DNA of 64,000 nt from Leptotrichia sp. oral taxon 847 (GTDB lineage Bacteria; Fusobacteriota; Fusobacteriia; Fusobacteriales; Leptotrichiaceae), in assembly GCF_001553645.1 (NCBI RefSeq), contig NZ_CP014231.1:1178001-1242000 (forward strand), given 5' to 3'. Below the pieces are notes generated by a model that saw only the letters and a program-made list of their open reading frames with translations, had not been told where the DNA came from and searched no databases. This document shows positions 1 to 64,000 of the stretch, piece by piece. The translations under genes were made by a program, and so were the position numbers. Each line of letters opens with the position of its first letter. Position 1 is the stretch's first letter.

Positions 1-360
1 GATTTTGGAAAAAGTTTTCCACATAGTTTTCCACAATATTAAAACACTATATTTACTGTAATTGCACTGATTTTTCTTTTAAAGAAGTTCACTTTTCCAC
101 ATTAAAACGAATAGCTTATATTACTCACTTTCCACACGTTTTCCACATTTTTTTGCTTTTCCACATTGAGTTGTTGAAAACTATGTTGATAAAATTGTGG
201 AAAAAAGTTTTCCACAAAATCATTAAAAGTTTTCCACATCTTATTCTCTGGCAAATAAGCTATTTATCAGTATTTCCACATTTCCACAGAGTATAATAAT
301 AATATATATAATAATATATAATATATTATATATAATAGGTTGTGGAAAAAAGTGGAAAAA
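1..360. other. oriC: Probable chromosomal replication origin (oriC)
   Basis: Nine exact copies of TTTTCCACA or its complement lie at 15, 27, 93, 139, 157, 196 (minus), 208, 230 and 341 (minus). Near variants lie at 128, 272, 280 and 351. They differ from the usual DnaA box TTATCCACA at the third base only. An almost pure A/T stretch at about 291-338 sits between the boxes and is a good unwinding-element candidate. The rpmH-rnpA-yidD-yidC-khpB-mnmE and gyrBA genes follow, which are classic origin neighbours. No dnaA is in the window; it may lie beyond the left edge. Known: DnaA box clusters beside an AT-rich element define bacterial origins. Inferred: these boxes bind this organism's DnaA. Confidence 0.82.
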
Positions 361-552
361 TAAAAAATTGATAAACTAATTTAATAAGAAAAAACAGAAT
401 GGAAACAGTTATTTTTTTTATTTATTTTTGTAACAAATGTTTAACACTTATACAAACCCTTATTATCCAATTTTCAGAAAAAAATTGACAAGTCTAAAAA
501 AATAGGGTAAAATAAAAAAACATCTAACTAGAAATTACAAAAGGATAAACAT

Positions 553-957
553 ATGGCAGGTAAAAATTTTAATTAATAGAACAATTCTATTAAAAAAGAT
601 TAATCCTAAAAAGATGGATTTAATAACTTTAATTGATGATGCTAAAAATATAGATTTTCTTAATGATGAAAATCCCAAAAAATTAGAATTGGGAGATAAA
701 CTTAATGCAAAATTTGAAAAAGCATCTCAAAACTACAGTAATGTCATCGAACAGTAACTCTTAAAATAAATATCTGCAGAGCAAATGACAAGAAAAATTG
801 ATATGTCAAATGCCTTTGCTGTGGATTACGAAGAATCTTATAGTGATAAAACATGAACTAGAACATTTTTATTAAAGATTAAGCAAAAAAAAGAAAAAAA
901 TTAAAGAAGTTGCAATTAAAGGTGGATATGCTGCACAAGAAGAATAGGAAATAACAA
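553..957 (+). pseudogene. Degenerate gene remnant, unknown family
   Basis: An ATG after AAAGGATAAAC at 541-551 opens a frame that stops after seven codons. Protein-like sequence resumes in other frames. One is a 47-codon run from 614 to 757 rich in Asp, Lys and Leu. A second from about 770 reads ISAEQMTRKIDMSNAFAV before a stop near 855. A third ends VAIKGGYAAQEE just before 950. The pattern is one or more genes broken by several stops and frameshifts. I do not recognise the family. Composition matches the neighbours. Confidence 0.5.
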
Positions 958-1014
958 GAGGTAGACAATCCAGTCTATCTCTTTATTTTTTTATAGGAGG
1001 AAGTTACAGAAATA

Positions 1015-1215
1015 ATGTCTATAAATAAACATCCAGTTTTTAAAAAAGGAAATGTACTGGAAAAGGCAGACTTAGACTTACTTAGAGACGATCCTTTAGA
1101 AATATTGAGTTTACTTTATTCTGATAAAAAAAATGAAATAATAAAGGGTTTTTGATTTGTTATCAAATCAAGAAGAAAAAACAGTTACTGTAACAAAAGG
1201 AGATATAAATGTATA
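1015..1215 (+). pseudogene. Frameshifted small gene, unknown family
   Basis: The frame opening at 1015, behind ATAGGAGG at 993-1000, encodes 46 residues and stops at 1153-1155. Removing one T from the T5 run at 1149-1153 extends it to about 66 residues (continuing DLLSNQEEKTVTVTKGDINV), ending at 1215 and overlapping the start of the next gene. Such an overlap is typical of a once intact operon. The sequence shows a single-base frameshift; decay rather than regulated shifting is inferred. Family unknown. Confidence 0.5.
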
Positions 1216-1409
1216 AAAAAATAGTAATTTCAATTTTAATATTTATCTTTTTGATAATGAGCTGTGGAAATTCGAAATTAAATGATGAAGAGAAAAAAAT
1301 AGTAAATAAAGCAAAAACTGAAGTCAAGGAATTGAAAAAAAATCCTTCAAAAGAGAAAGCGCAAGAACTGTTTAAAAAAGGTGGAATACAAAATGAGAAA
1401 AAAAACTAG
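1209..1409 (+). CDS. Small putative lipoprotein, unknown function
   Basis: A 66-residue protein with a strong lipoprotein signal: two Lys near the start, a hydrophobic stretch, then a lipobox ending Ile-Met-Ser-Cys with Cys19 as the predicted lipidated residue. The mature 48 residues are Lys/Glu-rich and probably helical. AAAAGGAG at 1195-1202 ends seven bases before the ATG. It overlaps the frameshifted gene upstream by seven bases and the small ORF downstream. Known: type II signal peptides direct lipidation and outer-face anchoring. No homologous family is recognised. It could be an entry-exclusion or immunity type of protein, but nothing in the sequence proves that. Confidence 0.6.
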   Translation: MYKKIVISILIFIFLIMSCGNSKLNDEEKKIVNKAKTEVKELKKNPSKEKAQELFKKGGIQNEKKN

Positions 1410-1513
1410 AAAGTATATTGATTCTAATATGTCCGAGATGTCAGTTAAAATATTCAAAAGAACAATTTTTAGAAGAAGTTAATCATGAATTAGGAGGAGC
1501 GTGGGACAAATGA
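1393..1513 (+). pseudogene. Frameshifted Cys-motif mini-gene (CPRC)
   Basis: From the ATG at 1393 the frame runs for 29 codons. Dropping one A from the A8 run at 1398-1405 gives a 39-residue protein with a Cys-Pro-Arg-Cys knuckle and the ending LGGAWDK, whose stop at 1511-1513 overlaps the ATG of the next gene at 1510. The ATGA-type overlap argues that the corrected frame is the real one. The knuckle resembles half of a zinc ribbon. It may be inactivated, or rescued by polymerase slippage on the A8 run. Confidence 0.45.
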
Positions 1514-2028
1514 AACAATGTACAAATAATGAAGAATTATTAGAGAATATCAATGAAGAAATATTAAAACATCAAATGGATTATGAAAAAAATGAAATAG
1601 AAAAAATAAAAAAAGTTTTTGAGGAAATTATAAATGTAAAAACAGAAAATGCAAATTCTATTGGTGATAAATTTATATCTCTTGTAGGAAGTGATCATAT
1701 GGCTGTTTATTATTTAAAAAGTATATGGATTATAGAATTATTAATTAAAATTCTAGAAAATTCAAAAGGGAATAAAACTAGAACTATATTTTGTGTTGCT
1801 GTTTTAGGGGATTTATATTATTTTGGACTTGATGATTTAGATGAGCTAAGCATTGAAGAATACGAAATTGAAGAAAAAAAAATAAAACAAAAACTATCTT
1901 TATATACAGGAAAAATTGGTAAGGAATTAATTAAAAAATGTGAGGATAAAGAAGAGACTTTGGATTTAAAATTAAAAAGAAAAGAGAATCAAAATCAATT
2001 AATAGAAATGGACATTCTCATCAATTAA
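1510..2028 (+). CDS. Hypothetical protein, 172 residues
   Basis: I do not recognise a family. The protein is acidic and Lys/Glu-rich at both ends, with predicted long helices (residues 1-45 and 115-160) around a more hydrophobic middle containing YYLKSIWIIELLIKIL and CVAVLGDLYYFGL. There is no signal peptide. A GTG lies at 1501, only three bases from AGGAGG (1492-1497). The ATG at 1510 is better placed and overlaps the upstream stop, so it is preferred. Context is a decaying accessory cassette next to the origin. Function is left open. Confidence 0.55.
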   Translation: MKQCTNNEELLENINEEILKHQMDYEKNEIEKIKKVFEEIINVKTENANSIGDKFISLVGSDHMAVYYLKSIWIIELLIKILENSKGNKTRTIFCVAVLGDLYYFGLDDLDELSIEEYEIEEKKIKQKLSLYTGKIGKELIKKCEDKEETLDLKLKRKENQNQLIEMDILIN

Positions 2029-2053
2029 AAAATTATAGAAAGTAGAGAAAGTT

Positions 2054-2425
2054 ATGAGTAAAATTATTTTTATTGTTATAGATATTATATGGCAAATATT
2101 TAAAATATATAATAGAAAAGTTTTTTACAATAAATATTTACAACAAAATTATGTAACTTTTGTAGATTATGTATTTTCACTGCTGGCGATTATTATCTTC
2201 GGATTTTTTATTTATTTTTTTTCCCTGTTTAATAATATATTTCAGAACGCGAATTTAATTATATCTTTCAAGTTACTATGTTTATTACTGATTTTCATAT
2301 TTTATTTTGGAAAATTATATGTGTTAATTTCAAGAAATGTAAACATTAAAATAAAAAAAATATTTTTTGGAATTTCTTTGGTATTAGAACTTATGATACC
2401 CTATTTAATAGATATTATATTTTGA
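2054..2425 (+). CDS. Small integral membrane protein, unknown
   Basis: A 123-residue, very hydrophobic protein rich in Ile, Phe and Leu, with three to four predicted membrane spans: about 1-17, 38-62, 70-92 and 100-122. Short basic segments (residues 18-28 and 93-103) fit cytoplasmic loops. It follows the previous gene by 25 bases and has only a weak AGAGAAAG ribosome site, so translation may be coupled. No family motif is visible. Confidence 0.5.
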   Translation: MSKIIFIVIDIIWQIFKIYNRKVFYNKYLQQNYVTFVDYVFSLLAIIIFGFFIYFFSLFNNIFQNANLIISFKLLCLLLIFIFYFGKLYVLISRNVNIKIKKIFFGISLVLELMIPYLIDIIF

Positions 2426-2815
2426 AATTATATATTGTATGTTAGAATGAAAAGTGGAGAATATGATAAACGCAGGAAGAATTATAAGAATAATAAAAAA
2501 ATAGTGTTTATAATAAATCTAGAGATTCCAATTTAAAATCAAAAATAAATTTAATTAAAAAAATTCCTTTGGTAGCCTCTTTAAAAATCATATAGTTAAG
2601 ATTTTAATAAAATTTTCATGCGTTTGTCGTGATTGTAAGGCAGGATAACCGCAAGAAAAAAACTTTAAAAGTCTGAATGACTGATTTTTAAAGAGTTTGA
2701 ACTAATATTAAAAAATTTTTTTATAAAAAGTCAATTCATTTATTTTATCCGATAAATAAAGGGTTTCATAAAAAGAAAAATTTAACACGCGATAGCCCAA
2801 TTGTAAGGATTTTAC
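2426..2815. other. Non-coding gap before rpmH
   Basis: No convincing gene is present. A less AT-rich island at about 2610-2660 (around GCGTTTGTCGTG and AAGGCAGGATAACC) and another at about 2780-2810 stand out. Both contain ATTGTAAGG, so they may be fragments of one degraded element. No tRNA or known RNA was recognised. Confidence 0.4.
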
Positions 2816-2844
2816 TTGACTTTTATTTAAATTTTGTATATAAT
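2816..2844 (+). promoter_or_regulatory. Promoter of rpmH operon
   Basis: TTGACT at 2816-2821 and TATAAT at 2839-2844 are separated by 17 bases, a near-perfect sigma-70-type promoter. The rpmH start is 48 bases past the -10 box. Confidence 0.85.
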
Positions 2845-2891
2845 ATTTGTAAAATATTTAAAAGATTGTTGAAAAAAAGAAAGGAAAAAAA

Positions 2892-3029
2892 ATGACAAAA
2901 AGAACATACCAACCAAATAAAAGAAAAAGAAAAAAAGACCATGGTTTTAGAAAAAGAATGCAAAATAAAAGTGGAAGAAATGTACTAAAAAGACGAAGAG
3001 CAAAAGGAAGAAATAAATTATCTGCATAA
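2892..3029 (+). CDS. rpmH: 50S ribosomal protein L34
   Basis: A 45-residue, strongly basic protein starting [15 protein letters not shown], followed by HGFRKRM and ending [12 protein letters not shown]. This is the signature of L34, at the normal length of 44-46 residues. It sits in the large ribosomal subunit near 23S rRNA. The ATG has AAAGGA eight bases upstream. It is followed by a strong hairpin-plus-T-run and then rnpA, the usual order. The short length explains why it is easily missed. Identification is secure. Confidence 0.97.
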
Positions 3030-3056
3030 TTTATGACTTTGACAAAATTAAATTGT

Positions 3057-3080
3057 AGGGGAATAATTCCCCTGTTTTTT
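3057..3080 (+). terminator. Intrinsic terminator/attenuator between rpmH and rnpA
   Basis: AGGGGAA, a three-base loop, TTCCCCT, one G, then six T. The 7-bp perfect stem should reduce read-through, so rpmH is expressed well above rnpA, as in many bacteria. Confidence 0.85.
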
Positions 3081-3120
3081 AACTAAAAAATGAATGAATT
3101 AAAAATAAAGAAGAAGAAGT

Positions 3121-3447
3121 ATGTCTATTAATAAAATAAAAAAAACAAAAGATTTTTCGCTAATATACAATAACTCAAAAAAAGTGCATACCAGGTATGC
3201 CATTATTTTTATAAAAGAAAATTTAAAAAAAGAACAGAGATTTGGATTTGTAGCAAGCAAAAAAACAGGAAACTCTGTTTACAGAAACAGGATAAAAAGA
3301 CTATTTAAGGAATTTGTAAATCTGAACAAGAAAAAATTTAAAGAAAATACGGACTACATTTTTGTGGGGAAGTCAATTTTAAAAGAATGTATAAGAGATA
3401 TTAAATATAAAGATATAGAAAAAGACTTAAGTAAGGTGATAAAATGA
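3121..3447 (+). CDS. rnpA: Ribonuclease P protein component
   Basis: A 108-residue basic protein. The RNR-type signature is clear: [19 protein letters not shown] at about residues 46-64, which binds P RNA and the 5' leader of pre-tRNA. The N-terminal [10 protein letters not shown] segment matches the family start. With P RNA (not in this window) it matures tRNA 5' ends. The ribosome site is weak (AAGAAGAAG). The gene overlaps yidD by four bases, giving translational coupling. Position after rpmH is canonical. Length is normal for the family. Confidence 0.95.
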
Positions 3448-3656
3448 TAAAAAGAATATTGCTACTTTTAATAAAAACTTATCAGAAGTTCATTTCTCCT
3501 ATGTTTGGAAGAAGATGCAGATTTTATCCCACTTGTTCGGAATACTCAAAACAGGCAATCGCAAAATATGGAGCAGTAAAAGGAACTTATTTAAGCATAA
3601 AAAGAATATTAAAATGCCACCCTTTTCACAAAGGTGGTTACGACCCGTTAAAATAA
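3444..3656 (+). CDS. yidD: Membrane protein insertion efficiency factor YidD
   Basis: A 70-residue protein with the family signature: [23 protein letters not shown] at the front (split Cys pattern [10 protein letters not shown]) and [11 protein letters not shown] at the end. YidD is a small amphipathic protein that assists YidC-dependent insertion of inner-membrane proteins. It overlaps rnpA by four bases (ATGA) and lies just before yidC, the usual order. Length is typical. No anomalies. Confidence 0.95.
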
Positions 3657-3699
3657 ATAAAAAAATTTGTGAAAAAAAATAAAATATGGAGGAAAATTT

Positions 3700-4377
3700 A
3701 TGTTCAAAATACCAGCATTGGTAAATTTTGTTGTATTTGTACTAAATGCTATTTATAAAATTGTGGGAAACTATGGAATAGCAATAATTATTGTAACAAT
3801 ACTAATGAGAATAATTGTATTCCCACTGACATTAAAACAGGAAAAATCAATGAAAAAAATGCGTGAAATACAACCTGAAATGGATAAGTTAAAAGAAAAA
3901 TATAAAGATAATCCACAGGAATTCCAAAAAAAGACAGCGGAACTATACCGTGAAGCGGGAGTAAACCCATTAGGAGGGTGTCTTCCATTATTAATCCAAT
4001 TACCGATATTTGTAGCACTATACTATGCGTTTATAGGAGATGCGATACCTAGTAATGCAAAATTTTTGTGGTTTACATTAAAACAGCCAGATAGATTATT
4101 TATGATAGGAACATTTGCCTTTAATTTATTGCCAATATTAAATGTGGTTATCACATTTATTCAGCAAAAAATAATGGCAGCACCAGGACAAGACAATCAG
4201 CAAATGCAAACAATGTTGTATATGATGCCAATTATGATGTTATTTATATTTTATAGAATGCCATCAGGGGTAACTTTATATTATTTGGTTTCAGGAGCAT
4301 TGGCACTACTGCAACAGTATATTATTTTAAAAGGGAGAAGTGATGATGGAGAAAATAGTACTAAAGTCACAAAATGA
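3700..4377 (+). CDS. yidC: Membrane protein insertase YidC (short form)
   Basis: A 225-residue YidC/Oxa1/Alb3 insertase. Hydrophobic spans lie at about 5-40, 98-113, 137-157 and 170-210. The functionally important groove Arg is R37 in LMRIIVFPLTLKQ, followed by the charged cytoplasmic hairpin KMREIQPEMDKLKEKY. GGCLPLLIQLPIFVALYYA is the classic second-span motif. The large periplasmic P1 domain and first span of typical Gram-negative YidC are absent, and there is no lipobox as in Gram-positive SpoIIIJ. AGGAGG-like TATGGAGG precedes the ATG. The 3' end overlaps khpB by 35 bases. The short form in a diderm is noteworthy. Confidence 0.95.
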   Translation: MFKIPALVNFVVFVLNAIYKIVGNYGIAIIIVTILMRIIVFPLTLKQEKSMKKMREIQPEMDKLKEKYKDNPQEFQKKTAELYREAGVNPLGGCLPLLIQLPIFVALYYAFIGDAIPSNAKFLWFTLKQPDRLFMIGTFAFNLLPILNVVITFIQQKIMAAPGQDNQQMQTMLYMMPIMMLFIFYRMPSGVTLYYLVSGALALLQQYIILKGRSDDGENSTKVTK

Positions 4378-5128
4378 AGAAGAGCTTAAGGAGATGATAG
4401 AACGTTCCCTAACTTTGGGACCTGATGAAACTTATCGTGTGAAAATATTAAAATATCCGAAAAAAATATTATTTATTAACATTAAAGGGGAATATGAAGT
4501 TGAGATTATAAAAAAATCAGAATTGGAAAATTTAGAAAAAAATTTTTCCGGGAAAGAAAAAATTAAAACAAAAGAAATTGTGGAAAACTATTCCAAAGAC
4601 TCAAAAGAGAAAAAAATAATTTCAAAACCTAATTCAATTAAAAAAAATGAATCAACAAGAATTACAGCAGATGCAAATGTTGATAAAATCAGAGGATTTT
4701 TTAAAGAATTTATAGTTAATGCAAAACTGGATATAAAAATTGTCGCAATAAAACGGGAAAGCAGTGACAAATATTTAGTTTTATTGGATGGAAGAGACAT
4801 GAGATACATCATTGGAGAAAAGGGAAACACTCTAAATAATTTTGAATATTTGCTAAGTGTGGTAAAAAGATTTAGAAATATAAGAATTTTAGTGGATTCA
4901 AATAATTATAAGGAAAAGCGGGAAATTTCGCTTAGAGAACTTGCAAGAAAAAAAGGAAGAATAGTACTTTCGACAGGACACACGATAAAATTAAATGCGA
5001 TGTCGGCAAGGGAGCGAAAAATAATTCACGAAGAAATTTCTTTTATGCAAGGACTCAAAACGGAAAGTTTTGGAGAAGAGCCAAAAAGATATTTAGTTAT
5101 AAAAAAATTGGACAATGAAAATGTCTAG
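4343..5128 (+). CDS. khpB: RNA-binding protein KhpB/Jag (Jag_N-KH-R3H)
   Basis: About 261 residues. The N-terminal Jag_N-like part (about 1-50) is followed by a charged linker, a KH domain around RDMRYIIGEKGNTLNNFEYL (about 150-175) with the GxxG loop as GEKG, and a C-terminal R3H domain (RELARKK through SARERKIIHEEI and the ending EEPKRYLVIKK). KhpB/Jag binds RNA with KhpA and affects envelope growth in Gram-positives. An in-frame GTG at 4340 and ATGs at 4343 and 4346 are all possible; GGGAG at 4333-4337 favours an ATG. It overlaps yidC, as is common. Confidence 0.93.
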   Translation: MMEKIVLKSQNEEELKEMIERSLTLGPDETYRVKILKYPKKILFINIKGEYEVEIIKKSELENLEKNFSGKEKIKTKEIVENYSKDSKEKKIISKPNSIKKNESTRITADANVDKIRGFFKEFIVNAKLDIKIVAIKRESSDKYLVLLDGRDMRYIIGEKGNTLNNFEYLLSVVKRFRNIRILVDSNNYKEKREISLRELARKKGRIVLSTGHTIKLNAMSARERKIIHEEISFMQGLKTESFGEEPKRYLVIKKLDNENV

Positions 5129-5172
5129 TAAAAAAATGCTAAAAAGAAAATGATTTAAAAAGAGGTAAAAAA

Positions 5173-6543
5173 ATGTTATGGGATGACACAATAGCTGCAA
5201 TTTCAACACCAAAAGGTGAAGGAGGAATTGCAATAATAAGAATATCTGGCGATAAATCATTTGAAATTTTGAAAAAAATATTTAAAAAACAAAACCCAAA
5301 CAGCGATTTGGGTTTTTCTAAATTAAATTATGGATTTATCAAAGATGGAGCAAAAGCGATAGATGAGGTGATGGCAGTAAGGTTAAAAGCGCCAAAGACG
5401 TACACTTGTGAAGATATCGTGGAAATAAATTGTCACGGAGGAGCGGTCGTTTCACAAAAAATATTGGAGCTAGTTTTGAGAAATGGAGCAAGACACGCAG
5501 AAAAAGGGGAGTTTACAAAAAGAGCCTTTATGAATGGGAGAATAGATTTATCTCAAGCTGAGGCAGTGATGGACATTATTCATGGAAAAACCGAAAAAAG
5601 CGTTTCTTTGTCGTTGGATCAGTTAAGAGGAGACTTAAGAGACAAGGTAAATAGCTTTAAAAAGGCGCTTTTGGACATTACAGCGCATGTGAATGTGGTG
5701 CTTGACTATCCTGAAGAAGGGATTGACGATCCTCTTCCAAAAGATTTGAGAGATAATCTTGAAAATGTGTATGAAGAAGCGAATAGACTTATTGAGTCGT
5801 ATGACAAAGGGAAAAAAATAAAAGAGGGGATAAAGACTGTCATTGTTGGAAAACCGAATGTGGGAAAATCGACTTTACTAAATTCGCTTTTGAGAGAAGA
5901 AAGAGCGATTGTTACACACGTGGCAGGGACGACAAGAGACGCCATAGAAGAAGTCATTAATATAAAAGGAATTCCTTTGGTGCTTGTAGATACAGCGGGA
6001 ATTCGACAGACTGACGACATCGTGGAAAATATAGGCGTTACGAAGTCCAAAAAATTTATAGAAAAAGCGGATTTGGTACTACTTGTACTGGATGCGTCCA
6101 AAGAATTGGAGAAAGAAGACAGGGAAGTAATAAAGCAAATTAGGGAAAATGGCAAAAAGACAATAGTTTTATTAAATAAAATTGATTTAGCCAAAAAAAT
6201 TGACATAAAAGAATTTGATTTGGAAAACGTTGTGGAAATTTCGGCAAAGGACAATATAGGAATTGAAGAAATGGAAGAAAAAATTTATTCGTACATTGTA
6301 GATGAAAAAGTTGAAGATTCTTCAGAAAAGCTTATAATTACGAACGTAAGACACAAAACAGCGCTTGAGAAAACAAAAGATGCAATAAATAATATTTTTG
6401 AGACAATAGATGCAGGACTTCCTATGGATCTAATTTCAGTTGACTTAAAAGAAGCTCTTGATAGTCTTTCAGAAATTACAGGAGAAATTTCGTCTGAAGA
6501 TATTTTAGACCACGTGTTTGGAAATTTTTGTGTGGGGAAATAA
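5173..6543 (+). CDS. mnmE: tRNA modification GTPase MnmE
   Basis: 456 residues, normal length. The N-terminal formyl-THF-binding domain starts [22 protein letters not shown]. The G domain has G1 GKPNVGKST at 226-234, a TTRD switch at 253-256, DTAG at 273-276 and NKID near 336. The C-terminal CxGK motif is present as CVGK at 453-456. With MnmG, MnmE adds the carboxymethylaminomethyl or related group to wobble uridine of several tRNAs. mnmG does not follow here; gyrB does. The gene is probably cotranscribed with the rnpA-khpB block (44-base gap). Confidence 0.97.
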
Positions 6544-6734
6544 ATGAGAAAATAAGTGGTTTTGGAAGTAAAAAAGAAACTAAGGAAATTAAAAAAAAAT
6601 GTAGTATAATATATTATAGTTTATTTTGATTTTTTGATAAAAAAATTTATTCTAAGAAAACTTAAGTAATATTGAGTATTTTGTATAAAAAAAGTTAAAA
6701 GCATATAAGAAAATAAAGAGAGGAATTATAAAAA

Positions 6735-8717
6735 ATGGCTAATAATTATGGAGCTGAAAGTATCACGGTATTGGAAGGACTGGAAGCTGTAAGGAAAAGA
6801 CCTGGAATGTACATAGGTTCAACGTCATCGAAGGGGCTGCATCACCTGGTGTGGGAAATTGTGGATAACAGCGTGGATGAGGCGCTTGCAGGAATTTGTG
6901 ATAAAATTACTGTAAAAATACTGGAAGGAAATATTATTGAAGTGACGGATAATGGACGTGGAATCCCCGTTGCAATGCATAAGACAGGAAAATCTACGTT
7001 AGAAGTAGTCATGACTGTGCTTCACGCTGGAGGAAAATTTGACAATGACAACTACAAAGTGTCAGGAGGACTGCATGGAGTGGGAATTTCAGTTGTCAAT
7101 GCCTTATCTGAATGGGTGGAAGCGACTGTAACAAGAGATGGGCAAATTGTAAGACAAAGATTTGAAAGAGGAGTGCCGGTTTCAGCTCCGGAAAAAATTG
7201 GAGATGCACCGCTTGATGCGCATGGAACAGTCATCAGATTTAAAGCAGATGATGAAATTTTTGAGACAACGGCTTATGATTATTCTGTTTTGGAGTCGAG
7301 ATTAAAAGAGCTGTCATACTTAAATAAAGGGCTTAAAATAAAATTGATTGACGAAAGAAAGAAAGATGAAATAAAAGAGGAAGAATTTCATTTTGAGGGC
7401 GGAATAAAAGATTTCTTGAATGAAATAACGGATGATGAAAAAATTGTAAATGACGTCATTTATATGGCGGATTCGTTTGAAACTCAGCCTGCCAAAGAAG
7501 TGGAAGCCGTGGATGAAAATGGAAACGTTTATTTAAAAAAAGTTGGAGCAAAAGTAGTCGAAGTGGAAATTGCGATGAATTACACAACCGCTCAAAGAGA
7601 AATTGTCTATTCATTTGTAAATAATATAAATACTCACGAAGGTGGGACTCATGTCAGCGGATTTAGAACGGCGCTTACTAGAACGATTAACGATATAGCA
7701 AAACAGATGAATTTGATAAAGGAAAAAAGCGGCACATTTCAAGGAACAGATGTGAGAGAAGGGCTTGTCTGCATAATAAGCGTAAAAATTCCCGAACCGC
7801 AATTTGAGGGGCAGACAAAAACTAAGCTTGGAAACAGTGAAGTTACAGGAATTGTTTCAAATATTGTCGGAAGCAATTTAAAATTCTATTTGGAAGATCA
7901 TCCAAAAGCGGCTGAAAAAATAATAGAAAAGATGACAATGTCGAAAAAGGCAAGAGAAGCGGCTAAAAAGGCAAGGGAACTTGTACTAAGAAAAAGTAAT
8001 CTGGAAGTGGGATCGCTTCCTGGAAAACTAGCTGACTGCTCTTCAAAGGATCCTGCTGAATCAGAAATATTCATAGTCGAAGGAAACTCGGCGGGAGGTT
8101 CTGCAAAACAGGGAAGAGATAGAAGATTTCAGGCAATCTTGCCGCTTCGTGGAAAAATATTAAACGTGGAAAAGGCAAGTGTGCATCGTACGCTTGAAAA
8201 TGCAGAAATACGGGATATGATAACTGCATTTGGAGCTGGATTTGGCGATGATATGAACCTTGAAAAATTGAGATACCACAAAATCGTAATAATGACGGAT
8301 GCCGATGTCGATGGGGCTCACATAAGAACATTGATGTTGACATTCTTTTACAGACATTTAAGAGAATTGATAAACGAAGGGTATATTTATATAGCGCAGC
8401 CCCCTTTATACAAAATTCAGGCTGGAAAAGCAATCAGATACGCCTATTCAGACGATCAGCTAAAACAAGTGACAAAAGTCTTGGAAAATGACGGAAGAAA
8501 ATACACAATCCAGCGTTATAAAGGGCTAGGAGAAATGAATCCTGAACAATTGTGGGAAACTACACTAGATCCAGAAGTAAGAACACTTTTGAAAGTTTCA
8601 ATGGAAGATGCGTCTTATGCTGATAAAATGTTTAATATTTTAATGGGTGATAAAGTTGAGCCCAGACGTAAATTTATTGAAGAAAATGCAAGTTATGTCA
8701 AGAATTTGGATATTTAA
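6735..8717 (+). CDS. gyrB: DNA gyrase subunit B
   Basis: 660 residues. GHKL ATPase motifs are clear: [18 protein letters not shown] (73-80) and [15 protein letters not shown] (111-125). The transducer domain follows, then the TOPRIM domain ([17 protein letters not shown] about 446-461 and [14 protein letters not shown]) and the C-terminal [15 protein letters not shown]. GyrB powers negative supercoiling in an A2B2 complex with GyrA, encoded 45 bases downstream. Anomaly: residue 451 (codon 8085-8087) is Asn where most GyrB proteins have Asp (E. coli Asp426, a quinolone-resistance site). Residue 472 is Arg (E. coli Lys447), which is common elsewhere. Catalytic acidic residues appear intact. Confidence 0.97.
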
Positions 8718-8762
8718 AACTGCAAGAAAATTTTGAATTTGAAAAAGAAATGAGGTAAATAA

Positions 8763-11321
8763 ATGTCTGATGATTTCAGAGATGACAAAGAAAAAAAAGA
8801 TGAAATAGAAAAAAATAAAGAAAACAATGAGAAAGAAGTAACTTTAGAGGGAATTTCTAAAACAACGGACTTATCAAATGAGCAAAATGTCTATATTGAA
8901 GAAGAAATAAGGTCTGCATATCTTGATTATTCGATGAGTGTCATTGTGAGCCGTGCTTTGCCTGATGTGAGAGATGGCCTAAAACCTGTTCACAGAAGAA
9001 TACTTTTTGCAATGAATGAAATGGGGATGACTCATAAGACACCATTTAGAAAATCTGCAAGAATTGTCGGAGATGTACTTGGTAAATACCATCCGCACGG
9101 AGATTCTTCGGTTTATGGGGCTATGGTAAGAATGGCACAGGATTTTAATATGAGATATGAGTTAATTGAAGGGCACGGAAACTTTGGTTCAATTGACGGC
9201 GATGAAGCAGCTGCCATGAGATACACTGAAGCTAGGATGGACAAAATTACGGAGGAATTACTAGCTGATATAAATAAAGACACGATTGATTACAGAAAAA
9301 ACTTTGATGAAAGTTTGGATGAACCAGTTGTACTTCCTGCAAAATTGCCAAATCTACTTTTAAATGGAGCAAACGGAATAGCGGTGGGGATGGCTACAAA
9401 TATACCACCACATAATTTAGGAGAAGTTGTGGACGGAATAATTGCATTAATTGATAATCCTGAAATTTCGATTGATGAATTAATCGGGTACATAAAGGGT
9501 CCAGATTTTCCAACAGGTGGGATAATTAATGGAAAACAGGGAATTTATGATGCGTACAGAACTGGGCGTGGAAAACTTCGAGTGGCAGGACGTGTGGATG
9601 TGGAAACATCAAAAACTGGAAGACAGTCAATTATTGTATCAGAATTACCGTATCAAGTGAATAAAGCAAGACTTATCGAAAGAATTGCAGATTTGGTAAA
9701 ACAGAAAAAAATATCAGGAATTTCGGATTTGCGGGATGAAACTGACAGAGATGGAATAAGAATTGTAATTGAGTTAAAAAGAGGTGAAGAAAGTGAGCTT
9801 GTATTAAACAGTCTTTACAAATTTACTGATTTACAGAATACTTTTGGTGTGATAATGCTGGCATTGGTTGACAATGCGCCAAAAATTCTAAATTTAAAGC
9901 AAATTTTGGAAAAATATCTTGAGCATAGATTTGAAGTAATTACAAGAAGAGTAAAATTTGAGTTAAATAAAGCTAAAAATAGGGCTCATATCTTGGAAGG
10001 CTTTAAAATTGCACTGGACCACATCGAAGAAGTAATAAGAATTATTAGGGCTGCAAAAGATGCTAATATTGCAAAAATAGATTTGATAAACGCCTTTTCA
10101 TTTTCAGAAGTACAGGCAAAAGCAATTCTTGATATGAGGTTGCAAAGACTTACTGGACTTGAAAGAGATAAAATTAATGAGGAATATGACGAGCTTATGG
10201 CGTTAATTTCAAAATTGACGTCGATTTTAGAAGATGATACAAAAGTGTTTGCAATAATTAGAGAAGAAGCGATTAAACTAAAAGAAGATTTTGGCGACGC
10301 GCGAAGAACAGAAATAAGAAATGCGAGAGCTGAAATAAGTATTGAAGATTTAATAAAAGATGAAGAAGTGGTTGTAACACTTACTGAAAAAGGTTATGTA
10401 AAAAGAATGGCAATTGATACATACCGTTCTCAAAAAAGAGGTGGTGTAGGTGTAAATGCCACAAATACTGTGGAAGATGATGTAATAAAAGATATGTATA
10501 TTGCAAAAAGTCTTGACACACTTCTTATTTTCACAACAAAAGGAAAAGTGTTTAGCATAAAAGTATACGAAATTCCTGAAACTGGAAAGCAAGCTCGTGG
10601 AAAACTTATAGGAAATATTATAAATCTGGATAATGACGAAAAAGTAAGCACGATAATAAAAGTTCGTGAATTTGAAAAAAATAAAAACTTATTCTTTGTA
10701 ACACGAAACGGAGTTGTTAAAAAATCTGAATTGACATTATTTAAAAACATTATGAAAACTGGAAAACGGGCGATTAGATTAAATGATGAAGATGAAGTTA
10801 TGTTTGTAGGCCTTACAAGCGGAAGTGGAGAAGATGAAATCTTTGCGGCAACTAGAAATGGTATTGCAATAAGATTTTCTGAAAAACATGTAAGAAGCAT
10901 GGGAACTGGAGCTGCTGGAGTGAAAGGAATAACGCTTCGTGATAAAGATAAAATTGTGGGAGCTGCGATTATAAGTTCAGAAATAAATGATGATGAAATT
11001 AAAATTCTTACAATAACAGAAGAAGGTTATGGAAAACGGACTAAGTTATCAGAATATAGACTGACTTCCCGAGGTGGAAAAGGTATTATAAATGCTAAAC
11101 TAAACGAAAAGACAGGACTTATAATAGATGTTAAAATAGTCGGAAGCGATGATGAAATAATGCTTATAACTTCTGAAGGTACTCTTATTAGAACGAAAGT
11201 TGATAGCATTTCAACATTTGGCCGTTCTTCGCAAGGAGTCAAAATAATGAAAGTGAGAAACAACGAAAAAATAGTTTCAACGGTAAAAATAACAGAAACA
11301 TCCGAATTAGGAGAAAAATAA
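8763..11321 (+). CDS. gyrA: DNA gyrase subunit A
   Basis: 852 residues. A charged, Asp/Lys/Glu-rich N-terminal extension of about 32 residues precedes the usual start. The breakage-reunion domain contains [17 protein letters not shown] and the active-site Tyr154 in [11 protein letters not shown]. The C-terminal half has beta-pinwheel repeats, including the gyrase-specific GyrA box-like QKRGGVGV near 560, so this is GyrA rather than ParC. Anomaly in the quinolone-determining region: Ser115 matches E. coli Ser83, but Gly119 (codon 9117-9119) replaces the acidic residue at E. coli Asp87. It is cotranscribed with gyrB. Confidence 0.97.
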
Positions 11322-11347
11322 AAAAATAATGTGAGGAAGTGATTGAA

Positions 11348-12112
11348 ATGTTATCTAAAAAAATCTTATTTTTGATTACCGCAGAAAATGAAATTAACGC
11401 ATTGACGCAATTTGGAAAAAAATTCAAGGAAAAATACGATGTGCAAATGGACGCAATTTATGTAAAAGATGTTTTAAAATACGAAGTTTTTCCTGTTGCA
11501 GTCGAAGGAATCGGCGTAAATGTGGGAATGAATTACTTTGTGAAAGAATACAAGGACCAGGAAGAAAAGACTTTTCAAAAAATAAAAAAACAGATGGACG
11601 CCTCTTTTGAAAATGTTTACGCAAAAGAAGGAGAAACTGATGAAATTGCGCTTGAAGAATTAAAAAAATACGATGCGCTTGTTTTAGTAAAAAATGAAAA
11701 AGTTAGTCCAATTTTAAAAGAACTCTTGAGAAGTAACTACAAACCTCTAATTATTCTTCCAAATGTGGAAAATTTTGAGTTAGAAAATATACTACTGCTG
11801 GATGATGGCGCTTATAATGCGAATAAGACATTGTTTACATTTTTATATATGTTTGGGGAACAAAAAATAAATGTTCTTCGGGTAAATAGCGATATTGAAA
11901 AAGAAGAAGATGGACTTGTTCAAAGATTCGGTAAAAATTATAACTTGATTTATAAAAAAGGTGAAACTTTTAAAACTCTTTTGCAGGAAACTAAAAATTA
12001 TGATTTCATATTGATGGGGGATTTAAGATATACAATTATGGTGGAAAAAATTACAGGAAAACTAGGAATAAGACTTCTTGAAAATGTGAAAAAACCAATA
12101 TTTATAGTGTAA
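11348..12112 (+). CDS. Universal stress protein-like (two UspA-type halves)
   Basis: 254 residues with two weakly similar alpha/beta halves. Each starts with a hydrophobic strand (ILFLITAENEINALTQFGKKF; ILLLDDGAYNANKTLFTFLYMF) and each ends in a strand-loop like that of Usp domains (PLIILPNVEN; KPIFIV). This resembles tandem UspA proteins. The ATP-binding G-2xG-9x-G(S/T) motif is not clearly visible, so nucleotide binding is doubtful. An upstream in-frame GTG at 11339 is too close to GAGG (11333-11336); ATG 11348 is preferred. It follows gyrA by 26 bases and a terminator follows. Function is uncertain. Confidence 0.6.
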   Translation: MLSKKILFLITAENEINALTQFGKKFKEKYDVQMDAIYVKDVLKYEVFPVAVEGIGVNVGMNYFVKEYKDQEEKTFQKIKKQMDASFENVYAKEGETDEIALEELKKYDALVLVKNEKVSPILKELLRSNYKPLIILPNVENFELENILLLDDGAYNANKTLFTFLYMFGEQKINVLRVNSDIEKEEDGLVQRFGKNYNLIYKKGETFKTLLQETKNYDFILMGDLRYTIMVEKITGKLGIRLLENVKKPIFIV

Positions 12113-12119
12113 AATCTCA

Positions 12120-12172
12120 AACTGTATCCAAAAATCAAATAAAAATTTGTTTATTTTGGATATAGTTTTTTT
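12120..12172 (+). terminator. Intrinsic terminator after gyrBA-usp
   Basis: AACTGTATCCAAAA at 12120-12133 pairs with TTTTGGATATAGTT at 12154-12167 (one G-T pair), followed by a T run to 12172. Confidence 0.8.
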
Positions 12173-12368
12173 AAATTTTAAAATCAAATAAAAAAATATA
12201 TAAAAACAGGAAAAGATAATGGAAAAATAAGTGATTTAAAATTTTAATTAACTATAATTATAACACACAAAACATTATATAAACAAATTTTCTAATCTAA
12301 TTAGTTATTTCTTTCTAGTTAATAAAAAATTAATATTTTAATTTGAAAAAGAAAGGGGAAACGAAATT

Positions 12369-12821
12369 ATGAAAGCATTAATTTGCTCTGACAGCCATCG
12401 AAGACTAGACTATTTTCAGCAGGTGATGGAATTAGAAGAACCGGAAGTTGTCATATTTGCTGGAGATCACAGCACTGATGCATTTGATATGTCACTTGTA
12501 TTTAGAGAAGTTCCTTTCGCAATTGTAAAAGGGAATACAGATTCGGATGACTTCGATACAAGGGAAACAAAAGTCTTTGATTTATTCGGGAAAAAAGTTT
12601 TACTTACTCACGGACATCTTTTTAATGTCAAAACAACTCTCAAAGAATTAGAAAAAAAAGCACATTATGAAAATGTAGATATTTGCGTATTTGGACATAC
12701 TCATAAAGAGTTTTTGGAAGAAAAAAATGGAATAATTTTTGTAAATCCTGGAGCATTGCAGGATAAAAAGTACGTAATTTACTACGGTGGAAAAAGATTT
12801 GAGCAAAAAGTTTTAAAATAA
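12369..12821 (+). CDS. YfcE/MJ0936-type metallophosphoesterase
   Basis: 150 residues with all calcineurin-like metal-binding motifs in order: SDSH (8-11), GDHS (32-35), GNTD (55-58), THGH (80-83) and GHTH (about 109-112). This compact architecture belongs to YfcE/MJ0936 phosphodiesterases, which hydrolyse phosphodiester substrates in vitro; the physiological substrate is generally unknown. AAAGGGGAA precedes the ATG. It is monocistronic between a terminator and the PTS promoter. Family assignment is firm, biological role open. Confidence 0.9.
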   Translation: MKALICSDSHRRLDYFQQVMELEEPEVVIFAGDHSTDAFDMSLVFREVPFAIVKGNTDSDDFDTRETKVFDLFGKKVLLTHGHLFNVKTTLKELEKKAHYENVDICVFGHTHKEFLEEKNGIIFVNPGALQDKKYVIYYGGKRFEQKVLK

Positions 12822-12844
12822 AAAAAATTTTTCTAAATAAAAAT

Positions 12845-12872
12845 TTGCAATATGAAAAAGATGAGGTATAAT
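12845..12872 (+). promoter_or_regulatory. Promoter of mannose-family PTS operon
   Basis: TTGCAA at 12845-12850 and TATAAT at 12867-12872 with a 16-base spacer. The IIA start codon is 57 bases past the -10 box. No clear cre-like operator was recognised. Confidence 0.7.
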
Positions 12873-12928
12873 TTTATTAGCAAGTTTATTTAGAGAAATT
12901 TTATTTTATTTGAGCGAAAGGAGTCTTT

Positions 12929-13372
12929 ATGATTAATTTAATTGTAGCGACACATGGAAAAATGTCCGAAGAAACTGTCAATCTGACAAAAATGGTTTTG
13001 GGAGAAAGTGAAAAGCTTGATTTTGTAACTTTTGTTCCTGGAGAAGGACCTGAAGATTTGATAAAAAAATATCAGGATATTATTGCAAAATATGACAGTA
13101 AAGGGACATTATTTTTAGTGGATTTATTTGGTGGAAGTCCTTATAATGCAGCTTGCAGAGTAGTTGCCGAAACAAAAAATACTGATGTAATAACAGGAGT
13201 AAATGTACCTATGTTATTAGAAGTATTGGATGCTAGAGAAGAAACTGACGATGTTGCAGAGTTAGTTCAAATAGCAAAAAATTCTGGAATAAACGGAATT
13301 AAAATTTTTAGTGAATTGTTTGTAGACAGTTCGGAAAATGAAGACGAAGATTTGGATGAATTGGATTTGTAA
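12929..13372 (+). CDS. PTS system mannose-family IIA component
   Basis: 147 residues, a stand-alone IIA of the mannose/fructose/sorbose family. The phosphorylated His9 lies in LIVATHGKMSEET. The strand LFLVDLFGGSPYNAA is diagnostic, and IIA is followed by separate IIB, IIC and IID genes. IIA receives phosphate from HPr and passes it to IIB. The C-terminal tail is acidic (SSENEDEDLDELDL). GAAAGGAG precedes the start. The transported sugar cannot be read from sequence; mannose, galactosamine or fructose are typical for the family. Confidence 0.93.
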   Translation: MINLIVATHGKMSEETVNLTKMVLGESEKLDFVTFVPGEGPEDLIKKYQDIIAKYDSKGTLFLVDLFGGSPYNAACRVVAETKNTDVITGVNVPMLLEVLDAREETDDVAELVQIAKNSGINGIKIFSELFVDSSENEDEDLDELDL

Positions 13373-13512
13373 AAACTTAATAAAAATGTTTTATTTAAAA
13401 AAAATAAATTGAAATGAAATGTGACAATTTTTTTAATTTTTCAAAATTAATTTTTTCAAAATAAAATAGTCAACTTTTTAGAAATAAAGTAAAAAGAAAA
13501 TAAAATATAAAG

Positions 13513-13588
13513 AAAGGAGCGTTACTGTAAACTAAATTTTAATTTAAAATTAAATTTAGAATTTTCAGTAGCGGAAAATAAAATCATG
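13513..13588 (+). promoter_or_regulatory. Long hairpin between Shine-Dalgarno and IIB start codon
   Basis: AAAGGAG at 13513-13519 directly abuts a stem-loop. CGTTACTG (13520-13527) pairs with CAGTAGCG (13566-13573). An inner arm CTAAATTT (13532-13539) pairs with AAATTTAG (13552-13559). The ATG of the IIB gene is at 13586. When folded, the Shine-Dalgarno is about 12 bases from the ATG instead of 66. Known precedent: phage T4 gene 38 uses a hairpin to bring a distant Shine-Dalgarno to its start. A role as an RNA stability or attenuation element is the alternative. Confidence 0.55.
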
Positions 13589-14077
13589 GAATTAGTATTA
13601 ACAAGAATAGACTCGAGATTGATACACGGACAAGTTGCAACTTCATGGGTAAAAGCAACTAAGCCAGAAGCGATATTCGCGGTAAATGATGCCGTAGCAG
13701 AAGATAAAATAAGAAAATCACTTTTATTACAAGTGGCACCAGAAGGAGTAAAATCATTTGTAATTTCTGTCGAAAAAGCGATAGCAGTTTACAAAAATCC
13801 TAAATATGCCAAAACAAAAGTATTGTTACTTGTCACTTGTCCAGCTGATGTAGTTAGATTAATCGAAGGTGGAGTTGACATTAAAACAGTTAATGTCGGA
13901 GGAATGACATTTAAAGAAGGAGACAAATTAATTTCAAAAGCGGTTGCAATTAATAAAGATGACTTAGAAGCATTCAATAAATTAAGAGCTATGGGAGTAG
14001 AACTTGACATGAGACAATTGGCAACTTCTGCAAAAGAAGATATAAATTCAAAATTGGATTCTATCTCATTTGACTAG
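13586..14077 (+). CDS. PTS system mannose-family IIB component
   Basis: 163 residues. The IIB signature TRIDSRLIHGQVATSW carries the phosphorylated His14. TVNVGGM (about residues 110-116) is another conserved family block. IIB takes phosphate from IIA and hands it to the sugar at the IIC/IID membrane complex in the cytoplasm. It lies 213 bases after IIA, unusually far for this operon; the gap contains an AT-rich leader and a Shine-Dalgarno-hairpin structure that may set IIB translation. No other promoter is obvious in the gap. Confidence 0.95.
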   Translation: MELVLTRIDSRLIHGQVATSWVKATKPEAIFAVNDAVAEDKIRKSLLLQVAPEGVKSFVISVEKAIAVYKNPKYAKTKVLLLVTCPADVVRLIEGGVDIKTVNVGGMTFKEGDKLISKAVAINKDDLEAFNKLRAMGVELDMRQLATSAKEDINSKLDSISFD

Positions 14078-14169
14078 TAAAAATTATCAGGAAATATAAT
14101 TTTGCTGATTTTATTTAATATAAAGTTGCTAAATAAAACATTGAAAATTAAATTTAGGAGGACATAAGA

Positions 14170-14985
14170 ATGAATGTTGTACAGCTAATTTTGCTGGTAT
14201 TAGTAGCAGCAATAACAGGAATGGGAAGTGTACTTGACGAAAGACAAACTCATCGTCCATTAGTGGCGTGTACTTTGGTTGGTCTTGTACTAGGAAATTT
14301 AAAAACAGGAGTTTTACTAGGTGGTTCACTTGAAATGATAGCGCTTGGATGGATGAATGTAGGAGCCGCAATGGCGCCAGATGCAGCACTAGCCAGTGTT
14401 ATTTCAGCGATACTTGTAATTGTAGGAAAACAGCCAATTGGAGAAGGAATAGCAGTTGCAGTACCGATTGCAGCGGCAGGGCAGGTTCTTACAATTTTTG
14501 TCAGAACAATAACAGTGTTCTTTCAACATAAAGCAGATGATTTTGCAGAAAAAGCTAATTTTAAAGGAATAGAAATGTGTCATTTGGCGGGGCTTTTGTT
14601 ACAGGGGCTAAGAGTTGCAATACCAGCACTTCTAGTTGGTCTGATTGCGGGAACAAGTGCTGTAGAAGGAGCATTGCATGCAATTCCTGAAGTAATTACT
14701 AGAGGATTGCAAATCGCAGGAGGATTTATCGTAGTTGTTGGGTATGCGATGGTTATAAATATGATGGAAGCAAAGGCTTTGATGCCATTCTTCTTCTTAG
14801 GATTCGTAATAGCGGCATTTACAGAATTTAATTTAGTTGGTTTAGGAATTTTAGGATTATGTCTTGCAATACTATATATTCAATTAAATCCTAAATATCA
14901 CGCATCTATTGCATTACCTAGTGAAAAAAGTGGTTCAGGTAGTGGAACTTCAGAAGAAGCTGACGACGAATTGGAAGGACTATAG
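14170..14985 (+). CDS. PTS system mannose-family IIC permease
   Basis: 271 residues, a polytopic membrane protein. The N-terminal VVQLILLVLVAAITGMGSVLDERQTHRPLVACTL region and the following GLVLGNLKTGVLLGGSLEMIALG block are typical of the IIC family (sorbose/mannose IIC). IIC and IID form the sugar channel across the inner membrane. The tail is Ser/Gly/Glu-rich and probably cytoplasmic. TAGGAGGACATAAGA precedes the ATG. The IID gene follows after 12 bases, consistent with coupled synthesis. Confidence 0.95.
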   Translation: MNVVQLILLVLVAAITGMGSVLDERQTHRPLVACTLVGLVLGNLKTGVLLGGSLEMIALGWMNVGAAMAPDAALASVISAILVIVGKQPIGEGIAVAVPIAAAGQVLTIFVRTITVFFQHKADDFAEKANFKGIEMCHLAGLLLQGLRVAIPALLVGLIAGTSAVEGALHAIPEVITRGLQIAGGFIVVVGYAMVINMMEAKALMPFFFLGFVIAAFTEFNLVGLGILGLCLAILYIQLNPKYHASIALPSEKSGSGSGTSEEADDELEGL

Positions 14986-14997
14986 GAGGTAAGAAAA

Positions 14998-15840
14998 ATG
15001 GCAGAAAATAATGTAGAAAAAAAATTAACTGATAAAGATTTGAAAAGCATGTACTGGAGATCAACTACTTTATTGGGTTCATTTAACTTTGAAAGAATGC
15101 AGTCAATGGGATTTTGTGTAACGATGATTCCTGCAATAAAAAGACTTTATTCTAAAAAAGAAGATCAAGCTGCAGCACTAAAAAGACATTTGGAATTCTT
15201 TAACACTCAACCATGGATTGGTTCAACTATAATGGGTGTTACAGCTGCGATGGAACAGGAAAAAGCAAATGGAGCGGACATTGATGATGCAACTATAAGT
15301 GGGATTAAAGTAGGACTTATGGGACCACTTGCAGGGGTTGGAGATCCAATTTTCTGGGGTACATTAAGACCTGTTTTAGCGGCACTTGGAGCATCAATTG
15401 CACTAGCTGGAGGAAATTTATTAGGACCTATACTTTTCTTTTTGGGAATAAATATAGCAAGAGTTTTGACTAGATGGTATGGATTAAAATATGGTTACGA
15501 AAAAGGAACTGAAATCGTTGGAGATATGGAAGGTGGAGTTATTCAAAAATTAACTCAAGGTGCTTCTATATTAGGGCTTTTTGTAATGGGAGCGTTAGTT
15601 TCAAAATGGACTACAATAGATGTGCCGTTAGTAATATCAAAATATAAAGATGCAGCAACTGGAAAAGAAGTTGTAACTACAGTTCAAAGTATACTAGACC
15701 AATTGTTACCAGGGCTATTGGCATTATTGTTGACGTTTGCATGTATGAGCTTATTAAAACGAAAAGTAAATGCTATTTGGATAATCTTTGGATTCTTTGT
15801 AATAGGAATAGTAGGATTCTGGTTAGGAATTTTGCAGTAA
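14998..15840 (+). CDS. PTS system mannose-family IID component
   Basis: 280 residues. The IID signature is clear: the basic start LTDKDLKSMYWRSTTLLGSFNFERMQ, AIKRLYSKKEDQAAALKRHLEFFNTQP (about 55-81) and GLMGPLAGVGDPIFWGTLRP (about 107-126). The C-terminus has three or four membrane spans ending FGFFVIGIVGFWLGILQ. IID is the partner of IIC and is found only in mannose-family PTS permeases. ATAGGAGG precedes the ATG. The next gene starts one base after its stop, so they share an mRNA. Confidence 0.95.
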   Translation: MAENNVEKKLTDKDLKSMYWRSTTLLGSFNFERMQSMGFCVTMIPAIKRLYSKKEDQAAALKRHLEFFNTQPWIGSTIMGVTAAMEQEKANGADIDDATISGIKVGLMGPLAGVGDPIFWGTLRPVLAALGASIALAGGNLLGPILFFLGINIARVLTRWYGLKYGYEKGTEIVGDMEGGVIQKLTQGASILGLFVMGALVSKWTTIDVPLVISKYKDAATGKEVVTTVQSILDQLLPGLLALLLTFACMSLLKRKVNAIWIIFGFFVIGIVGFWLGILQ

Positions 15841-15841
15841 T

Positions 15842-15964
15842 ATGTTTAAAAAAATGATTTCAAAAGTGGAAAAATTTGTAAAAGTTCCTCCGAAGGAAGG
15901 GTATATTAAAAATAGTTCTGTCTTAGTTACTGGACTTATGATTATTGGAATGATTTTATTAAAT
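15842..15964 (+). CDS. Exon 1 of intron-split small membrane protein
   Basis: An ATG directly after the IID stop opens a 41-codon reading frame, MFKKMISKVEKFVK through SSVLVTGLMIIGMILLN, containing one membrane span (about 25-40). Reading on gives a further 11 codons of mobile-element sequence and a stop at 15998-16000. The proposed 5' splice site follows T15964, where TTAAAT pairs with the intron guide sequence. The position as fifth gene of a PTS operon suggests a regulatory or assembly accessory for the permease, but the family is not recognised. Unspliced mRNA would give a truncated 52-residue product. Confidence 0.75.
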
Positions 15965-15976
15965 AATGCAAGAACA

Positions 15977-15996
15977 CTCGCAACTTTAGTCGTGAG
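15977..15996 (+). repeat. Left-end hairpin of the IStron
   Basis: CTCGCAACT and AGTCGTGAG form a 9-bp imperfect stem (one A-C mismatch, one G-U pair) with a TT loop. Subterminal hairpins like this are recognised by Y1 transposases of the IS200/IS605 family. It is located 12 bases inside the inferred left end. Confidence 0.65.
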
Positions 15997-16430
15997 ATGA
16001 ATTGTTTGAGAATTTTAGTAAGCATATAGGGAAACTTGTATGTAGATACAGAAGAAAAACTGTACAACAAAGAAACTGAATTGCTGGGAACTCTTAAAGC
16101 TGGTATAACCACAACATAGTAATCTTACTCATAAGAGGCAAATGTGAAGGTAGCGAAAGCAGAAAAAATATACTAGATGGTGCAAGGTTAAATCCTAAAC
16201 ACTGAGCCATATAAAAAGGCATATAATAGACAATCAGCAGCTAAGCCTGAAAAGGAAAGTTCAACGACTATCCCTCGTGAGGGGAGTACAATACAAGCAA
16301 TTGGTATTGGAAGTGGTTTCGCCTAAGTCCTTGAAATAGGATATGGATAAGATATAGTCTGTGCTTGTTAGAGATAACAAGAAGTTCATAAGAGAACTGC
16401 ATAAGTAGTAGCGCACTTATGTGAACGACG

Positions 16431-16474
16431 CCTCCCACTGTTGTGGGGTTTTAAAAACTTTAAAAATATTTAAA
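16431..16474 (+). repeat. 5' arm of long inverted repeat bracketing tnpB
   Basis: CCTCCCAC (16431-16438) is perfectly complementary to GTGGGAGG (17870-17877). GTGGGG and the following AT-rich stretch to 16474 are complementary, with few mismatches, to 17828-17860. The arm itself also folds locally (CCCAC/GTGGG then TTTT), resembling a terminator. As RNA the two arms would close a stem that loops out tnpB and places the 3' splice site near the intron core. Confidence 0.7.
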
Positions 16475-16500
16475 AATAAATAAAAAACTTTACTTAATTA

Positions 16501-16529
16501 TTGAAAATGTATTAAAAATACGGTATAAT
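16501..16529 (+). promoter_or_regulatory. Internal promoter of tnpB
   Basis: TTGAAA at 16501-16506 and TATAAT at 16524-16529 with a 17-base spacer. The tnpB ATG is 21 bases past the -10 box. It would let tnpB and its guide RNA be made independently of host-gene transcription. Confidence 0.75.
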
Positions 16530-16549
16530 AACCTTATGAAAGTGAGGTG

Positions 16550-17803
16550 ATGTATACGCATTTAACATTAAAACAACAGGTAAAACATCTTAGTAAAAAA
16601 GAGTTTAGAAATTTAAAATATTTATCACATATAGCCAAGAACTTAACTAATGAAGCTATATATAATATTAGACAATACTATTTTAATAAGAAAAAGTATT
16701 TAAGTTATAATGAAAACTATAAAATACTTAAAAATAGTGAGAATTACAAGAAATTAAATTCTAATATGGCACAACAAATTCTAAAAGAAGTAGATGGAAG
16801 TTTTAAATCATTTTTTGGACTTTTAAAACTTGCTAAGAATGGTCAATATGATAATAAAAAAATAAAATTACCTAAATATCTTGCTAAGGATGGTTTTACA
16901 ACTCTTGTTATAGGTTTTGTTAGATTAAAAGATGGTATGCTGATAGTTCCTTATTCAAATTCGTTTAAGAAAACTCATCAGGAAGTTAAAATTAAGCTAC
17001 CACCAGTATTAAAAAACAAGAAAATAAAGGAGATTAGAATAATACCTAAACAACATTCTAGGTACTTTGAAATTCAATATACTTATGAAGTAGAAGAAGT
17101 TCAAAGGGAATTAAATAAAGAAAATGGACTAGGAATAGATTTAGGTATAGATAATCTATGTACTTGTGTAACTAATAATGGAGCATCATTTTTAATAGAT
17201 GGTAGGAAATTAAAATCAATAAATCAATACTATAACAAGATAAATGCAAAATTACAAAGCATAAAAGATAAGCAAAAGACCTCCCGCACAACATTAAGGC
17301 AAAAGAGAATAGCTAGAAAGAGAAATAATCGTATAGAAGATTATCTTTCAAAAGCAGCAAGAATAATTGTAAATTATTGTCTTAATAATGATATAGGAAA
17401 ACTAGTTCTAGGGTACAATGAAGATTTTCAAAGAAATTCAAATATAGGAAGTATAAATAATCAAAATTTTGTAAATATACCATATGGAAAAATAAGAGAT
17501 AAATTACAATATCTATGTAAACTATATGGAATAGAATTCAAGCTACAAGAAGAAAGTTATACATCAAAAGCAAGTTTCTTTGATGGAGATGAAATCCCAA
17601 TATACGATAAAGAAAATCAAAAAGAACATATATTCAGTGGAAAAAGAATAAAAAGAGGACTATATCAAACAAGTAAAGGATATCAATTAAATGCAGATTG
17701 TAATGGAGCATTAAATATATTAAGAAAAAGTAAAGTTGTGGATTTAAGTATCCTATACAATAGAGGTGAGCTGAACACACCTAAAAGAATAAGGATAGCA
17801 TAG
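16550..17803 (+). CDS. tnpB: TnpB RNA-guided endonuclease of IS605-like element
   Basis: 417 residues. The RuvC-like catalytic triad is intact: Asp197 in GLGIDLGIDNL, Glu291 in LVLGYNEDFQ and Asp383 in LNADCNGALNI. The start MYTHLTLKQQVKHLSKKEF is typical. The insert between the second and third motifs (EESYTSKASFFDGDE through GKRIKRGLY) lacks the CxxC pairs of the TnpB zinc ribbon, as in the ribbon-less IS605 OrfB branch. TnpB cleaves DNA guided by an omega RNA made from the element's right end and helps retain the element. GTG 16547 is possible, but ATG 16550 behind GTGAGG is preferred. Predicted active. Confidence 0.93.
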   Translation: MYTHLTLKQQVKHLSKKEFRNLKYLSHIAKNLTNEAIYNIRQYYFNKKKYLSYNENYKILKNSENYKKLNSNMAQQILKEVDGSFKSFFGLLKLAKNGQYDNKKIKLPKYLAKDGFTTLVIGFVRLKDGMLIVPYSNSFKKTHQEVKIKLPPVLKNKKIKEIRIIPKQHSRYFEIQYTYEVEEVQRELNKENGLGIDLGIDNLCTCVTNNGASFLIDGRKLKSINQYYNKINAKLQSIKDKQKTSRTTLRQKRIARKRNNRIEDYLSKAARIIVNYCLNNDIGKLVLGYNEDFQRNSNIGSINNQNFVNIPYGKIRDKLQYLCKLYGIEFKLQEESYTSKASFFDGDEIPIYDKENQKEHIFSGKRIKRGLYQTSKGYQLNADCNGALNILRKSKVVDLSILYNRGELNTPKRIRIA

Positions 17804-17881
17804 GACTATCAAACTTCTTAGAAAATTTTTAAATAATTTTAAAGATTTTAGAACCCCGCGACGTAAGAAGTGGGAGGTTCA
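17804..17881 (+). ncRNA. Likely omega RNA scaffold end at the IStron right end
   Basis: The segment after the tnpB stop ends in a hairpin, GAACC...GGTTC enclosing CCCGCGACGTAAGAAGTGGG. This is the usual position and shape of the omega RNA 3' scaffold in IS200/IS605 elements. The guide would then be the flanking host DNA from about 17882. The arm 17828-17877 is also complementary to 16431-16474, so this RNA and the spliced intron structure compete for the same bases. Exact ends cannot be read from sequence. Confidence 0.5.
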
Positions 17882-18154
17882 GATCCTTTTACAAAGGGCT
17901 ATGGAACGATAATAGCACTATCAGCGGCGTTAATTGTAATGGTTGGACAAAAAATACTGATAAATCAAACAAGAAATGATTTTCGTGATATGTATTATGC
18001 CAAAGATATGTATTTGAAAACTAAAAATACAGAGTATCTGGATTTTATTCTAGCTCGTTCAAAGCAAATGACGAATGATGTGAAAGTTTTGTCAGAAAGG
18101 GCTAAAAAAGAGATAGCAGAACTTATTGAGTTTGTCAAAAAATATAAAAAATAA
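17873..18154 (+). CDS. Exon 2 of intron-split small membrane protein
   Basis: The remaining 93 codons of the interrupted gene, beginning GGSDPFTKGYG if the splice follows G17872. It has a membrane span TIIALSAALIVMVGQKIL and a basic, helical C-terminal domain (NQTRNDFRDMYYAKDMYL through ELIEFVKKYKK). Joined to exon 1 it gives a protein of about 134 residues with two spans and a cytoplasmic tail. A GTG at 17870 without a good ribosome site could otherwise start it. The empty-site protein would read LLNDPFTKGYG or LLNSDPFTKGYG. Function unknown; PTS operon membership suggests a link with sugar uptake. Confidence 0.7.
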   Translation, partial: GGSDPFTKGYGTIIALSAALIVMVGQKILINQTRNDFRDMYYAKDMYLKTKNTEYLDFILARSKQMTNDVKVLSERAKKEIAELIEFVKKYKK

Positions 18155-18200
18155 TGAAAAGAAGGGATTATCTTTAGGGGTATTTCCTCTTTTTATTTTA
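18155..18200 (+). terminator. Weak possible terminator of PTS operon
   Basis: AAAAGAAGG just after the stop can pair with CCTCTTTT near 18185-18193 with one bulge, followed by further T residues. The stem is weak and the loop long. Confidence 0.35.
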
Positions 18201-18737
18201 AAAAAAATTTTTATTTGTTTATAAGTATAGTAGAGTAGAAATTTCAAATATAGATTTTTAGTTTCAATATTTTTTTGAATACAAAATGTTTTTTTGTTTA
18301 ATCAAATTTATTTATTTTTTTACATAAGGGAAAAGGACCGCCATTTCCCCTTATAATCCCCACGTCAGTCTAAGAATTTTTTCTGCGTCAAAGACGAAAC
18401 TCACTTCGTTCAGACAGTCGTCTTTACTCCAAAAAAATCACGACACTTTTGTATGGTAGTAAAATTTAAACTGTCGGAGAATTTTTATATGTTAACAAAA
18501 TTGTCCTATTGAAAGTGAGTTTTTAACAGTGCCAAAAAATTTTGAAGACTAGTTGAGGTACAGAGGTGCGCCAATGAACATTTTTGCTTAAAAAAGAATA
18601 GAAAAAAATTATTATTTTAATAGTTTTATGGATTGGATAAGAAATTTGAAACAGAATAAAAGTTCATTTATTTACGCATAAATACTTTACTCTGTCTAAA
18701 AAGTAGAAAAAAATAAGAAAAAAGTGTCATTTTATGA
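18201..18737. other. Long intergenic region with two hairpins, no gene
   Basis: No coding frame is convincing. Two structured inverted repeats are visible: ATAAGGG (18324-18330) with CCCTTAT (18348-18354), and AAAGACGA (18390-18397) with TCGTCTTT (18418-18425). The block 18330-18570 is less AT-rich than its surroundings and may be a degraded mobile or repetitive element separating the PTS and lipooligosaccharide operons. Confidence 0.5.
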
Positions 18738-18743
18738 TATAAT
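18735..18743 (+). promoter_or_regulatory. Extended -10 promoter of lipooligosaccharide cluster
   Basis: TGATATAAT supplies a TGn extended -10 plus TATAAT (18738-18743). No good -35 box lies 17 bases upstream. The first gene begins 36 bases downstream. Confidence 0.55.
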
Positions 18744-18778
18744 CTTTAAGAAAGAAAAATTAAAAAAAGGAAAATGAT

Positions 18779-19798
18779 ATGAAGATATTAATCATACATA
18801 CTGCGTTTATTGGAGATATTGTTTTGTCAACGCCATTGATACAGAGATTAAAAGAGATGTATCCAGATTCAGAAATTGATTATTTGACTTTGCCGACAAA
18901 TAAAAGCGTAATAAGCAATAACCCAAATTTAAATGAGATTCTTATTTATGACAAGAAGGGAAAAGGTAAAGGAATAAAAGGGTTTTTTAGAGTTTTAAAA
19001 ATTTTAAAGGAAAAAAAATATGATTATGCTGTTATTCCACATAGGTTTATCCGTTCAATTGCACTTGCAAAAATGGCTAAAATTCCAAAAATTGTTGGAT
19101 TTGATGTGGCAACAGGAGCTTTCCTCTTGGGTAAAAAAGTTCACTATGATATGAGAAAGCATGAAGTTGAAAGACTTTTGGATTTGGTTGAATATAGTGG
19201 AAAAAGAATTCCAATTAGAATTTATCCAAGTGAAGAAAATAAAATAAAAATTAAAGAAATTTTGAAAAGAAAAAATTTTGACGAAAAATTTATGAAAATG
19301 ATTATCGTTGCGCCTGGAAGTCAAAGACCGGAGAAAATGTGGGCGATTGAAAAATATGCAAAAGTTATAGAAAAGTTGTCAGATGATGAGAAAAATTTTG
19401 TTGTGATAACAGGAAGTAAAGCGGAAAAAAATTTGCCTTTGAAATTTAGCGAAAAAAATGTGATAGATTTGAGAGGAGAAATAAATTTATTGGAATTTTC
19501 GGCGCTGTTGTCGTTTGCGGATGTGGTTGTTGGAAATGACAGTTCTCCCATTCATATTGCTAGTGGATTTTCCAAACCTTTTGTAATTGGAATTTTTGGT
19601 CCTGGAAAAAGGTCGCTTGGATTTTTTCCTTGGAAAGAGAAAAGTAATGTCATTGAGGATAATGAGTTTTATGAAAATAATATTGTGAAAATTCCTAGAC
19701 ATCAGCATCCATACAGAAAGGATTATTATAAAGGGATTCCTTTGATCAGTGTGGAAAGAGTTTATGGGGAAATTGTAAAAAGATTGGAAGAAAATTAG
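18779..19798 (+). CDS. Glycosyltransferase family 9 (heptosyltransferase, WaaF-like)
   Basis: 339 residues. The N-terminal ILIIHTAFIGDIVLSTPLIQRLKEMYP and the C-terminal VVGNDSSPIHIASGFSKPFVIGIFGPG are hallmark GT9 blocks for ADP-heptose-dependent lipopolysaccharide heptosyltransferases. It should add an L-glycero-D-manno-heptose to the inner core at the inner face of the inner membrane. The last 40 residues (PRHQHPYRKDYYKGIPLI) are basic. It is the first gene of a long + strand cluster and lies 13 bases before a ligase-like gene. The acceptor cannot be deduced. Confidence 0.88.
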   Translation: MKILIIHTAFIGDIVLSTPLIQRLKEMYPDSEIDYLTLPTNKSVISNNPNLNEILIYDKKGKGKGIKGFFRVLKILKEKKYDYAVIPHRFIRSIALAKMAKIPKIVGFDVATGAFLLGKKVHYDMRKHEVERLLDLVEYSGKRIPIRIYPSEENKIKIKEILKRKNFDEKFMKMIIVAPGSQRPEKMWAIEKYAKVIEKLSDDEKNFVVITGSKAEKNLPLKFSEKNVIDLRGEINLLEFSALLSFADVVVGNDSSPIHIASGFSKPFVIGIFGPGKRSLGFFPWKEKSNVIEDNEFYENNIVKIPRHQHPYRKDYYKGIPLISVERVYGEIVKRLEEN

Positions 19799-19811
19799 TT
19801 AGGAGAAAAAT

Positions 19812-21089
19812 ATGAAAAGAATAAAAAGTATAGGATATGGAATTTGTTTACTGTTTGCAATGTCACTATTTCTGTCGGAAAAATTTGAAAATAATGTGTT
19901 AATTCCACTACTTTTGGTGTTGTTTTTAATTTCTGTCATTTCACACAAAAATAGAGAAAATAGTTTTGTTTTTAAAGAGAAAAAAATTTCTGTTGCAGTT
20001 TTGTTGCTGGCTTTTACGCCGTTTGTCATTGCTTTTTTAGACGGAGGATTACATTCAAGGCTTGATAATTATAATTTTAAATATTTGTCTTTTTTTCCTC
20101 TAATTTATTTTTTGGATGAAGATAAAAAGATATTTAATTTTATAAAAGCGTTGTTAATTGGTGGAACAATAACGTTAATGCTTGCGATGTTTAATTTTAT
20201 TAAAAATTTTAATGCTTGGGCGCATCCTGCGGGGTTTGATTATCCAAGAGTAACCGCTATCTTGACAGTTCAGGATTTTGCTAATATTATGTGTATAATT
20301 TTGTTGTTTTTGCTTTCTTTTATACTTTTTTATAAAAATAGCGATGAGAAAAAAAACAGGATTATAAAAATAGTTTTGATTATTTTAGCATTATTAGTCG
20401 CTTTTATCGTGGTTGTCAACAGATCTAAAATGGTTTATATTTCTCTTTTGCCGACCGTTTTTTATCTAGTTTTTAAGAGAAATAAAAAATATGTTGTTGC
20501 ACTTGTGATTGCTTGTGTGTGTGGATTTTTTCTACTTCCGACTTCGATTTCAAGTAGACTTAAATATATAGTGGATTATAAAAAGGATCCGTCAAGTAAT
20601 CTTAGAGTGATTTTTTGGAAAACGGGAATAGCAGCATTTGAAAAAAAGCCGATTTATGGATGGAAGGCAATAGAACGAAAGCAGTTTAATTTGGACTATT
20701 ATAAGAAAATAGGAGCTATGGACTACGTGAATAAATATTTTTTAAGTGGACCAAATATTAGAACACAGCACTATGTGGCGTCACATAATTCATATTTACA
20801 GTATTTATTGGATTATGGAATTTTAGGATTTGCATTTTTTATATTTTTATTTGTTGAAATTGCAATAATATTTTTTAAGACACAATTTTCTAAAAGTGAA
20901 AAAAATTTAGACTCAAAAATTTTGGCGTTTGAACTGGCTACGAAAGTTTCGCTTGTCGCTTGGCTTATTCAAGGAATGACAGATGATAACTTAAATGACA
21001 AGCATATGATTTTGACTTTGACTATTTTAATCGTGTTTATGTGCTATCTTTATCAAAAATGGGAAATTTTGAAAAATAATAAAAAATGA
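19812..21089 (+). CDS. O-antigen ligase-like polytopic protein (WaaL/Wzy_C)
   Basis: 425 residues with about 10-12 predicted membrane spans. The large periplasmic loop carries a conserved-looking block, RTQHYVASHNSYLQYLLDYGILGF, with the HNxYL pattern typical of O-antigen ligases and Wzy_C-domain proteins. A preceding loop contains RVIFWKTGIAAFEKKPIYGW, also typical. The ligase joins lipid-linked glycan to lipid A-core on the periplasmic side. A polymerase role (Wzy) is the main alternative. TTAGGAG precedes the ATG. Its stop overlaps an alternative upstream ATG of the next gene. Confidence 0.8.
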   Translation: MKRIKSIGYGICLLFAMSLFLSEKFENNVLIPLLLVLFLISVISHKNRENSFVFKEKKISVAVLLLAFTPFVIAFLDGGLHSRLDNYNFKYLSFFPLIYFLDEDKKIFNFIKALLIGGTITLMLAMFNFIKNFNAWAHPAGFDYPRVTAILTVQDFANIMCIILLFLLSFILFYKNSDEKKNRIIKIVLIILALLVAFIVVVNRSKMVYISLLPTVFYLVFKRNKKYVVALVIACVCGFFLLPTSISSRLKYIVDYKKDPSSNLRVIFWKTGIAAFEKKPIYGWKAIERKQFNLDYYKKIGAMDYVNKYFLSGPNIRTQHYVASHNSYLQYLLDYGILGFAFFIFLFVEIAIIFFKTQFSKSEKNLDSKILAFELATKVSLVAWLIQGMTDDNLNDKHMILTLTILIVFMCYLYQKWEILKNNKK

Positions 21090-21100
21090 AAGGACAGATT

Positions 21101-22105
21101 ATGAAAGAATACAAATTCACCGCTTCCACAATTTATAAATTAAATGAAAAACTAAAAAAAAAGCCATTTAAATATATTTACAAAGAACTTATGCCAAATT
21201 TTTTGTTTGATAAAATACAAAGAGAAGTGTATTTTTCTAATCAAAAGGCTATTGTCAGTGACTGGGATAAAATTTTAGCCGATTATTTTGAAGATAAAAT
21301 TGAAATAGCTAAAGTTATTCCAAAAAAAAAGTTTTTAAATGATGAAAAAATAATTTGGCAGTTTTGGGGACAAGGATGGGATTATGAAAAATTGCCAAAT
21401 GTGGTAAAAATTTGTTATAAAGCGATGGATAAATATAAAGGAAATTACACTTTGATTAGGCTGGATATGGAAAATATTAGTAAATATTTGGAATTTCCTG
21501 ATTATGTGATGAAAAAATTGTCTGAAAAGAAAATGGGATATGCTCATTTTACGGATATTTTGAGATTTGCTCTCTTAAAATATTATGGCGGAGTATGGGT
21601 TGATGCGACAATTTTACTCACAGATTATTTGCCGAGTGAATATTTTGAAATGGACTATTTTCTTTTTCAAAGAGATGATGATTTCAAAAATAAAAAAGAA
21701 TTTGAACTTTATGATTCGATTTATTTTTCTTGGAATAAAAAATCTAAAATAAAGATGTTGAGCAGTATAATATTTTCTCATAAAGATAATAAAATAATGG
21801 CAACACTTCTCGATTTACTTTTAGTTTTTTGGCGAGATAACGATAGAATTCCAAATTATTTTTTTATGCAGATTTTATATACGGAATTAGTTGAAAAATA
21901 TTATAGGAAAGATAGGTGTAAAATTGTTTCGGACACATTGCCTCACGAACTTTTTAAAGTGTGGTTTGATACTTATTCCAAAGAAAAACTAAAAAAAATA
22001 ACTGATTCTGTGAGCATTCACAAGTTGTCATTTAAAATAGACAGCAGTAAAAAGAAAGTTGAAAATACTTTTTTTGAATATTTTAAAAATTTATATGAAA
22101 TTTAA
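21101..22105 (+). CDS. Capsular polysaccharide synthesis-type glycosyltransferase
   Basis: 334 residues. IWQFWGQGWDYEKLPNVVKICYKAM and the DILRFALLKYYGGVWVDATILLTDYLP block (DxD-like in GGVWVDA) match the Caps_synth/GT32-like family, which transfers sugars in capsule and lipooligosaccharide synthesis. It is cytoplasmic or membrane-associated. An in-frame ATG at 21086 overlaps the previous stop, but AAAGGA at 21089-21094 fits ATG 21101 better. It is surrounded by lipooligosaccharide genes, so an outer-core sugar transfer is likely. Confidence 0.8.
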   Translation: MKEYKFTASTIYKLNEKLKKKPFKYIYKELMPNFLFDKIQREVYFSNQKAIVSDWDKILADYFEDKIEIAKVIPKKKFLNDEKIIWQFWGQGWDYEKLPNVVKICYKAMDKYKGNYTLIRLDMENISKYLEFPDYVMKKLSEKKMGYAHFTDILRFALLKYYGGVWVDATILLTDYLPSEYFEMDYFLFQRDDDFKNKKEFELYDSIYFSWNKKSKIKMLSSIIFSHKDNKIMATLLDLLLVFWRDNDRIPNYFFMQILYTELVEKYYRKDRCKIVSDTLPHELFKVWFDTYSKEKLKKITDSVSIHKLSFKIDSSKKKVENTFFEYFKNLYEI

Positions 22106-22122
22106 AAAGTGAGAGGAAAATT

Positions 22123-23262
22123 ATGAAAATATTGGTTTTACACGGTCATTTGAGTATGGGAGGAGAAGAGCGAGTTTTAATTAGTGTATTAAAAAATTTA
22201 AGAGATTTAGGGCACAACATAGATTTAATTATAACTTGGAATCATAAAGAAAATAATTTGTTTGAAAATGAGATTCCTAAAGGCGTAAATTACGAATTTT
22301 TGTTTGATTTTTATGATGGGAAAAATAAACTTATGAAAGAGTTTTATAGATTTTTTTCAAAAAATAAATATCCAAAATTGATAAAAGAAAAAATAAAAAA
22401 AGAAAAATATGATGTTGTGATAGATTATTCTTCAAATTTATTAAAATATGAAAATTTTTCTGTAAATATACCTTTGATTTCATGGGTTCATTTTTCGCTT
22501 ACTTTTGGGGAAAAATTGACGAGTAAAAAAATTGAAAAATATAAAAGGCAATATAAAAAGTATTCAAAAATTATAGCGATTACAAAAGTTATGCAAAAAG
22601 AGTTTTTGGAAAAACTTGAAATGAATAGTGAAAAAGTTGTGATGATTTACAATCCGATTGACTTGGAATTTATAAAAAAAAGAGCGGAAGATGTGGAAAA
22701 AAAATATGAAAAATATTTGAAGGAAGATTATTTTTTGCAAGTTTCACGACTTTCGGAGCAAAAGCAGCCTGAGCATTTAATTGATATTTATTATAAGTTG
22801 AAGAAAAAAGGGATAAAAGAAAAACTTTATTTTGTTGGAAGCGGGATAAAAAATGAATTGCTTCGTCAAAAAATACAGGAATATAAATTGGAAAATGATA
22901 TTTTTTTGCTGGGGCAGATGGAAAATCCATATCCATTCTTTAAAAATGCAAAATTGTTTGTGCATACGGCGAAATATGAAGGACTTCCTACAGTTTTAAT
23001 TGAAAGTATGACATTTGGGACTCCAGTTGTCGCCTATGATTGTCCTACCGGACCAAAAGATATTTTGGGAGAAAATAGCGAATACGGAAAACTTGTTCCG
23101 CTAAATGACAAAGATAAATTTGTTTTAGATGTTTTGGAACTTGAAAATGAAGAAAAGTATAGATATTATTGTGAAAAGGCGCTAAATCGTGCTAAGGATT
23201 TTTCAATTGAAAGTAATAGGAATGAATTACAAAAATTGTTGAAAAATCTGGTTTTTGAATAA
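22123..23262 (+). CDS. Glycosyltransferase family 4
   Basis: 379 residues with a GT-B fold. The N-terminal LVLHGHLSMGGEERVLISVLKNL has the Gly-rich acceptor loop. The C-terminal half has FLQVSRLSEQKQPEHLIDIY, LYFVGSG, and FVHTAKYEGLPTVLIESMTFGTPVVAYDCPTGPKDIL with the E-x7-E motif (EGLPTVLIE). This is a retaining GT4 like those that build lipopolysaccharide outer core from nucleotide sugars. GAGAGGAAAAT precedes the ATG. It is cotranscribed with its neighbours. The sugar specificity is unknown. Confidence 0.9.
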   Translation: MKILVLHGHLSMGGEERVLISVLKNLRDLGHNIDLIITWNHKENNLFENEIPKGVNYEFLFDFYDGKNKLMKEFYRFFSKNKYPKLIKEKIKKEKYDVVIDYSSNLLKYENFSVNIPLISWVHFSLTFGEKLTSKKIEKYKRQYKKYSKIIAITKVMQKEFLEKLEMNSEKVVMIYNPIDLEFIKKRAEDVEKKYEKYLKEDYFLQVSRLSEQKQPEHLIDIYYKLKKKGIKEKLYFVGSGIKNELLRQKIQEYKLENDIFLLGQMENPYPFFKNAKLFVHTAKYEGLPTVLIESMTFGTPVVAYDCPTGPKDILGENSEYGKLVPLNDKDKFVLDVLELENEEKYRYYCEKALNRAKDFSIESNRNELQKLLKNLVFE

Positions 23263-23320
23263 AATTTAGATTTTAATTTAAATAAAATTGCTTTGGCAGA
23301 AAAATAGCAGGAGTAAAATA

Positions 23321-24406
23321 ATGAATATGATAAAAAAAATTAAAATAAAATTGACAATTTTACTACTTGGAAATAAAAAAAAGTATAAAAATATTAATTT
23401 AAAAGATGTAAAAACGGTGCTACTAAGCCCAAAAGATGCACTGGGGGATACATTAATTTCATTTAGTCACGCAAGGCAGCTTAGGAAAATGTATCCATAT
23501 GCAAAAATAGGGATTGTTTCAACTATTAGAAATAAAAATTTTATAAAACTTATTAATCAGAAAGAAAAAGTGTTTGATGAGATTGTCGATAGGAAAAAAA
23601 TAATTAGGCATCGAAAAAAGTGGGATTTGCTTTTGGATTTTAAAGATCAGATTAATACAAAAAGACTTATTTGGACAAAGATACTAAAACCAAAAATAAT
23701 AATAAGTTTTGGAAAGGATAAAGCTGGGCACTACTTTAGCAGGAAAAATATAAAAATTTATGATTTTGTAACTGCACCACCAGAAAAAGCTCATATTGTC
23801 GACTATCTGATGTATTCGGAATTTTCAAAATATTTTAATATTGAAAAAGAGATTCCAAAATTGGAATTAAATGGATTTGAAGTTTCAAAAATGGTTAAGA
23901 ATTGGAATTTGAAGCGAAGAAAAATAAAAATTTTATTGGCTCCACAGGGAAATGACAGATGTATTAAAATCGAAGAATTGGCAAAATTTTTGAATGATAT
24001 AAATTTTGAAAATGTAAAATTTATTATGTCTAAAACTAGCGGAAGTGAAAAGTATTTTGAAAAACTAACTTCACTTTTAAAAAGTAATATTGACATTTCA
24101 TTATCCAAGGCATTTTCAATAGAAGAATATGTAAACTTTTTGGCATCGTCAGATATAGTCGTGGGAGTTGACAGTGGAAGTGTTCATATCGCCTGTGCCT
24201 TAAAAAAGCCGGTGCTTAGTTTTTATGCGAATAATGAAGCGAACCTTTATAGATGGTCGCCTGTGCCAAATAAAAATGTAGATAGTTTACAGATTATTTC
24301 AAATATTGCTGGAACTCAAAATGATCTTTATGATTTTCCTATGGAAGATGCAGTAAAGTGGTTGAACATTGAAATAAATAAAATTTATGGACAAAGTGAA
24401 AGGTAA
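23321..24406 (+). CDS. Glycosyltransferase family 9 protein
   Basis: 361 residues. LLSPKDALGDTLISFSHARQLRKMYP and VVGVDSGSVHIACALKKPVLSFYANNE are the N- and C-terminal GT9 signatures, so this is a second heptosyltransferase-like enzyme. A basic leader (KKIKIKLTILLLGNKKKYK) may bind the membrane. A TTG at 23288 lies in frame further upstream, but AGGAG at 23309-23313 is correctly placed for ATG 23321. The cluster has three GT9 members, suggesting an inner core with several heptoses or divergent specificities. Confidence 0.85.
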   Translation: MNMIKKIKIKLTILLLGNKKKYKNINLKDVKTVLLSPKDALGDTLISFSHARQLRKMYPYAKIGIVSTIRNKNFIKLINQKEKVFDEIVDRKKIIRHRKKWDLLLDFKDQINTKRLIWTKILKPKIIISFGKDKAGHYFSRKNIKIYDFVTAPPEKAHIVDYLMYSEFSKYFNIEKEIPKLELNGFEVSKMVKNWNLKRRKIKILLAPQGNDRCIKIEELAKFLNDINFENVKFIMSKTSGSEKYFEKLTSLLKSNIDISLSKAFSIEEYVNFLASSDIVVGVDSGSVHIACALKKPVLSFYANNEANLYRWSPVPNKNVDSLQIISNIAGTQNDLYDFPMEDAVKWLNIEINKIYGQSER

Positions 24407-24415
24407 AAAGAAAAA

Positions 24416-25498
24416 ATGGGAAAAATAAACTGGAAATTTTACAAGCCGTATAGAGATGCGCTAGTTGACAAAAAAAATGATTTTTTGAGTAGAATGTTTG
24501 ACAAAAAGAAAAAGAAAATTAACCTTACGCCTGATAAAATAAAAAAAATGCTATTTATGCGAATAGATGGGAAAATAGGAGATTATATCATAAGTTCTTT
24601 TATGTTTAGAGAAATTAAGAAAAAATATCCACATATACAGTTGGATATAATTTCCATCAACTCTTTGGAAAATTTGTTGAAATATAATAAGAATATTGAT
24701 AATTATTATGTCTTTAACAGAAAAAAGCTTAGAGAGTGGAGAGAAATGATAAAAAAATTAAAGCCAAATAATTACGATGTGATACTGGATTCTACAGAAG
24801 GCCTAAAATACAAGCAAGTTTATTTTTTAAATAAAATGAATGCTAAAGTGAATATTGGGTACAACAAAGATAATTTTTCAGTTTACAACGAGAATGTCAA
24901 ACAAAGTAAGAGTTTGAGAATGAAAGACATCTATCGGGAAATGCTTAACTGTGTAAATATTAAAATTACGAATACCAAATATGACGTGCCAATTTCAAGT
25001 GAGTCAGAAAAAAAAGTTGACAAATTTTTTAGAGAAAAAAATATTCGTCAAAGTGATAAAAGTGAAAGAGTGATTTCAGTAAACTTTTTTGGGGCTTCTA
25101 GCGGAAGAAAGACAAATTTGAAAAATTCACTTGTGATATTAAAAGAATTGAGAAAAAAATATCCAAATGATAAAATTGTGATACTTGATTCGCCGTCTGA
25201 CAGAGAGCAAATTTATGAAACACTAAAAAATGTGAATGATGAGAATGTATATTTTTTTGAAGATTCAAGGACGATTTTGGATAGTATTTCTCTAATTAAT
25301 CGAAGTGATTTGGTCGTTTCCTTGGACACTTCGATACTTCATTTGGGAGAGGGATTAAATCGAAAAGTGATGGCTTTTTATGGACCAAAGCTTAATAAAA
25401 ATAAATGGCGGATAAAGGAAGAAGGAAATATTTTGATTGATTTTCCTGAAAAAAATATAAATGACATTGATTTTGAAAAACTTTTATGTAATTTTTAA
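24416..25498 (+). CDS. Glycosyltransferase family 9 protein
   Basis: 360 residues and a third GT9-like enzyme. LFMRIDGKIGDYIISSFMFREIKKKYP corresponds to the GDxxxxxP-type N-terminal block, and LVVSLDTSILHLGEGLNRKVMAFYGPKLNKNKW to the C-terminal nucleotide-sugar block. A Lys-rich N-terminal leader is present. It starts nine bases after the previous stop, so the two are coupled. Relative to the other two it is more divergent (SLDTSILH instead of GxDSSPxH), so a non-heptose donor is possible. Confidence 0.78.
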   Translation: MGKINWKFYKPYRDALVDKKNDFLSRMFDKKKKKINLTPDKIKKMLFMRIDGKIGDYIISSFMFREIKKKYPHIQLDIISINSLENLLKYNKNIDNYYVFNRKKLREWREMIKKLKPNNYDVILDSTEGLKYKQVYFLNKMNAKVNIGYNKDNFSVYNENVKQSKSLRMKDIYREMLNCVNIKITNTKYDVPISSESEKKVDKFFREKNIRQSDKSERVISVNFFGASSGRKTNLKNSLVILKELRKKYPNDKIVILDSPSDREQIYETLKNVNDENVYFFEDSRTILDSISLINRSDLVVSLDTSILHLGEGLNRKVMAFYGPKLNKNKWRIKEEGNILIDFPEKNINDIDFEKLLCNF

Positions 25499-25532
25499 AG
25501 AAAAATAATTTTAAAAAATGGGAGAAAGCTAA

Positions 25533-27088
25533 ATGAAATTATCGGTTGGGATAATAACTTTTAATGAGGAAAATAGGATTGGAAAGACGATTGATGCGAT
25601 TAAAGGAATTGCAGATGAAATAATTGTTGTCGATAGCGAGAGTAGAGATAGAACTGTAGAGATAGCTAAGTTTAAAGGGGCAAAAGTTTTTGTGGAAAAA
25701 TGGAAAGGATATGGGCCTCAAAAAAATTCTGTTTTGGAAAAGTGTTGTGGAGAGTGGATTTTACTTCTTGATGCAGATGAGGTTGTGTCGCCTGAATTAA
25801 AAGAAAAAATAAAAATGATCATAAATAGTAGTAATCCTTCAAGTGAAGTTTATAAAATAAAACTTAGAAACATCGCTTTTGGGCGTAAAATTAAGTTTGG
25901 TGGTTGGGACGACTATGTAATTAGACTTTGGAAAAATGGGAAAGTTAAAATTAGTAACAGGGAAGTTCACGAGAAATATCAGACAAAAGAAAAAATTGAA
26001 AAAATTAATGAGCTTATAATTCATTACACTTACGACAGTATCGAAGAATTTTTGGAAAAGTTGAATCGGTATACTTCGCAAAGTGCGAAAGAATATATAA
26101 AAAATAAAAGAAATCCAAGTTTTATAAAAATTTATTCAAAGATGTTGTTTAGATTTGTGAAAATGTATATTTTGCAATTGGGATTTTTGGACGGCTACGA
26201 AGGATATTTACTTGCAAAATATAGCTCGATTTATACTATGACAAAATATACTAAATTGCGGGAAGTTTATTACAACACTTTGGGAAAAGACACTTCTCTT
26301 GTGATTACGACTTATAATTGGCCAGATGCATTAAAACTGTGTTTAGAAAGCGTTTTGGCTCAAACTGTCTTGCCGCATGAAATTATTGTGGCAGATGACG
26401 GCTCAAGGGAGGAAACAGCTAATTTGGTGCGAGATTTTCAAATTAGTAATCCTTTTGTAAAAATTATTCATTCCTGGCAGGAAGATAAGGGATTTAGAGC
26501 GGGAATGTCGAGAAATAGAGCGATTGCTAAGGCAACTGGAAATTATGTCATAATAATTGACGGGGATTTGATATTGGAGAGACATTTTGTGCAAGATCAT
26601 ATTGAAAAAAAGAAAATGGCTTTTTTATTCAAGGTTCCCGTGTTATAATATCAAAAGATAAATCGCAAAAAATTATAAATGGCGAAAAATTAAATTTGTG
26701 GAAAAATTTGTTTGACAAAAATTTTAAAAATAAACTTAATATGATAAGAAATTCGATTTTATCTAAAATTTTGACAAAAAAAGATAAAAATTTAAAGGGG
26801 ATTAGAAGTTGCAATATGTCTTTTTTTAAGAAGGATTTGGAGCTCGTAAACGGATTTGAGGAAAAAATTGAGGGCTGGGGCAGAGAAGATAGTGAACTTG
26901 CGCTAAGGCTTTTTAACAATGGAATTAAAAAAAAGAAATTAAAATTTAGTGCGCTGACTTATCACATTTTTCACAAGGAAAATGACAGAAGCCACTTAAA
27001 AGAAAACGACAAATTGTTAAGTGATGCGATAAAAAATAAAAAGATGGTGGCTGAAAGAGGGCTAAACCAGTACGATAAATTATTATAG
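25533..27088 (+). CDS. Two-domain GT2 glycosyltransferase, -1 frameshift
   Basis: The 0 frame gives a WaaE/LgtF-like GT2 domain (residues 1-255: VGIITFNEENRIGKTIDAI, VDSESRDRT, LLLDADEVV). A second GT2 domain follows (from about 255: SLVITTYNWPDALKLCLESVL, VADDGSREET, IIDGDLILERHF) but stops at 26646-26648. The -1 frame continues the same domain: GFFIQGSRVIIS, CNMSFFKKDLELVNGFEEKI, and a C-terminal GWGREDSELALRLFNNGI block. The switch point is A AAA AAG at 26606-26612 (A7), a canonical slippery heptamer in phase. Shifted translation gives about 518 residues. Alternatives: phase-variable A7/A8 tract, polymerase slippage, real inactivation or a homopolymer sequencing error. Confidence 0.75.
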
Positions 27089-27103
27089 AAAAGAGAAAAA
27101 GCG

Positions 27104-27843
27104 ATGGAAAAAGAAGTTACACTTGTCATTACAAGTGCTGGAAGATTTGATTTGTTAAAAGAAACGTTGGACAGTTTTTTTGAGTACAATACTTATCCGA
27201 TAAAAAAATAATAATTACAGAAGACAGTACTGAAGGGAAAAAATTGGAAAAATTGATTTCAAATTATAAAAATCAAAATTTTAAACTTATTGTAAACTCT
27301 ACAAGATTAGGGCAATTGAAGTCAATTGACAAAGCTTATAAAGAAGTTGACACAAAATATATCTTTCATTGTGAAGATGACTGGAAGTTTTTTAAAAAGG
27401 GATTTGTTGAAAAGTCAATGGGTCTTCTTGAGGAAGACAGCTCAATTTTGATTGTCGGAATGAGAGCGAAGGAAGATTACAACAACGATTATTTTTTTAA
27501 CGAAAAAGACGATTATGTGTCAAAGTCGGGTGAGAGATTTTACAAGGTGAAAGGCGAGATTTTTACTTATAATCCTGGGCTTAGACGAAAAAAAGATATG
27601 GATTTATTTGGACTTCACGAAAAGCTTGAAAATCAGCGATATGAAGAAGTTTTATCAAATTTTTATAAAGAGAGGGGATTTTGTACCGTATTTTTTAAAG
27701 AGCCTTATGTTAGACATATTGGAGACAAAAGACACGTGCATTTTAGTAAAAATAAAAAAAACACGGTTTTGAGTTTTAAAATTGACAGATTTATAAAAAA
27801 AGTGAGAGCTAAATTTTTAAAGTTGATTGGAAAAATAAAGTGA
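27104..27843 (+). CDS. GT2-like glycosyltransferase, -1 frameshift at A7
   Basis: The 0 frame from ATG 27104 encodes 35 residues (EVTLVITSAGRFDLLKETLDSF) and stops at 27209-27211. The -1 frame continues directly: IIITEDSTEGKKLEKLI, then YIFHCEDDWKFF (DxD-type EDD) and a C-terminal basic region. The break is A AAA AAA (27202-27208) followed immediately by the TAA. A -1 shift gives about 246 residues, a plausible full-length GT2-like enzyme. This is the second such break in adjacent genes. The same alternatives apply: slippage, phase variation, mutation or assembly error. Confidence 0.7.
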
Positions 27844-27856
27844 GGGGAGGAAAACA

Positions 27857-28936
27857 ATGACTGTAATTTTAATAGCAATAGTTATTTTGGCGTTTTTAGT
27901 ATTTATCATTTACAACAAAACGAGAAAAAATTTTGCAATTTGTCTTATGTATCACAGTATTGATGATAAACCTGGAAAAGAAGGTATATTTGTAGATGAA
28001 TTTGAAGAGCAGATGAAACTTATTAAAGATAAAACTTCTTTTAAAATGGAAGAGTTAAAAGATATGAATTACAAATTACCTAAAAATTCGATACTTGTCA
28101 CATTTGACGACGGCTACAAAAATAATTATACACTGGCTTATCCAATTTTGAAAAAGTATAATATAAAGGCGACTATTTTTTTAAATACGAGATACGTTGG
28201 AAATAATGTAGATTATTTGAGCTGGGAAAATGTGAGGGAAATGTATGAAAGTGGCTTAGTTGATTTTCAGATGCACACACACTCACATGATTTGACGATA
28301 AAGCGAATCAAAGTTGTGGATTTTTATGAAAAAGATACTTCGCCATATTTTAAAAGAGAGAGCTATAATTTGTTTTATGACGGAAAAGACGGACATTTTA
28401 ATGTGAAAAATGACAGTAGTAAATTAGACGGACTTCCTATCTTTAAGCTAGTTAGCCAAGTGTCAGTCGCTGGATTTCGTCCAAAGAGAAATTTTGTTGA
28501 AAAGTATAGAAAAATTGAAAATTCTGATGGATTTCGGAAAAAATCTCGTAAGGAAAAGATAGAATTTTTGAATAAATTGTTTGTTGAAAAAAAAGATGAG
28601 TTTTTCTATAAAATTGACGAAAATAAATTTTTTGAAATAATAAATTTTGAAATTTTGGAAAATAAAAAGATTATTGAAAAAAATCTTCACAAAACTCCTT
28701 TTGTTTTGGCATATCCTTGGGGACACCGTTATAAAGGGAATAGAGAAGATTTAAAAAAACTTGGTGTGGAAGTGTTTGTTACGACAAGAAAAGGAGCAAA
28801 CTCGTTAAATTTAAATAAAGACTGGATTTATCGAATAAGCGGAGATGATTTTGAAAATTTATCTGAATTTAAAAAAGAAATAAATAATGGGGAAACTCCA
28901 TTTTATAAAAAAATAAAAAAATTACTTAAATTTTAA
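27857..28936 (+). CDS. Polysaccharide deacetylase (CE4, NodB-like)
   Basis: 359 residues. An N-terminal membrane anchor (2-19) is followed by a NodB homology domain: LMYHSI, VTFDDGYKNNYTLAYPIL (Asp84 and Asp85) and the metal-binding MHTHSHD. The C-terminal part has FVLAYPWGHRYKGNREDLKKLG, as in other members. An insert of about 120 residues separates the blocks. CE4 enzymes remove acetyl groups from glycans, here probably on lipooligosaccharide or capsule outside the inner membrane. GGGGAGGAAAAC precedes the ATG. Substrate not deducible. Confidence 0.88.
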   Translation: MTVILIAIVILAFLVFIIYNKTRKNFAICLMYHSIDDKPGKEGIFVDEFEEQMKLIKDKTSFKMEELKDMNYKLPKNSILVTFDDGYKNNYTLAYPILKKYNIKATIFLNTRYVGNNVDYLSWENVREMYESGLVDFQMHTHSHDLTIKRIKVVDFYEKDTSPYFKRESYNLFYDGKDGHFNVKNDSSKLDGLPIFKLVSQVSVAGFRPKRNFVEKYRKIENSDGFRKKSRKEKIEFLNKLFVEKKDEFFYKIDENKFFEIINFEILENKKIIEKNLHKTPFVLAYPWGHRYKGNREDLKKLGVEVFVTTRKGANSLNLNKDWIYRISGDDFENLSEFKKEINNGETPFYKKIKKLLKF

Positions 28937-28954
28937 AAGAAAGGATAACAAGCA

Positions 28955-30715
28955 ATGAAAATTACAAAGTCAGAAAATTATAAATCAATAAAAAAATTAA
29001 GAAAATATATGAAACGTTATTCTTTTCCAATATTTTTGAATATTATATTAGCTATGGTTTCTTCAGCTGTGTCTTCGGCGCCGCTTGCCCTTATAAAAAG
29101 GCTTTTTGACAAAGGGATTATTGACAGCAACGAAAAAGATATTCTATATGCGGCAGGTTCTATGATTTTACTTGCTGTAATAGGAGCTGTATTAGTTTAC
29201 TGGAATACTGTTTTTTCAGCGTTAATTTCCGCTTCGATGTACAAAAATATCGTTGATGACATCTATGTGAAGATACAAACACTTGATATGGAATATTTTT
29301 CTAGTACCAAAATTGGAGAACTTATGACAAAAGTTATAACTGATCCGAATAATATAAATAGCGTGATAAAAGAAACGTTTAATATGATTCCAGAAATTTT
29401 TAAAGTTTTAATTTGTTTTGGATTTGCACTTAGTATTGATTGGAAGTTAACTTTAGGTATTCTTATTGTTGCACCAGCTTTAGTTACAATTGTAAAAAAA
29501 TATTCAAAAAAATTGAAACGCTCTGGAAAAAGACGACAGGAAGCGATGGGAATAATAAATTCAAAATTGCAGGAATCTCTTTCTGGAATCCGTGTAATTA
29601 AAGCATTTGCAATGGAAAGAGAAGAAATCAGGGATTTTAAAATAAAAAATATGAAGTTAAAAAGAATTGCTGTTCAAGCCGCAAAATATAACGCTCGTTC
29701 GAGTGCTGTTTCAGAAGCTCTAAATTATATTATGATAGCGGGACTTCTGCTTGCAGGAGGATACCGTGTTTTGCGTGGACACGATTTTACGCCAGGATCT
29801 TTTGTTACAATAATGGGTGCTATAAGCTCGATGTATACTCCGATTCGTCGTGCAATTACACGATTTAATGAAATTAGTATAGATATTCCGTCAGTTGGTC
29901 GGGTATTTGAAATTTTGGAAGAAGAGCCTAAAATTGTAAGCAATGAAAATAAAGTTTCATTTGAATATTTTTCGGACAGTATTGTTTTTGAAAATGTTGA
30001 TTTCAAATATAAAGATAGTGAAGAAAAAATTTTAAAAAATATAAATTTAACTGTAAAAAAAGGTGAAACAGTAGCTTTTGTGGGAAATTCTGGAGGCGGA
30101 AAATCAACTCTTGTAAATTTAATTCCAAGATTTTTTGACGTTTCAAGTGGGGAAATAAAAATTGACGGAGTAAACATAAAAGATTATGATATAAAATCGT
30201 TGAGAAAAAAAATTGGTATAGTTCCGCAAGAGACATTTTTGTTTTCAGGAACAATTTTAGAAAATATAAAATATGGAAAAAGAGATGCAACTTTTGAAGA
30301 AATACAAGAGGCTGCAAAGCAAGCTAATGCTCACGATTTTATAGAAAAACTTGAAGACGGATACAATACTGAAATTGGAGAACGGGGAATAAAATTGTCA
30401 GGGGGACAAAAACAAAGAATAGCAATAGCTCGTGCCATTTTGGAAAATCCGCAAATTCTTATTTTAGATGAAGCAACTTCGGCGCTGGACAACGAATCAG
30501 AAAAATTGGTTCAAGATGCACTGGAAAAATTGATGGGAAATAAAACTACATTTGTCATCGCTCACAGACTTACAACTATCGAAAATAGTGATAAAATAGT
30601 AGTTCTTCAACAAGGAGAAATAAAAGAAGTTGGAACTCACAAAGAGCTTTTAGAAAAAAATGGTCTATATAAATCACTTTATAATAAAAACTTTGACTTT
30701 TCTGTAAAAAAATAA
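28955..30715 (+). CDS. msbA: Lipid A/lipooligosaccharide flippase MsbA
   Basis: 586 residues, a half-size ABC exporter. Six membrane spans occupy residues 20-320. The ATPase domain has Walker A GNSGGGKST, signature LSGGQKQR and Walker B ILILDEATSALD, with a downstream H-loop in FVIAHRLTTI. Length and architecture match MsbA, which flips lipid A-core across the inner membrane. Placement at the end of a core-assembly cluster supports that role over a drug exporter. AGAAAGGA precedes the ATG. Confidence 0.88.
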   Translation: MKITKSENYKSIKKLRKYMKRYSFPIFLNIILAMVSSAVSSAPLALIKRLFDKGIIDSNEKDILYAAGSMILLAVIGAVLVYWNTVFSALISASMYKNIVDDIYVKIQTLDMEYFSSTKIGELMTKVITDPNNINSVIKETFNMIPEIFKVLICFGFALSIDWKLTLGILIVAPALVTIVKKYSKKLKRSGKRRQEAMGIINSKLQESLSGIRVIKAFAMEREEIRDFKIKNMKLKRIAVQAAKYNARSSAVSEALNYIMIAGLLLAGGYRVLRGHDFTPGSFVTIMGAISSMYTPIRRAITRFNEISIDIPSVGRVFEILEEEPKIVSNENKVSFEYFSDSIVFENVDFKYKDSEEKILKNINLTVKKGETVAFVGNSGGGKSTLVNLIPRFFDVSSGEIKIDGVNIKDYDIKSLRKKIGIVPQETFLFSGTILENIKYGKRDATFEEIQEAAKQANAHDFIEKLEDGYNTEIGERGIKLSGGQKQRIAIARAILENPQILILDEATSALDNESEKLVQDALEKLMGNKTTFVIAHRLTTIENSDKIVVLQQGEIKEVGTHKELLEKNGLYKSLYNKNFDFSVKK

Positions 30716-30944
30716 GGAATTATTACTAAAAATGTGATATAATAATAAAAAAGTAAATATGATAAATAGGTAATTGTAAAAGTAATGATATAAAAACTTA
30801 ATAAATGCAGTATTTTTATTCAAGATATTCAAAAAAATTTTTTTAAAACAAAAAAATAGAGGAAATTAAAGTATAAAAATACTGTAGTTTGAAAATTTAA
30901 CTTTTACAAGTGACTAAAATATTTTAAAGTTTAGGAGAATGTCT
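30716..30944. other. AT-rich gap with possible extended -10 promoter
   Basis: TGATATAAT at 30735-30743 is an extended -10 candidate without a clear -35. No other feature or gene is visible. Confidence 0.35.
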
Positions 30945-31583
30945 ATGAAACAAATAAAAGGAATTTTCGTATTTTTGATTTCTGTCGGATTACTTATATT
31001 CGGAAGTTTTACTACAAAAAAAACAAAAAGTTTTGCTAAAAAAACAAATAGTAATCCATTTGCCTGGATTATGAATAAGAAAAAAAGCACTAAAAAAGCA
31101 GCAAAAGTTGCTAACCCGGATTCTGAGAAGGCACCTGCAGCACAGCCTACTGCTAGTCAACCTTCACCTGCAGCACTAAAAGCTCAACAGGAACAGTTAA
31201 AAAAACAGCAGTTGCAGCAACAGCAGCTTAAACAGCAGCAATTACAATTGCAACAGCAACAGTTAAAGCAGCAGCAACTTAAACAACAGCAATTGCAGCA
31301 ACAACAGCAAGCTTTAAATCAGCAGCAAAATCTTCAAGGTCAGTTTGTAGAAAATGTCAATCAAAAATTTGCAGTTGACGCAAATGGTAAAAAACATCAC
31401 AAAAAAGGTAAAAAGAAGAATGGAAGTTATGCACCTAAAAAATTTAAAAAACATTCACTAGGCAGCTCGACTGGCAGTAAAAAATCATCTGGTAGCAGCG
31501 GGGATAGTAGCTCAGCTGGTTCTACACCTACTGGTGGAAGCGATAGTGGTGCAAGTAGCGGTAGTTCATCATCACAGGAATAA
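30945..31583 (+). CDS. Gln-rich repeat, exported low-complexity protein
   Basis: 212 residues. An N-terminal hydrophobic segment (4-20) acts as signal peptide or anchor. Residues 80-137 are almost only Gln, Leu and Lys with a KQQQLQ-type period, suggesting a coiled coil. Residues 148-170 are Lys/His-rich (GKKHHKKGKKK), and the last 40 residues are Ser/Gly-rich. The DNA uses mixed CAG/CAA codons with short repeats (31182-31335), prone to length change. ATG 30945 lies seven bases after AGGAG; ATG 30939 is too close. No enzyme family; an envelope or adhesin-like structural role is only inferred. Confidence 0.6.
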   Translation: MKQIKGIFVFLISVGLLIFGSFTTKKTKSFAKKTNSNPFAWIMNKKKSTKKAAKVANPDSEKAPAAQPTASQPSPAALKAQQEQLKKQQLQQQQLKQQQLQLQQQQLKQQQLKQQQLQQQQQALNQQQNLQGQFVENVNQKFAVDANGKKHHKKGKKKNGSYAPKKFKKHSLGSSTGSKKSSGSSGDSSSAGSTPTGGSDSGASSGSSSSQE

Positions 31584-31625
31584 ATTAGAAAAAATATAAT
31601 TATTTAAAGTTTAGAAAGAAAGGTA

Positions 31626-32690
31626 GTGAAAAAATTTATTATGTTTAGAAATAAAAAAAGACTAATTGAAGAAAATATGTTTCATACAAATATTGATATT
31701 TTTATCTCACTAATTCCGATATTAATAGCTTCTTTTATTTATACTTTACAACCATTAATAACTATAATAACTTCTACTATTGGAGCAGAGTTAGTAGAGT
31801 GGATTTATTTAAAATTATATAAGAAAAAAAATATTTCAGAGAGAAAGGACACGTTTTCTTCAACGGTTATAGGAGTTTTAACAGGAATGATGTTACCGCC
31901 ATTTATACCATTTTATATAGCATTTTTTGCTGGAGCGATGGCTGTTATTTTTGGGAAAAATGTATATGGAGATATCAATAAAAAAATATTTAATCCGATT
32001 GTGTTAGGAAAATTATTTGTTATTACATTCTTTTCAGAATATTTGATGCCAAATTCTCCTGTTTGGGGATTTAATGAAGCGCTTAGAATCCCAATTGACG
32101 ATTCTTCAAAGATAATGTCTTTGTTTATAACAAGTAGAGGAATGATAGGTACGTTTTCCGTTTTAGCAGTTGTTATTGGAGCAATTTATTTGATTATAAG
32201 AAAAAGAATAACTTGGCACATTCCGTTTGCGTTTTTTGTAACGATTTTTATAGGATTAAATGTGGCTTCTAAAAATGGTATTTCGGTTACAACTACACTG
32301 GGAGAATTTATGTTTTTAGGTGTTTTTGTAATGACGGACAAGTTTACAAGTCCAGAACATTCCTTTGGTAAAATATTTTTTGGAGCTATGATTGGAATTT
32401 CAACGATTGTATTCTGGTTTTTGGGGGTTCAGTCAGAAGCTATCATTTATTCGATCTTAATTTTAAATATTTTTACGAGAGGAATAAACATTATTTATAA
32501 ACCGAATGTATTTGGAAATGAAACTGTTTCGATTGCAGAAATTATTCAAGGACTTGGATTTGCAATATTAATTATGATTTTAGTCTTTGTGTTCGCATTT
32601 TTACACAATAATGGATTTATACCATATTTAGTTTACATCTATTTAGTATTTGGAGTTTGGAAGTTGTACAATCAAAATAATGAAGATTAA
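31626..32690 (+). CDS. RnfD/NqrB-family membrane protein
   Basis: 354 residues, about nine to ten membrane spans. GVLTGMMLPPFIPFYIAFFAGAMAVIFGKNVYGDINKKIFNPIVLGKL matches the RnfD/NqrB core, as does FVMTDKFTSPEHSFGKIFFG (the M-x-T-D-x-x-T-S-P motif). RnfD/NqrB are quinone- or ferredoxin-linked ion-pumping subunits carrying covalent FMN. The usual SGAT motif for FMN attachment is not visible near residues 150-165. No other rnf gene is adjacent, so it looks orphan. The GTG start at 31626 sits near AAAGG; ATG 31641 is an alternative. Confidence 0.75.
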   Translation: MKKFIMFRNKKRLIEENMFHTNIDIFISLIPILIASFIYTLQPLITIITSTIGAELVEWIYLKLYKKKNISERKDTFSSTVIGVLTGMMLPPFIPFYIAFFAGAMAVIFGKNVYGDINKKIFNPIVLGKLFVITFFSEYLMPNSPVWGFNEALRIPIDDSSKIMSLFITSRGMIGTFSVLAVVIGAIYLIIRKRITWHIPFAFFVTIFIGLNVASKNGISVTTTLGEFMFLGVFVMTDKFTSPEHSFGKIFFGAMIGISTIVFWFLGVQSEAIIYSILILNIFTRGINIIYKPNVFGNETVSIAEIIQGLGFAILIMILVFVFAFLHNNGFIPYLVYIYLVFGVWKLYNQNNED

Positions 32691-32712
32691 AAATAGGAAA
32701 ATAAATCCTATT

Positions 32713-32744
32713 CACTTTGGCTGAAAAGCCAGAGTGTTTTTTTT
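32713..32744 (+). terminator. Intrinsic terminator before mfd
   Basis: CACTTTGGCT, loop GAAA, AGCCAGAGTG (one G-T pair), then eight T. A strong hairpin. Confidence 0.88.
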
Positions 32745-32768
32745 ATATTTTAAAAGAAAGGGTGGAAA

Positions 32769-35700
32769 ATGGAATTTTTAAATTTTTTAAAACAGATAGA
32801 TAAAAGTTTTTTTGCAAAATTAAATGAGAAAGATAAAGTGTATCGAGGGGAGATTCCGTGGATTTTGCAGCAATCAAAAGCAAAAAAAATAATTTATATT
32901 TCAACTTCCAACAAAAATTTGGAAAATTATTATTCAATGCTAGATAATTATTATAATGAGAAAAACATTTTTTCTAAAAATTCAGATAAAGATACAAAGT
33001 ATATTGATATTTTTGAAAATATTTTGCAAACTAAAGAAGATATTGTCGGAATCAATGTAAAAATGCTGGATATTTTAAGAAATCAAGATAAATTTATTTT
33101 ATTTATGAATTTACAAATTGCACTCGATATTTTTTTTGAAAAAGTAAATTTTTTGGAATTTAAAATTGGAAGCGAATATAAATTTGAAAAAATAAAAAAG
33201 TTTTTTTTGGAAAATGGATACGAAAGTTCTTATTTAGTTGAAAAGAAGGGTCAGTTTAGCCAACGTGGGGACATTGTCGATATTTTTCCACCAGATTTGG
33301 AAAATCCTGTTAGACTTGAGTTTTTTGGCGATGAATTAGAAAGTATTAGATTTTTTGAAGTTGACAGCCAGATTTCGATTGAAAAAATTAAGGAGATAAA
33401 AATTTTTGGAAATATTTTGAGCGGAAGCGAATATGAGCTAGTCGAAATGATTTCGGAAATAAATAATGACGAAGTTTTAATTGCTGTCGAAAATAAAGAA
33501 TTAATTGACTATAAAATGGAAGAATATATTTTGTTAAATCGAAAAAAAGAGAATTTGTATCGAAAGAGGTATGAAAATTTGAAGAAAAAAAGTTTTTTTA
33601 TTTCCACAAAAAATTTTAGTAAAGAACAGCTGGAAACTTTTAAAGATAAAGAGAAACTGGAAAAATTGGCAAATAAAAATAAAATTTTTATTCAAACAAA
33701 AAATTACGAAAAAAAATATTCCGAATACAATCACATTTTGAAAAAAAATCAAAATAATTTTTTTGTTTCAAATTTTGAGTTATTTGAAGGATTTTTTAGT
33801 GAAAAAAATAAAAGTTTTGTTTTGACGGACAGGGAGCTTGATGGCTATATCTATGAAAATTTCAGAAAAATAAAAAAATCTATAAAATATAAAAAGCTAA
33901 ATCAAATTTTAGTAGACGACTATGTGATTCATATCCAGTATGGAGTTGGAATTTACAAAGGAATTCAGACTATTGATGACAAGGACTATTTAAAAGTAAA
34001 ATATGCCGATGAAGACATTTTATACATTCCCGTTGAAAAGTTGGACAGGCTTGAAAAATATATTTCTAATGATTTGGAGCCCAAATTATTTCGTCTGGGA
34101 ACTTCTGGATTCAAAAGAAAACGAAAAAAATTGGAAGAAGACATTCAAAAATTTGCAGCTGAACTTATAAAAATTCAAGCTAGAAGAAAAAGACAAACTG
34201 GATTTATTTATCAAAAAGATACGGTTTGGCAAGAGGAATTTGAAGAAAGTTTTCCATTTGAGGTTACACCTGATCAGAGAAAGGCGATTGACGATGTAAA
34301 AAGTGATATGGAAAGTCCCAAAATTATGGATAGGCTCGTCTGCGGCGATGTCGGTTACGGCAAAACTGAAGTTGCGATGCGTTCAGCATTTAAAGCTATT
34401 GACAATGGAAAACAAGTAATTTTGGTAGCTCCTACTACAATTTTGGCTCAGCAGCATTTTGAAAGGTTTAAAAAGCGATTTGAAAATTATCCGATTATCA
34501 TAGAAAATTTGTCAAGACTTACAAAAAGTAAATCAGGTGAAATTTTGAAAAATTTAAAAAATGGAATTGTGGACTTGGTTATTGGAACTCACAGACTTTT
34601 GAGCAACGACGTTGTCTTTAATAATTTGGGACTTTTAATCATTGACGAAGAACAGAAGTTTGGAGTAAAAGCGAAAGAAAAATTAAAAGAAAAAAAGGAC
34701 AAACTGGATGTTTTGACATTGACTGCAACCCCAATTCCAAGAACGCTAAATTTGTCGCTATTAGGAATACGGGATATTTCAATCATTGACACGCCGCCAG
34801 TTAATAGACTTCCAATAATAACGGAAATTTTGGAGTGGGACGAAAATAAAGTAAAAATGGCAATTTTAAAAGAATTGTCTCGAGATGGGCAAGTTTTTTA
34901 TATCTATAACGATGTAAAAAACATGAAAAATAAAGTGCAGGAACTAAGAGAAATAGTTCCAGATTTTGTAAAAATAGAATTTATTCACGGACAGCTTCCG
35001 CCGCAGGAAATTAAAGATAAACTTATTCGCTTTGAAAATGGAGATTTTGATATTTTAGTTGCTTCCACGATTATTGAAAATGGAATTGACATTCCGAACG
35101 TAAACACGATTTTAATAGAAAATTTTACAGGACTTGGATTGGCTCAAGTTTATCAGCTAAAGGGTCGTGTAGGACGAAGTAATAGACAGGGTTACTGCTA
35201 TTTGTTAAAGACAAGAAACACAACAAAATTGGGAAAACAAAAAGAAGAGAGCCTCTTTAAAGTGGAAGGAATAAAGTCTGGCGGTTTTCAAATTTCTGTC
35301 GAAGATTTAAAAATTCGTGGTGCCGGGGAAATTTTGGGGGACAAGCAGCATGGGACAATTGAAACTTTTGGCTACGATTTGTACATAAAGATGTTAAATG
35401 AAGAAATTCAGCGTCAAAAAGGGGAATTTAGCGAAAAAGTTGAAAATGTGGAAATTATTTTATTTGACCAAGGATTTATTCCAGAAAATTATATTCAAAA
35501 TGAAGAAAAATTGAATATTTATCGTCGTTTTGCCACACTTTCATCAAATGAGGAACTAAAAGATTTAGTTTTTGAAATAAAAGACAGATTTGGAAAAATT
35601 CCAGAAAGTTTGAAAAAGTTTATTATGAGTATAAAATTTAAGTTATTTGCTCAAAAAAATAAAATAAAGAGGATTTTGGAAGTAAAAAGTGGCTATAGAT

Positions 35701-35885
35701 TGTATTTTTTAAAGGATTGTGAAAACGAGCTAAAAAATTTATCTAAAAAAATAAAAGTAGAAAAAGTGGAAATGCTGAAAGTTCTAGGAAAAAATAAAAA
35801 GGCTCAAAATGAGGAAGATTTTGTTGTTGTGGAAGTTTTGAAAAAAGAGTTTTTAGAGATTGTGAAAAGAGGAGAAAAGCTGTGA
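32769..35885 (+). CDS. mfd: Transcription-repair coupling factor Mfd
   Basis: 1038 residues, slightly shorter than the usual 1130-1180. Order: UvrB-like N-terminal region (GQFSQRGDIVDIFPPD near 160), RNA-polymerase interaction domain (DDYVIHIQYGVGIYKGI near 380), and RecG-like translocase with Walker A GDVGYGKTE, DEEQ box, TATPIPRTL, IENGIDIPNVNT and QLKGRVGRSNRQGYCY. A C-terminal TRCF domain follows. Mfd displaces stalled RNA polymerase and recruits UvrA. AGAAAGGGTGG precedes the start. Its stop overlaps the next gene by four bases. Confidence 0.96.
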   Translation: MEFLNFLKQIDKSFFAKLNEKDKVYRGEIPWILQQSKAKKIIYISTSNKNLENYYSMLDNYYNEKNIFSKNSDKDTKYIDIFENILQTKEDIVGINVKMLDILRNQDKFILFMNLQIALDIFFEKVNFLEFKIGSEYKFEKIKKFFLENGYESSYLVEKKGQFSQRGDIVDIFPPDLENPVRLEFFGDELESIRFFEVDSQISIEKIKEIKIFGNILSGSEYELVEMISEINNDEVLIAVENKELIDYKMEEYILLNRKKENLYRKRYENLKKKSFFISTKNFSKEQLETFKDKEKLEKLANKNKIFIQTKNYEKKYSEYNHILKKNQNNFFVSNFELFEGFFSEKNKSFVLTDRELDGYIYENFRKIKKSIKYKKLNQILVDDYVIHIQYGVGIYKGIQTIDDKDYLKVKYADEDILYIPVEKLDRLEKYISNDLEPKLFRLGTSGFKRKRKKLEEDIQKFAAELIKIQARRKRQTGFIYQKDTVWQEEFEESFPFEVTPDQRKAIDDVKSDMESPKIMDRLVCGDVGYGKTEVAMRSAFKAIDNGKQVILVAPTTILAQQHFERFKKRFENYPIIIENLSRLTKSKSGEILKNLKNGIVDLVIGTHRLLSNDVVFNNLGLLIIDEEQKFGVKAKEKLKEKKDKLDVLTLTATPIPRTLNLSLLGIRDISIIDTPPVNRLPIITEILEWDENKVKMAILKELSRDGQVFYIYNDVKNMKNKVQELREIVPDFVKIEFIHGQLPPQEIKDKLIRFENGDFDILVASTIIENGIDIPNVNTILIENFTGLGLAQVYQLKGRVGRSNRQGYCYLLKTRNTTKLGKQKEESLFKVEGIKSGGFQISVEDLKIRGAGEILGDKQHGTIETFGYDLYIKMLNEEIQRQKGEFSEKVENVEIILFDQGFIPENYIQNEEKLNIYRRFATLSSNEELKDLVFEIKDRFGKIPESLKKFIMSIKFKLFAQKNKIKRILEVKSGYRLYFLKDCENELKNLSKKIKVEKVEMLKVLGKNKKAQNEEDFVVVEVLKKEFLEIVKRGEKL

Positions 35886-36517
35886 AATATGTGGAAAATT
35901 TGGAAAGTGTAGGTAAAAAAATTACTATTTTGGACGAAAGTTTAAAAATAACTGAAGATGCACTTTTACTTTCAAAATTTATAAAAAAATACAATAAAAA
36001 ATCTGGTAACTTTTTGGAAATTGGAGCGGGACAAGGAATAATTTCAATTTTAATTTCAGAAATTCCCAAAGTTTCAAAAATTTTCACTGTCGAAATTCAA
36101 AAGAAAATATTTCAGATTTTGGAAAAAAATGTAAAAAATAATTTTTTGGAAAGTAAAATAATCCCGATAAATAGCAATATAAAAGAAATAACAGGACAAT
36201 TTGATGTAATTTTTTCAAATCCACCGTACAAAAAAATTAACAGTGGAAAACTTCCAAGAAAAGAATCCGAAAAAATCAGTAAATATGAGATTTTACTCAC
36301 TTTGAAAGAACTTTTTTCTGAAATAAAAAGACTATTAAAAAATTATGGTGAATTTTTTGTAATAGTTCCCAATGATAGACTTAATGAAGTCTTTTCGTAT
36401 GTTTATGAAAACAAAATGAATATTTTGGAAATAGAAATTAACAAATATAAAACTCGAGATTTGGTCATTTTGCACGGAAAAAAAGGTGGAAAAAATTCTG
36501 AGATAAAATTTTTGTAA
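35882..36517 (+). CDS. tRNA1(Val) N6-adenine methyltransferase-like (TrmN6/YfiC)
   Basis: 211 residues. SAM-binding motif FLEIGAGQGIISILI (about 44-58) and the catalytic N6-adenine motif SNPPYKK (about 111-117) are clear. The N-terminal ILDESLKITEDALLLSKF matches YfiC/TrmN6 enzymes, which methylate A37 of a valine tRNA in E. coli. Starts with GTG overlapping the mfd stop, with GAGGAG seven bases upstream. Other NPPY methyltransferases acting on rRNA or protein are possible, so the target is tentative. Confidence 0.75.
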   Translation: MKYVENLESVGKKITILDESLKITEDALLLSKFIKKYNKKSGNFLEIGAGQGIISILISEIPKVSKIFTVEIQKKIFQILEKNVKNNFLESKIIPINSNIKEITGQFDVIFSNPPYKKINSGKLPRKESEKISKYEILLTLKELFSEIKRLLKNYGEFFVIVPNDRLNEVFSYVYENKMNILEIEINKYKTRDLVILHGKKGGKNSEIKFL

Positions 36518-36521
36518 CAAA

Positions 36522-36544
36522 AAAACTCCTAAATTGGAGTTTTT
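36522..36544. terminator. Bidirectional intrinsic terminator
   Basis: AAAACTCC, loop TAAATT, GGAGTTTT, with A and T runs on both sides. It lies between convergent genes and can serve both. Confidence 0.8.
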
Positions 36545-36580
36545 AATTTTACTATTTTTTTATCAAATTAAACTTTAAAT

Positions 36581-37096
36581 TTAATGTTTAAAAATTTCTA
36601 AAACGCCATATGAAACTAAAATCATAATAATTGATGCAATTAGCACACCCAAAGTTATAAACCAAAATGATTTTTTTCTGTCAAATTGAAGAAGTGCTGC
36701 AATTAACGCTCCTGTCCAAGCCCCTGTTCCTGGGAATGGAATTGCAACGAATAACATAAGCCCGATAAACTCTCCTGTTGCAAGGCTTTCACTTCTTTTC
36801 ATCGCCCTATTTTCTATTTTTTTTATAACTCCAGCACAAATGTTATGTTTTTTTAAAAAATCAAAAGCTTTTACGGAAAACCATAGGATAAATGGAACTG
36901 GAAGTAAATTTCCCACAATGCAAATTACCATATTGAGATACCAGGGAAGTCCTAAAGCCGCTCCCACAGGTATTGCTCCACGCAGCTCAATAATTGGCAG
37001 CATTGAGATGAAAAAGACCCCCAGCGCTTTATTTAAAAGTGGTGCCGTCAAAAGAGACGTCTGTATAAATTTACTAAAATCTTTGGCTAATTTCAT
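36581..37096 (-). CDS. COG2426-type small membrane protein
   Basis: 171 residues, five or so membrane spans. The N-terminal block SMLPIIELRGAIPVGAALGLPW and the later GLMLFVAIPFPGTGAWTGALIAALL are characteristic of the COG2426 family, annotated as putative small multidrug export proteins (Sm_multidrug_ex). Biochemical function is poorly known. The gene runs opposite to mfd and is followed by the shared terminator. GAAAGGAAATG precedes the start on its strand. Convergence with the methyltransferase suggests separate regulation. Confidence 0.85.
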   Translation of the reverse strand: MKLAKDFSKFIQTSLLTAPLLNKALGVFFISMLPIIELRGAIPVGAALGLPWYLNMVICIVGNLLPVPFILWFSVKAFDFLKKHNICAGVIKKIENRAMKRSESLATGEFIGLMLFVAIPFPGTGAWTGALIAALLQFDRKKSFWFITLGVLIASIIMILVSYGVLEIFKH

Positions 37097-37251
37097 AATT
37101 TTTAATCATTTCCTTTCTTTATTTTATTAAATATGCTTGATGACTTAATATTTTTGGTTTTAAGAAGTACTAAAAAATTTCTTTACTTTATGATATTTCC
37201 TTTATTATAATTCCTAAAATTTTAGAGCCTTAAGAACAAAGTTATTATCTA

Positions 37252-37995
37252 TTATTCGTATATTTTTTCAAATTTGTCCATAAACATTTTTTGGATAAAT
37301 GGATATTCTCCCATTCCTACTAGCTCTGTTTCAACTTTATATCCATTTTTTTCTAAAATTGACTTCCAAGAGTTTTTGTCATTTGACATAATATCGTTTT
37401 TTGCGTGATCTCCGGCGACAATCAAAAAAGGTTTTAGCAAAATCTTTTTAAAATTTGTGTTTTTTAATTTTTCCAAAATATGTTTGATTGTTATTTTTCC
37501 TTCGATAGTTCCAATAAAAATATTTTCTTTTCCAAATTTTTTGTAGTAATTTTGTAGTTTTTCATAACTTTCATCAGAGGCATCTTCCGAACCGTGTCCC
37601 ACAAAAATTATGGCATCGTTTCCTTTTGTGTCGTTAAACTCTTTATTTTCAATAATTTTTTTGTAGTCAGATTCGTTGAATAACAAAGGTTCCGAGACTT
37701 TTCCAAAACTGTTATCCAATTTTTTATACTCAATTCCATTTAAGATGTGCAAAGACATTGTAAAAATTTTTTCAAATCCTTTATTCTTTAGGCTTTGCAG
37801 TGCTTCACCCTGATTAAAAATAGTCAAATTTTTTTTTGTTTTAAGTTTTTCCCTAACTTTGTTGGAGGTAAAAGCTCTCTTGCAGTTTTCAAAGCCATAT
37901 TTTTCTCTCATTTTATTTTCAATAACATCAATTGTCCTTTTTAGCGCATCTTCATGTGTTGTCCCAAAACTTGCAATTACAATGCCTTTTTTCAT
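37252..37995 (-). CDS. cbiK: Sirohydrochlorin cobaltochelatase CbiK
   Basis: 247 residues. GIVIASFGTTHEDALKRTIDVIE is the CbiK start. IIFVGHGSEDASDESYEKL supplies the catalytic His, and PFLIVAGDHAKNDI the second metal-binding His. CbiK inserts cobalt into sirohydrochlorin in the anaerobic cobalamin pathway. A longer reading frame starts 21 codons upstream, but GGAG places the start at this ATG. A good promoter lies just upstream. The other cobalamin genes here (cobT, cobC, cobK) are 12 kb away, so the pathway is split. No cobalamin riboswitch was seen. Confidence 0.88.
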   Translation of the reverse strand: MKKGIVIASFGTTHEDALKRTIDVIENKMREKYGFENCKRAFTSNKVREKLKTKKNLTIFNQGEALQSLKNKGFEKIFTMSLHILNGIEYKKLDNSFGKVSEPLLFNESDYKKIIENKEFNDTKGNDAIIFVGHGSEDASDESYEKLQNYYKKFGKENIFIGTIEGKITIKHILEKLKNTNFKKILLKPFLIVAGDHAKNDIMSNDKNSWKSILEKNGYKVETELVGMGEYPFIQKMFMDKFEKIYE

Positions 37996-38030
37996 ATAAA
38001 TAAATTCTCCTTTTTTTATTTTACTGATAT

Positions 38031-38058
38031 ATTGTATCATTTTAGAAGTATTTGTCAA
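38031..38058 (-). promoter_or_regulatory. Promoter of cbiK
   Basis: On the minus strand TTGACA (38058-38053) and TACAAT (38036-38031) are separated by 16 bases. The ATG is 35 bases downstream of the -10 box. Confidence 0.7.
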
Positions 38059-38283
38059 TAAAATTTATTTTCTTTGACGGAGTAAAACATTTAGGGGCTG
38101 TAAAGAGAAAATATTACTCTTTTCGATTGATTCTACATTATTTTACAATGTTTTCTGAAACTAAAAAAATTTTTGCTGAATTAAGACAGTTTTGCCAGCA
38201 CATAAAAATACTTTGATGATTTAAATTTTACTTACATATAAATTAAAAATTTATTTAATAGAATTAAAAATCCTGTTCTATCG
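38059..38283. other. Intergenic region between cbiK and alsT
   Basis: No gene seen. It carries divergent promoters at each edge and short inverted repeats only. Confidence 0.4.
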
Positions 38284-38312
38284 TTGTAAAATTCTCATTT
38301 TTTTGGTATAAT
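38284..38312 (+). promoter_or_regulatory. Promoter of alanine/sodium symporter gene
   Basis: TTGTAA at 38284-38289 and TATAAT at 38307-38312, 17-base spacer. Confidence 0.7.
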
Positions 38313-38354
38313 TTTAATTATAAGATAAAAATTTATAACTGAGGAGAAAAAAAG

Positions 38355-39785
38355 ATGAATTATGAACAGTTAGTTAAGCTGATTAACGATATTAATAGCT
38401 TTATTGCTAGTAATATTCTGATGTGGGGGTTACTTGGAGTTGGGACTTATTTGAGCTTTCTTCTGGGGTTTCCGCAAGTTACAAAAATAGGCTATGCTTT
38501 TAAAATGGTATTTGGAGGGCTGTTTAGAAAAACTGAAAATTCTAATGAAGGGTCTATGTCTTCGTTTCAGGCTTTGGCTACAGCTATTGCGGCTCAAGTT
38601 GGAACTGGAAATGTGGCAGGAGTTGCGACTGCTATCACAGCTGGAGGGCCGGGAGCGGTTTTCTGGATGTGGGTTTCAGCATTTTTAGGAATGGGAACAA
38701 TTTTTACAGAAGCGGTTTTGGCGCAAAAATATAGAAAAAGAATTCATGGAGAATTGGTCGGAGGACCTGCTTATTACATTTCAAGAGGACTAAAAAAAAC
38801 AGGAAAATTCGCTAAATTTCTAGCTGGATTTTTTTCTGTCACAATTATTTTGGCTCTTGGATTTATGGGAAATGCGGTTCAATCGAATTCAATAGCTGCG
38901 GGAATAAAAGGAATATCTGGACTTGAAAATATAAATCCTGGTATAATAGGTGTTATAGTTGCGATTTTAGCCGCTTTAATTTTTATTGGTGGAATGAATA
39001 AAATTGCGAAATTTGCTGAACTTGTGGTACCCATTATGGCAACGGTGTATATTTTGGCAAGTATTGTAGTATTATTGATATTTCACAATCAAATCATTCC
39101 AACATTTGTCTGGATTGTAAAAAGTGCATTTAGTCCAATCGCAGTTACTGGAGGAATTGCTGGAGCAAGTGTAAAAGTGGCAGTGCAAAAAGGTATTGCC
39201 AGAGGTCTTTTTTCAAATGAAGCAGGAATGGGTTCAACTCCACATGCACACGCTGTGGCACATGTAAAACATCCAGCAGAACAAGGACTATCGGCTATGG
39301 TTGGAGTATTTGTCGATACAATTTTAGTTTGTAGCGCAACAGCACTATCTATCTTAGTTACAAAAGCTTATACCTTAAAAGATGCAAAAGGAGTTTTTCT
39401 TGTGGGGGCACAACTTACACAGGGCGCTTTCAAAAGCTCTTTTGGAGAATTTGGAGCGATACTTTTAGCCATATGTCTAGCATTTTTTGCTTTTACGACA
39501 ATAATTGGGTGGTATTATTTTGGAGAATCAAATATCAAATTTTTGTTTGGGAAAAAGATGCTTTTGCCATATAGAATTGTTGTAATTCTTTGCATAATAG
39601 CAGGTTCCCTGCAAGAAGTAAAAATTGTATGGTCGCTAGCCGATATATTTAACAGTTTAATGGTGCTTCCGAACTTAATTGCAATCGTCTGGATGTCACT
39701 TGAAGTGAAAGCACTTTTCAAAGATTATAAGGAAAAATTTGCAGAAGGAAACGTAACTTATGACTACAGTGAAGAGGACAAATAA
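38355..39785 (+). CDS. Sodium:alanine symporter family protein (AGCS)
   Basis: 476 residues, about 11 membrane spans. Family motifs include SSFQALATAIAAQVGTGNVAGVATAI, GGPGAVFWMWVSAFLGMGTIFTEAVLAQKYR and GIARGLFSNEAGMGSTPHAHAVA. These proteins import alanine or glycine with sodium. GAGGAGAAAAAAAG precedes the ATG. It has its own promoter and terminator and is monocistronic. Alanine is the usual substrate, but glycine or glutamine cannot be excluded. Confidence 0.92.
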   Translation: MNYEQLVKLINDINSFIASNILMWGLLGVGTYLSFLLGFPQVTKIGYAFKMVFGGLFRKTENSNEGSMSSFQALATAIAAQVGTGNVAGVATAITAGGPGAVFWMWVSAFLGMGTIFTEAVLAQKYRKRIHGELVGGPAYYISRGLKKTGKFAKFLAGFFSVTIILALGFMGNAVQSNSIAAGIKGISGLENINPGIIGVIVAILAALIFIGGMNKIAKFAELVVPIMATVYILASIVVLLIFHNQIIPTFVWIVKSAFSPIAVTGGIAGASVKVAVQKGIARGLFSNEAGMGSTPHAHAVAHVKHPAEQGLSAMVGVFVDTILVCSATALSILVTKAYTLKDAKGVFLVGAQLTQGAFKSSFGEFGAILLAICLAFFAFTTIIGWYYFGESNIKFLFGKKMLLPYRIVVILCIIAGSLQEVKIVWSLADIFNSLMVLPNLIAIVWMSLEVKALFKDYKEKFAEGNVTYDYSEEDK

Positions 39786-39805
39786 TTTTTATAAATAAAA
39801 AAATA

Positions 39806-39843
39806 GGACTATCTAAAAAAATGAGAGATAGTTCTTTTTTTAT
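39806..39843 (+). terminator. Intrinsic terminator of symporter gene
   Basis: GGACTATCT (39806-39814) pairs with AGATAGTTC (39826-39834, one G-T pair), followed by a T run. Confidence 0.82.
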
Positions 39844-39888
39844 TTGAGTTTCATTGTAAATAAGTTTTCATCAAATGAAAAAAATCAC

Positions 39889-39917
39889 TTGACAATTTTT
39901 AGTAAAAGTAGTAGTAT
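39889..39917 (+). promoter_or_regulatory. Promoter of adhE
   Basis: TTGACA at 39889-39894 with TAGTAT at 39912-39917 (17-base spacer). TATTAT at 39915-39920 is a less well spaced alternative. Confidence 0.65.
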
Positions 39918-39968
39918 TATTATATCAAAATGAAGTATATACTTATAAATTATTGGGAGGAATCATAA

Positions 39969-42578
39969 ATGGCAGTTAAAGATTTGGACAGTTTGAAAGA
40001 ATTAATAGCTCGTGTACGACGGGCACAAGAAGAATTTTCTACATTTGATCAGGAAACAGTCGATAAAATTTTTAGAAAAGTAGCTCAAAAAATTAATGAC
40101 GAAAGAATTACAATCGCAAAAATGGCAGTGGAAGAAACAGGAATGGGAATATTAGAAGACAAAGTTATAAAAAATCACTTTGCTTCGGAATATATTTATA
40201 ATAAATATAAAGATGAAAAAACTTGTGGAGTTTTGGAAGAGGATAGATCTTACGGAGTTAAAAAAATAGCGACTCCAATAGGGGTTATCGCAGGAATTGT
40301 GCCAACTACGAATCCGACTTCAACAGCGGCTTTTAAAATATTACTGACATTAAAAACAAGAAACGGTATCATTTTGTCACCGCATCCAAGAGCAAAAGAA
40401 TGTACAATTTATACAGCAAAACTTGCATTGGAAGAAGCTGTTAAATATGGAGCTCCAAAAGATATAATTGGATGGGTGGACGAACCAAGTGTGGAATTGT
40501 CTAAAGAACTTATGGAAAATGTTGATTTAATTCTTGCAACAGGTGGACCTGGAATGGTTAAAGCGGCTTATTCATCTGGAAAACCAGCAATCGGAGTTGG
40601 AGCTGGAAATACTCCAGTTGTAATTGACGAAACAGCTGATATAAAAATGACAGTAAACTATATCTTGATGTCTAAAACATTTGATAATGGAGTAATTTGC
40701 GCAACTGAACAGTCTGTCATTGTGGACAATAAAATTTATGACAAAGTTAAACAGGAATTTTTAGATAGAGGTGCTTACATCTTAAATGAGGAAGAAAAAC
40801 AAAAGGTTAGAGAAATTTTGTTTGTAAATGGCAGATTAAATGCGGAAGTAGTTGGAAAAAGTGCTTATATAATTGCACATATGGCAGGGCTTGAAATTCC
40901 TCATACTGCAAAAGTGTTGATTGGAGAAGTTGAATCGACAGGAATGGAAGAACCATTTGCACACGAAAAATTATCGCCAGTACTTGCAATGTACAGAAGT
41001 GAAAACTTTAAAGATGCACTTGATAAAGCGGAAACATTGGTTGAATTAGGAGGACTTGGACACACTTCAGCTCTTTACGTAAATTTGGCGGAAAGAGAAA
41101 AAATTGATGAATTTGGAAGAAAAATGAAAACAGGAAGAACACTAATTAATATGCCAGCTTCACTTGGGGCAATTGGAGATGTGTTTAACTTTAAATTGGA
41201 ACCATCATTGACACTTGGATGCGGTTCTTGGGGTGGAAACTCAGTTTCTGAAAATATCGGAGTAAAACATCTTATCAATGTTAAAACAATAGCGGAAAGA
41301 AGGGAAAATATGTTGTGGTTCAAAGTGCCTCAGAAAGTATATTTTAAATATGGTTCACTTCCAACAGCTTTGGAAGAATTAAAAGGAGAACATAAAAAAG
41401 CATTTATCGTAACAGATAGCGTACTAGCGGAATTGGGATATACAGATCACATTACAAAAGTTTTGGAAGAAATTGGAATTGACTTTAGAATTTTCTCTGA
41501 TGTAAAAGCAGATCCATTACTTAGCTCAACTCAAGAGGGAGCAAAGGCTATGCTTGAGTTTAAGCCAGATGTAATTATTGCGCTTGGTGGAGGTTCAGCG
41601 ATGGATGCGGCTAAGATTATGTGGGTTTTGTATGAATATCCAGAAACTAAATTTAAAGATTTGGCAATGAGATTTATGGACATAAGAAAAAGAATTTTGC
41701 CATTCCCTAAAATGGGACTAAAAGCTAAATTTATCGCAGTTGCGACATCAGCTGGAACTGGTTCAGAAGTTACACCATTTTCAATTATTACAGATGACGA
41801 AACTGGAGTAAAATATTCACTTGCAGATTACGAATTAACTCCAAATGTGGCAATAAACGATCCAGAACTTATGTTATCAATGCCTAAAGGACTTACTGTG
41901 TCTTCAGGAATTGATGTGTTCACTCATGCATTAGAATCATATGTTTCAGTTATGGCGACAGAATACACAAAACCTTATTCATTAGAAGCAGCTAGACTAG
42001 TATTTAAATATCTTCCAGATTCAGTGGACGGTGGAGCAAAAGCTATAAAAGCTAAAGAAAAAATGGCAAACGCTTCTTGTCTTGCAGGTATGGCTTTCGC
42101 AAATGCGTTTTTGGGAATTAACCACTCACTTGCACATAAATTAGGTGGAAAATTCCATATTCCTCACGGAATTGCAAATGCACTTATATTAGAAACTGTA
42201 ATAAGATATAATGCAGCTGACGCACCTACAAAAATGGGAGTATTCCCTCAATACAGATATCCAAACGCAATGCAAAGATATGCAGAAATGTCTGACCATT
42301 TAGGATTTGGAAAAGATGTACATACAAAAGAAGAAAAAATGGAAAAATTAATTGAAGGAATTGTAGCAATCAAAAAACGAATCGGTATACCTATGACAAT
42401 AAAAGACTGGGGAGTACCAGAAAAAGACTTCTTAGAAGCAGTAGATGAAATGGCACTAAACGCATTCGATGACCAATGTACAGCAGCTAATCCAAGATAC
42501 CCGCTAATTTCTGAGTTAAAAGAAATTTTACTGGAAGCTTATTACGGGGCAAAAGATTACAAAAAGGAAGAAGAATAG
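39969..42578 (+). CDS. adhE: Bifunctional acetaldehyde-CoA/alcohol dehydrogenase AdhE
   Basis: 869 residues, full length. The N-terminal aldehyde dehydrogenase domain has catalytic Cys244 in FDNGVICATEQS. The C-terminal iron-dependent alcohol dehydrogenase domain has IIALGGGSAMDAAK, ATSAGTGSEVTPFSII, and metal ligands in GINHSLAHKLGGKFHIPHGIANAL. AdhE converts acetyl-CoA to ethanol and regenerates NAD during fermentation, often as spirosomes. TGGGAGGAATCATAA precedes the ATG. Single gene with own promoter and terminator. Supports an anaerobic fermentative lifestyle. Confidence 0.97.
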   Translation: MAVKDLDSLKELIARVRRAQEEFSTFDQETVDKIFRKVAQKINDERITIAKMAVEETGMGILEDKVIKNHFASEYIYNKYKDEKTCGVLEEDRSYGVKKIATPIGVIAGIVPTTNPTSTAAFKILLTLKTRNGIILSPHPRAKECTIYTAKLALEEAVKYGAPKDIIGWVDEPSVELSKELMENVDLILATGGPGMVKAAYSSGKPAIGVGAGNTPVVIDETADIKMTVNYILMSKTFDNGVICATEQSVIVDNKIYDKVKQEFLDRGAYILNEEEKQKVREILFVNGRLNAEVVGKSAYIIAHMAGLEIPHTAKVLIGEVESTGMEEPFAHEKLSPVLAMYRSENFKDALDKAETLVELGGLGHTSALYVNLAEREKIDEFGRKMKTGRTLINMPASLGAIGDVFNFKLEPSLTLGCGSWGGNSVSENIGVKHLINVKTIAERRENMLWFKVPQKVYFKYGSLPTALEELKGEHKKAFIVTDSVLAELGYTDHITKVLEEIGIDFRIFSDVKADPLLSSTQEGAKAMLEFKPDVIIALGGGSAMDAAKIMWVLYEYPETKFKDLAMRFMDIRKRILPFPKMGLKAKFIAVATSAGTGSEVTPFSIITDDETGVKYSLADYELTPNVAINDPELMLSMPKGLTVSSGIDVFTHALESYVSVMATEYTKPYSLEAARLVFKYLPDSVDGGAKAIKAKEKMANASCLAGMAFANAFLGINHSLAHKLGGKFHIPHGIANALILETVIRYNAADAPTKMGVFPQYRYPNAMQRYAEMSDHLGFGKDVHTKEEKMEKLIEGIVAIKKRIGIPMTIKDWGVPEKDFLEAVDEMALNAFDDQCTAANPRYPLISELKEILLEAYYGAKDYKKEEE

Positions 42579-42594
42579 TTAATTTTAAAATCAA

Positions 42595-42622
42595 AGGCTG
42601 TCTATAAAGACAGTCTTTTTTT
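42595..42622 (+). terminator. Intrinsic terminator of adhE
   Basis: GGCTGTCT, loop ATAA, AGACAGTC, then a T run. A clear hairpin just after adhE. Confidence 0.88.
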
Positions 42623-42673
42623 GAGTATTTAGATATTAAAATAAAAAAATATTTGTATACAAAAATAAATAAC

Positions 42674-42702
42674 TTGCAAATATGTATTTTTATAGATATA
42701 AT
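42674..42702 (+). promoter_or_regulatory. Promoter of oligopeptide ABC operon
   Basis: TTGCAA at 42674-42679 and TATAAT at 42697-42702, 17-base spacer. Confidence 0.72.
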
Positions 42703-42746
42703 AAGATATATAAAAATTTTGGATAGGAAAGGAAGAAAATCTAAGG

Positions 42747-43724
42747 ATGAAAAATATTTTGAAATTTTTGGTTAAACGGATTTTGATGGGGATTGGGACC
42801 CTTTGGCTTGTCGTCACGATTACATTTTTTCTGATACATATGCTGCCAGGCGACCCGTTTCAAGATGAAAAAGCGATACCACCTGCAATTAAAGCAAATT
42901 TGATGGCAAAATATCATTTGGATAAACCTCTTGGCATTCAGTATGTGGAATATTTGAAAAGTATTTCAACTGGAGATTTGGGGATGTCTATGAAGGCGTC
43001 TGGAAGAACGGTGAACAGCATGATAAAGGATGGATTTCCAGTATCGGCTGATTTGGGAGCTAGGGCTTTGATTTTTGCACTTATAGTGGGAATTCCTTTG
43101 GGGATTGTAGCTGGGCTTAAGAGAGGAAAATATCAGGACAAAATTGCGATGCTCATTGCGATAGTTGGAATTTCAGTGCCAAGTTTTGTATTGGCAGGAC
43201 TTTTGCAAAAATATTTTGTTGATGTTCACAACAGGATTTTGATAAATAAGCTTCATTTGCCACTTATAAAAATCTCACTTCTTGGCTGGACAAAGCCTGA
43301 GAATAAAATACTTCCTGTGATTTCTTTAGGGCTTTATACGATAGCACTTGTAGCGAGACTCTTGCGGGACAAGATGATAGAAGTGATGGGACAGGATTAC
43401 ATAAAACTTGCAATTGCAAAAGGTGTGAAACCACGGGATGTAGTTTTTAAACACGCTTTAAGAAATGCGATTTTGCCGGTTATTACGATAATGGGGCCTA
43501 CGATTGCAGCGGTTCTTACAGGTTCATTTGTAATTGAGCGAATGTTTACAATTCCAGGACTTGGAAAATACTTTGTCGACAGTATAAATGACAGGGATTA
43601 TACTTTAATCTTGGGAGTTACGGTATTTTATGCAATCTTTTTAATTTTAATTATGATAATTATGGACATTGTCTATGTTTTGGTGGACCCTAAAATTAAG
43701 CTTGGGAAAGGAGATAATAGTTAA
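42747..43724 (+). CDS. oppB: Oligopeptide ABC transporter permease OppB
   Basis: 325 residues. ILKFLVKRILMGIGTLWLVVTITFFLIHMLPGDPF is the family N-terminus with the first span. The EAA loop, which contacts the ATPases, is seen in IKLAIAKGVKPRDVVFKHALRNAILPVIT. OppB forms the inner-membrane channel with OppC. GGATAGGAAAGGAAG precedes the ATG. It abuts oppC directly. Dipeptide (Dpp) or nickel systems are related; the two large binding proteins downstream favour oligopeptides. Confidence 0.93.
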   Translation: MKNILKFLVKRILMGIGTLWLVVTITFFLIHMLPGDPFQDEKAIPPAIKANLMAKYHLDKPLGIQYVEYLKSISTGDLGMSMKASGRTVNSMIKDGFPVSADLGARALIFALIVGIPLGIVAGLKRGKYQDKIAMLIAIVGISVPSFVLAGLLQKYFVDVHNRILINKLHLPLIKISLLGWTKPENKILPVISLGLYTIALVARLLRDKMIEVMGQDYIKLAIAKGVKPRDVVFKHALRNAILPVITIMGPTIAAVLTGSFVIERMFTIPGLGKYFVDSINDRDYTLILGVTVFYAIFLILIMIIMDIVYVLVDPKIKLGKGDNS

Positions 43725-44678
43725 ATGACACAGAATATAAAAAATGATAATTATTTGCCAAAACCTGAAGATTTTGAAATAGTGGGTCCAGATTTAGCGC
43801 AAAGTGAAGTTATTTACAAGCCAAGTTTAACTTTTTGGCAAGATGGACTAAGAAGATTTAAAAAAAATAAAATGGCGCTTACATTTTTAGTGATAACTAT
43901 AATCTTTTTATTTTTAGCAGTATTTGGACAGATGTTGACAAAGTATACCTATAACAGCAACGACTTATCTTCAAAGTTTTTAAATCCAATGGAAGGGCTA
44001 AAAAAGGGGCATTATTTGGGAACGGATAATTTGGGACGAGATTTATTTGCAAGACTTTCGCAGGGAATTAGGATTTCTATGGAACTTGCGATTGTAACCG
44101 CTGCTATATGTGTTGTTTTTGGGACAATTTATGGAGCAATTTCAGCATATTTTGGAGGAATTGTAGATACAATTATGACAAGATTTGTGGAAATTTTGAT
44201 GATTATTCCTTCTATGATTTATATAATTTTACTTATGGTAATTATGGGAAATGGGATAAAGACAATAATTATAGCGATGTCGCTTACAAGATGGTTAAAC
44301 TATTCACTGCTAGTTCGGGGAGAAGTTTTGAAAATAAAGGAAAATGAATTTGTGCTGTCTTCAAGATCACTTGGGGGAAATTTTTGGTGGATAACGCTAA
44401 AACATTTGGTGCCAAATACGCTTAGCATAATTATAATAAGACTTACGACGGATATACCAAATATTATTTTTACGGAGGCATTTTTGAGCTTTATTGGACT
44501 TGGAGTGCCAATTCCACAGGCTTCGCTTGGAAATTTAGTATATGATGGGGTGTCCAACATAAATTCACATCCGTATTTATTTATTATTCCGTCCGTTGTA
44601 ATTTCACTTATTACATTGTCGTTTAATATTATAGGAGATGCACTAAACGATGCACTAAATCCTAAATTGAGAAGTTAA
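43725..44678 (+). CDS. oppC: Oligopeptide ABC transporter permease OppC
   Basis: 317 residues. A cytoplasmic N-terminal segment (1-50) precedes five or six spans. HYLGTDNLGRDLFARLSQGIRISMELAI and the EAA-type RSLGGNFWWITLKHLVPNTLS are characteristic of OppC/DppC. AFLSFIGLGVPIPQASLGNLV is another family block. It starts at the base after the oppB stop and pairs with OppB. AAAGGAG lies 8-14 bases before the ATG. No irregularity is seen. Confidence 0.93.
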   Translation: MTQNIKNDNYLPKPEDFEIVGPDLAQSEVIYKPSLTFWQDGLRRFKKNKMALTFLVITIIFLFLAVFGQMLTKYTYNSNDLSSKFLNPMEGLKKGHYLGTDNLGRDLFARLSQGIRISMELAIVTAAICVVFGTIYGAISAYFGGIVDTIMTRFVEILMIIPSMIYIILLMVIMGNGIKTIIIAMSLTRWLNYSLLVRGEVLKIKENEFVLSSRSLGGNFWWITLKHLVPNTLSIIIIRLTTDIPNIIFTEAFLSFIGLGVPIPQASLGNLVYDGVSNINSHPYLFIIPSVVISLITLSFNIIGDALNDALNPKLRS

Positions 44679-44713
44679 AATTTAATTTTTTCTAAAAAGT
44701 GAGAAAGGAAAAA

Positions 44714-45739
44714 ATGGAAAAAATGGAAAAAAATTTATTGGAAGTAAAAGATTTAAGTGTTTCTTTTAATACTTACGCAGGAGAAGTTCAGGCACTTCGA
44801 GGAATAAGTTTTTCTGTTGCAAGAGGAGAAACCTTGGCGATTGTCGGGGAGTCTGGAAGTGGGAAATCGGTTACGGTCCAGACGATTATGAAGCTTATTC
44901 AGATGCCGCCAGGAGAAATAAAATCGGGACAAATTTTATTTAATGGAGAAGATTTAATAACTATAAGCGATGAGAAAATGTCAAAACTTCGAGGTGGAAA
45001 AATCGGGATGATATTTCAAGATCCGATGACTTCGTTAAATCCGACAATAAAAATTGGAAAACAGATTATGGAAGGAATTTTGATTCACAAAAAAGTCGGA
45101 AAAGCCGAAGCAAAAAAAAGAGCTATTGAAATGCTTAAAAAAGTTGGAATTCCAAAGCCTGAAGAGAGATTTCATCAGTATCCGCATGAATTTTCAGGAG
45201 GAATGCGGCAAAGAGTTGTAATTGCAATCGCTCTTGCGTGTGAGCCAGACTTACTTATCTGTGACGAGCCAACAACGGCGTTAGATGTTACAATTCAAGC
45301 GCAGATACTGGATTTGATAAATGAAATAAAAAAAGAATTAAATATAGCAGTTATTCTTATAACTCACGATTTGGGAGTTGTGGCGCAGACGGCGGATAGA
45401 GTTGTCGTTATGTACGCGGGAGAAAAATTGGAAGAGGCGCCAGTCAGAGAATTATTTAAAAATCCAAAGCATCCTTACACTTGGGGACTGTTAAAATCAC
45501 TTCCAAGACTGGATATGAACTCAAATGAAAGACTTACTTCAATTCCTGGTACACCGCCAGATTTACTAAATCCACCAAAAGGAGATCCGTTTGCGGCTCG
45601 TTCTGAATATGCGATGAAAATTGACTACGAAAGAAAGCCGCCTATGATTGATGTAGGGGGCGGACATTTTGTGAAATCGTGGCTGTACGTCAAAGGAGCT
45701 CCTAAAATTGAATTTTTAAAAGATGAAAAAAATGACTAG
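44714..45739 (+). CDS. oppD: Oligopeptide ABC transporter ATPase OppD
   Basis: 341 residues. Walker [10 protein letters not shown]-loop [13 protein letters not shown], signature FSGGMRQR and Walker [13 protein letters not shown] are all present. The C-terminal oligo_HPY region ([15 protein letters not shown] with [12 protein letters not shown]) is typical of peptide importers; its usual Cys cluster for an iron-sulfur centre is not visible. AAAGGA at 44704-44709 fits ATG 44714; an upstream GTG (44699) and a later ATG (44723) are less likely. With OppF it energises uptake. Confidence 0.93.
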
Positions 45740-45749
45740 GAAGTGAATT

Positions 45750-46679
45750 ATGGAAAAAATAATAGAGATGAAAAATTTAAAAAAATATTTTCCAATGAAA
45801 AAAAGAACTGTGCTAAAAGCGGTTGACAATGTTACAATGGATATTTACAAAGGAGAAATCCTAAGTCTTGTGGGAGAGTCTGGAAGTGGGAAGACAACGC
45901 TTGGAAGAACGATTAGTAGACTTTACAAAAAGACGAACGGAGAGATTTTGTATAATGGAAAATCTGTGGAGGATTACAGCTTAAAAGATTTCACAAAAGA
46001 GATTCAGATGATATTTCAAGATCCGCAGGCGTCGCTAAATCCTCGAATGACAGTGGGAGATATAGTCGCCGAAGGAATTGACATTCATAAACTTGTAAGT
46101 TCAAGGCAGGAGAGAATGGAAAAAGTGTACAGTTTGCTGGAATTGGTTGGATTAAACAGGGAACACGCCAGTCGTTTTCCACACGAATTTTCTGGAGGAC
46201 AACGGCAAAGAATTGGGATTGCTAGGGCACTTGCTGTAAATCCAAGTGTTTTGGTGTGCGATGAGCCAATTTCGGCACTAGATGTGTCAATTCAAGCGCA
46301 AGTTGTAAATTTATTAAAGGATTTGCAAAAAGAGAGAAACTTGACTATGCTGTTTATTGCGCATGATTTGTCGATGGTAAAATATATTTCAGATAGAGTG
46401 GCAGTTATGTATCGGGGAAAAGTTGTGGAACTTGGGACACCTGACGCAGTTTATGGAGATCCTGTTCACAGTTATACAAAATCGTTGATTTCTGCCGTAC
46501 CAATTGCAGATCCAGATTATAAAAAGACTGAAACAATTGACATGGACGAATCGTATTTGCGAAGTCCAATTGGAAATGTGTCTGAAATTAATGAAGTTCC
46601 AAGTGAACCGGAGCTTACAGAATATAGACCGGGACATTTTGTGGAAACGGCATTTTTGAGAGAAAAAAATTTGATTTAA
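45750..46679 (+). CDS. oppF: Oligopeptide ABC transporter ATPase OppF
   Basis: 309 residues. Starts with MKNLKKYFPMKKRTVLKAVDNVTM, typical of OppF. Walker A GESGSGKTT, Q-loop MIFQDPQASLNPR, signature FSGGQRQR and Walker B VLVCDEPISALDVS are intact. The C-terminus has the oligo_HPY-like HSYTKSLISAVPIADP. It begins ten bases after oppD and forms the heterodimeric ATPase with OppD. GAAGTGAATT is a weak ribosome site, so coupling to oppD is probable. Confidence 0.93.
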   Translation: MEKIIEMKNLKKYFPMKKRTVLKAVDNVTMDIYKGEILSLVGESGSGKTTLGRTISRLYKKTNGEILYNGKSVEDYSLKDFTKEIQMIFQDPQASLNPRMTVGDIVAEGIDIHKLVSSRQERMEKVYSLLELVGLNREHASRFPHEFSGGQRQRIGIARALAVNPSVLVCDEPISALDVSIQAQVVNLLKDLQKERNLTMLFIAHDLSMVKYISDRVAVMYRGKVVELGTPDAVYGDPVHSYTKSLISAVPIADPDYKKTETIDMDESYLRSPIGNVSEINEVPSEPELTEYRPGHFVETAFLREKNLI

Positions 46680-46747
46680 ATGTCATTTTAAAGAAAAAAA
46701 TAAAAAACAAAATAAAAATAAATAAATAAAAAAAGGATGGTAAAAAA

Positions 46748-48337
46748 ATGAAAAAAATTTTATTACTTTTAAGTTTAGTTATGTTTTTTATCGTTTCTTG
46801 CGGAAGTGGAAGCGGCGATAATGAGCTAATTTTAAATTTAAAAGAAGAAGGAAAATCTTATGACCCAGAATTAGCAAATGATTCAACAGGAGAATTTGTG
46901 GACTCTCTTGTGACAGAAACACTTACAAGACAGGCAAAAGATGGAAAATCATTGCCAGGGGTGGCAAAAACTTGGGAACACAATCAAGATTCAACAGTTT
47001 GGACATTCCATTTGAGAAACAATGCAAAATGGTCAAATGGAGATCCGATTACAGCGCAAAACTTTAAAGATGGATGGGTAAGAGCACTAGATCCAAAAAC
47101 TGCTTCAAAATATGCGGATAAATTATTTTACATAAAAAATGCAAAAGAATTTAATGCGGGAAAAATAAAAAATCCTGACGAATTGGGAATAAAAGTTGTG
47201 GATAACTACACTTTGGTAGTAACTTTAAATGATCCATTGCCATATTTTGACTCAATTGTGCGAATTCAAACTTATGCGCCGCTTAACAAAGCGTTTTATG
47301 ACAGAGTTAAGGATAAATACATGACTAGTAAAGAAACTTCAATTTCATCAGGTGTTTATAAAATAAAAGAATGGACAAGAGATTCACAAATTGTCTTTGA
47401 AAAAAATGAAAATTACTGGAATAAAGACAGCATAAAACTTGAAGGTGTAAAAGTTGTGTTTATAAACGATCCAAATGGAAGCTTGAACGCATTTAAAAAT
47501 GATGAGATAGATTCGACAAATATTTCTATTGAGCAAGCTAAAGAATTTAAAGATGACAAGAGAAAAATACTTACAGACGACGGTTCTGTCTGGTATATGA
47601 CTTACAATATGAAAAATAAAGTTCTTGCCAACAAAAAAATAAGACAGGCGTTGTCTCTTGCTGTGGACAGAGAAAAATTGGTATCTGATGTACTTAGTGG
47701 AACTGGAAAACCTGCTTATACATACACTGCAAAAGGTGTTGGAATAATGGGAGTACAAAAAGATTTTTCTGAAGAAGCTGGAAAAGTTTTTCCTGCATTT
47801 GATGCTGCAAAAGCGAAAAGTTTATTAGCCGAAGGACTAAAAGAGCTAAATTTACAAAAGTTACCGACACTTGAAATGATTTTTAACGACAGTGGAAATA
47901 ATAAAATAATTTCAGAATATATTCAAGATCAGCTTCATAAAAATTTAGGTGTCGATATAAAAATACAAGCGATGACTTTTAGCGAAAGACTTTCTAGAAT
48001 GGAACAGAGAAATTATGAAATTGCGCTTGCCGGCTACAATGGCGATTTTAACGATGCGATCACTTATTTGGACAGATTTGTTACAAAAGACGGAAACAAT
48101 TATTCGGATTATTCAAATCCAGAATATGACAGATTGGTTAAATTTGTAAAATCTTCTGGAGACCAAAAAGCGAGAGTAGCTTCGATGATTCAAATGGAAA
48201 AAATTCTTGCCGATGATATGCCAGTTGGAATACTTTATTACAGACAGAACACAAAATTAGTTAATCCAAGAGTTCATGACATAGTATTTAGTCCAATTGG
48301 AAAAGATTATGTACTGGACTACACTTATATTAAATAA
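46748..48337 (+). CDS. oppA: Oligopeptide-binding lipoprotein OppA (copy 1)
   Basis: 529 residues. A lipoprotein signal ends FFIVSC with Cys18 lipidated. SBP_bac_5 family motifs: TLTRQAKDGKSLPGVAKTWE, WTFHLRNNAKWSNGDPITAQNFKDGWVRALDP and the C-terminal YNGDFNDAITYLDRF. It captures peptides outside the inner membrane and delivers them to OppBC. AAAAGGATGG precedes the ATG. A second copy follows immediately. The two proteins are clearly related but well diverged, so different peptide ranges are likely. Confidence 0.93.
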   Translation: MKKILLLLSLVMFFIVSCGSGSGDNELILNLKEEGKSYDPELANDSTGEFVDSLVTETLTRQAKDGKSLPGVAKTWEHNQDSTVWTFHLRNNAKWSNGDPITAQNFKDGWVRALDPKTASKYADKLFYIKNAKEFNAGKIKNPDELGIKVVDNYTLVVTLNDPLPYFDSIVRIQTYAPLNKAFYDRVKDKYMTSKETSISSGVYKIKEWTRDSQIVFEKNENYWNKDSIKLEGVKVVFINDPNGSLNAFKNDEIDSTNISIEQAKEFKDDKRKILTDDGSVWYMTYNMKNKVLANKKIRQALSLAVDREKLVSDVLSGTGKPAYTYTAKGVGIMGVQKDFSEEAGKVFPAFDAAKAKSLLAEGLKELNLQKLPTLEMIFNDSGNNKIISEYIQDQLHKNLGVDIKIQAMTFSERLSRMEQRNYEIALAGYNGDFNDAITYLDRFVTKDGNNYSDYSNPEYDRLVKFVKSSGDQKARVASMIQMEKILADDMPVGILYYRQNTKLVNPRVHDIVFSPIGKDYVLDYTYIK

Positions 48338-48378
48338 ATTTTAAAAATAATAAAAAAAGAAAGAGAGAGGATTTTTAG

Positions 48379-49962
48379 ATGAAAAAATTATTGTTGACAT
48401 TAGCAATGTCGTTATTTTTACTATCTTGTGGAAATGGCGGAAATGACCAAAATACATTTTCATTAAACATCGTAACGGAGCCAAGTTCAATTGACCCGCA
48501 AATTACTACTGACATCCCTGGAGGAACAGTTGATGAGCTTATCTTAGAAGGACTGCTTCGAAAAGATAAAAATGGAAAATCGGTTGCAGGACTTGCAAAA
48601 TCGTGGGAAAAGTCAAAAGATGGATTAAAATGGACATTTCACTTAAGAGATGGAATAAAATGGTCAAACGGAGATCCAGTTACTGCAAAAGATTTTAAAG
48701 CTGGTTGGCTTCGTGCACTAAATCCGGCAACAGCAGCAAGTAACGCAAATATGCTATTTGTAATAAAAAATGGAGAAAAATATAATGCTAAAAAAGCGAG
48801 TGCCGAAGAAGTTGGAATTAAAGTAGTTGACGACAAGACTTTGGAAGTTACATTGGAAGCACCAGTTTCATATTTTGACGATTTGGTAACATTTAAAGCG
48901 TACATGCCATTAAACGAAAAATATTACAACCAAGTTAAAGACAAATATTTTTCAGAAGCTAAATATACTATAGCAGTAGGTCCGTACACTTTGGATAACT
49001 GGACACATAATTCAGAATTGAGACTTAAAAAAAATCCTAATTATTGGGATGCGGCAAATGTTAAGACAGAAAATGTAGTTTTGAAAATGATTGACAGTAA
49101 TTCATCTGTAAATGCTTTTAAAAATGATGAAGTTGACGTTACAACAGTTACATTTGAACAGGCCAAAGAATTTAATGGAAAACCTGAATTAGTAACAGCC
49201 AAAGACGGTGGAATTTATTATTTGCTATTTAATGTAAATGAGCCCGCTTATAAAAATGCAAAAATCAGAAAAGCAATTTCAATGGCAATAAACAAGGACG
49301 ATTTATTAAATAAAGTGCTTTCAAATTCTGAAAAAGCTACTAAGACTTTCACACCGCAAGGAATTGGACTTAATGGACTAAAAGGCGATTTTTCCAAAGA
49401 AGTTCTGACAGATCAGCCAAAATATAATGTGGCGGAAGCTAAAAAATTGTTAGCTGAAGGAATGAAAGAAGCAGGAATTTCAAAATTGCCAAATATAAAA
49501 ATATTGTTTAACGATAGCGGAAGTAGAAAAGCTATTGTGGAATACATTCAAGATAATTTAAAAACAAATTTAGGTGTTCAAGTTGATGCGGAAATGGTTA
49601 CTGGAAAAGAGCGTGTAAATCGTACAAAAGAAAATAATTTTAACATTGCTCTAATGAACTGGACTGGAGATTTCTTAGATCCAATCACATATTTAGATTT
49701 ATTTGAAAGTACAAATGCAAATAACCGTGGAAAATTTGTAAATTCAAGATATGACCAGCTTGTAAAAACTGTAAAATCGACAGATAATCCACAGACAAGA
49801 GTACCAGCGATGATAGAAATGGAAAAAATAATTTCACAGGAAGTCCCAGTTGTAATTTTATTCCAAAAACAAAAACAATATTTAGTTAATCCAAGAGTTA
49901 CTAATTTAGGATTTGTTTCAATTGGTGGAGAGTTCTTTATAAGAGATGTTGTATTAAAATAA
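48379..49962 (+). CDS. oppA: Oligopeptide-binding lipoprotein OppA (copy 2)
   Basis: 527 residues. Lipobox LFLLSC with Cys17. The same family blocks are present: EGLLRKDKNGKSVAGLAKSWE, WTFHLRDGIKWSNGDPVTAKDFKAGWLRALNP and NWTGDFLDPITYLDLF. A tandem paralogue of the preceding gene, 41 bases apart with AGAGAGAGG before the start and no terminator between. A convergent bidirectional terminator follows. Two receptors sharing one permease is known in other bacteria and broadens the peptide range. Confidence 0.93.
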   Translation: MKKLLLTLAMSLFLLSCGNGGNDQNTFSLNIVTEPSSIDPQITTDIPGGTVDELILEGLLRKDKNGKSVAGLAKSWEKSKDGLKWTFHLRDGIKWSNGDPVTAKDFKAGWLRALNPATAASNANMLFVIKNGEKYNAKKASAEEVGIKVVDDKTLEVTLEAPVSYFDDLVTFKAYMPLNEKYYNQVKDKYFSEAKYTIAVGPYTLDNWTHNSELRLKKNPNYWDAANVKTENVVLKMIDSNSSVNAFKNDEVDVTTVTFEQAKEFNGKPELVTAKDGGIYYLLFNVNEPAYKNAKIRKAISMAINKDDLLNKVLSNSEKATKTFTPQGIGLNGLKGDFSKEVLTDQPKYNVAEAKKLLAEGMKEAGISKLPNIKILFNDSGSRKAIVEYIQDNLKTNLGVQVDAEMVTGKERVNRTKENNFNIALMNWTGDFLDPITYLDLFESTNANNRGKFVNSRYDQLVKTVKSTDNPQTRVPAMIEMEKIISQEVPVVILFQKQKQYLVNPRVTNLGFVSIGGEFFIRDVVLK

Positions 49963-50017
49963 GTGTTTTAAAAGATTGAAAATACATCGTGTTAAAATAA
50001 AAAAATCTAAAATAAAT

Positions 50018-50049
50018 AAAAAAGTCGGGAAAAATTTCTCGGCTTTTTT
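50018..50049. terminator. Bidirectional terminator between oppA and cobK
   Basis: AAAGTCGGGAAA pairs with TTTCTCGGCTTT (two wobble pairs), flanked by A and T runs. It serves both convergent operons. Confidence 0.8.
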
Positions 50050-50815
50050 AAATATGATTTATAAGTTTATCAATGTCAGAATAAACATTTCTGTAGTTTA
50101 CAAAAGGTCTTTTTAGAATCAGAACAGTAGTCCCAAATTCTTTACAGGCATCAATTTTTTCTTTTTCTCCGCCAGTTTTTCCGCTTTCTTTTGTAATCAA
50201 AAAATCAATTTTAAAACTTTTAAGCATAGCTAAATTTAAATTTTTATCAAAAGGTCCTTGAATTGCAATTATGTTTTTAGGCAAATACCCAAGATTTTCC
50301 GCCTTTTGAATGGAAGCAGTTGTTGGAAGTATCCGCACAAAAAGATTATTTTTTTCGCCCATAACTTTTATTTCTTCCAAATTATTCGATCCCAATGTAC
50401 TTAAAATATTTTTATTTTGATATTTTAAAACAAAGTCATTCATTTCTTGTAAAGTTTCAAATTTAAAGACATTTTCATCTCCATAATCAAGCATTTCACG
50501 CTCAAATCTCACATATTTAGTCCCAAGTTTTTTTGTAACTTTCAAAATGGAACGGCTCACATTTTCGGCATATGGATGACTTGCGTCGACGACGGTATTT
50601 ATATTTTTTTCGGTGATGACTTTTTCCATTTGCTCTTCGTCCAATTTCTTACAAATAACTTGAATATTTTTTTTGTTATTCGAAGTATATTTTTTCAAAA
50701 GTTCTCCACCGTAGGAAGTGGCAGTACTTATCAAAATATCTTTTTTATTTTTCTCATCAACTAATTTTTCTAAAATATCTCTTCCATCTTTTGTTCCTCC
50801 GATTATCCAAATCAT
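50048..50815 (-). CDS. cobK: Precorrin-6A / cobalt-precorrin-6A reductase
   Basis: 255 residues. IWIIGGTKDGRDILEKL is the nucleotide-binding start of CobK/CbiJ. VDASHPYAENVSRSIL (about 79-94) is the diagnostic family motif, followed by RFERE. KESGKTGGEKEKIDAC near the C-terminus is also typical. The enzyme reduces the corrin macrocycle with NADPH. It is the last gene of a minus-strand cobalamin-related operon, 12 bases after cobC. CbiJ is the equivalent name for the anaerobic branch, which fits with cbiK in this genome. Confidence 0.92.
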   Translation of the reverse strand: MIWIIGGTKDGRDILEKLVDEKNKKDILISTATSYGGELLKKYTSNNKKNIQVICKKLDEEQMEKVITEKNINTVVDASHPYAENVSRSILKVTKKLGTKYVRFEREMLDYGDENVFKFETLQEMNDFVLKYQNKNILSTLGSNNLEEIKVMGEKNNLFVRILPTTASIQKAENLGYLPKNIIAIQGPFDKNLNLAMLKSFKIDFLITKESGKTGGEKEKIDACKEFGTTVLILKRPFVNYRNVYSDIDKLINHI

Positions 50816-50827
50816 ATTTTTCCCCTT

Positions 50828-51442
50828 CTAATTTTTTAATTGAAAAAATTTACCGCTTTCAAAAGAAAATATTCGACATTCTCCGTTTCCAATAAGTTTT
50901 CTCTCATCTAAATCGTCTGCTTCCCTGTTTTCAATGTAGTTAAAGAAAAGCTCTAAAACAGTTCCGTGAGTTACAATCAAAATATTTCCACTTTCATGTG
51001 CTTTTATAATTTTGTCAAGCCCCTTTAAAAATCTAGTAAGCCCATCCTTTAATTCTTCTCCGCCAATATTTTTAGCACAGTAATTTTTTACATCATAAAA
51101 ATAGCTGTGAGCTTCTTTTGGAGAAAAATCAAAAATCTCACTAAAACTCATTCCCTGCCATTTCCCAAAATAAATTTCGTTAAGTTCGGGAATTTTTTGA
51201 AGTTTAGGATTTTTATTTTTATTATTTTCCAAAATAATTTTTGCAGTTTCCACTGTTCTTCCCATCTGACTAGTATAGACAGCGTCAAATTTAACATCTT
51301 CCAATTCTTTTGCAGTTTTTCTAACTTTTTCAATCCCTTCTTCTGTAAGTGGTGAATTCATCTGCCCCTGAAATTTTTCTAGGACATTCCATTCAGTTTG
51401 ACCGTGTCTCACAATATATAATTTTAATTTGTTTTCTTTCAT
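50828..51442 (-). CDS. cobC: Alpha-ribazole phosphatase / histidine phosphatase (CobC)
   Basis: 204 residues. The phosphoglycerate mutase-like motif LYIVRHGQTEWN holds the phospho-acceptor His in RHG. VYTSQMGRTVETAKIIL and ILIVTHGTVLELFF are the other conserved blocks. Alone this could be GpmB-like, but its place between cobT and cobK indicates alpha-ribazole-5-phosphate dephosphorylation in the nucleotide loop pathway. Upstream on its strand lies a purine-rich GAGAAA repeat with AAAGGA. The gap to cobT is 153 bases. Confidence 0.82.
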   Translation of the reverse strand: MKENKLKLYIVRHGQTEWNVLEKFQGQMNSPLTEEGIEKVRKTAKELEDVKFDAVYTSQMGRTVETAKIILENNKNKNPKLQKIPELNEIYFGKWQGMSFSEIFDFSPKEAHSYFYDVKNYCAKNIGGEELKDGLTRFLKGLDKIIKAHESGNILIVTHGTVLELFFNYIENREADDLDERKLIGNGECRIFSFESGKFFQLKN

Positions 51443-51458
51443 TTTTTAGTTTTTTTCC

Positions 51459-51485
51459 TTTCTCTTTCTCTTTCTCTTTCTTTCT
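51459..51485. repeat. Simple hexamer repeat in cobC leader
   Basis: Three tandem TTTCTC units plus partial copies on the + strand (GAGAAA on the cobC strand) sit about 15-45 bases before the cobC start. It is next to the ribosome-binding region. Length variation could change cobC leader spacing, but the copy number is low. Confidence 0.5.
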
Positions 51486-51595
51486 TTTCTTTATTTTTTG
51501 TATTTTTATTTATTTATTTTTTATTTTTTCAAAATTTTAATTTTAAATTTTTAAATTCTTACATTTTATTCTTTTAATTAAGTCAATTAAGTTAA

Positions 51596-52645
51596 TCAAA
51601 CATCTGGATAAGTTCTCACATCTTCAGTTATTCTACAAGCCGCTTCTATGATTGGAAACATCATAATAGCTCCAGTTCCTTCGCCAAGCTTCATATTCAT
51701 CAGAAGTGGCGCGGTTAAATTAAGTTCATTCATAATATATTTCATTCCTGGCTCACAGCTCAAGTGCGAACCAATCATATAGTCACGAGCATTCGGACAC
51801 AATTTGTATGCAATTAACGCTGCAACAGCTGAGATAAAGCCGTCTATGACAACAGGAACGCCATTTTTAGCACAACCCAAAAAAGTTCCAGCCATTCCTG
51901 CAATATCCAGTCCGCCAACTTTGGAAAGCACGTCAATCGGATCTTTTTTATCAATTTTTTTAGTCAAAATCGCTCTTTTTATAATTTCTTTTTTATGCTC
52001 CAAAGTCTTTTTATCAATTCCACTTCCAAATCCAACAATGTCATCTAGCGGCAAATCTGAAAACACTTTTAAAATAGCACTACTCGTCGAAGTATTTCCA
52101 ATTCCCATTTCTCCAGTCGCAAAAAGATTATAACCTTCTTTTACAAATTCATTCACCGTTTCTATTCCAATTTCAATCGCAGATACAGAAGTCTCATAAC
52201 TCATAGCAGCTTCGTTTAAAATATTATTTGTTCCAAACGGCATAAGTTTTTTTTGGATAATTCCCGAAAGGTTAATTTTTCCTGTATGATCAGAACTTTC
52301 GTCAATTCCCAAATCGACAACTTTTACATCGGCACCAAAACTTTTTGCCAGAGAATTTATCGAAGAAGTGCCATTTGACATCGCTTCTACGACATATTGA
52401 GTTATAACTCTTTTGGATTTGCTTACTTTTTCACACTCTACACCATTGTCAGCCGCCATAACGAGCACCATTTTTTTCTTAGGACGATAATTTTTTTGCA
52501 TCCCCTCCAGCTTTATCGCTAAATCTTCAACAATTCCCAGGCCTTTCGGAGTTTTTAGCAAAGAATTAAGTTCATTTTCTTTTTTTTTCATTCTCTGTCT
52601 GTCCGCTGCTTCAATTTGCACCAAAGTTTTTTTCAAAATATCCAT
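51596..52645 (-). CDS. cobT: Nicotinate-nucleotide:dimethylbenzimidazole phosphoribosyltransferase CobT
   Basis: 349 residues, standard length. VLVMAADNGVECEKVSKSKRVIT carries the family AADHG-like block (here AADNG). ATGEMGIGNTSTSSAIL is the highly conserved GEMGIGNT motif, and HLSCEPGMKYIMNELNLTAPLLMNMKLGEGTGAIMMFPIIEAA contains the catalytic Glu region. CobT makes alpha-ribazole phosphate for the lower ligand of cobalamin. The ATG is preceded by GGTGAG; a GTG three codons upstream is less likely. It starts 21 bases after hemL. Confidence 0.95.
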   Translation of the reverse strand: MDILKKTLVQIEAADRQRMKKKENELNSLLKTPKGLGIVEDLAIKLEGMQKNYRPKKKMVLVMAADNGVECEKVSKSKRVITQYVVEAMSNGTSSINSLAKSFGADVKVVDLGIDESSDHTGKINLSGIIQKKLMPFGTNNILNEAAMSYETSVSAIEIGIETVNEFVKEGYNLFATGEMGIGNTSTSSAILKVFSDLPLDDIVGFGSGIDKKTLEHKKEIIKRAILTKKIDKKDPIDVLSKVGGLDIAGMAGTFLGCAKNGVPVVIDGFISAVAALIAYKLCPNARDYMIGSHLSCEPGMKYIMNELNLTAPLLMNMKLGEGTGAIMMFPIIEAACRITEDVRTYPDV

Positions 52646-52666
52646 TTTTCTCACCAGTTCTTGTTT

Positions 52667-53965
52667 TTACAATGTATTTTTAATTTTTTCAAACGCCTTT
52701 TCCAATGCAAAATAGAATTTTCTATAATCTTCGTCAGAGTGCACATAGGAAATAAAGTGCGCTTCATATTTCGACGGCGGTACGATAATTCCGTTTTCCA
52801 GCATTGTGTCAAAGTAAATGGCATACATTTTGTCGTTTGTAGCAATCGCATCTTTCAGATTTTTTACTTTATCTCTTGAAAAAAATATCGTAAACAAACT
52901 GTTTGTGGCATTTATTGTCGCAGGTATTCTATATTTTTGAGTCAAATCTTCTGTTTTAGCAACTAATTCTTTTGTTCTTTTTTCTAAAGTTCTGTAAATA
53001 TCGGGATTTTCTTTCAAAATGGAAATCGTTTTAATTCCAGCTGCGACAGAAACTGGATTTCCAGAAAGAGTTCCAGCGTGATAAACATTTCCAACTGGCG
53101 AAATTAAATCCATAATTTCTTTTTTTCCAGCAAACGCACCAACTGGATACCCACCCCCAATAATTTTTCCAAGAGTTATCAAATCTGGCTGTATTCCAAA
53201 CATTTCACAAGCGCCGCCTAATGAAACTCTAAATCCGGTAATAACCTCGTCAAAAATTAAAACAATATTTTTTTTATGAGTAATTTCTCGCAAAAATTCC
53301 AAAAATTCTTTTGAAGTTTCAATAACTCCCATATTTGCAGGGATAGGCTCAACAATAATACAGGCGATGTCTTTTTCATCTTCAACAATTTTTTTTACTT
53401 TTTCAAAATCTCCAAACGGAGCAGTTATCGTGTCACGAGTTACAGCTTCGGTAATTCCATTGCTATCCTGATGTTCAAAAGTAAGAAGTCCAGACCCAGC
53501 TTTTACAAGCAGTGAATCCGAATGCCCGTGATAACATCCTTCAAATTTCAAAATTTTATTCTTTTTCGTAAATGCCCGAGAAAGTCTTACAGCCGCCATC
53601 GTAGCTTCAGTCCCAGAAGTTGTAAGCCTAATTTTTTCAATCGCAGGAAAACATTCTTTTACAAGTTCTGCTAACACAACTTCTTTTTTTGTGGGAAGAC
53701 CAAAAGATGTCCCCTTTTCCATCTCAGTTTTCACAACTTCTAAAACTTCGGGATAATTGTGTCCAAGTATCATAGGTCCCCAAGAACCAATCATATCAAT
53801 ATATTCGTTCCCATCTTCGTCAAAAAGTTTGCTACCTTTTCCACTTTCAATAAAAATGGGATAGTCTTTTTTTACGGACTGAAAAGCTCTGACTGGACTA
53901 TTTACACCGCCTGGAATAGCTTTTTTCGCTTTTTCAAAAATTTCTTTAGATTTATTTGTATTCAT
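52667..53965 (-). CDS. hemL: Glutamate-1-semialdehyde 2,1-aminomutase HemL
   Basis: 432 residues. The start SKEIFEKAKKAIPGGVNSPVRAFQSV is diagnostic. PLP chemistry is shown by LTTSGTEATMAAVRLSRAFT, LIFDEVITGFR and the Lys in DLITLGKIIGGGYPVGAFAGK. HemL makes 5-aminolevulinate from glutamate-1-semialdehyde, the precursor of all tetrapyrroles. It is placed in an operon with cobalamin genes, so ALA here may feed mainly corrin synthesis. It overlaps gmhB by four bases. Confidence 0.96.
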   Translation of the reverse strand: MNTNKSKEIFEKAKKAIPGGVNSPVRAFQSVKKDYPIFIESGKGSKLFDEDGNEYIDMIGSWGPMILGHNYPEVLEVVKTEMEKGTSFGLPTKKEVVLAELVKECFPAIEKIRLTTSGTEATMAAVRLSRAFTKKNKILKFEGCYHGHSDSLLVKAGSGLLTFEHQDSNGITEAVTRDTITAPFGDFEKVKKIVEDEKDIACIIVEPIPANMGVIETSKEFLEFLREITHKKNIVLIFDEVITGFRVSLGGACEMFGIQPDLITLGKIIGGGYPVGAFAGKKEIMDLISPVGNVYHAGTLSGNPVSVAAGIKTISILKENPDIYRTLEKRTKELVAKTEDLTQKYRIPATINATNSLFTIFFSRDKVKNLKDAIATNDKMYAIYFDTMLENGIIVPPSKYEAHFISYVHSDEDYRKFYFALEKAFEKIKNTL

Positions 53966-54531
53966 TGATTTTCTCCTTCTTCAATTAAGTTGGCAAATTC
54001 CAAAATGTCGTTCACAACAATGGAATCTAAGCCATTTTCTTTAAGTTTTGAAATATTTTTAACTCCATATCCAGTTTTGACAAGGACGGTTTTCATTCCA
54101 AGTTTTTTTGCAGGGATCAAATCCGTCACCCTGTCGCCAATCATAAAAGAATTTTTTGTATCTATTTTAAATTCTTTTATAGCAATTTCAAAATTTTTTG
54201 TATTTGGCTTTCTACACTCACAATTTTTTTTGTATTTTCCAATCCCATCGGGATGATGTGGACAAAAATACGATTTTTCAATTTTAATCCCTTTTTTTAA
54301 TAAATCTTCTTCAATAAACTTTTGCAATTTGAAGTAATCTTCTTCACTGTAATATCCTTTGGCAATCCCAGCTTGATTAGTGATAATAGAAAATTTGTAA
54401 CCCAAATCTCTCAATTTTGCTAGACCCAAGACGACATTTCTTTCATATTCAAATTCTTCAATTGTATGCAAATAATTTTTTTCAACATTAATCACGCCAT
54501 CTCTATCGAGCAAAATAAATTTATTTTTCAT
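53962..54531 (-). CDS. gmhB: D,D-heptose 1,7-bisphosphate 7-phosphatase GmhB
   Basis: 189 residues. HAD motif I FILLDRDGVINVEKNY (Asp9 and Asp11), motif II SIITNQAGIAKG, a zinc knuckle PHHPDG with CECRKP, and MIGDRVTDL for motif IV. These are the features of GmhB, which makes heptose-1-phosphate for ADP-heptose used by the GT9 enzymes. It is first in an operon with hemL and cob genes, an unexpected partner set. Histidinol-phosphate phosphatase is a close relative, but the lipooligosaccharide genes support GmhB. Confidence 0.88.
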   Translation of the reverse strand: MKNKFILLDRDGVINVEKNYLHTIEEFEYERNVVLGLAKLRDLGYKFSIITNQAGIAKGYYSEEDYFKLQKFIEEDLLKKGIKIEKSYFCPHHPDGIGKYKKNCECRKPNTKNFEIAIKEFKIDTKNSFMIGDRVTDLIPAKKLGMKTVLVKTGYGVKNISKLKENGLDSIVVNDILEFANLIEEGENQ

Positions 54532-54579
54532 ATTTTTTTATAGCCTCCTTTTTCCCAAAAAACAATTACTCTTACACAA

Positions 54580-54608
54580 ATTATATAGAATTTAGTTCTA
54601 AAAATCAA
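54580..54608 (-). promoter_or_regulatory. Promoter of gmhB-hemL-cob operon
   Basis: On the minus strand TTGATT (54608-54603) and TATAAT (54585-54580) have a 17-base spacer. It is located 49 bases before gmhB and diverges from the next promoter. Confidence 0.72.
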
Positions 54609-54629
54609 TAAATTCTTTTTATATTTCGG

Positions 54630-54658
54630 TTGAATTATACTCTAATTTATGGTATACT
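54630..54658 (+). promoter_or_regulatory. Promoter of polysaccharide operon
   Basis: TTGAAT at 54630-54635 and TATACT at 54653-54658, 17-base spacer. It lies back to back with the minus-strand promoter, 21 bases between their -35 boxes. Confidence 0.72.
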
Positions 54659-54697
54659 TCTCATTGAGAAACTAAGAGGTTTTTAAGGGAAAAAGAT

Positions 54698-55993
54698 ATG
54701 AAAATAAAAAAAATCGTTATAATTCGAATGATATATATTATTATTCTATATTTAATTTACAATATATTGTTAAATCAATACGATTATATTACAAAGTATT
54801 TAACAAATTTTATCTTTTTAATTTTCATATTTATAAAATTTGTTTTTGGACAATTAGATTTTTATGCTGAAAGATTTAGATTAAAAAATATTTTTGTAAA
54901 TTTTTCAATTGATTCAATTTTTGCATTTATGCTTTTTATTTTTTTAAAAAAAGTAGAAATATTTTATGTTTTCAGTGCCGTTTTTTTCTTTCAAATAGTA
55001 TTTCGGAAAATAATATCTTCGATTTACATGAAAAAGAAAAATGTCCTGATTTTTGGCTCAAACCATATTGAAAACAATATTCAAGAAGATATTATAGCTA
55101 GCTTAGATTATAACTACATAGGCTATATTTCCAACAACAAAAGTCGTGCAACAAAATATTTAGTCGGAAATTATGCTGAAATGGAAAAGATAATAAAAGA
55201 AAAAAAAATTGATCTTCTTGTAATTGTGAAAGATATAAGAAGTCCTGATTTTAAAAAATATTTAAAGCGCCTTTTTGATTTAAAAATAAATGGATTAAAA
55301 GTTTTGAGCTATGAGATATTCAACGAAGAAATTCAAAAGAAAATAGATGCAAACACCATTGATGAAGAATGGCTTCTTCAGTCCAATGGCTTTGATATTT
55401 TAAACGATGGAATGGAAAAAAATATGAAGCGAGGAGTAGATCTGGTCATATCTTTGACACTGATGGTTCTACTTGCACCAGTGGCACTAATTGTAGCAAT
55501 TTTAATAAAGTTGGAGTCAAAGGGACCCGTAATTTTCAAGCAGGTGAGAATTGGAGAAAACATGGTTCCATTTAAAGTGTACAAATTTAGAAGTATGAAA
55601 ATACACGATCCAAAAAAATACTCAAAATACACACAAGACAACGACAAAAGAGTGACAAAAGTGGGGAAGTTTATTAGAAAGACTCGAATAGATGAGCTGC
55701 CTCAACTTTTTTGTATTCTAAAAGGAACAATGAGTTTTGTGGGACCAAGACCCGAATGGGACATTCTAGCCAAGGAATATGAAAAAAAAATACCATACTA
55801 CAATTTAAGACATATGATAAAACCTGGATTAACAGGATGGGCACAAGTGATGTATCCATACGGCGAAAACATTGAAGATACAAAAAGAAAGTTAGAATAT
55901 GATTTATACTATTTAAAACATCAAGATTTAATTTTAGATGTTTTGATAATTTTTAAAACAATTAAAGTGATATTATTTGGAAAAGGTAAATAA
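54698..55993 (+). CDS. Polyprenyl glycosylphosphotransferase (initiating sugar transferase)
   Basis: 431 residues. Four or five N-terminal spans and a nucleotide-binding-like middle (KKNVLIFGSNHIENNIQ) precede the C-terminal bacterial sugar transferase domain: KRGVDLVISLTLMVLLAPVALIVAI, FKVYKFRSM, RKTRIDELPQLFCILKGTMSFVGPRPE and MIKPGLTGWAQV. The enzyme loads the first sugar phosphate onto undecaprenyl phosphate at the inner membrane. The WbaP/CpsE family uses glucose- or galactose-phosphate; other sugars are possible. It opens the polysaccharide operon. Confidence 0.92.
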   Translation: MKIKKIVIIRMIYIIILYLIYNILLNQYDYITKYLTNFIFLIFIFIKFVFGQLDFYAERFRLKNIFVNFSIDSIFAFMLFIFLKKVEIFYVFSAVFFFQIVFRKIISSIYMKKKNVLIFGSNHIENNIQEDIIASLDYNYIGYISNNKSRATKYLVGNYAEMEKIIKEKKIDLLVIVKDIRSPDFKKYLKRLFDLKINGLKVLSYEIFNEEIQKKIDANTIDEEWLLQSNGFDILNDGMEKNMKRGVDLVISLTLMVLLAPVALIVAILIKLESKGPVIFKQVRIGENMVPFKVYKFRSMKIHDPKKYSKYTQDNDKRVTKVGKFIRKTRIDELPQLFCILKGTMSFVGPRPEWDILAKEYEKKIPYYNLRHMIKPGLTGWAQVMYPYGENIEDTKRKLEYDLYYLKHQDLILDVLIIFKTIKVILFGKGK

Positions 55994-56007
55994 AATTGGA
56001 GGATTTT

Positions 56008-56871
56008 ATGAAGGGAATTATTCTTGCGGGAGGAAGTGGTACAAGACTTTACCCAGTTACAAAGTCGATTTCAAAGCAGATATTACCTATATATGATAAA
56101 CCAATGATTTATTATCCTTTATCTGTTCTTATGCTAGCAAATATCAGAGAAATATTAATAATTTCTACAAAAAGAGATTTGCCATTATTTAAGGAACTTT
56201 TAGGAGATGGAAGTGATTTGGGAATAAATCTTGAATATAAAGTTCAAGAAAAGCCAAATGGGCTTGCAGAGGCTTTTATAGTTGGCGAAAAGTTTATAAA
56301 AAATGACAATGTTTGTCTTATTCTAGGAGACAACATATTTTATGGCAGCGGTTTTTCAGGACTACTAGAAGAAGTTACATCTTTAAAAAAAGGAGCGGTA
56401 ATATTTGGCTATCCAGTAAAAGATCCAAGAGCTTACGGAGTTGTAGAATTTGATAAAAATGGAAAAGCAATTTCGTTGGAAGAAAAGCCTGAAAATCCAA
56501 AATCAAATTACGCAATACCTGGGTTGTACTTTTATGACAATACAGTCATAAGTAAAGCTAAAACTCTAAAGCCATCAAATAGAGGAGAATTAGAGATTAC
56601 CGCTATAAATAAAAAATATTTAAAAGAAAGTAAATTGAATGTTAAAAAATTTGGAAGAGGAATAGCGTGGTTAGACACAGGAACTCCTGAAGGATTATTA
56701 GAAGCCTCAAATTTTGTAGAAGTAATACAAAAAAGACAAGGATTTTATATCGCTTGTTTGGAGGAAATCGCTTATCAAAAAAATTGGATATCAAAAGAAC
56801 AGTTATTGCATAAAATAAACGAATTAAAGAATTGTGATTACAAAGTTTATTTAAAAAATTTATTAAACTAA
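56008..56871 (+). CDS. rfbA: Glucose-1-phosphate thymidylyltransferase RmlA
   Basis: 287 residues. MKGIILAGGSGTRLYPVTKSISKQILPIYDKPMIYYPLSVLML is the diagnostic RmlA N-terminus. ILGDNIFYGSGF, SLEEKPENPKSNYAIPGLYFYD and RGIAWLDTGTPEGLLEASNFV are the other blocks. It makes dTDP-glucose, the precursor of dTDP-L-rhamnose and related sugars. rmlB, C and D are not next to it and must be elsewhere if rhamnose is made. GGAGG at 55998-56002 sets ATG 56008. Twelve codons of in-frame sequence upstream from a TTG are not likely coding. Confidence 0.95.
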   Translation: MKGIILAGGSGTRLYPVTKSISKQILPIYDKPMIYYPLSVLMLANIREILIISTKRDLPLFKELLGDGSDLGINLEYKVQEKPNGLAEAFIVGEKFIKNDNVCLILGDNIFYGSGFSGLLEEVTSLKKGAVIFGYPVKDPRAYGVVEFDKNGKAISLEEKPENPKSNYAIPGLYFYDNTVISKAKTLKPSNRGELEITAINKKYLKESKLNVKKFGRGIAWLDTGTPEGLLEASNFVEVIQKRQGFYIACLEEIAYQKNWISKEQLLHKINELKNCDYKVYLKNLLN

Positions 56872-56907
56872 TTTTTTTAAATAAATTTTATTGAAAAAGG
56901 AGGAAAA

Positions 56908-57978
56908 ATGATATCAGTAGTAATTATGGCTGGAGGAAAAGGTGAGAGGTTTTGGCCAAAAAGTCGAGTGAGTATGCCAAAACAATTTTTATCTTTGACA
57001 TCAGATGGAAAGTCTATGATTCAACATACTGTAGAAAGATTGAAGGAACTAGTTGAAATAGAAAACGTGTATATTGTTACAAATGAACTTTATGTAGACT
57101 TGGTAAAGGAACATGTATCAAATATTCCAAATGAAAATATAATTGTAGAGCCAATAGCTAAAAATACAGCTCCATGTATTGCTTTAGCGGCAGAATATAT
57201 AGCAAAAAAAGATAAAAATGCTAAAATGATAGTGTTACCTTCAGATCATTTAATCAAATTCAATGAAATTTTTATTGATACTTTAAAAACAGCTTTGGAT
57301 GTAGTTGAGAAAGGTGAAAATCTTGTAACAATAGGAATTACCCCAAATTATCCTGAAACAGGGTATGGATATATAAATTTTAAAAAAGCTCAAAATCTTG
57401 AACATAATGTCTACGAAGTTTTAAAATTTGAAGAAAAACCAGATTTAGAAAAAGCAAAGGAATACTTAACAAGTGGTCAATATCTTTGGAACAGTGGAAT
57501 GTTCGTTTGGAAAGTTTCAACAATTTTAGAAAATTTCAAAAAATTTTTGCCTGAAATCTATAAAAGTATAAAAAGAATTGGCGAAACTATTGGAACCCCA
57601 AATTATGATAAAGTTTTGAAGCAAGAATTTTTAAGCATTCCTTCAGAATCAATAGATTATGGAATTATGGAAAAAGCTGAAAATATTTATGTAATACCTG
57701 GAAATTTTGGTTGGGATGATGTTGGAAGCTGGTTATCATTAGAAAGAATAAATAAAACAAATCAAGATGGAAATGTAATAAATGGAAATGTAATTAGCAT
57801 TAAAACTAAAAATTCAATAATTCAGGGAACTGAAAAATTAATTGCGACAATTGGATTGGAAGATATAATAATAGTTGATACAAAAGATGCAATACTAATT
57901 TGTAACAAAGATAATACTCAAGAAGTAAAAGCGGTAATAAATAATTTAAAAATATGCAACAGGACAGAGTATTTATAA
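56908..57978 (+). CDS. manC: Mannose-1-phosphate guanylyltransferase
   Basis: 356 residues. VVIMAGGKGERFWPKSRVSMPKQFLSL is the GMP motif. EPIAKNTAPCIALAA, VLPSDHLI, FEEKPD, YLWNSGMFVW and WDDVGSW are all expected in ManC. The C-terminal phosphomannose isomerase domain of bifunctional enzymes is absent. It makes GDP-mannose from mannose-1-phosphate and GTP. gmd and rmd follow in order, so GDP-mannose is channelled to GDP-D-rhamnose. AAGGAGGAAAA precedes the ATG. Confidence 0.95.
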   Translation: MISVVIMAGGKGERFWPKSRVSMPKQFLSLTSDGKSMIQHTVERLKELVEIENVYIVTNELYVDLVKEHVSNIPNENIIVEPIAKNTAPCIALAAEYIAKKDKNAKMIVLPSDHLIKFNEIFIDTLKTALDVVEKGENLVTIGITPNYPETGYGYINFKKAQNLEHNVYEVLKFEEKPDLEKAKEYLTSGQYLWNSGMFVWKVSTILENFKKFLPEIYKSIKRIGETIGTPNYDKVLKQEFLSIPSESIDYGIMEKAENIYVIPGNFGWDDVGSWLSLERINKTNQDGNVINGNVISIKTKNSIIQGTEKLIATIGLEDIIIVDTKDAILICNKDNTQEVKAVINNLKICNRTEYL

Positions 57979-57996
57979 AAATAAATAAAACTTTAG

Positions 57997-59043
<1,047 letters not shown>

Positions 59044-59058
59044 TTTTAAGGAGAATAA

Positions 59059-60003
59059 ATGAAAGCATTAATAACAGGTGTTGATGGCTTTGTAGGTAAG
59101 TATTTATCTGAATATCTTTTGAAACAAAAGTATGAAGTGTATGGTACAACTATTTCAGAAAAATATAAAAATGAAAAAATAAAAATTTATAAAATGAACT
59201 TATTGGATGAAAAAGAAGTAAATAAAGTAATTAAGATGATAAAACCAGATAAAATATTTCATTTGGCAGGACAAAGTGCAGTTGGACTTTCGTGGGAAAA
59301 ACCTGTTTTAACTGTAAATATAAATGTAAATGGAACATTAAATTTACTTGAAGCAGTAAGAAATTACAGCAAAGATTCAAAAATATTAATAGTTGGTTCA
59401 AGTGATCAATATGGACCAATAAAGCCAGAAGAGTGCCCAATTAAGGAAAGTAAAATTCAAAATCCTCAAAGTCCATATGGTGTAAGTAAAAAGGCACAGG
59501 AAGAAATGTGCAAACTTTATGTAAATGCCTATCATACGAATATAATAATGGTTAGAGCTTTTAATCATATCGGAGCAGGACAAAGTACAAATTTTGTTGT
59601 GGCGGATTTTGCAAGTAAAATAGCTCAAATTGAAAAGGGAAGTGAACCTGTGCTAAAAGTGGGAAATTTAGAGACTTTCAGGGATTTTACAGATGTCAGA
59701 GATATAGTTAGGGGCTATAGTTTACTTTTAGAAAAAGGGAAAATTGGAGAAATTTATAATATAGGTTCAGGAAAAGAAGTTAAAGTAAGTGAAATTTTAA
59801 AAAAATTGATAAGTATGTCAAAAAAAGAAATAAAAATAGAAATTGATCCTAATAAATTTAGACCTGTAGATGTACCACTTGTAGTATGTGATAACAGTAA
59901 AATAAAAAAAGATACAGGATGGGAAACAGAGTTCCTTATTGACGATACGTTAGAAGAAGTATTGGAATATTGGAGAAGTGTTATTATAGAAAGGAGAGAA
60001 TAA
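59059..60003 (+). CDS. rmd: GDP-6-deoxy-D-mannose reductase
   Basis: 314 residues. Short-chain dehydrogenase fold: ALITGVDGFVGKYLSEYLLKQKYEVYG, FHLAGQSAVGLSWEKP and NPQSPYGVSKKAQEEMC (YxxxK). Close in style to RMD, which reduces the 4-keto intermediate to GDP-D-rhamnose, as in the Pseudomonas A-band pathway. Its partner Gmd is 15 bases upstream. An alternative product such as GDP-6-deoxy-D-talose would need a different reductase, so D-rhamnose is the best call. AAGGAG precedes the ATG. Confidence 0.88.
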   Translation: MKALITGVDGFVGKYLSEYLLKQKYEVYGTTISEKYKNEKIKIYKMNLLDEKEVNKVIKMIKPDKIFHLAGQSAVGLSWEKPVLTVNINVNGTLNLLEAVRNYSKDSKILIVGSSDQYGPIKPEECPIKESKIQNPQSPYGVSKKAQEEMCKLYVNAYHTNIIMVRAFNHIGAGQSTNFVVADFASKIAQIEKGSEPVLKVGNLETFRDFTDVRDIVRGYSLLLEKGKIGEIYNIGSGKEVKVSEILKKLISMSKKEIKIEIDPNKFRPVDVPLVVCDNSKIKKDTGWETEFLIDDTLEEVLEYWRSVIIERRE

Positions 60004-60025
60004 CAATAGGAGTTATTCAGTTGTT

Positions 60026-60805
60026 ATGTTTGAAAGAATAAAAGAAATTTTAAAATTTAAAGAAATGATAAAAAGTTTCACAATAAGAGAATTAAGAACC
60101 AGATATAAAGGTTCTTTTTTGGGTTTTCTTTGGACTTTTGTTAATCCTTTAATGCAATTAATAGTATATTCATTTATGTTTCCTTTTATATTGAAAGTAA
60201 GTGAAAAAAATTATACAATGTTTTTATTTGTAGCATTAGTTCCTTGGACTTTTTTTACAACTTCACTTCAAGGGTCATGTAATTTAATAGTAGGTAATAG
60301 TAGTTTAGTTACAAAAGTTTATTTTCCAAGAGAAATATTACCATTAACTTATACTTTAAGTGGTCTGTGTAATACATTTTTTAGCTATATAATAGTTTTT
60401 CTAATGTTATTGATATTTAAAGTTCCTTTAACCGTGAACTTATTTTGGCTTCCATTAATATTAATAGGTCAAACAGTTTTAAATTTGGGACTGTCTTTAA
60501 TGGCTGCTAGTATAAATGTTTTTTTTAGAGATTTTGAATATTTAGTTAATGTAGGAATTTTAGCATTATATTTTACAACACCTGTTATGTATAGTATAGA
60601 TATATTGCCTCAAAATTTACAGAAGGCATTAATGTTTTTTAATCCAATGGTGGGCTATACAATTTTATATCGTGATGTAATGTATTATGGTAAATCTTTA
60701 AATACAAGTATAGCTATCCACGTTATTTTATATTCTATTATTGTTTTTATATTAGGATATTTGATATTTCAAAAATTACAAAAAAGATTTTCAGAAATAT
60801 TATAG
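60026..60805 (+). CDS. wzm: Polysaccharide ABC exporter permease (Wzm-like)
   Basis: 259 residues with about six spans. The cytoplasmic front FTIRELRTRYKGSFLGFLWTFVNPLMQL is a strong ABC-2/Wzm/TagG block. SLVTKVYFPREILPLTYTLSGL and FFRDFEYLVNVGILALYFTTPVMYSIDILP are further family motifs. With the ATPase encoded next it exports completed undecaprenyl-linked glycan to the periplasm. AATAGGAGTTATTCA precedes the ATG. Teichoic-acid TagG is a relative, but the Gram-negative-type genes here support O-antigen export. Confidence 0.92.
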   Translation: MFERIKEILKFKEMIKSFTIRELRTRYKGSFLGFLWTFVNPLMQLIVYSFMFPFILKVSEKNYTMFLFVALVPWTFFTTSLQGSCNLIVGNSSLVTKVYFPREILPLTYTLSGLCNTFFSYIIVFLMLLIFKVPLTVNLFWLPLILIGQTVLNLGLSLMAASINVFFRDFEYLVNVGILALYFTTPVMYSIDILPQNLQKALMFFNPMVGYTILYRDVMYYGKSLNTSIAIHVILYSIIVFILGYLIFQKLQKRFSEIL

Positions 60806-60856
60806 CTTAGATTAAGTTTGTAGTATAAAATATTTCAGAAAGTAGAGGTAAATTAA

Positions 60857-62119
60857 TTGAAAGAAACGGTTATCGAAATAAAAAATGTAACAAAAAAATT
60901 TAGATTGTATTCTGATAGGCCTACATCTTTAAAAGAAACTGTTATAAAAAAAATGAAAATAAAGTATACGGAATTTTATGCATTAAGAGATATATCTTTT
61001 GATGTAAAAAAAGGGAGTACTTTAGGATTAATCGGAACAAATGGAAGCGGAAAAAGTACATTGTTGAAAATAATAAATAGAACAATGTTTCCAGATAAAG
61101 GAAAAATAAAAATTAGGGGAAAAGTAGCTAGTTTAATAGAATTGGGTGCAGGGTTTCATCCTGAATTATCAGGAAGAGAAAACATATATAATAATGCCAC
61201 AATATTTGGGTTTTCGAAAGAAGAAATTGATAAAAGAATGCCAGAAATTATAGCTTTTTCTGAATTAGGAGAATTTATAGATAATGCTTTAAGAACTTAT
61301 TCTTCTGGGATGTATGCAAGGTTAGCATTTTCAGTGGCAATTCATGTTGATGCTGATATATTATTGGTTGATGAAATATTAGGAGTTGGAGATATAAATT
61401 TTCAAGCAAAATGTGCGAATAAAATATATGAAATGAAAAATAAAGGGACAACTATAATTTTGGTAACACATGATATGTCAACTATAGATAGACTTTGTGA
61501 TTATGCTGTCTGGTTGGATAAAGGAGTAAAAGTAGCGGAAGGAAACCCAAAAACTATAGAAAATGCTTATTTAAAGTTTATGGCAGAAAAACAAGATCAA
61601 AATAATATAAAAAAGCTTACAGATGCAGAAAAAAACAAAAAAAAGATAACTTATTTAGGTGAAAATAGTGGTAATGGAGATATAATTTTTACTAACTATA
61701 AATTATTGGATGAAAAAAATGTAGATAGACGATCATTTTATATTGGTCAGAAAATAAGTTTGAAACTTGAATATTATTCAAATATAGCGCCAGAAAAAAT
61801 AGAAGTAAACATTGGATTTGAAATATTAACTAAAGATGGAAGGCTGATATATTCGTCAAATATGAAACAAGATAATTATAATATGGAGAAATTGAGATTT
61901 AAATCAAAAGGGATAATAGAATTAATATTTGATGATTTAAAATTATTACCAGGAGATTATAAAATAGGAATAAATTTAACAAATATAAACAGTACTGTTT
62001 GTTATGATTGTTATAAAGAAATAACAGAGTTTAAAATATATGGAGTTTCAAAAGGGGCAGGAATTGTTGATATTTCTCATAGCTATAAAATTGATGGAGA
62101 AAATATAAATAAATTTTAG
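60857..62119 (+). CDS. wzt: Polysaccharide ABC exporter ATPase with C-terminal binding domain (Wzt-like)
   Basis: 420 residues. Walker A LIGTNGSGKSTLLK, the signature region YSSGMYARLAFSVAIHVDADILLVDE (the YSSGM form typical of Wzt/TagH) and an H-loop in LVTHD. Residues about 240-420 form a beta-rich extension (GIIELIFDDLKLLPGDYKIGINL), like the Wzt C-terminal carbohydrate-binding domain that recognises a terminal cap on the glycan before export. Translation starts at TTG (60857), with GAGG at 60845-60848 eight bases upstream; no ATG is suitable. Cap chemistry is unknown. Confidence 0.92.
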   Translation: MKETVIEIKNVTKKFRLYSDRPTSLKETVIKKMKIKYTEFYALRDISFDVKKGSTLGLIGTNGSGKSTLLKIINRTMFPDKGKIKIRGKVASLIELGAGFHPELSGRENIYNNATIFGFSKEEIDKRMPEIIAFSELGEFIDNALRTYSSGMYARLAFSVAIHVDADILLVDEILGVGDINFQAKCANKIYEMKNKGTTIILVTHDMSTIDRLCDYAVWLDKGVKVAEGNPKTIENAYLKFMAEKQDQNNIKKLTDAEKNKKKITYLGENSGNGDIIFTNYKLLDEKNVDRRSFYIGQKISLKLEYYSNIAPEKIEVNIGFEILTKDGRLIYSSNMKQDNYNMEKLRFKSKGIIELIFDDLKLLPGDYKIGINLTNINSTVCYDCYKEITEFKIYGVSKGAGIVDISHSYKIDGENINKF

Positions 62120-62144
62120 ATAAATTAAATTTTAGGAGGAATTT

Positions 62145-62789
62145 ATGATAATATTAGCTCATAGAGGATATTGGAAAAAATTATCCGAAAGAAACACAGA
62201 AGAAGCCTTAAAAAAAGCATTTTCAAAAGGTTATGGAATCGAATCAGATATTCGTGATTACGATGGGAAATTAGTTATATCTCATGATCCAGCAAACAAA
62301 AATTGCATGGCTGCAGAGGAACTTTTTAAAGAACTTACAAAATACGATAATAAACTTTGTTTTGCCATAAATATAAAAGCGGACGGATTAGGAGAAGAAT
62401 TGTCAAAACTTTTGAAGGAAAATAATATAACAAATTATTTTTGTTTTGATATGTCTGTACCACAAATGATATATTATTGTGAGAATAATTTTAATGTCTT
62501 TGCTAGACAAAGTGAATATGAATCTGAGCCTTTATTATTGTATAAAGAGTCTCAGGGTGTCTGGATAGATGCTTTTTATGACGACAGCTGGATAACAGAA
62601 GAATTGATTTCAAAACATATAAAAAATGGTAAAAAAATATGTTTAGTATCTCCAGAACTGCATTCACAATCACATTTAGATTTTTGGAAAAAATTAAAAA
62701 ATTTCAATTTAGATTATTCAAAAATTATGTTGTGTACAGATGTACCTGATGAAGCAAATGAATTCTTTAATAAGGAGATGACTAAATAA
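62145..62789 (+). CDS. Glycerophosphodiester phosphodiesterase-like protein
   Basis: 214 residues. The GDPD-type start is IILAHRGYWKKLSERNTEEALKKAFSKGYGIESDIRDYDGKLVISHDP, with catalytic His-Arg, the Glu-x-Asp pair (ESDIRDYDG) and a His-Asp site. A TIM-barrel core is short for the family (usually about 240-300). It probably hydrolyses a phosphodiester on or for the surface glycan, for example glycerol phosphate, but this is inference. AGGAGGAATTT precedes the ATG. It ends by overlapping the next gene's start by one base. Confidence 0.78.
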   Translation: MIILAHRGYWKKLSERNTEEALKKAFSKGYGIESDIRDYDGKLVISHDPANKNCMAAEELFKELTKYDNKLCFAINIKADGLGEELSKLLKENNITNYFCFDMSVPQMIYYCENNFNVFARQSEYESEPLLLYKESQGVWIDAFYDDSWITEELISKHIKNGKKICLVSPELHSQSHLDFWKKLKNFNLDYSKIMLCTDVPDEANEFFNKEMTK

Positions 62790-63418
62790 TGATAAAAGCT
62801 ATTATTTTTGATATGGATGGGGTTCTTATAGAAGCAAAAGATTGGCATTATGAAGCTTTAAATAAGGCTTTATCTCTTTTCGGATATGAAATAAGTAGGT
62901 ATGATCATTTAGTTACTTACGATGGTTTACCAACATCAAAGAAACTTGAAATGCTGAGTATGGAAAGAGGATTGCCAAGAAAATTACATAAATTTATAAA
63001 TGAATTAAAACAACAATATACTGTAGATAAAATTTTTACAGATTGTTTTCCTATGTTTCATCATGAATATGCTTTGGCAAAACTAAAAAGTGAAGGATAT
63101 AAATTAGCTGTTGGATCTAATTCGATAAGAAATACAATAGATTTGATGATGCAAAAAAGTAATTTAAAAGAATATTTGGATTTCTTTTTGAGCAATCAAG
63201 ATGTTAAGAAAGGAAAACCAGATCCTGAAATTTATAATAAAGCAATAGAAAGATTAGGATTAAGTCCAAAAGAATGTATGATTGTAGAAGATAATTTTAA
63301 TGGAATTGCTGCGGCAAAAGCATCAGGAGCTCATGTGATGGAAGTTGAAACAGTTTATGATGTAAATTATGAAAATATAAAAGCACATATAAAAAAAGCG
63401 GAAGAGGGGGTAATATAA
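62789..63418 (+). CDS. HAD-superfamily phosphatase / phosphomutase-like
   Basis: 209 residues. Motif I IIFDMDGVLIEAKDWHYEALNKAL, motif II in LAVGSNS, motif III KKGKPDPEIY and motif IV MIVEDNFNGIAAAKASGAHVM, with a helical cap. This is the beta-phosphoglucomutase/Gph-like HAD subfamily. Substrate unclear. Placed between GDPD and nucleotidyltransferase genes, it may dephosphorylate an intermediate of an activated glycan modification. It is translated with its neighbours (one-base overlap upstream, directly abutting downstream). Confidence 0.8.
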   Translation: MIKAIIFDMDGVLIEAKDWHYEALNKALSLFGYEISRYDHLVTYDGLPTSKKLEMLSMERGLPRKLHKFINELKQQYTVDKIFTDCFPMFHHEYALAKLKSEGYKLAVGSNSIRNTIDLMMQKSNLKEYLDFFLSNQDVKKGKPDPEIYNKAIERLGLSPKECMIVEDNFNGIAAAKASGAHVMEVETVYDVNYENIKAHIKKAEEGVI

Positions 63419-64000
63419 ATGAAAATAATAGTTCCTATGGGTGGAGATAACGAAAGTATTACAACACAATATATGCGTTCATTATATGAAATAGAAAAGA
63501 AAACAGTATTACAACATGTTTATGAACATCTATCCAAAATAGACAATGCGGAGTTTATATTTATTGTAAAAAGAGAAGATGTTTCAAAATATCATATAGA
63601 TGATATGATAAAATTATTAGTACCGAATGTTAGAGTAATTATAGCGGAAAGAGATACAAAAGGCTCAATTTGTACTTGTTTATTAGCTATTGATAGTCTT
63701 GATGATGAAGAATCTCTAATTATAGTTGGTGCTGATCAAGTGTTAAACATTAACTTGAATGAAGTTGTAAATAATTTTATTAAAAATGATTACGATGCCG
63801 GAACAATTATTTTTGAAGATATTCACCCAAAATGGTCTTATGTAAAATTAGATGAAAGTGGACTTGTCATACAGGCTGCAGAAAAAAGACCGATAAGTAA
63901 AAATGCAACTACAGGATTTTATTATTATAAAAAAGCAAAAGATTTTCTTGATTCAGCGACATTGATGATAAAAAAAGGAGCAAGTGTAAATGGGGTTTAT
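63419..64000 (+). CDS. Nucleotidyltransferase-like protein, 3' end outside window
   Basis: 194 codons are visible and the frame continues past the edge. KIIVPMGGDNESITTQYMRSLYEIEKKTVLQHVYEHL is a variant of the sugar-nucleotidyltransferase start: PMGG in place of the usual GGxGTRL. Later LIIVGADQVLNINL replaces the conserved GDxx motif, and AEKRPISKNATTGFYYYKKAKDFL is a typical EKP-like block. Probably it activates a small phosphate compound for the glycan. The start abuts the HAD stop directly. Substrate and full length unknown. Confidence 0.65.
   Translation, partial: MKIIVPMGGDNESITTQYMRSLYEIEKKTVLQHVYEHLSKIDNAEFIFIVKREDVSKYHIDDMIKLLVPNVRVIIAERDTKGSICTCLLAIDSLDDEESLIIVGADQVLNINLNEVVNNFIKNDYDAGTIIFEDIHPKWSYVKLDESGLVIQAAEKRPISKNATTGFYYYKKAKDFLDSATLMIKKGASVNGVY

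What the first reader, a model, noticed from the sequence alone, without database searches (positions are those of the whole stretch)
15965..17881. IStron with intact tnpB splits a PTS-operon gene; predicted to splice in frame
All four conserved elements of a group I intron (P, Q, R, S) are readable, followed in the same orientation by an intact TnpB gene (Asp197, Glu291, Asp383) with its own promoter. The host gene continues in one open frame on each side (MIIGMILLN / GGSDPFTKGYG). Group I intron plus IS605-type TnpB is the IStron architecture known in Clostridia. I am not aware of one described inside a mannose-PTS operon of a Fusobacterium-like host. The element lets a TnpB-guided transposon sit in a coding gene with limited damage.
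Basis: partly seen in the sequence, partly recalled or inferred. Interest (0 to 1): 0.95.

Follow-up and report, generated by a model that had tools for sequence, protein, structure and literature searches.

The report
Self-splicing transposon in a sugar-transport operon
A small jumping element that carries both an RNA-guided DNA cutter and a self-splicing RNA sits inside a bacterial sugar-transport operon gene; the kind is already known, but dozens of relatives, one of them inside a single-copy replication gene, suggest that its self-removal from messenger RNA works in living cells.

Summary
The finding is real. The element is window 15960-17882 (1923 bp), a group A IStron: a group I intron of IA2 type, then an intact 417-aa TnpB in the same orientation. 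Eight same-genus genomes hold the uninterrupted 129-aa gene, with the exons adjoining at 15959|17883, so exact splicing restores an open 129-aa frame. The intron matches Rfam RF00028 at E=2e-11 (48.6 bits, just under the gathering score of 50); P3 shows compensatory changes.

IStrons are known, also in Fusobacterium and Leptotrichia (PMC4227781, PMC1924603): a new member of a known kind.

New here: of 63 full copies in eight genomes, 57 lie sense inside open frames, 1 antisense, 5 outside; of 20 ribozyme-free elements with similar ends, 18 lie outside. One copy splits the only dnaB of its genome. A TnpA-encoding IS with similar ends lies in the same genome. A 46-bp inverted repeat loops out tnpB. 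No RNA was measured.

The parts
15960..17882 (+). whole IStron (element and predicted intron), 1923 bp, 3' of TTTAT, ending GGTTCAG
   Evidence: empty sites in 8 orthologues; 6 full copies in own genome share these ends
15842..15959 (+). 5' exon of the host gene, 118 nt; last five bases TTTAT (15955-15959) are insertion target and predicted 5' splice site
17883..18154 (+). 3' exon of the host gene, 272 nt with stop; joined gene 129 aa
15955..16022 (+). P1: UUUAU|UAAA (15955-15963) pairs with UUUAGUAAG (16014-16022), U15959-G16018 at the splice site; the loop holds the left-end hairpin (about 15977-15996)
   Evidence: RNAalifold on 63 introns; coordinates
16018..16381 (+). group I intron core (IGS to P9) with P 16079-16090, Q 16232-16246, R 16259-16274, S 16349-16359; P3 16072-16077/16315-16320, P7 16266-16271/16354-16359
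   Evidence: RF00028 E=2e-11; covariation; motif positions
16400..16428 (+). P9.2 (16400-16421) and GAACGA motif (16423-16428) after which the IS part begins
   Evidence: motif position as described in PMC4227781
16430..16477 (+). 5' arm of the inverted repeat that loops out tnpB (46 bp with 17825-17878, -57.6 kcal/mol)
16501..16529 (+). promoter-like site for tnpB (TTGAAA-17-TATAAT)
   Evidence: consensus match only
16550..17803 (+). tnpB, 417 aa from ATG (GTG 16547 also possible)
17825..17882 (+). right end: 3' arm of the inverted repeat, local hairpin (about 17851-17880), terminal G17882 (predicted omega-G); expected 3' end of the guide-RNA scaffold
   Evidence: guide-RNA role inferred from the TnpB family
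14170..15840 (+). mannose/sorbose-family PTS EIIC (14170-14985) and EIID (14998-15840) directly upstream of the host gene
   Evidence: Pfam PF03609, PF03613; EIID precedes the gene in 8 of 8 orthologous loci

Best explanation
A group A IStron. As DNA it is an IS200/IS605-type element without its own TnpA that inserted 3' of TTTAT. In the host transcript the group I intron pairs its guide (GUAAG) with the same UUUAU, cuts there and joins it to the base after the terminal G17882, restoring a 129-aa protein of a mannose-type PTS operon. The long inverted repeat loops out tnpB and brings the 3' splice site next to the ribozyme. TnpB, expected to come mainly from the internal promoter, should be guided by an RNA that ends past the right end and cut the empty site (TTTAT + ATCC...), which keeps the element in place. 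Shown: boundaries, empty sites, frame, intron fold with covariation, TnpB family, distribution of copies. Inferred: splicing in RNA, use of the internal promoter, TnpB cutting, mobilisation in trans by TnpA.
For: Uninterrupted 129-aa gene in 8 same-genus genomes with the exons adjoining. RF00028 at E=2e-11. P3 pairs in 456 of 456 cells, 52 compensatory; P7 456 of 456. S identical in 63 of 63 introns, R in 60 of 63. 57 of 63 copies sense in open frames (68% expected from matched TTTAT sites), while 18 of 20 ribozyme-free relatives lie outside (28% expected); Fisher p=7e-12 at a 60-codon threshold, 3e-10 at 100. One copy splits the only DnaB gene of its genome at profile position 310|311. tnpB intact in 54 of 64 copies, median dN/dS 0.18 over 250 sampled pairs. 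TnpA-bearing IS with a similar left palindrome, right end and TTTAT target in the same genome.
Against: No RNA data. Rfam score just under the gathering score. This copy is in phase 1, the rarest (7 of 57; 169 of 844 null sites), so by the sequence ribosomes read 13 codons past the splice site before TGA at 15998-16000. The copy in dnaB has one broken P4 pair. The sense bias is partly explained by insertion with the replication fork (58 of 62 copies with an assigned fork; fork taken from dnaA and half the contig). Copies and hosts are related and at least three sites are shared, so p-values are nominal. L141 carries an extra G in R yet sits mid-gene.
Confidence: 0.93

Rival explanations
1. An IStron by descent, but this copy splices poorly or not at all: the host gene is lost, or its 3' part is made from a start supplied by the right end (GTG 17870). 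It overlaps with the main reading on what the element is and differs on whether this copy works.
For: An open frame from GTG 17870 runs through the 3' exon; phase 1 insertion lets ribosomes enter the intron; the host gene looks dispensable, since 4 of 12 same-genus relatives (G002, G008, G009, G011) show no match to its 3' exon.
Against: The window copy shows no broken pair in the eight helices tested; the same family sits in single-copy dnaB.
Confidence: 0.15
2. The genomic distribution (genic, sense) reflects where TnpA inserts and which elements my search found, not splicing.
For: 58 of 62 IStrons run with the replication fork, as genes mostly do; ribozyme-free relatives were found only through similarity to the left end, with 40 candidates scored per genome; copies share ancestry.
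Against: The ribozyme-free relatives have similar ends and, in 19 of 20, the same TTTAT target, and 16 of 19 with right end and fork assigned also run with the fork, yet 18 of 20 lie outside genes against 28% of matched sites.
Confidence: 0.2
3. An ordinary IS605-type insertion beside a ribozyme relic that has no function.
For: Element without TnpA; Rfam score below the gathering score.
Against: Near-invariant catalytic core in 63 introns, with compensatory changes; P1 uses the insertion target itself.
Confidence: 0.02

Closest known systems
Group A IStrons (CdISt1 of C. difficile, FnISt1/FnISt2 of Fusobacterium nucleatum, LbISt1 of Leptotrichia buccalis; Tourasse et al. 2014, PMC4227781)
   Same: TTTAT is one of three published group A targets; 3' end TCAG; intron with P7.1/P7.2 and P9.1/P9.2; IS part after GAACGA; ORF B without intact ORF A; no target duplication; ORF region flanked by an inverted repeat.
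   Different: Inverted repeat of 46 bp, A+U-rich beyond its G+C-rich base (published for group A: 6-10 bp, balanced). My measure gives 25-27 pairs for a second IStron type in this genus, so part of the gap may be the way of counting. LbISt1 ORF B is nearest ISBth17; this TnpB is another lineage. FnISt2 (ORF B nearest ISSoc6, 37%) may be closer; its sequence was not compared.
TnpB RNA-guided endonucleases of IS200/IS605 elements
   Same: NCBIfam NF040570 over its cut-off; Asp197 and Asp383 conserved.
   Different: No CxxC zinc finger at the C-terminal end; the conserved glutamate is at 335, resembling the alternative position described for Fanzors and some TnpBs (PMC10711439, passages); with DLG, not DPG, at RuvC1.
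Group I introns, Rfam RF00028
   Same: Full-length model match, P1-P9 core, compensatory P3.
   Different: 48.6 bits, just under the gathering score of 50; the tnpB unit lies between P9.2 and the 3' splice site.
IStrons on Paenibacillus larvae and Finegoldia magna plasmids
   Same: TnpB 69% and 67% identical, R and S motifs upstream, end GGTTCAG.
   Different: Not listed in the species table of PMC4227781; P and Q were not found upstream in the Finegoldia copy.

Membership tests
Group A IStron | insertion 3' of TTGAT, ATTAT or TTTAT without target duplication | tested here: met
   TTTAT at 15955-15959; nothing duplicated against 8 empty sites, 5 of which keep TTTAT
Group A IStron | 3' terminus TCAG | tested here: met
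   17879-17882; TTCAG in all 63 full copies, found with a right-end pattern allowing two mismatches
Group A IStron | IA2-type group I intron at the 5' end, with P7.1/P7.2 and extended P9 | tested here: met
   P9.0 not examined; the P7.1 slide control is not discriminating
Group A IStron | IS200/IS605-type ORF downstream of P9.2 after GAACGA | tested here: met
   GAACGA 16423-16428; TnpB by PF01385 and NF040570
Group A IStron | short (6-10 bp), balanced inverted repeat around the ORF (descriptive in the survey, not used to define the group) | tested here: not met
   46 bp, -57.6 kcal/mol
Group A IStron | self-splicing that restores host mRNA | not testable with these tools
   indirect only: frame and empty sites, dnaB, distribution
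Group I intron | curated Rfam gathering score | tested here: inconclusive
   48.6 bits against 50, E=2e-11
Group I intron | P3/P7 pseudoknotted core with covariation | tested here: met
   P3 456 of 456 cells, 52 compensatory; P7 456 of 456 without compensatory change
TnpB RNA-guided endonuclease | family profile | tested here: met
   NF040570, 207 bits against 100
TnpB RNA-guided endonuclease | three RuvC acids | tested here: inconclusive
   Asp197, Asp383 and Glu335 invariant in 7 lineage members, Glu291 not; which Glu is catalytic is inferred
TnpB RNA-guided endonuclease | guide-RNA-directed DNA cleavage | not testable with these tools
   no activity data

The most novel reading that the evidence does not exclude
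In this lineage one long-range helix divides the element's RNA between two fates. Host-gene transcripts contain both arms of the 46-bp repeat, fold the right end into the intron and splice, so that even a single-copy replication gene tolerates the element. Transcripts from the internal tnpB promoter lack the 5' arm, keep the local right-end hairpin and give guide RNA for a TnpB with a shifted catalytic glutamate. Mobility comes in trans from the TnpA of a different IS with similar palindromes, which would explain how TnpA-less IStrons spread.
Probability: 0.35. Interest if true: 0.7.

Novelty: new member of a known kind. Interest (0 to 1): 0.5.

Why it matters
IStrons put a ribozyme and an RNA-guided nuclease on one transcript. 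This genus offers a ready comparison: elements with similar ends and target, with and without the ribozyme, in the same genomes; a single-copy replication gene that must be spliced for the cell to replicate, unless DnaB is made in some unseen way; and a candidate trans-acting TnpA. Two questions become directly testable: does splicing in vivo suffice for essential functions, and what mobilises IStrons without intact ORF A (left open in the discussion of PMC4227781, part 1 read).

Tried and rejected
Rfam scans of the whole window at gathering score and of 2.6 kb at E<=10 found no intron; the 501-base scan did, so the misses reflect filters and a score just under the threshold. phmmer against solved structures found no TnpB relative at E<=0.001. 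The one genome-contig scan gave two relatives and one viral-contig scan gave one, so no record names the organism; 'Leptotrichia' is my inference. 'Sense bias alone shows splicing' was rejected, because orientation with the replication fork explains much of it. 'Phase 0 preferred' was not supported: phases 0, 1, 2 are 18, 7, 32 of 57 against 357, 169, 318 of 844 null sites. Vertical inheritance of copies at shared sites was not supported by element similarity at two of three shared sites, but all copies are nearly equidistant, so this is weak. The inverted repeat shows few compensatory changes, and arms swapped between copies pair as well as own arms (-49.6 against -50.1 kcal/mol), so copy-specific coevolution is not shown. 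A first check of catalytic columns was off by one residue and was repeated. No structure was predicted.

Rows dropped and limits: the ORF-less IStron L092 is outside the 63; L145 is among the 63 but not in the intron alignments; three left ends without a right end (G000 1168065, G007 823992, G048 31682) and the two G055 IS were left out of the test (with the latter, 22 ribozyme-free elements: 19 outside, 2 sense, 1 antisense at 60 codons). One of the 20, L172, has only a mismatched right end (GTTTAG), and L158 sits after TTTGT. The one antisense IStron (L124) lies 1 nt from the end of that frame; among the five 'outside', L086 lies between a ribosome-binding site and a start codon, and L144 next to other introns. 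Counts are lower bounds, since at most 40 candidates per genome were scored. Of 57 sense hosts one exon each of 50 was searched; 39 of 50 matched an NCBIfam family at E<=1e-5, many under the family cut-off, as expected of fragments.

Full report
WHAT IS THERE. The window is 1178001-1242000 of a 2.19-Mb single-contig genome. After EIIC and EIID genes of a mannose/sorbose-family PTS comes a short gene that starts at 15842 and is interrupted at 15959|15960. The element is 15960-17882, 1923 bp. It begins TAAATAATGC after TTTAT and ends GGTTCAG. The own genome holds six full copies, the other five 89-93% identical to this one, and several fragments.

EMPTY SITE AND FRAME. Of 60 genomes searched with the 3' exon (own included), 9 match: the own genome and 8 of 12 same-genus relatives. 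In blastn the 118-nt 5' exon and the 272-nt 3' exon abut exactly in 6 of these 8; in the other two the alignment stops 2 or 6 nt short. Read at fixed offset, all 8 genes are 129 aa, EIID lies directly upstream, and the junction reads GM[IV]LYP[FL]TKGYG. Five of the 8 sites keep TTTAT. Joining the window's exons gives 129 aa without a stop.

THE INTRON. P, Q, R and S are present. RF00028 matches 16018-16381 over its full length, 48.6 bits, E=2e-11, just under the gathering score of 50. RNAalifold on 63 introns finds P1 as UUUAU|UAAA paired with UUUAGUAAG, and helices at P2, P4, P7.1, P7.2, P8 and P9. I added a second intron type, about 73-77% identical. On 76 distinct cores (10 classed as the second type by the script; 15 carry alternative P3 pairs) the P3 pseudoknot pairs in 456 of 456 cells with 52 compensatory cells; P7 in 456 of 456, with none; P4 529 of 532, none; P8 342 of 365, 84; P9 532 of 532, 29; P7.2 448 of 456, 36; P9.1 375 of 375, none; P9.2 514 of 526, 13. 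Slid controls pair in 0-73% of cells for these, but P7.1 (302 of 304) slides almost as well as it pairs (0.71-0.98), so it is uninformative. S is identical in 63 of 63 introns and R in 60 of 63 (substitutions in L071 and L092, an extra G in L141).

THE TNPB. tnpB is 417 aa from ATG 16550, matching OrfB_IS605 and Cas12f1-like_TNB and NCBIfam guided_TnpB. Asp197, Glu291 and Asp383 are constant in 54 of 54 intact genus copies. Among 7 members of the lineage, Glu291 is replaced by V, K, P or D in four, while Asp197, Glu335 and Asp383 are invariant, with some other acids. PMC10711439 (passages) describes TnpBs and Fanzors whose RuvC2 glutamate is shifted from about 50 to six residues before the zinc finger. 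Residues 291 and 335 are 50 and 6 residues before Ala341, where I infer the first zinc-finger cysteine was; this lineage lacks the CxxC pairs. Glu335 is therefore the likelier catalytic residue, by inference. 54 of 64 copies have an intact tnpB; median dN/dS is 0.18 over 250 sampled pairs.

COPIES. Strong hits to the 606-bp intron query (over 500 bits) occur in the own genome, 6 of 12 same-genus relatives and one genome of another genus of the family. I fetched the strong hits and found 63 full-length copies in eight genomes: 28 in G007, 15 in G003, 6 in the own genome, 4 in G002, 3 each in G004, G005 and G022, 1 in G009. All 63 have TTTAT before and TTCAG at the end; the search patterns contained these ends but allowed mismatches.

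A NATURAL COMPARISON. 57 of 63 lie sense inside an open frame of at least 60 codons, 1 antisense, 5 outside. TTTAT sites on the same strand in the same flanks give 660 sense, 114 antisense and 194 outside of 968. Of 20 ribozyme-free elements with similar ends (9 MITE-like of 255-320 bp, 9 of exactly 45 bp, 2 IS; 19 of 20 after TTTAT), 18 lie outside and 2 sense, against 172 sense, 91 antisense and 101 outside of 364 null sites. Genic or not, IStron against ribozyme-free: Fisher p=7e-12, and 3e-10 at a 100-codon threshold. Orientation with the replication fork accounts for part of the sense bias (58 of 62 IStrons; fork taken from dnaA, and half the contig), so the genic/non-genic contrast is the stronger evidence. 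PMC4227781 already reports that most IStrons are intragenic (118 of 202) and says IS elements are mostly not (sections 14 and 20 part 1); the matched comparison here goes further. Rows are not independent: sites in nagB (three genomes), one unnamed gene (two) and queA (two) are shared.

HOST GENES. 39 of 50 host exons searched match a named family, among them smpB, recG, metF, ruvB, mutL, mfd, recJ, uvrB, queA, nagB, gmk and dnaB. In G003 the only DnaB gene is split at profile position 310|311, and no other match there reaches the family cut-off; the six other genomes searched each have one uninterrupted DnaB over it. DnaB is essential in bacteria (general knowledge), so that cell should splice the element out precisely, or make DnaB in some unseen way. 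The copy there has one broken P4 pair, against an easy reading. In G007 the only guanylate kinase gene over the cut-off has the element between AT and G of its start codon. Copies with a damaged ribozyme fit in two of three cases: L145 lost much of the ribozyme and sits two codons before a stop, L092 lost one side of P8 and lies between genes; L141, with an extra G in R, sits mid-gene and does not fit unless that gene is dispensable.

INVERTED REPEAT. The stretch after GAACGA pairs with the right end: 46 bp and -57.6 kcal/mol in the window copy, mean -50.1 over 63 copies (range -57.6 to -25.7), shuffled -13.5 (sd 3.2); arms swapped between copies give -49.6. Conservation of the 5' arm falls where complementarity ends. 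PMC4227781 gives 6-10 bp for group A and long A+U-rich repeats for group B. In my measure the second IStron type has 25-27 pairs and about -30 to -32 kcal/mol, so the contrast with the survey is partly a matter of counting. The right end can also form a local hairpin (-11.6 kcal/mol). Since the best promoter-like site (16501-16529) lies downstream of the 5' arm, RNA from it could not form the long helix. This suggests how splicing and guide-RNA production could be divided; it is inference.

WHO MOVES IT. No TnpA is in the element. The own genome has nine Y1 transposase matches. One belongs to an IS (L176) with TnpA of 133 aa and a 475-aa TnpB, a left palindrome like that of the IStrons, a right end finishing GAGGTTCAG, and TTTAT before it. 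PMC4227781 judged mobilisation in trans by another IStron unlikely, as no IStron with intact ORF A was present; a separate IS is an alternative. Against it, G003 has only one Y1 match, with another frame length, yet 15 IStrons.

KNOWN OR NEW. IStrons in Fusobacteria are published (PMC1924603, passages; PMC4227781), including LbISt1 of Leptotrichia buccalis with an ISBth17-like ORF B. Searches for IStron with other terms and alone, and for Leptotrichia with group I intron, listed no paper on an IStron in this host gene; the library lacks most subscription papers, and supplements were not read. A 2024 Science paper on a C. botulinum IS607 IStron, in which splicing and guide RNA compete, is recalled and was not seen. 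I file this as a new member of a known kind.

Noticed in passing
L159, L161-L163, L165-L169 (G002, G003, G005): Nine copies of an exactly 45-bp element: left end fused to right end at the shared hairpin, each after TTTAT, 8 of 9 outside open frames of 60 codons or more. Solo-hairpin scars or minimal mobile units.
   Followed up: partly
L007, L151-L156, L158, L160: Nine MITE-like elements of 255-320 bp with both ends but no ribozyme; the first base is G in 7 of 9, where full IStrons have T.
   Followed up: partly
L144 2980-6622 (G003); similar L097, L098: A gene read by eye as precorrin-6A reductase holds two ORF-less TTGAT-targeted mini-IStrons and, next to them, a full TTTAT IStron.
   Followed up: partly
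L146-L150 (G007): A second IStron type with a 367-aa cysteine-bearing TnpB; one copy splits a gene that by eye resembles mannose-1-phosphate guanylyltransferase.
   Followed up: partly
L002, L090, L062, L068, L133, L072, L076: DNA repair and replication genes recur among hosts (recG, ruvB, mutL, mfd, recJ, uvrB, dnaB); enrichment not tested.
   Followed up: no
L067, L075, L129, L138: Four IStrons split a start codon as AT|G, so that this start exists only in spliced RNA.
   Followed up: no
L065, L073, L084 (nagB); L074, L091: IStrons at the same site in different genomes are not each other's nearest relatives, although 60-nt flanks are 80-100% alike.
   Followed up: partly
L188 (Paenibacillus larvae plasmid), about 2043-2300 and 4500-4760: Two IStron-type introns on one plasmid; no TnpB gene is listed after the second within the fetched stretch.
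   Followed up: no
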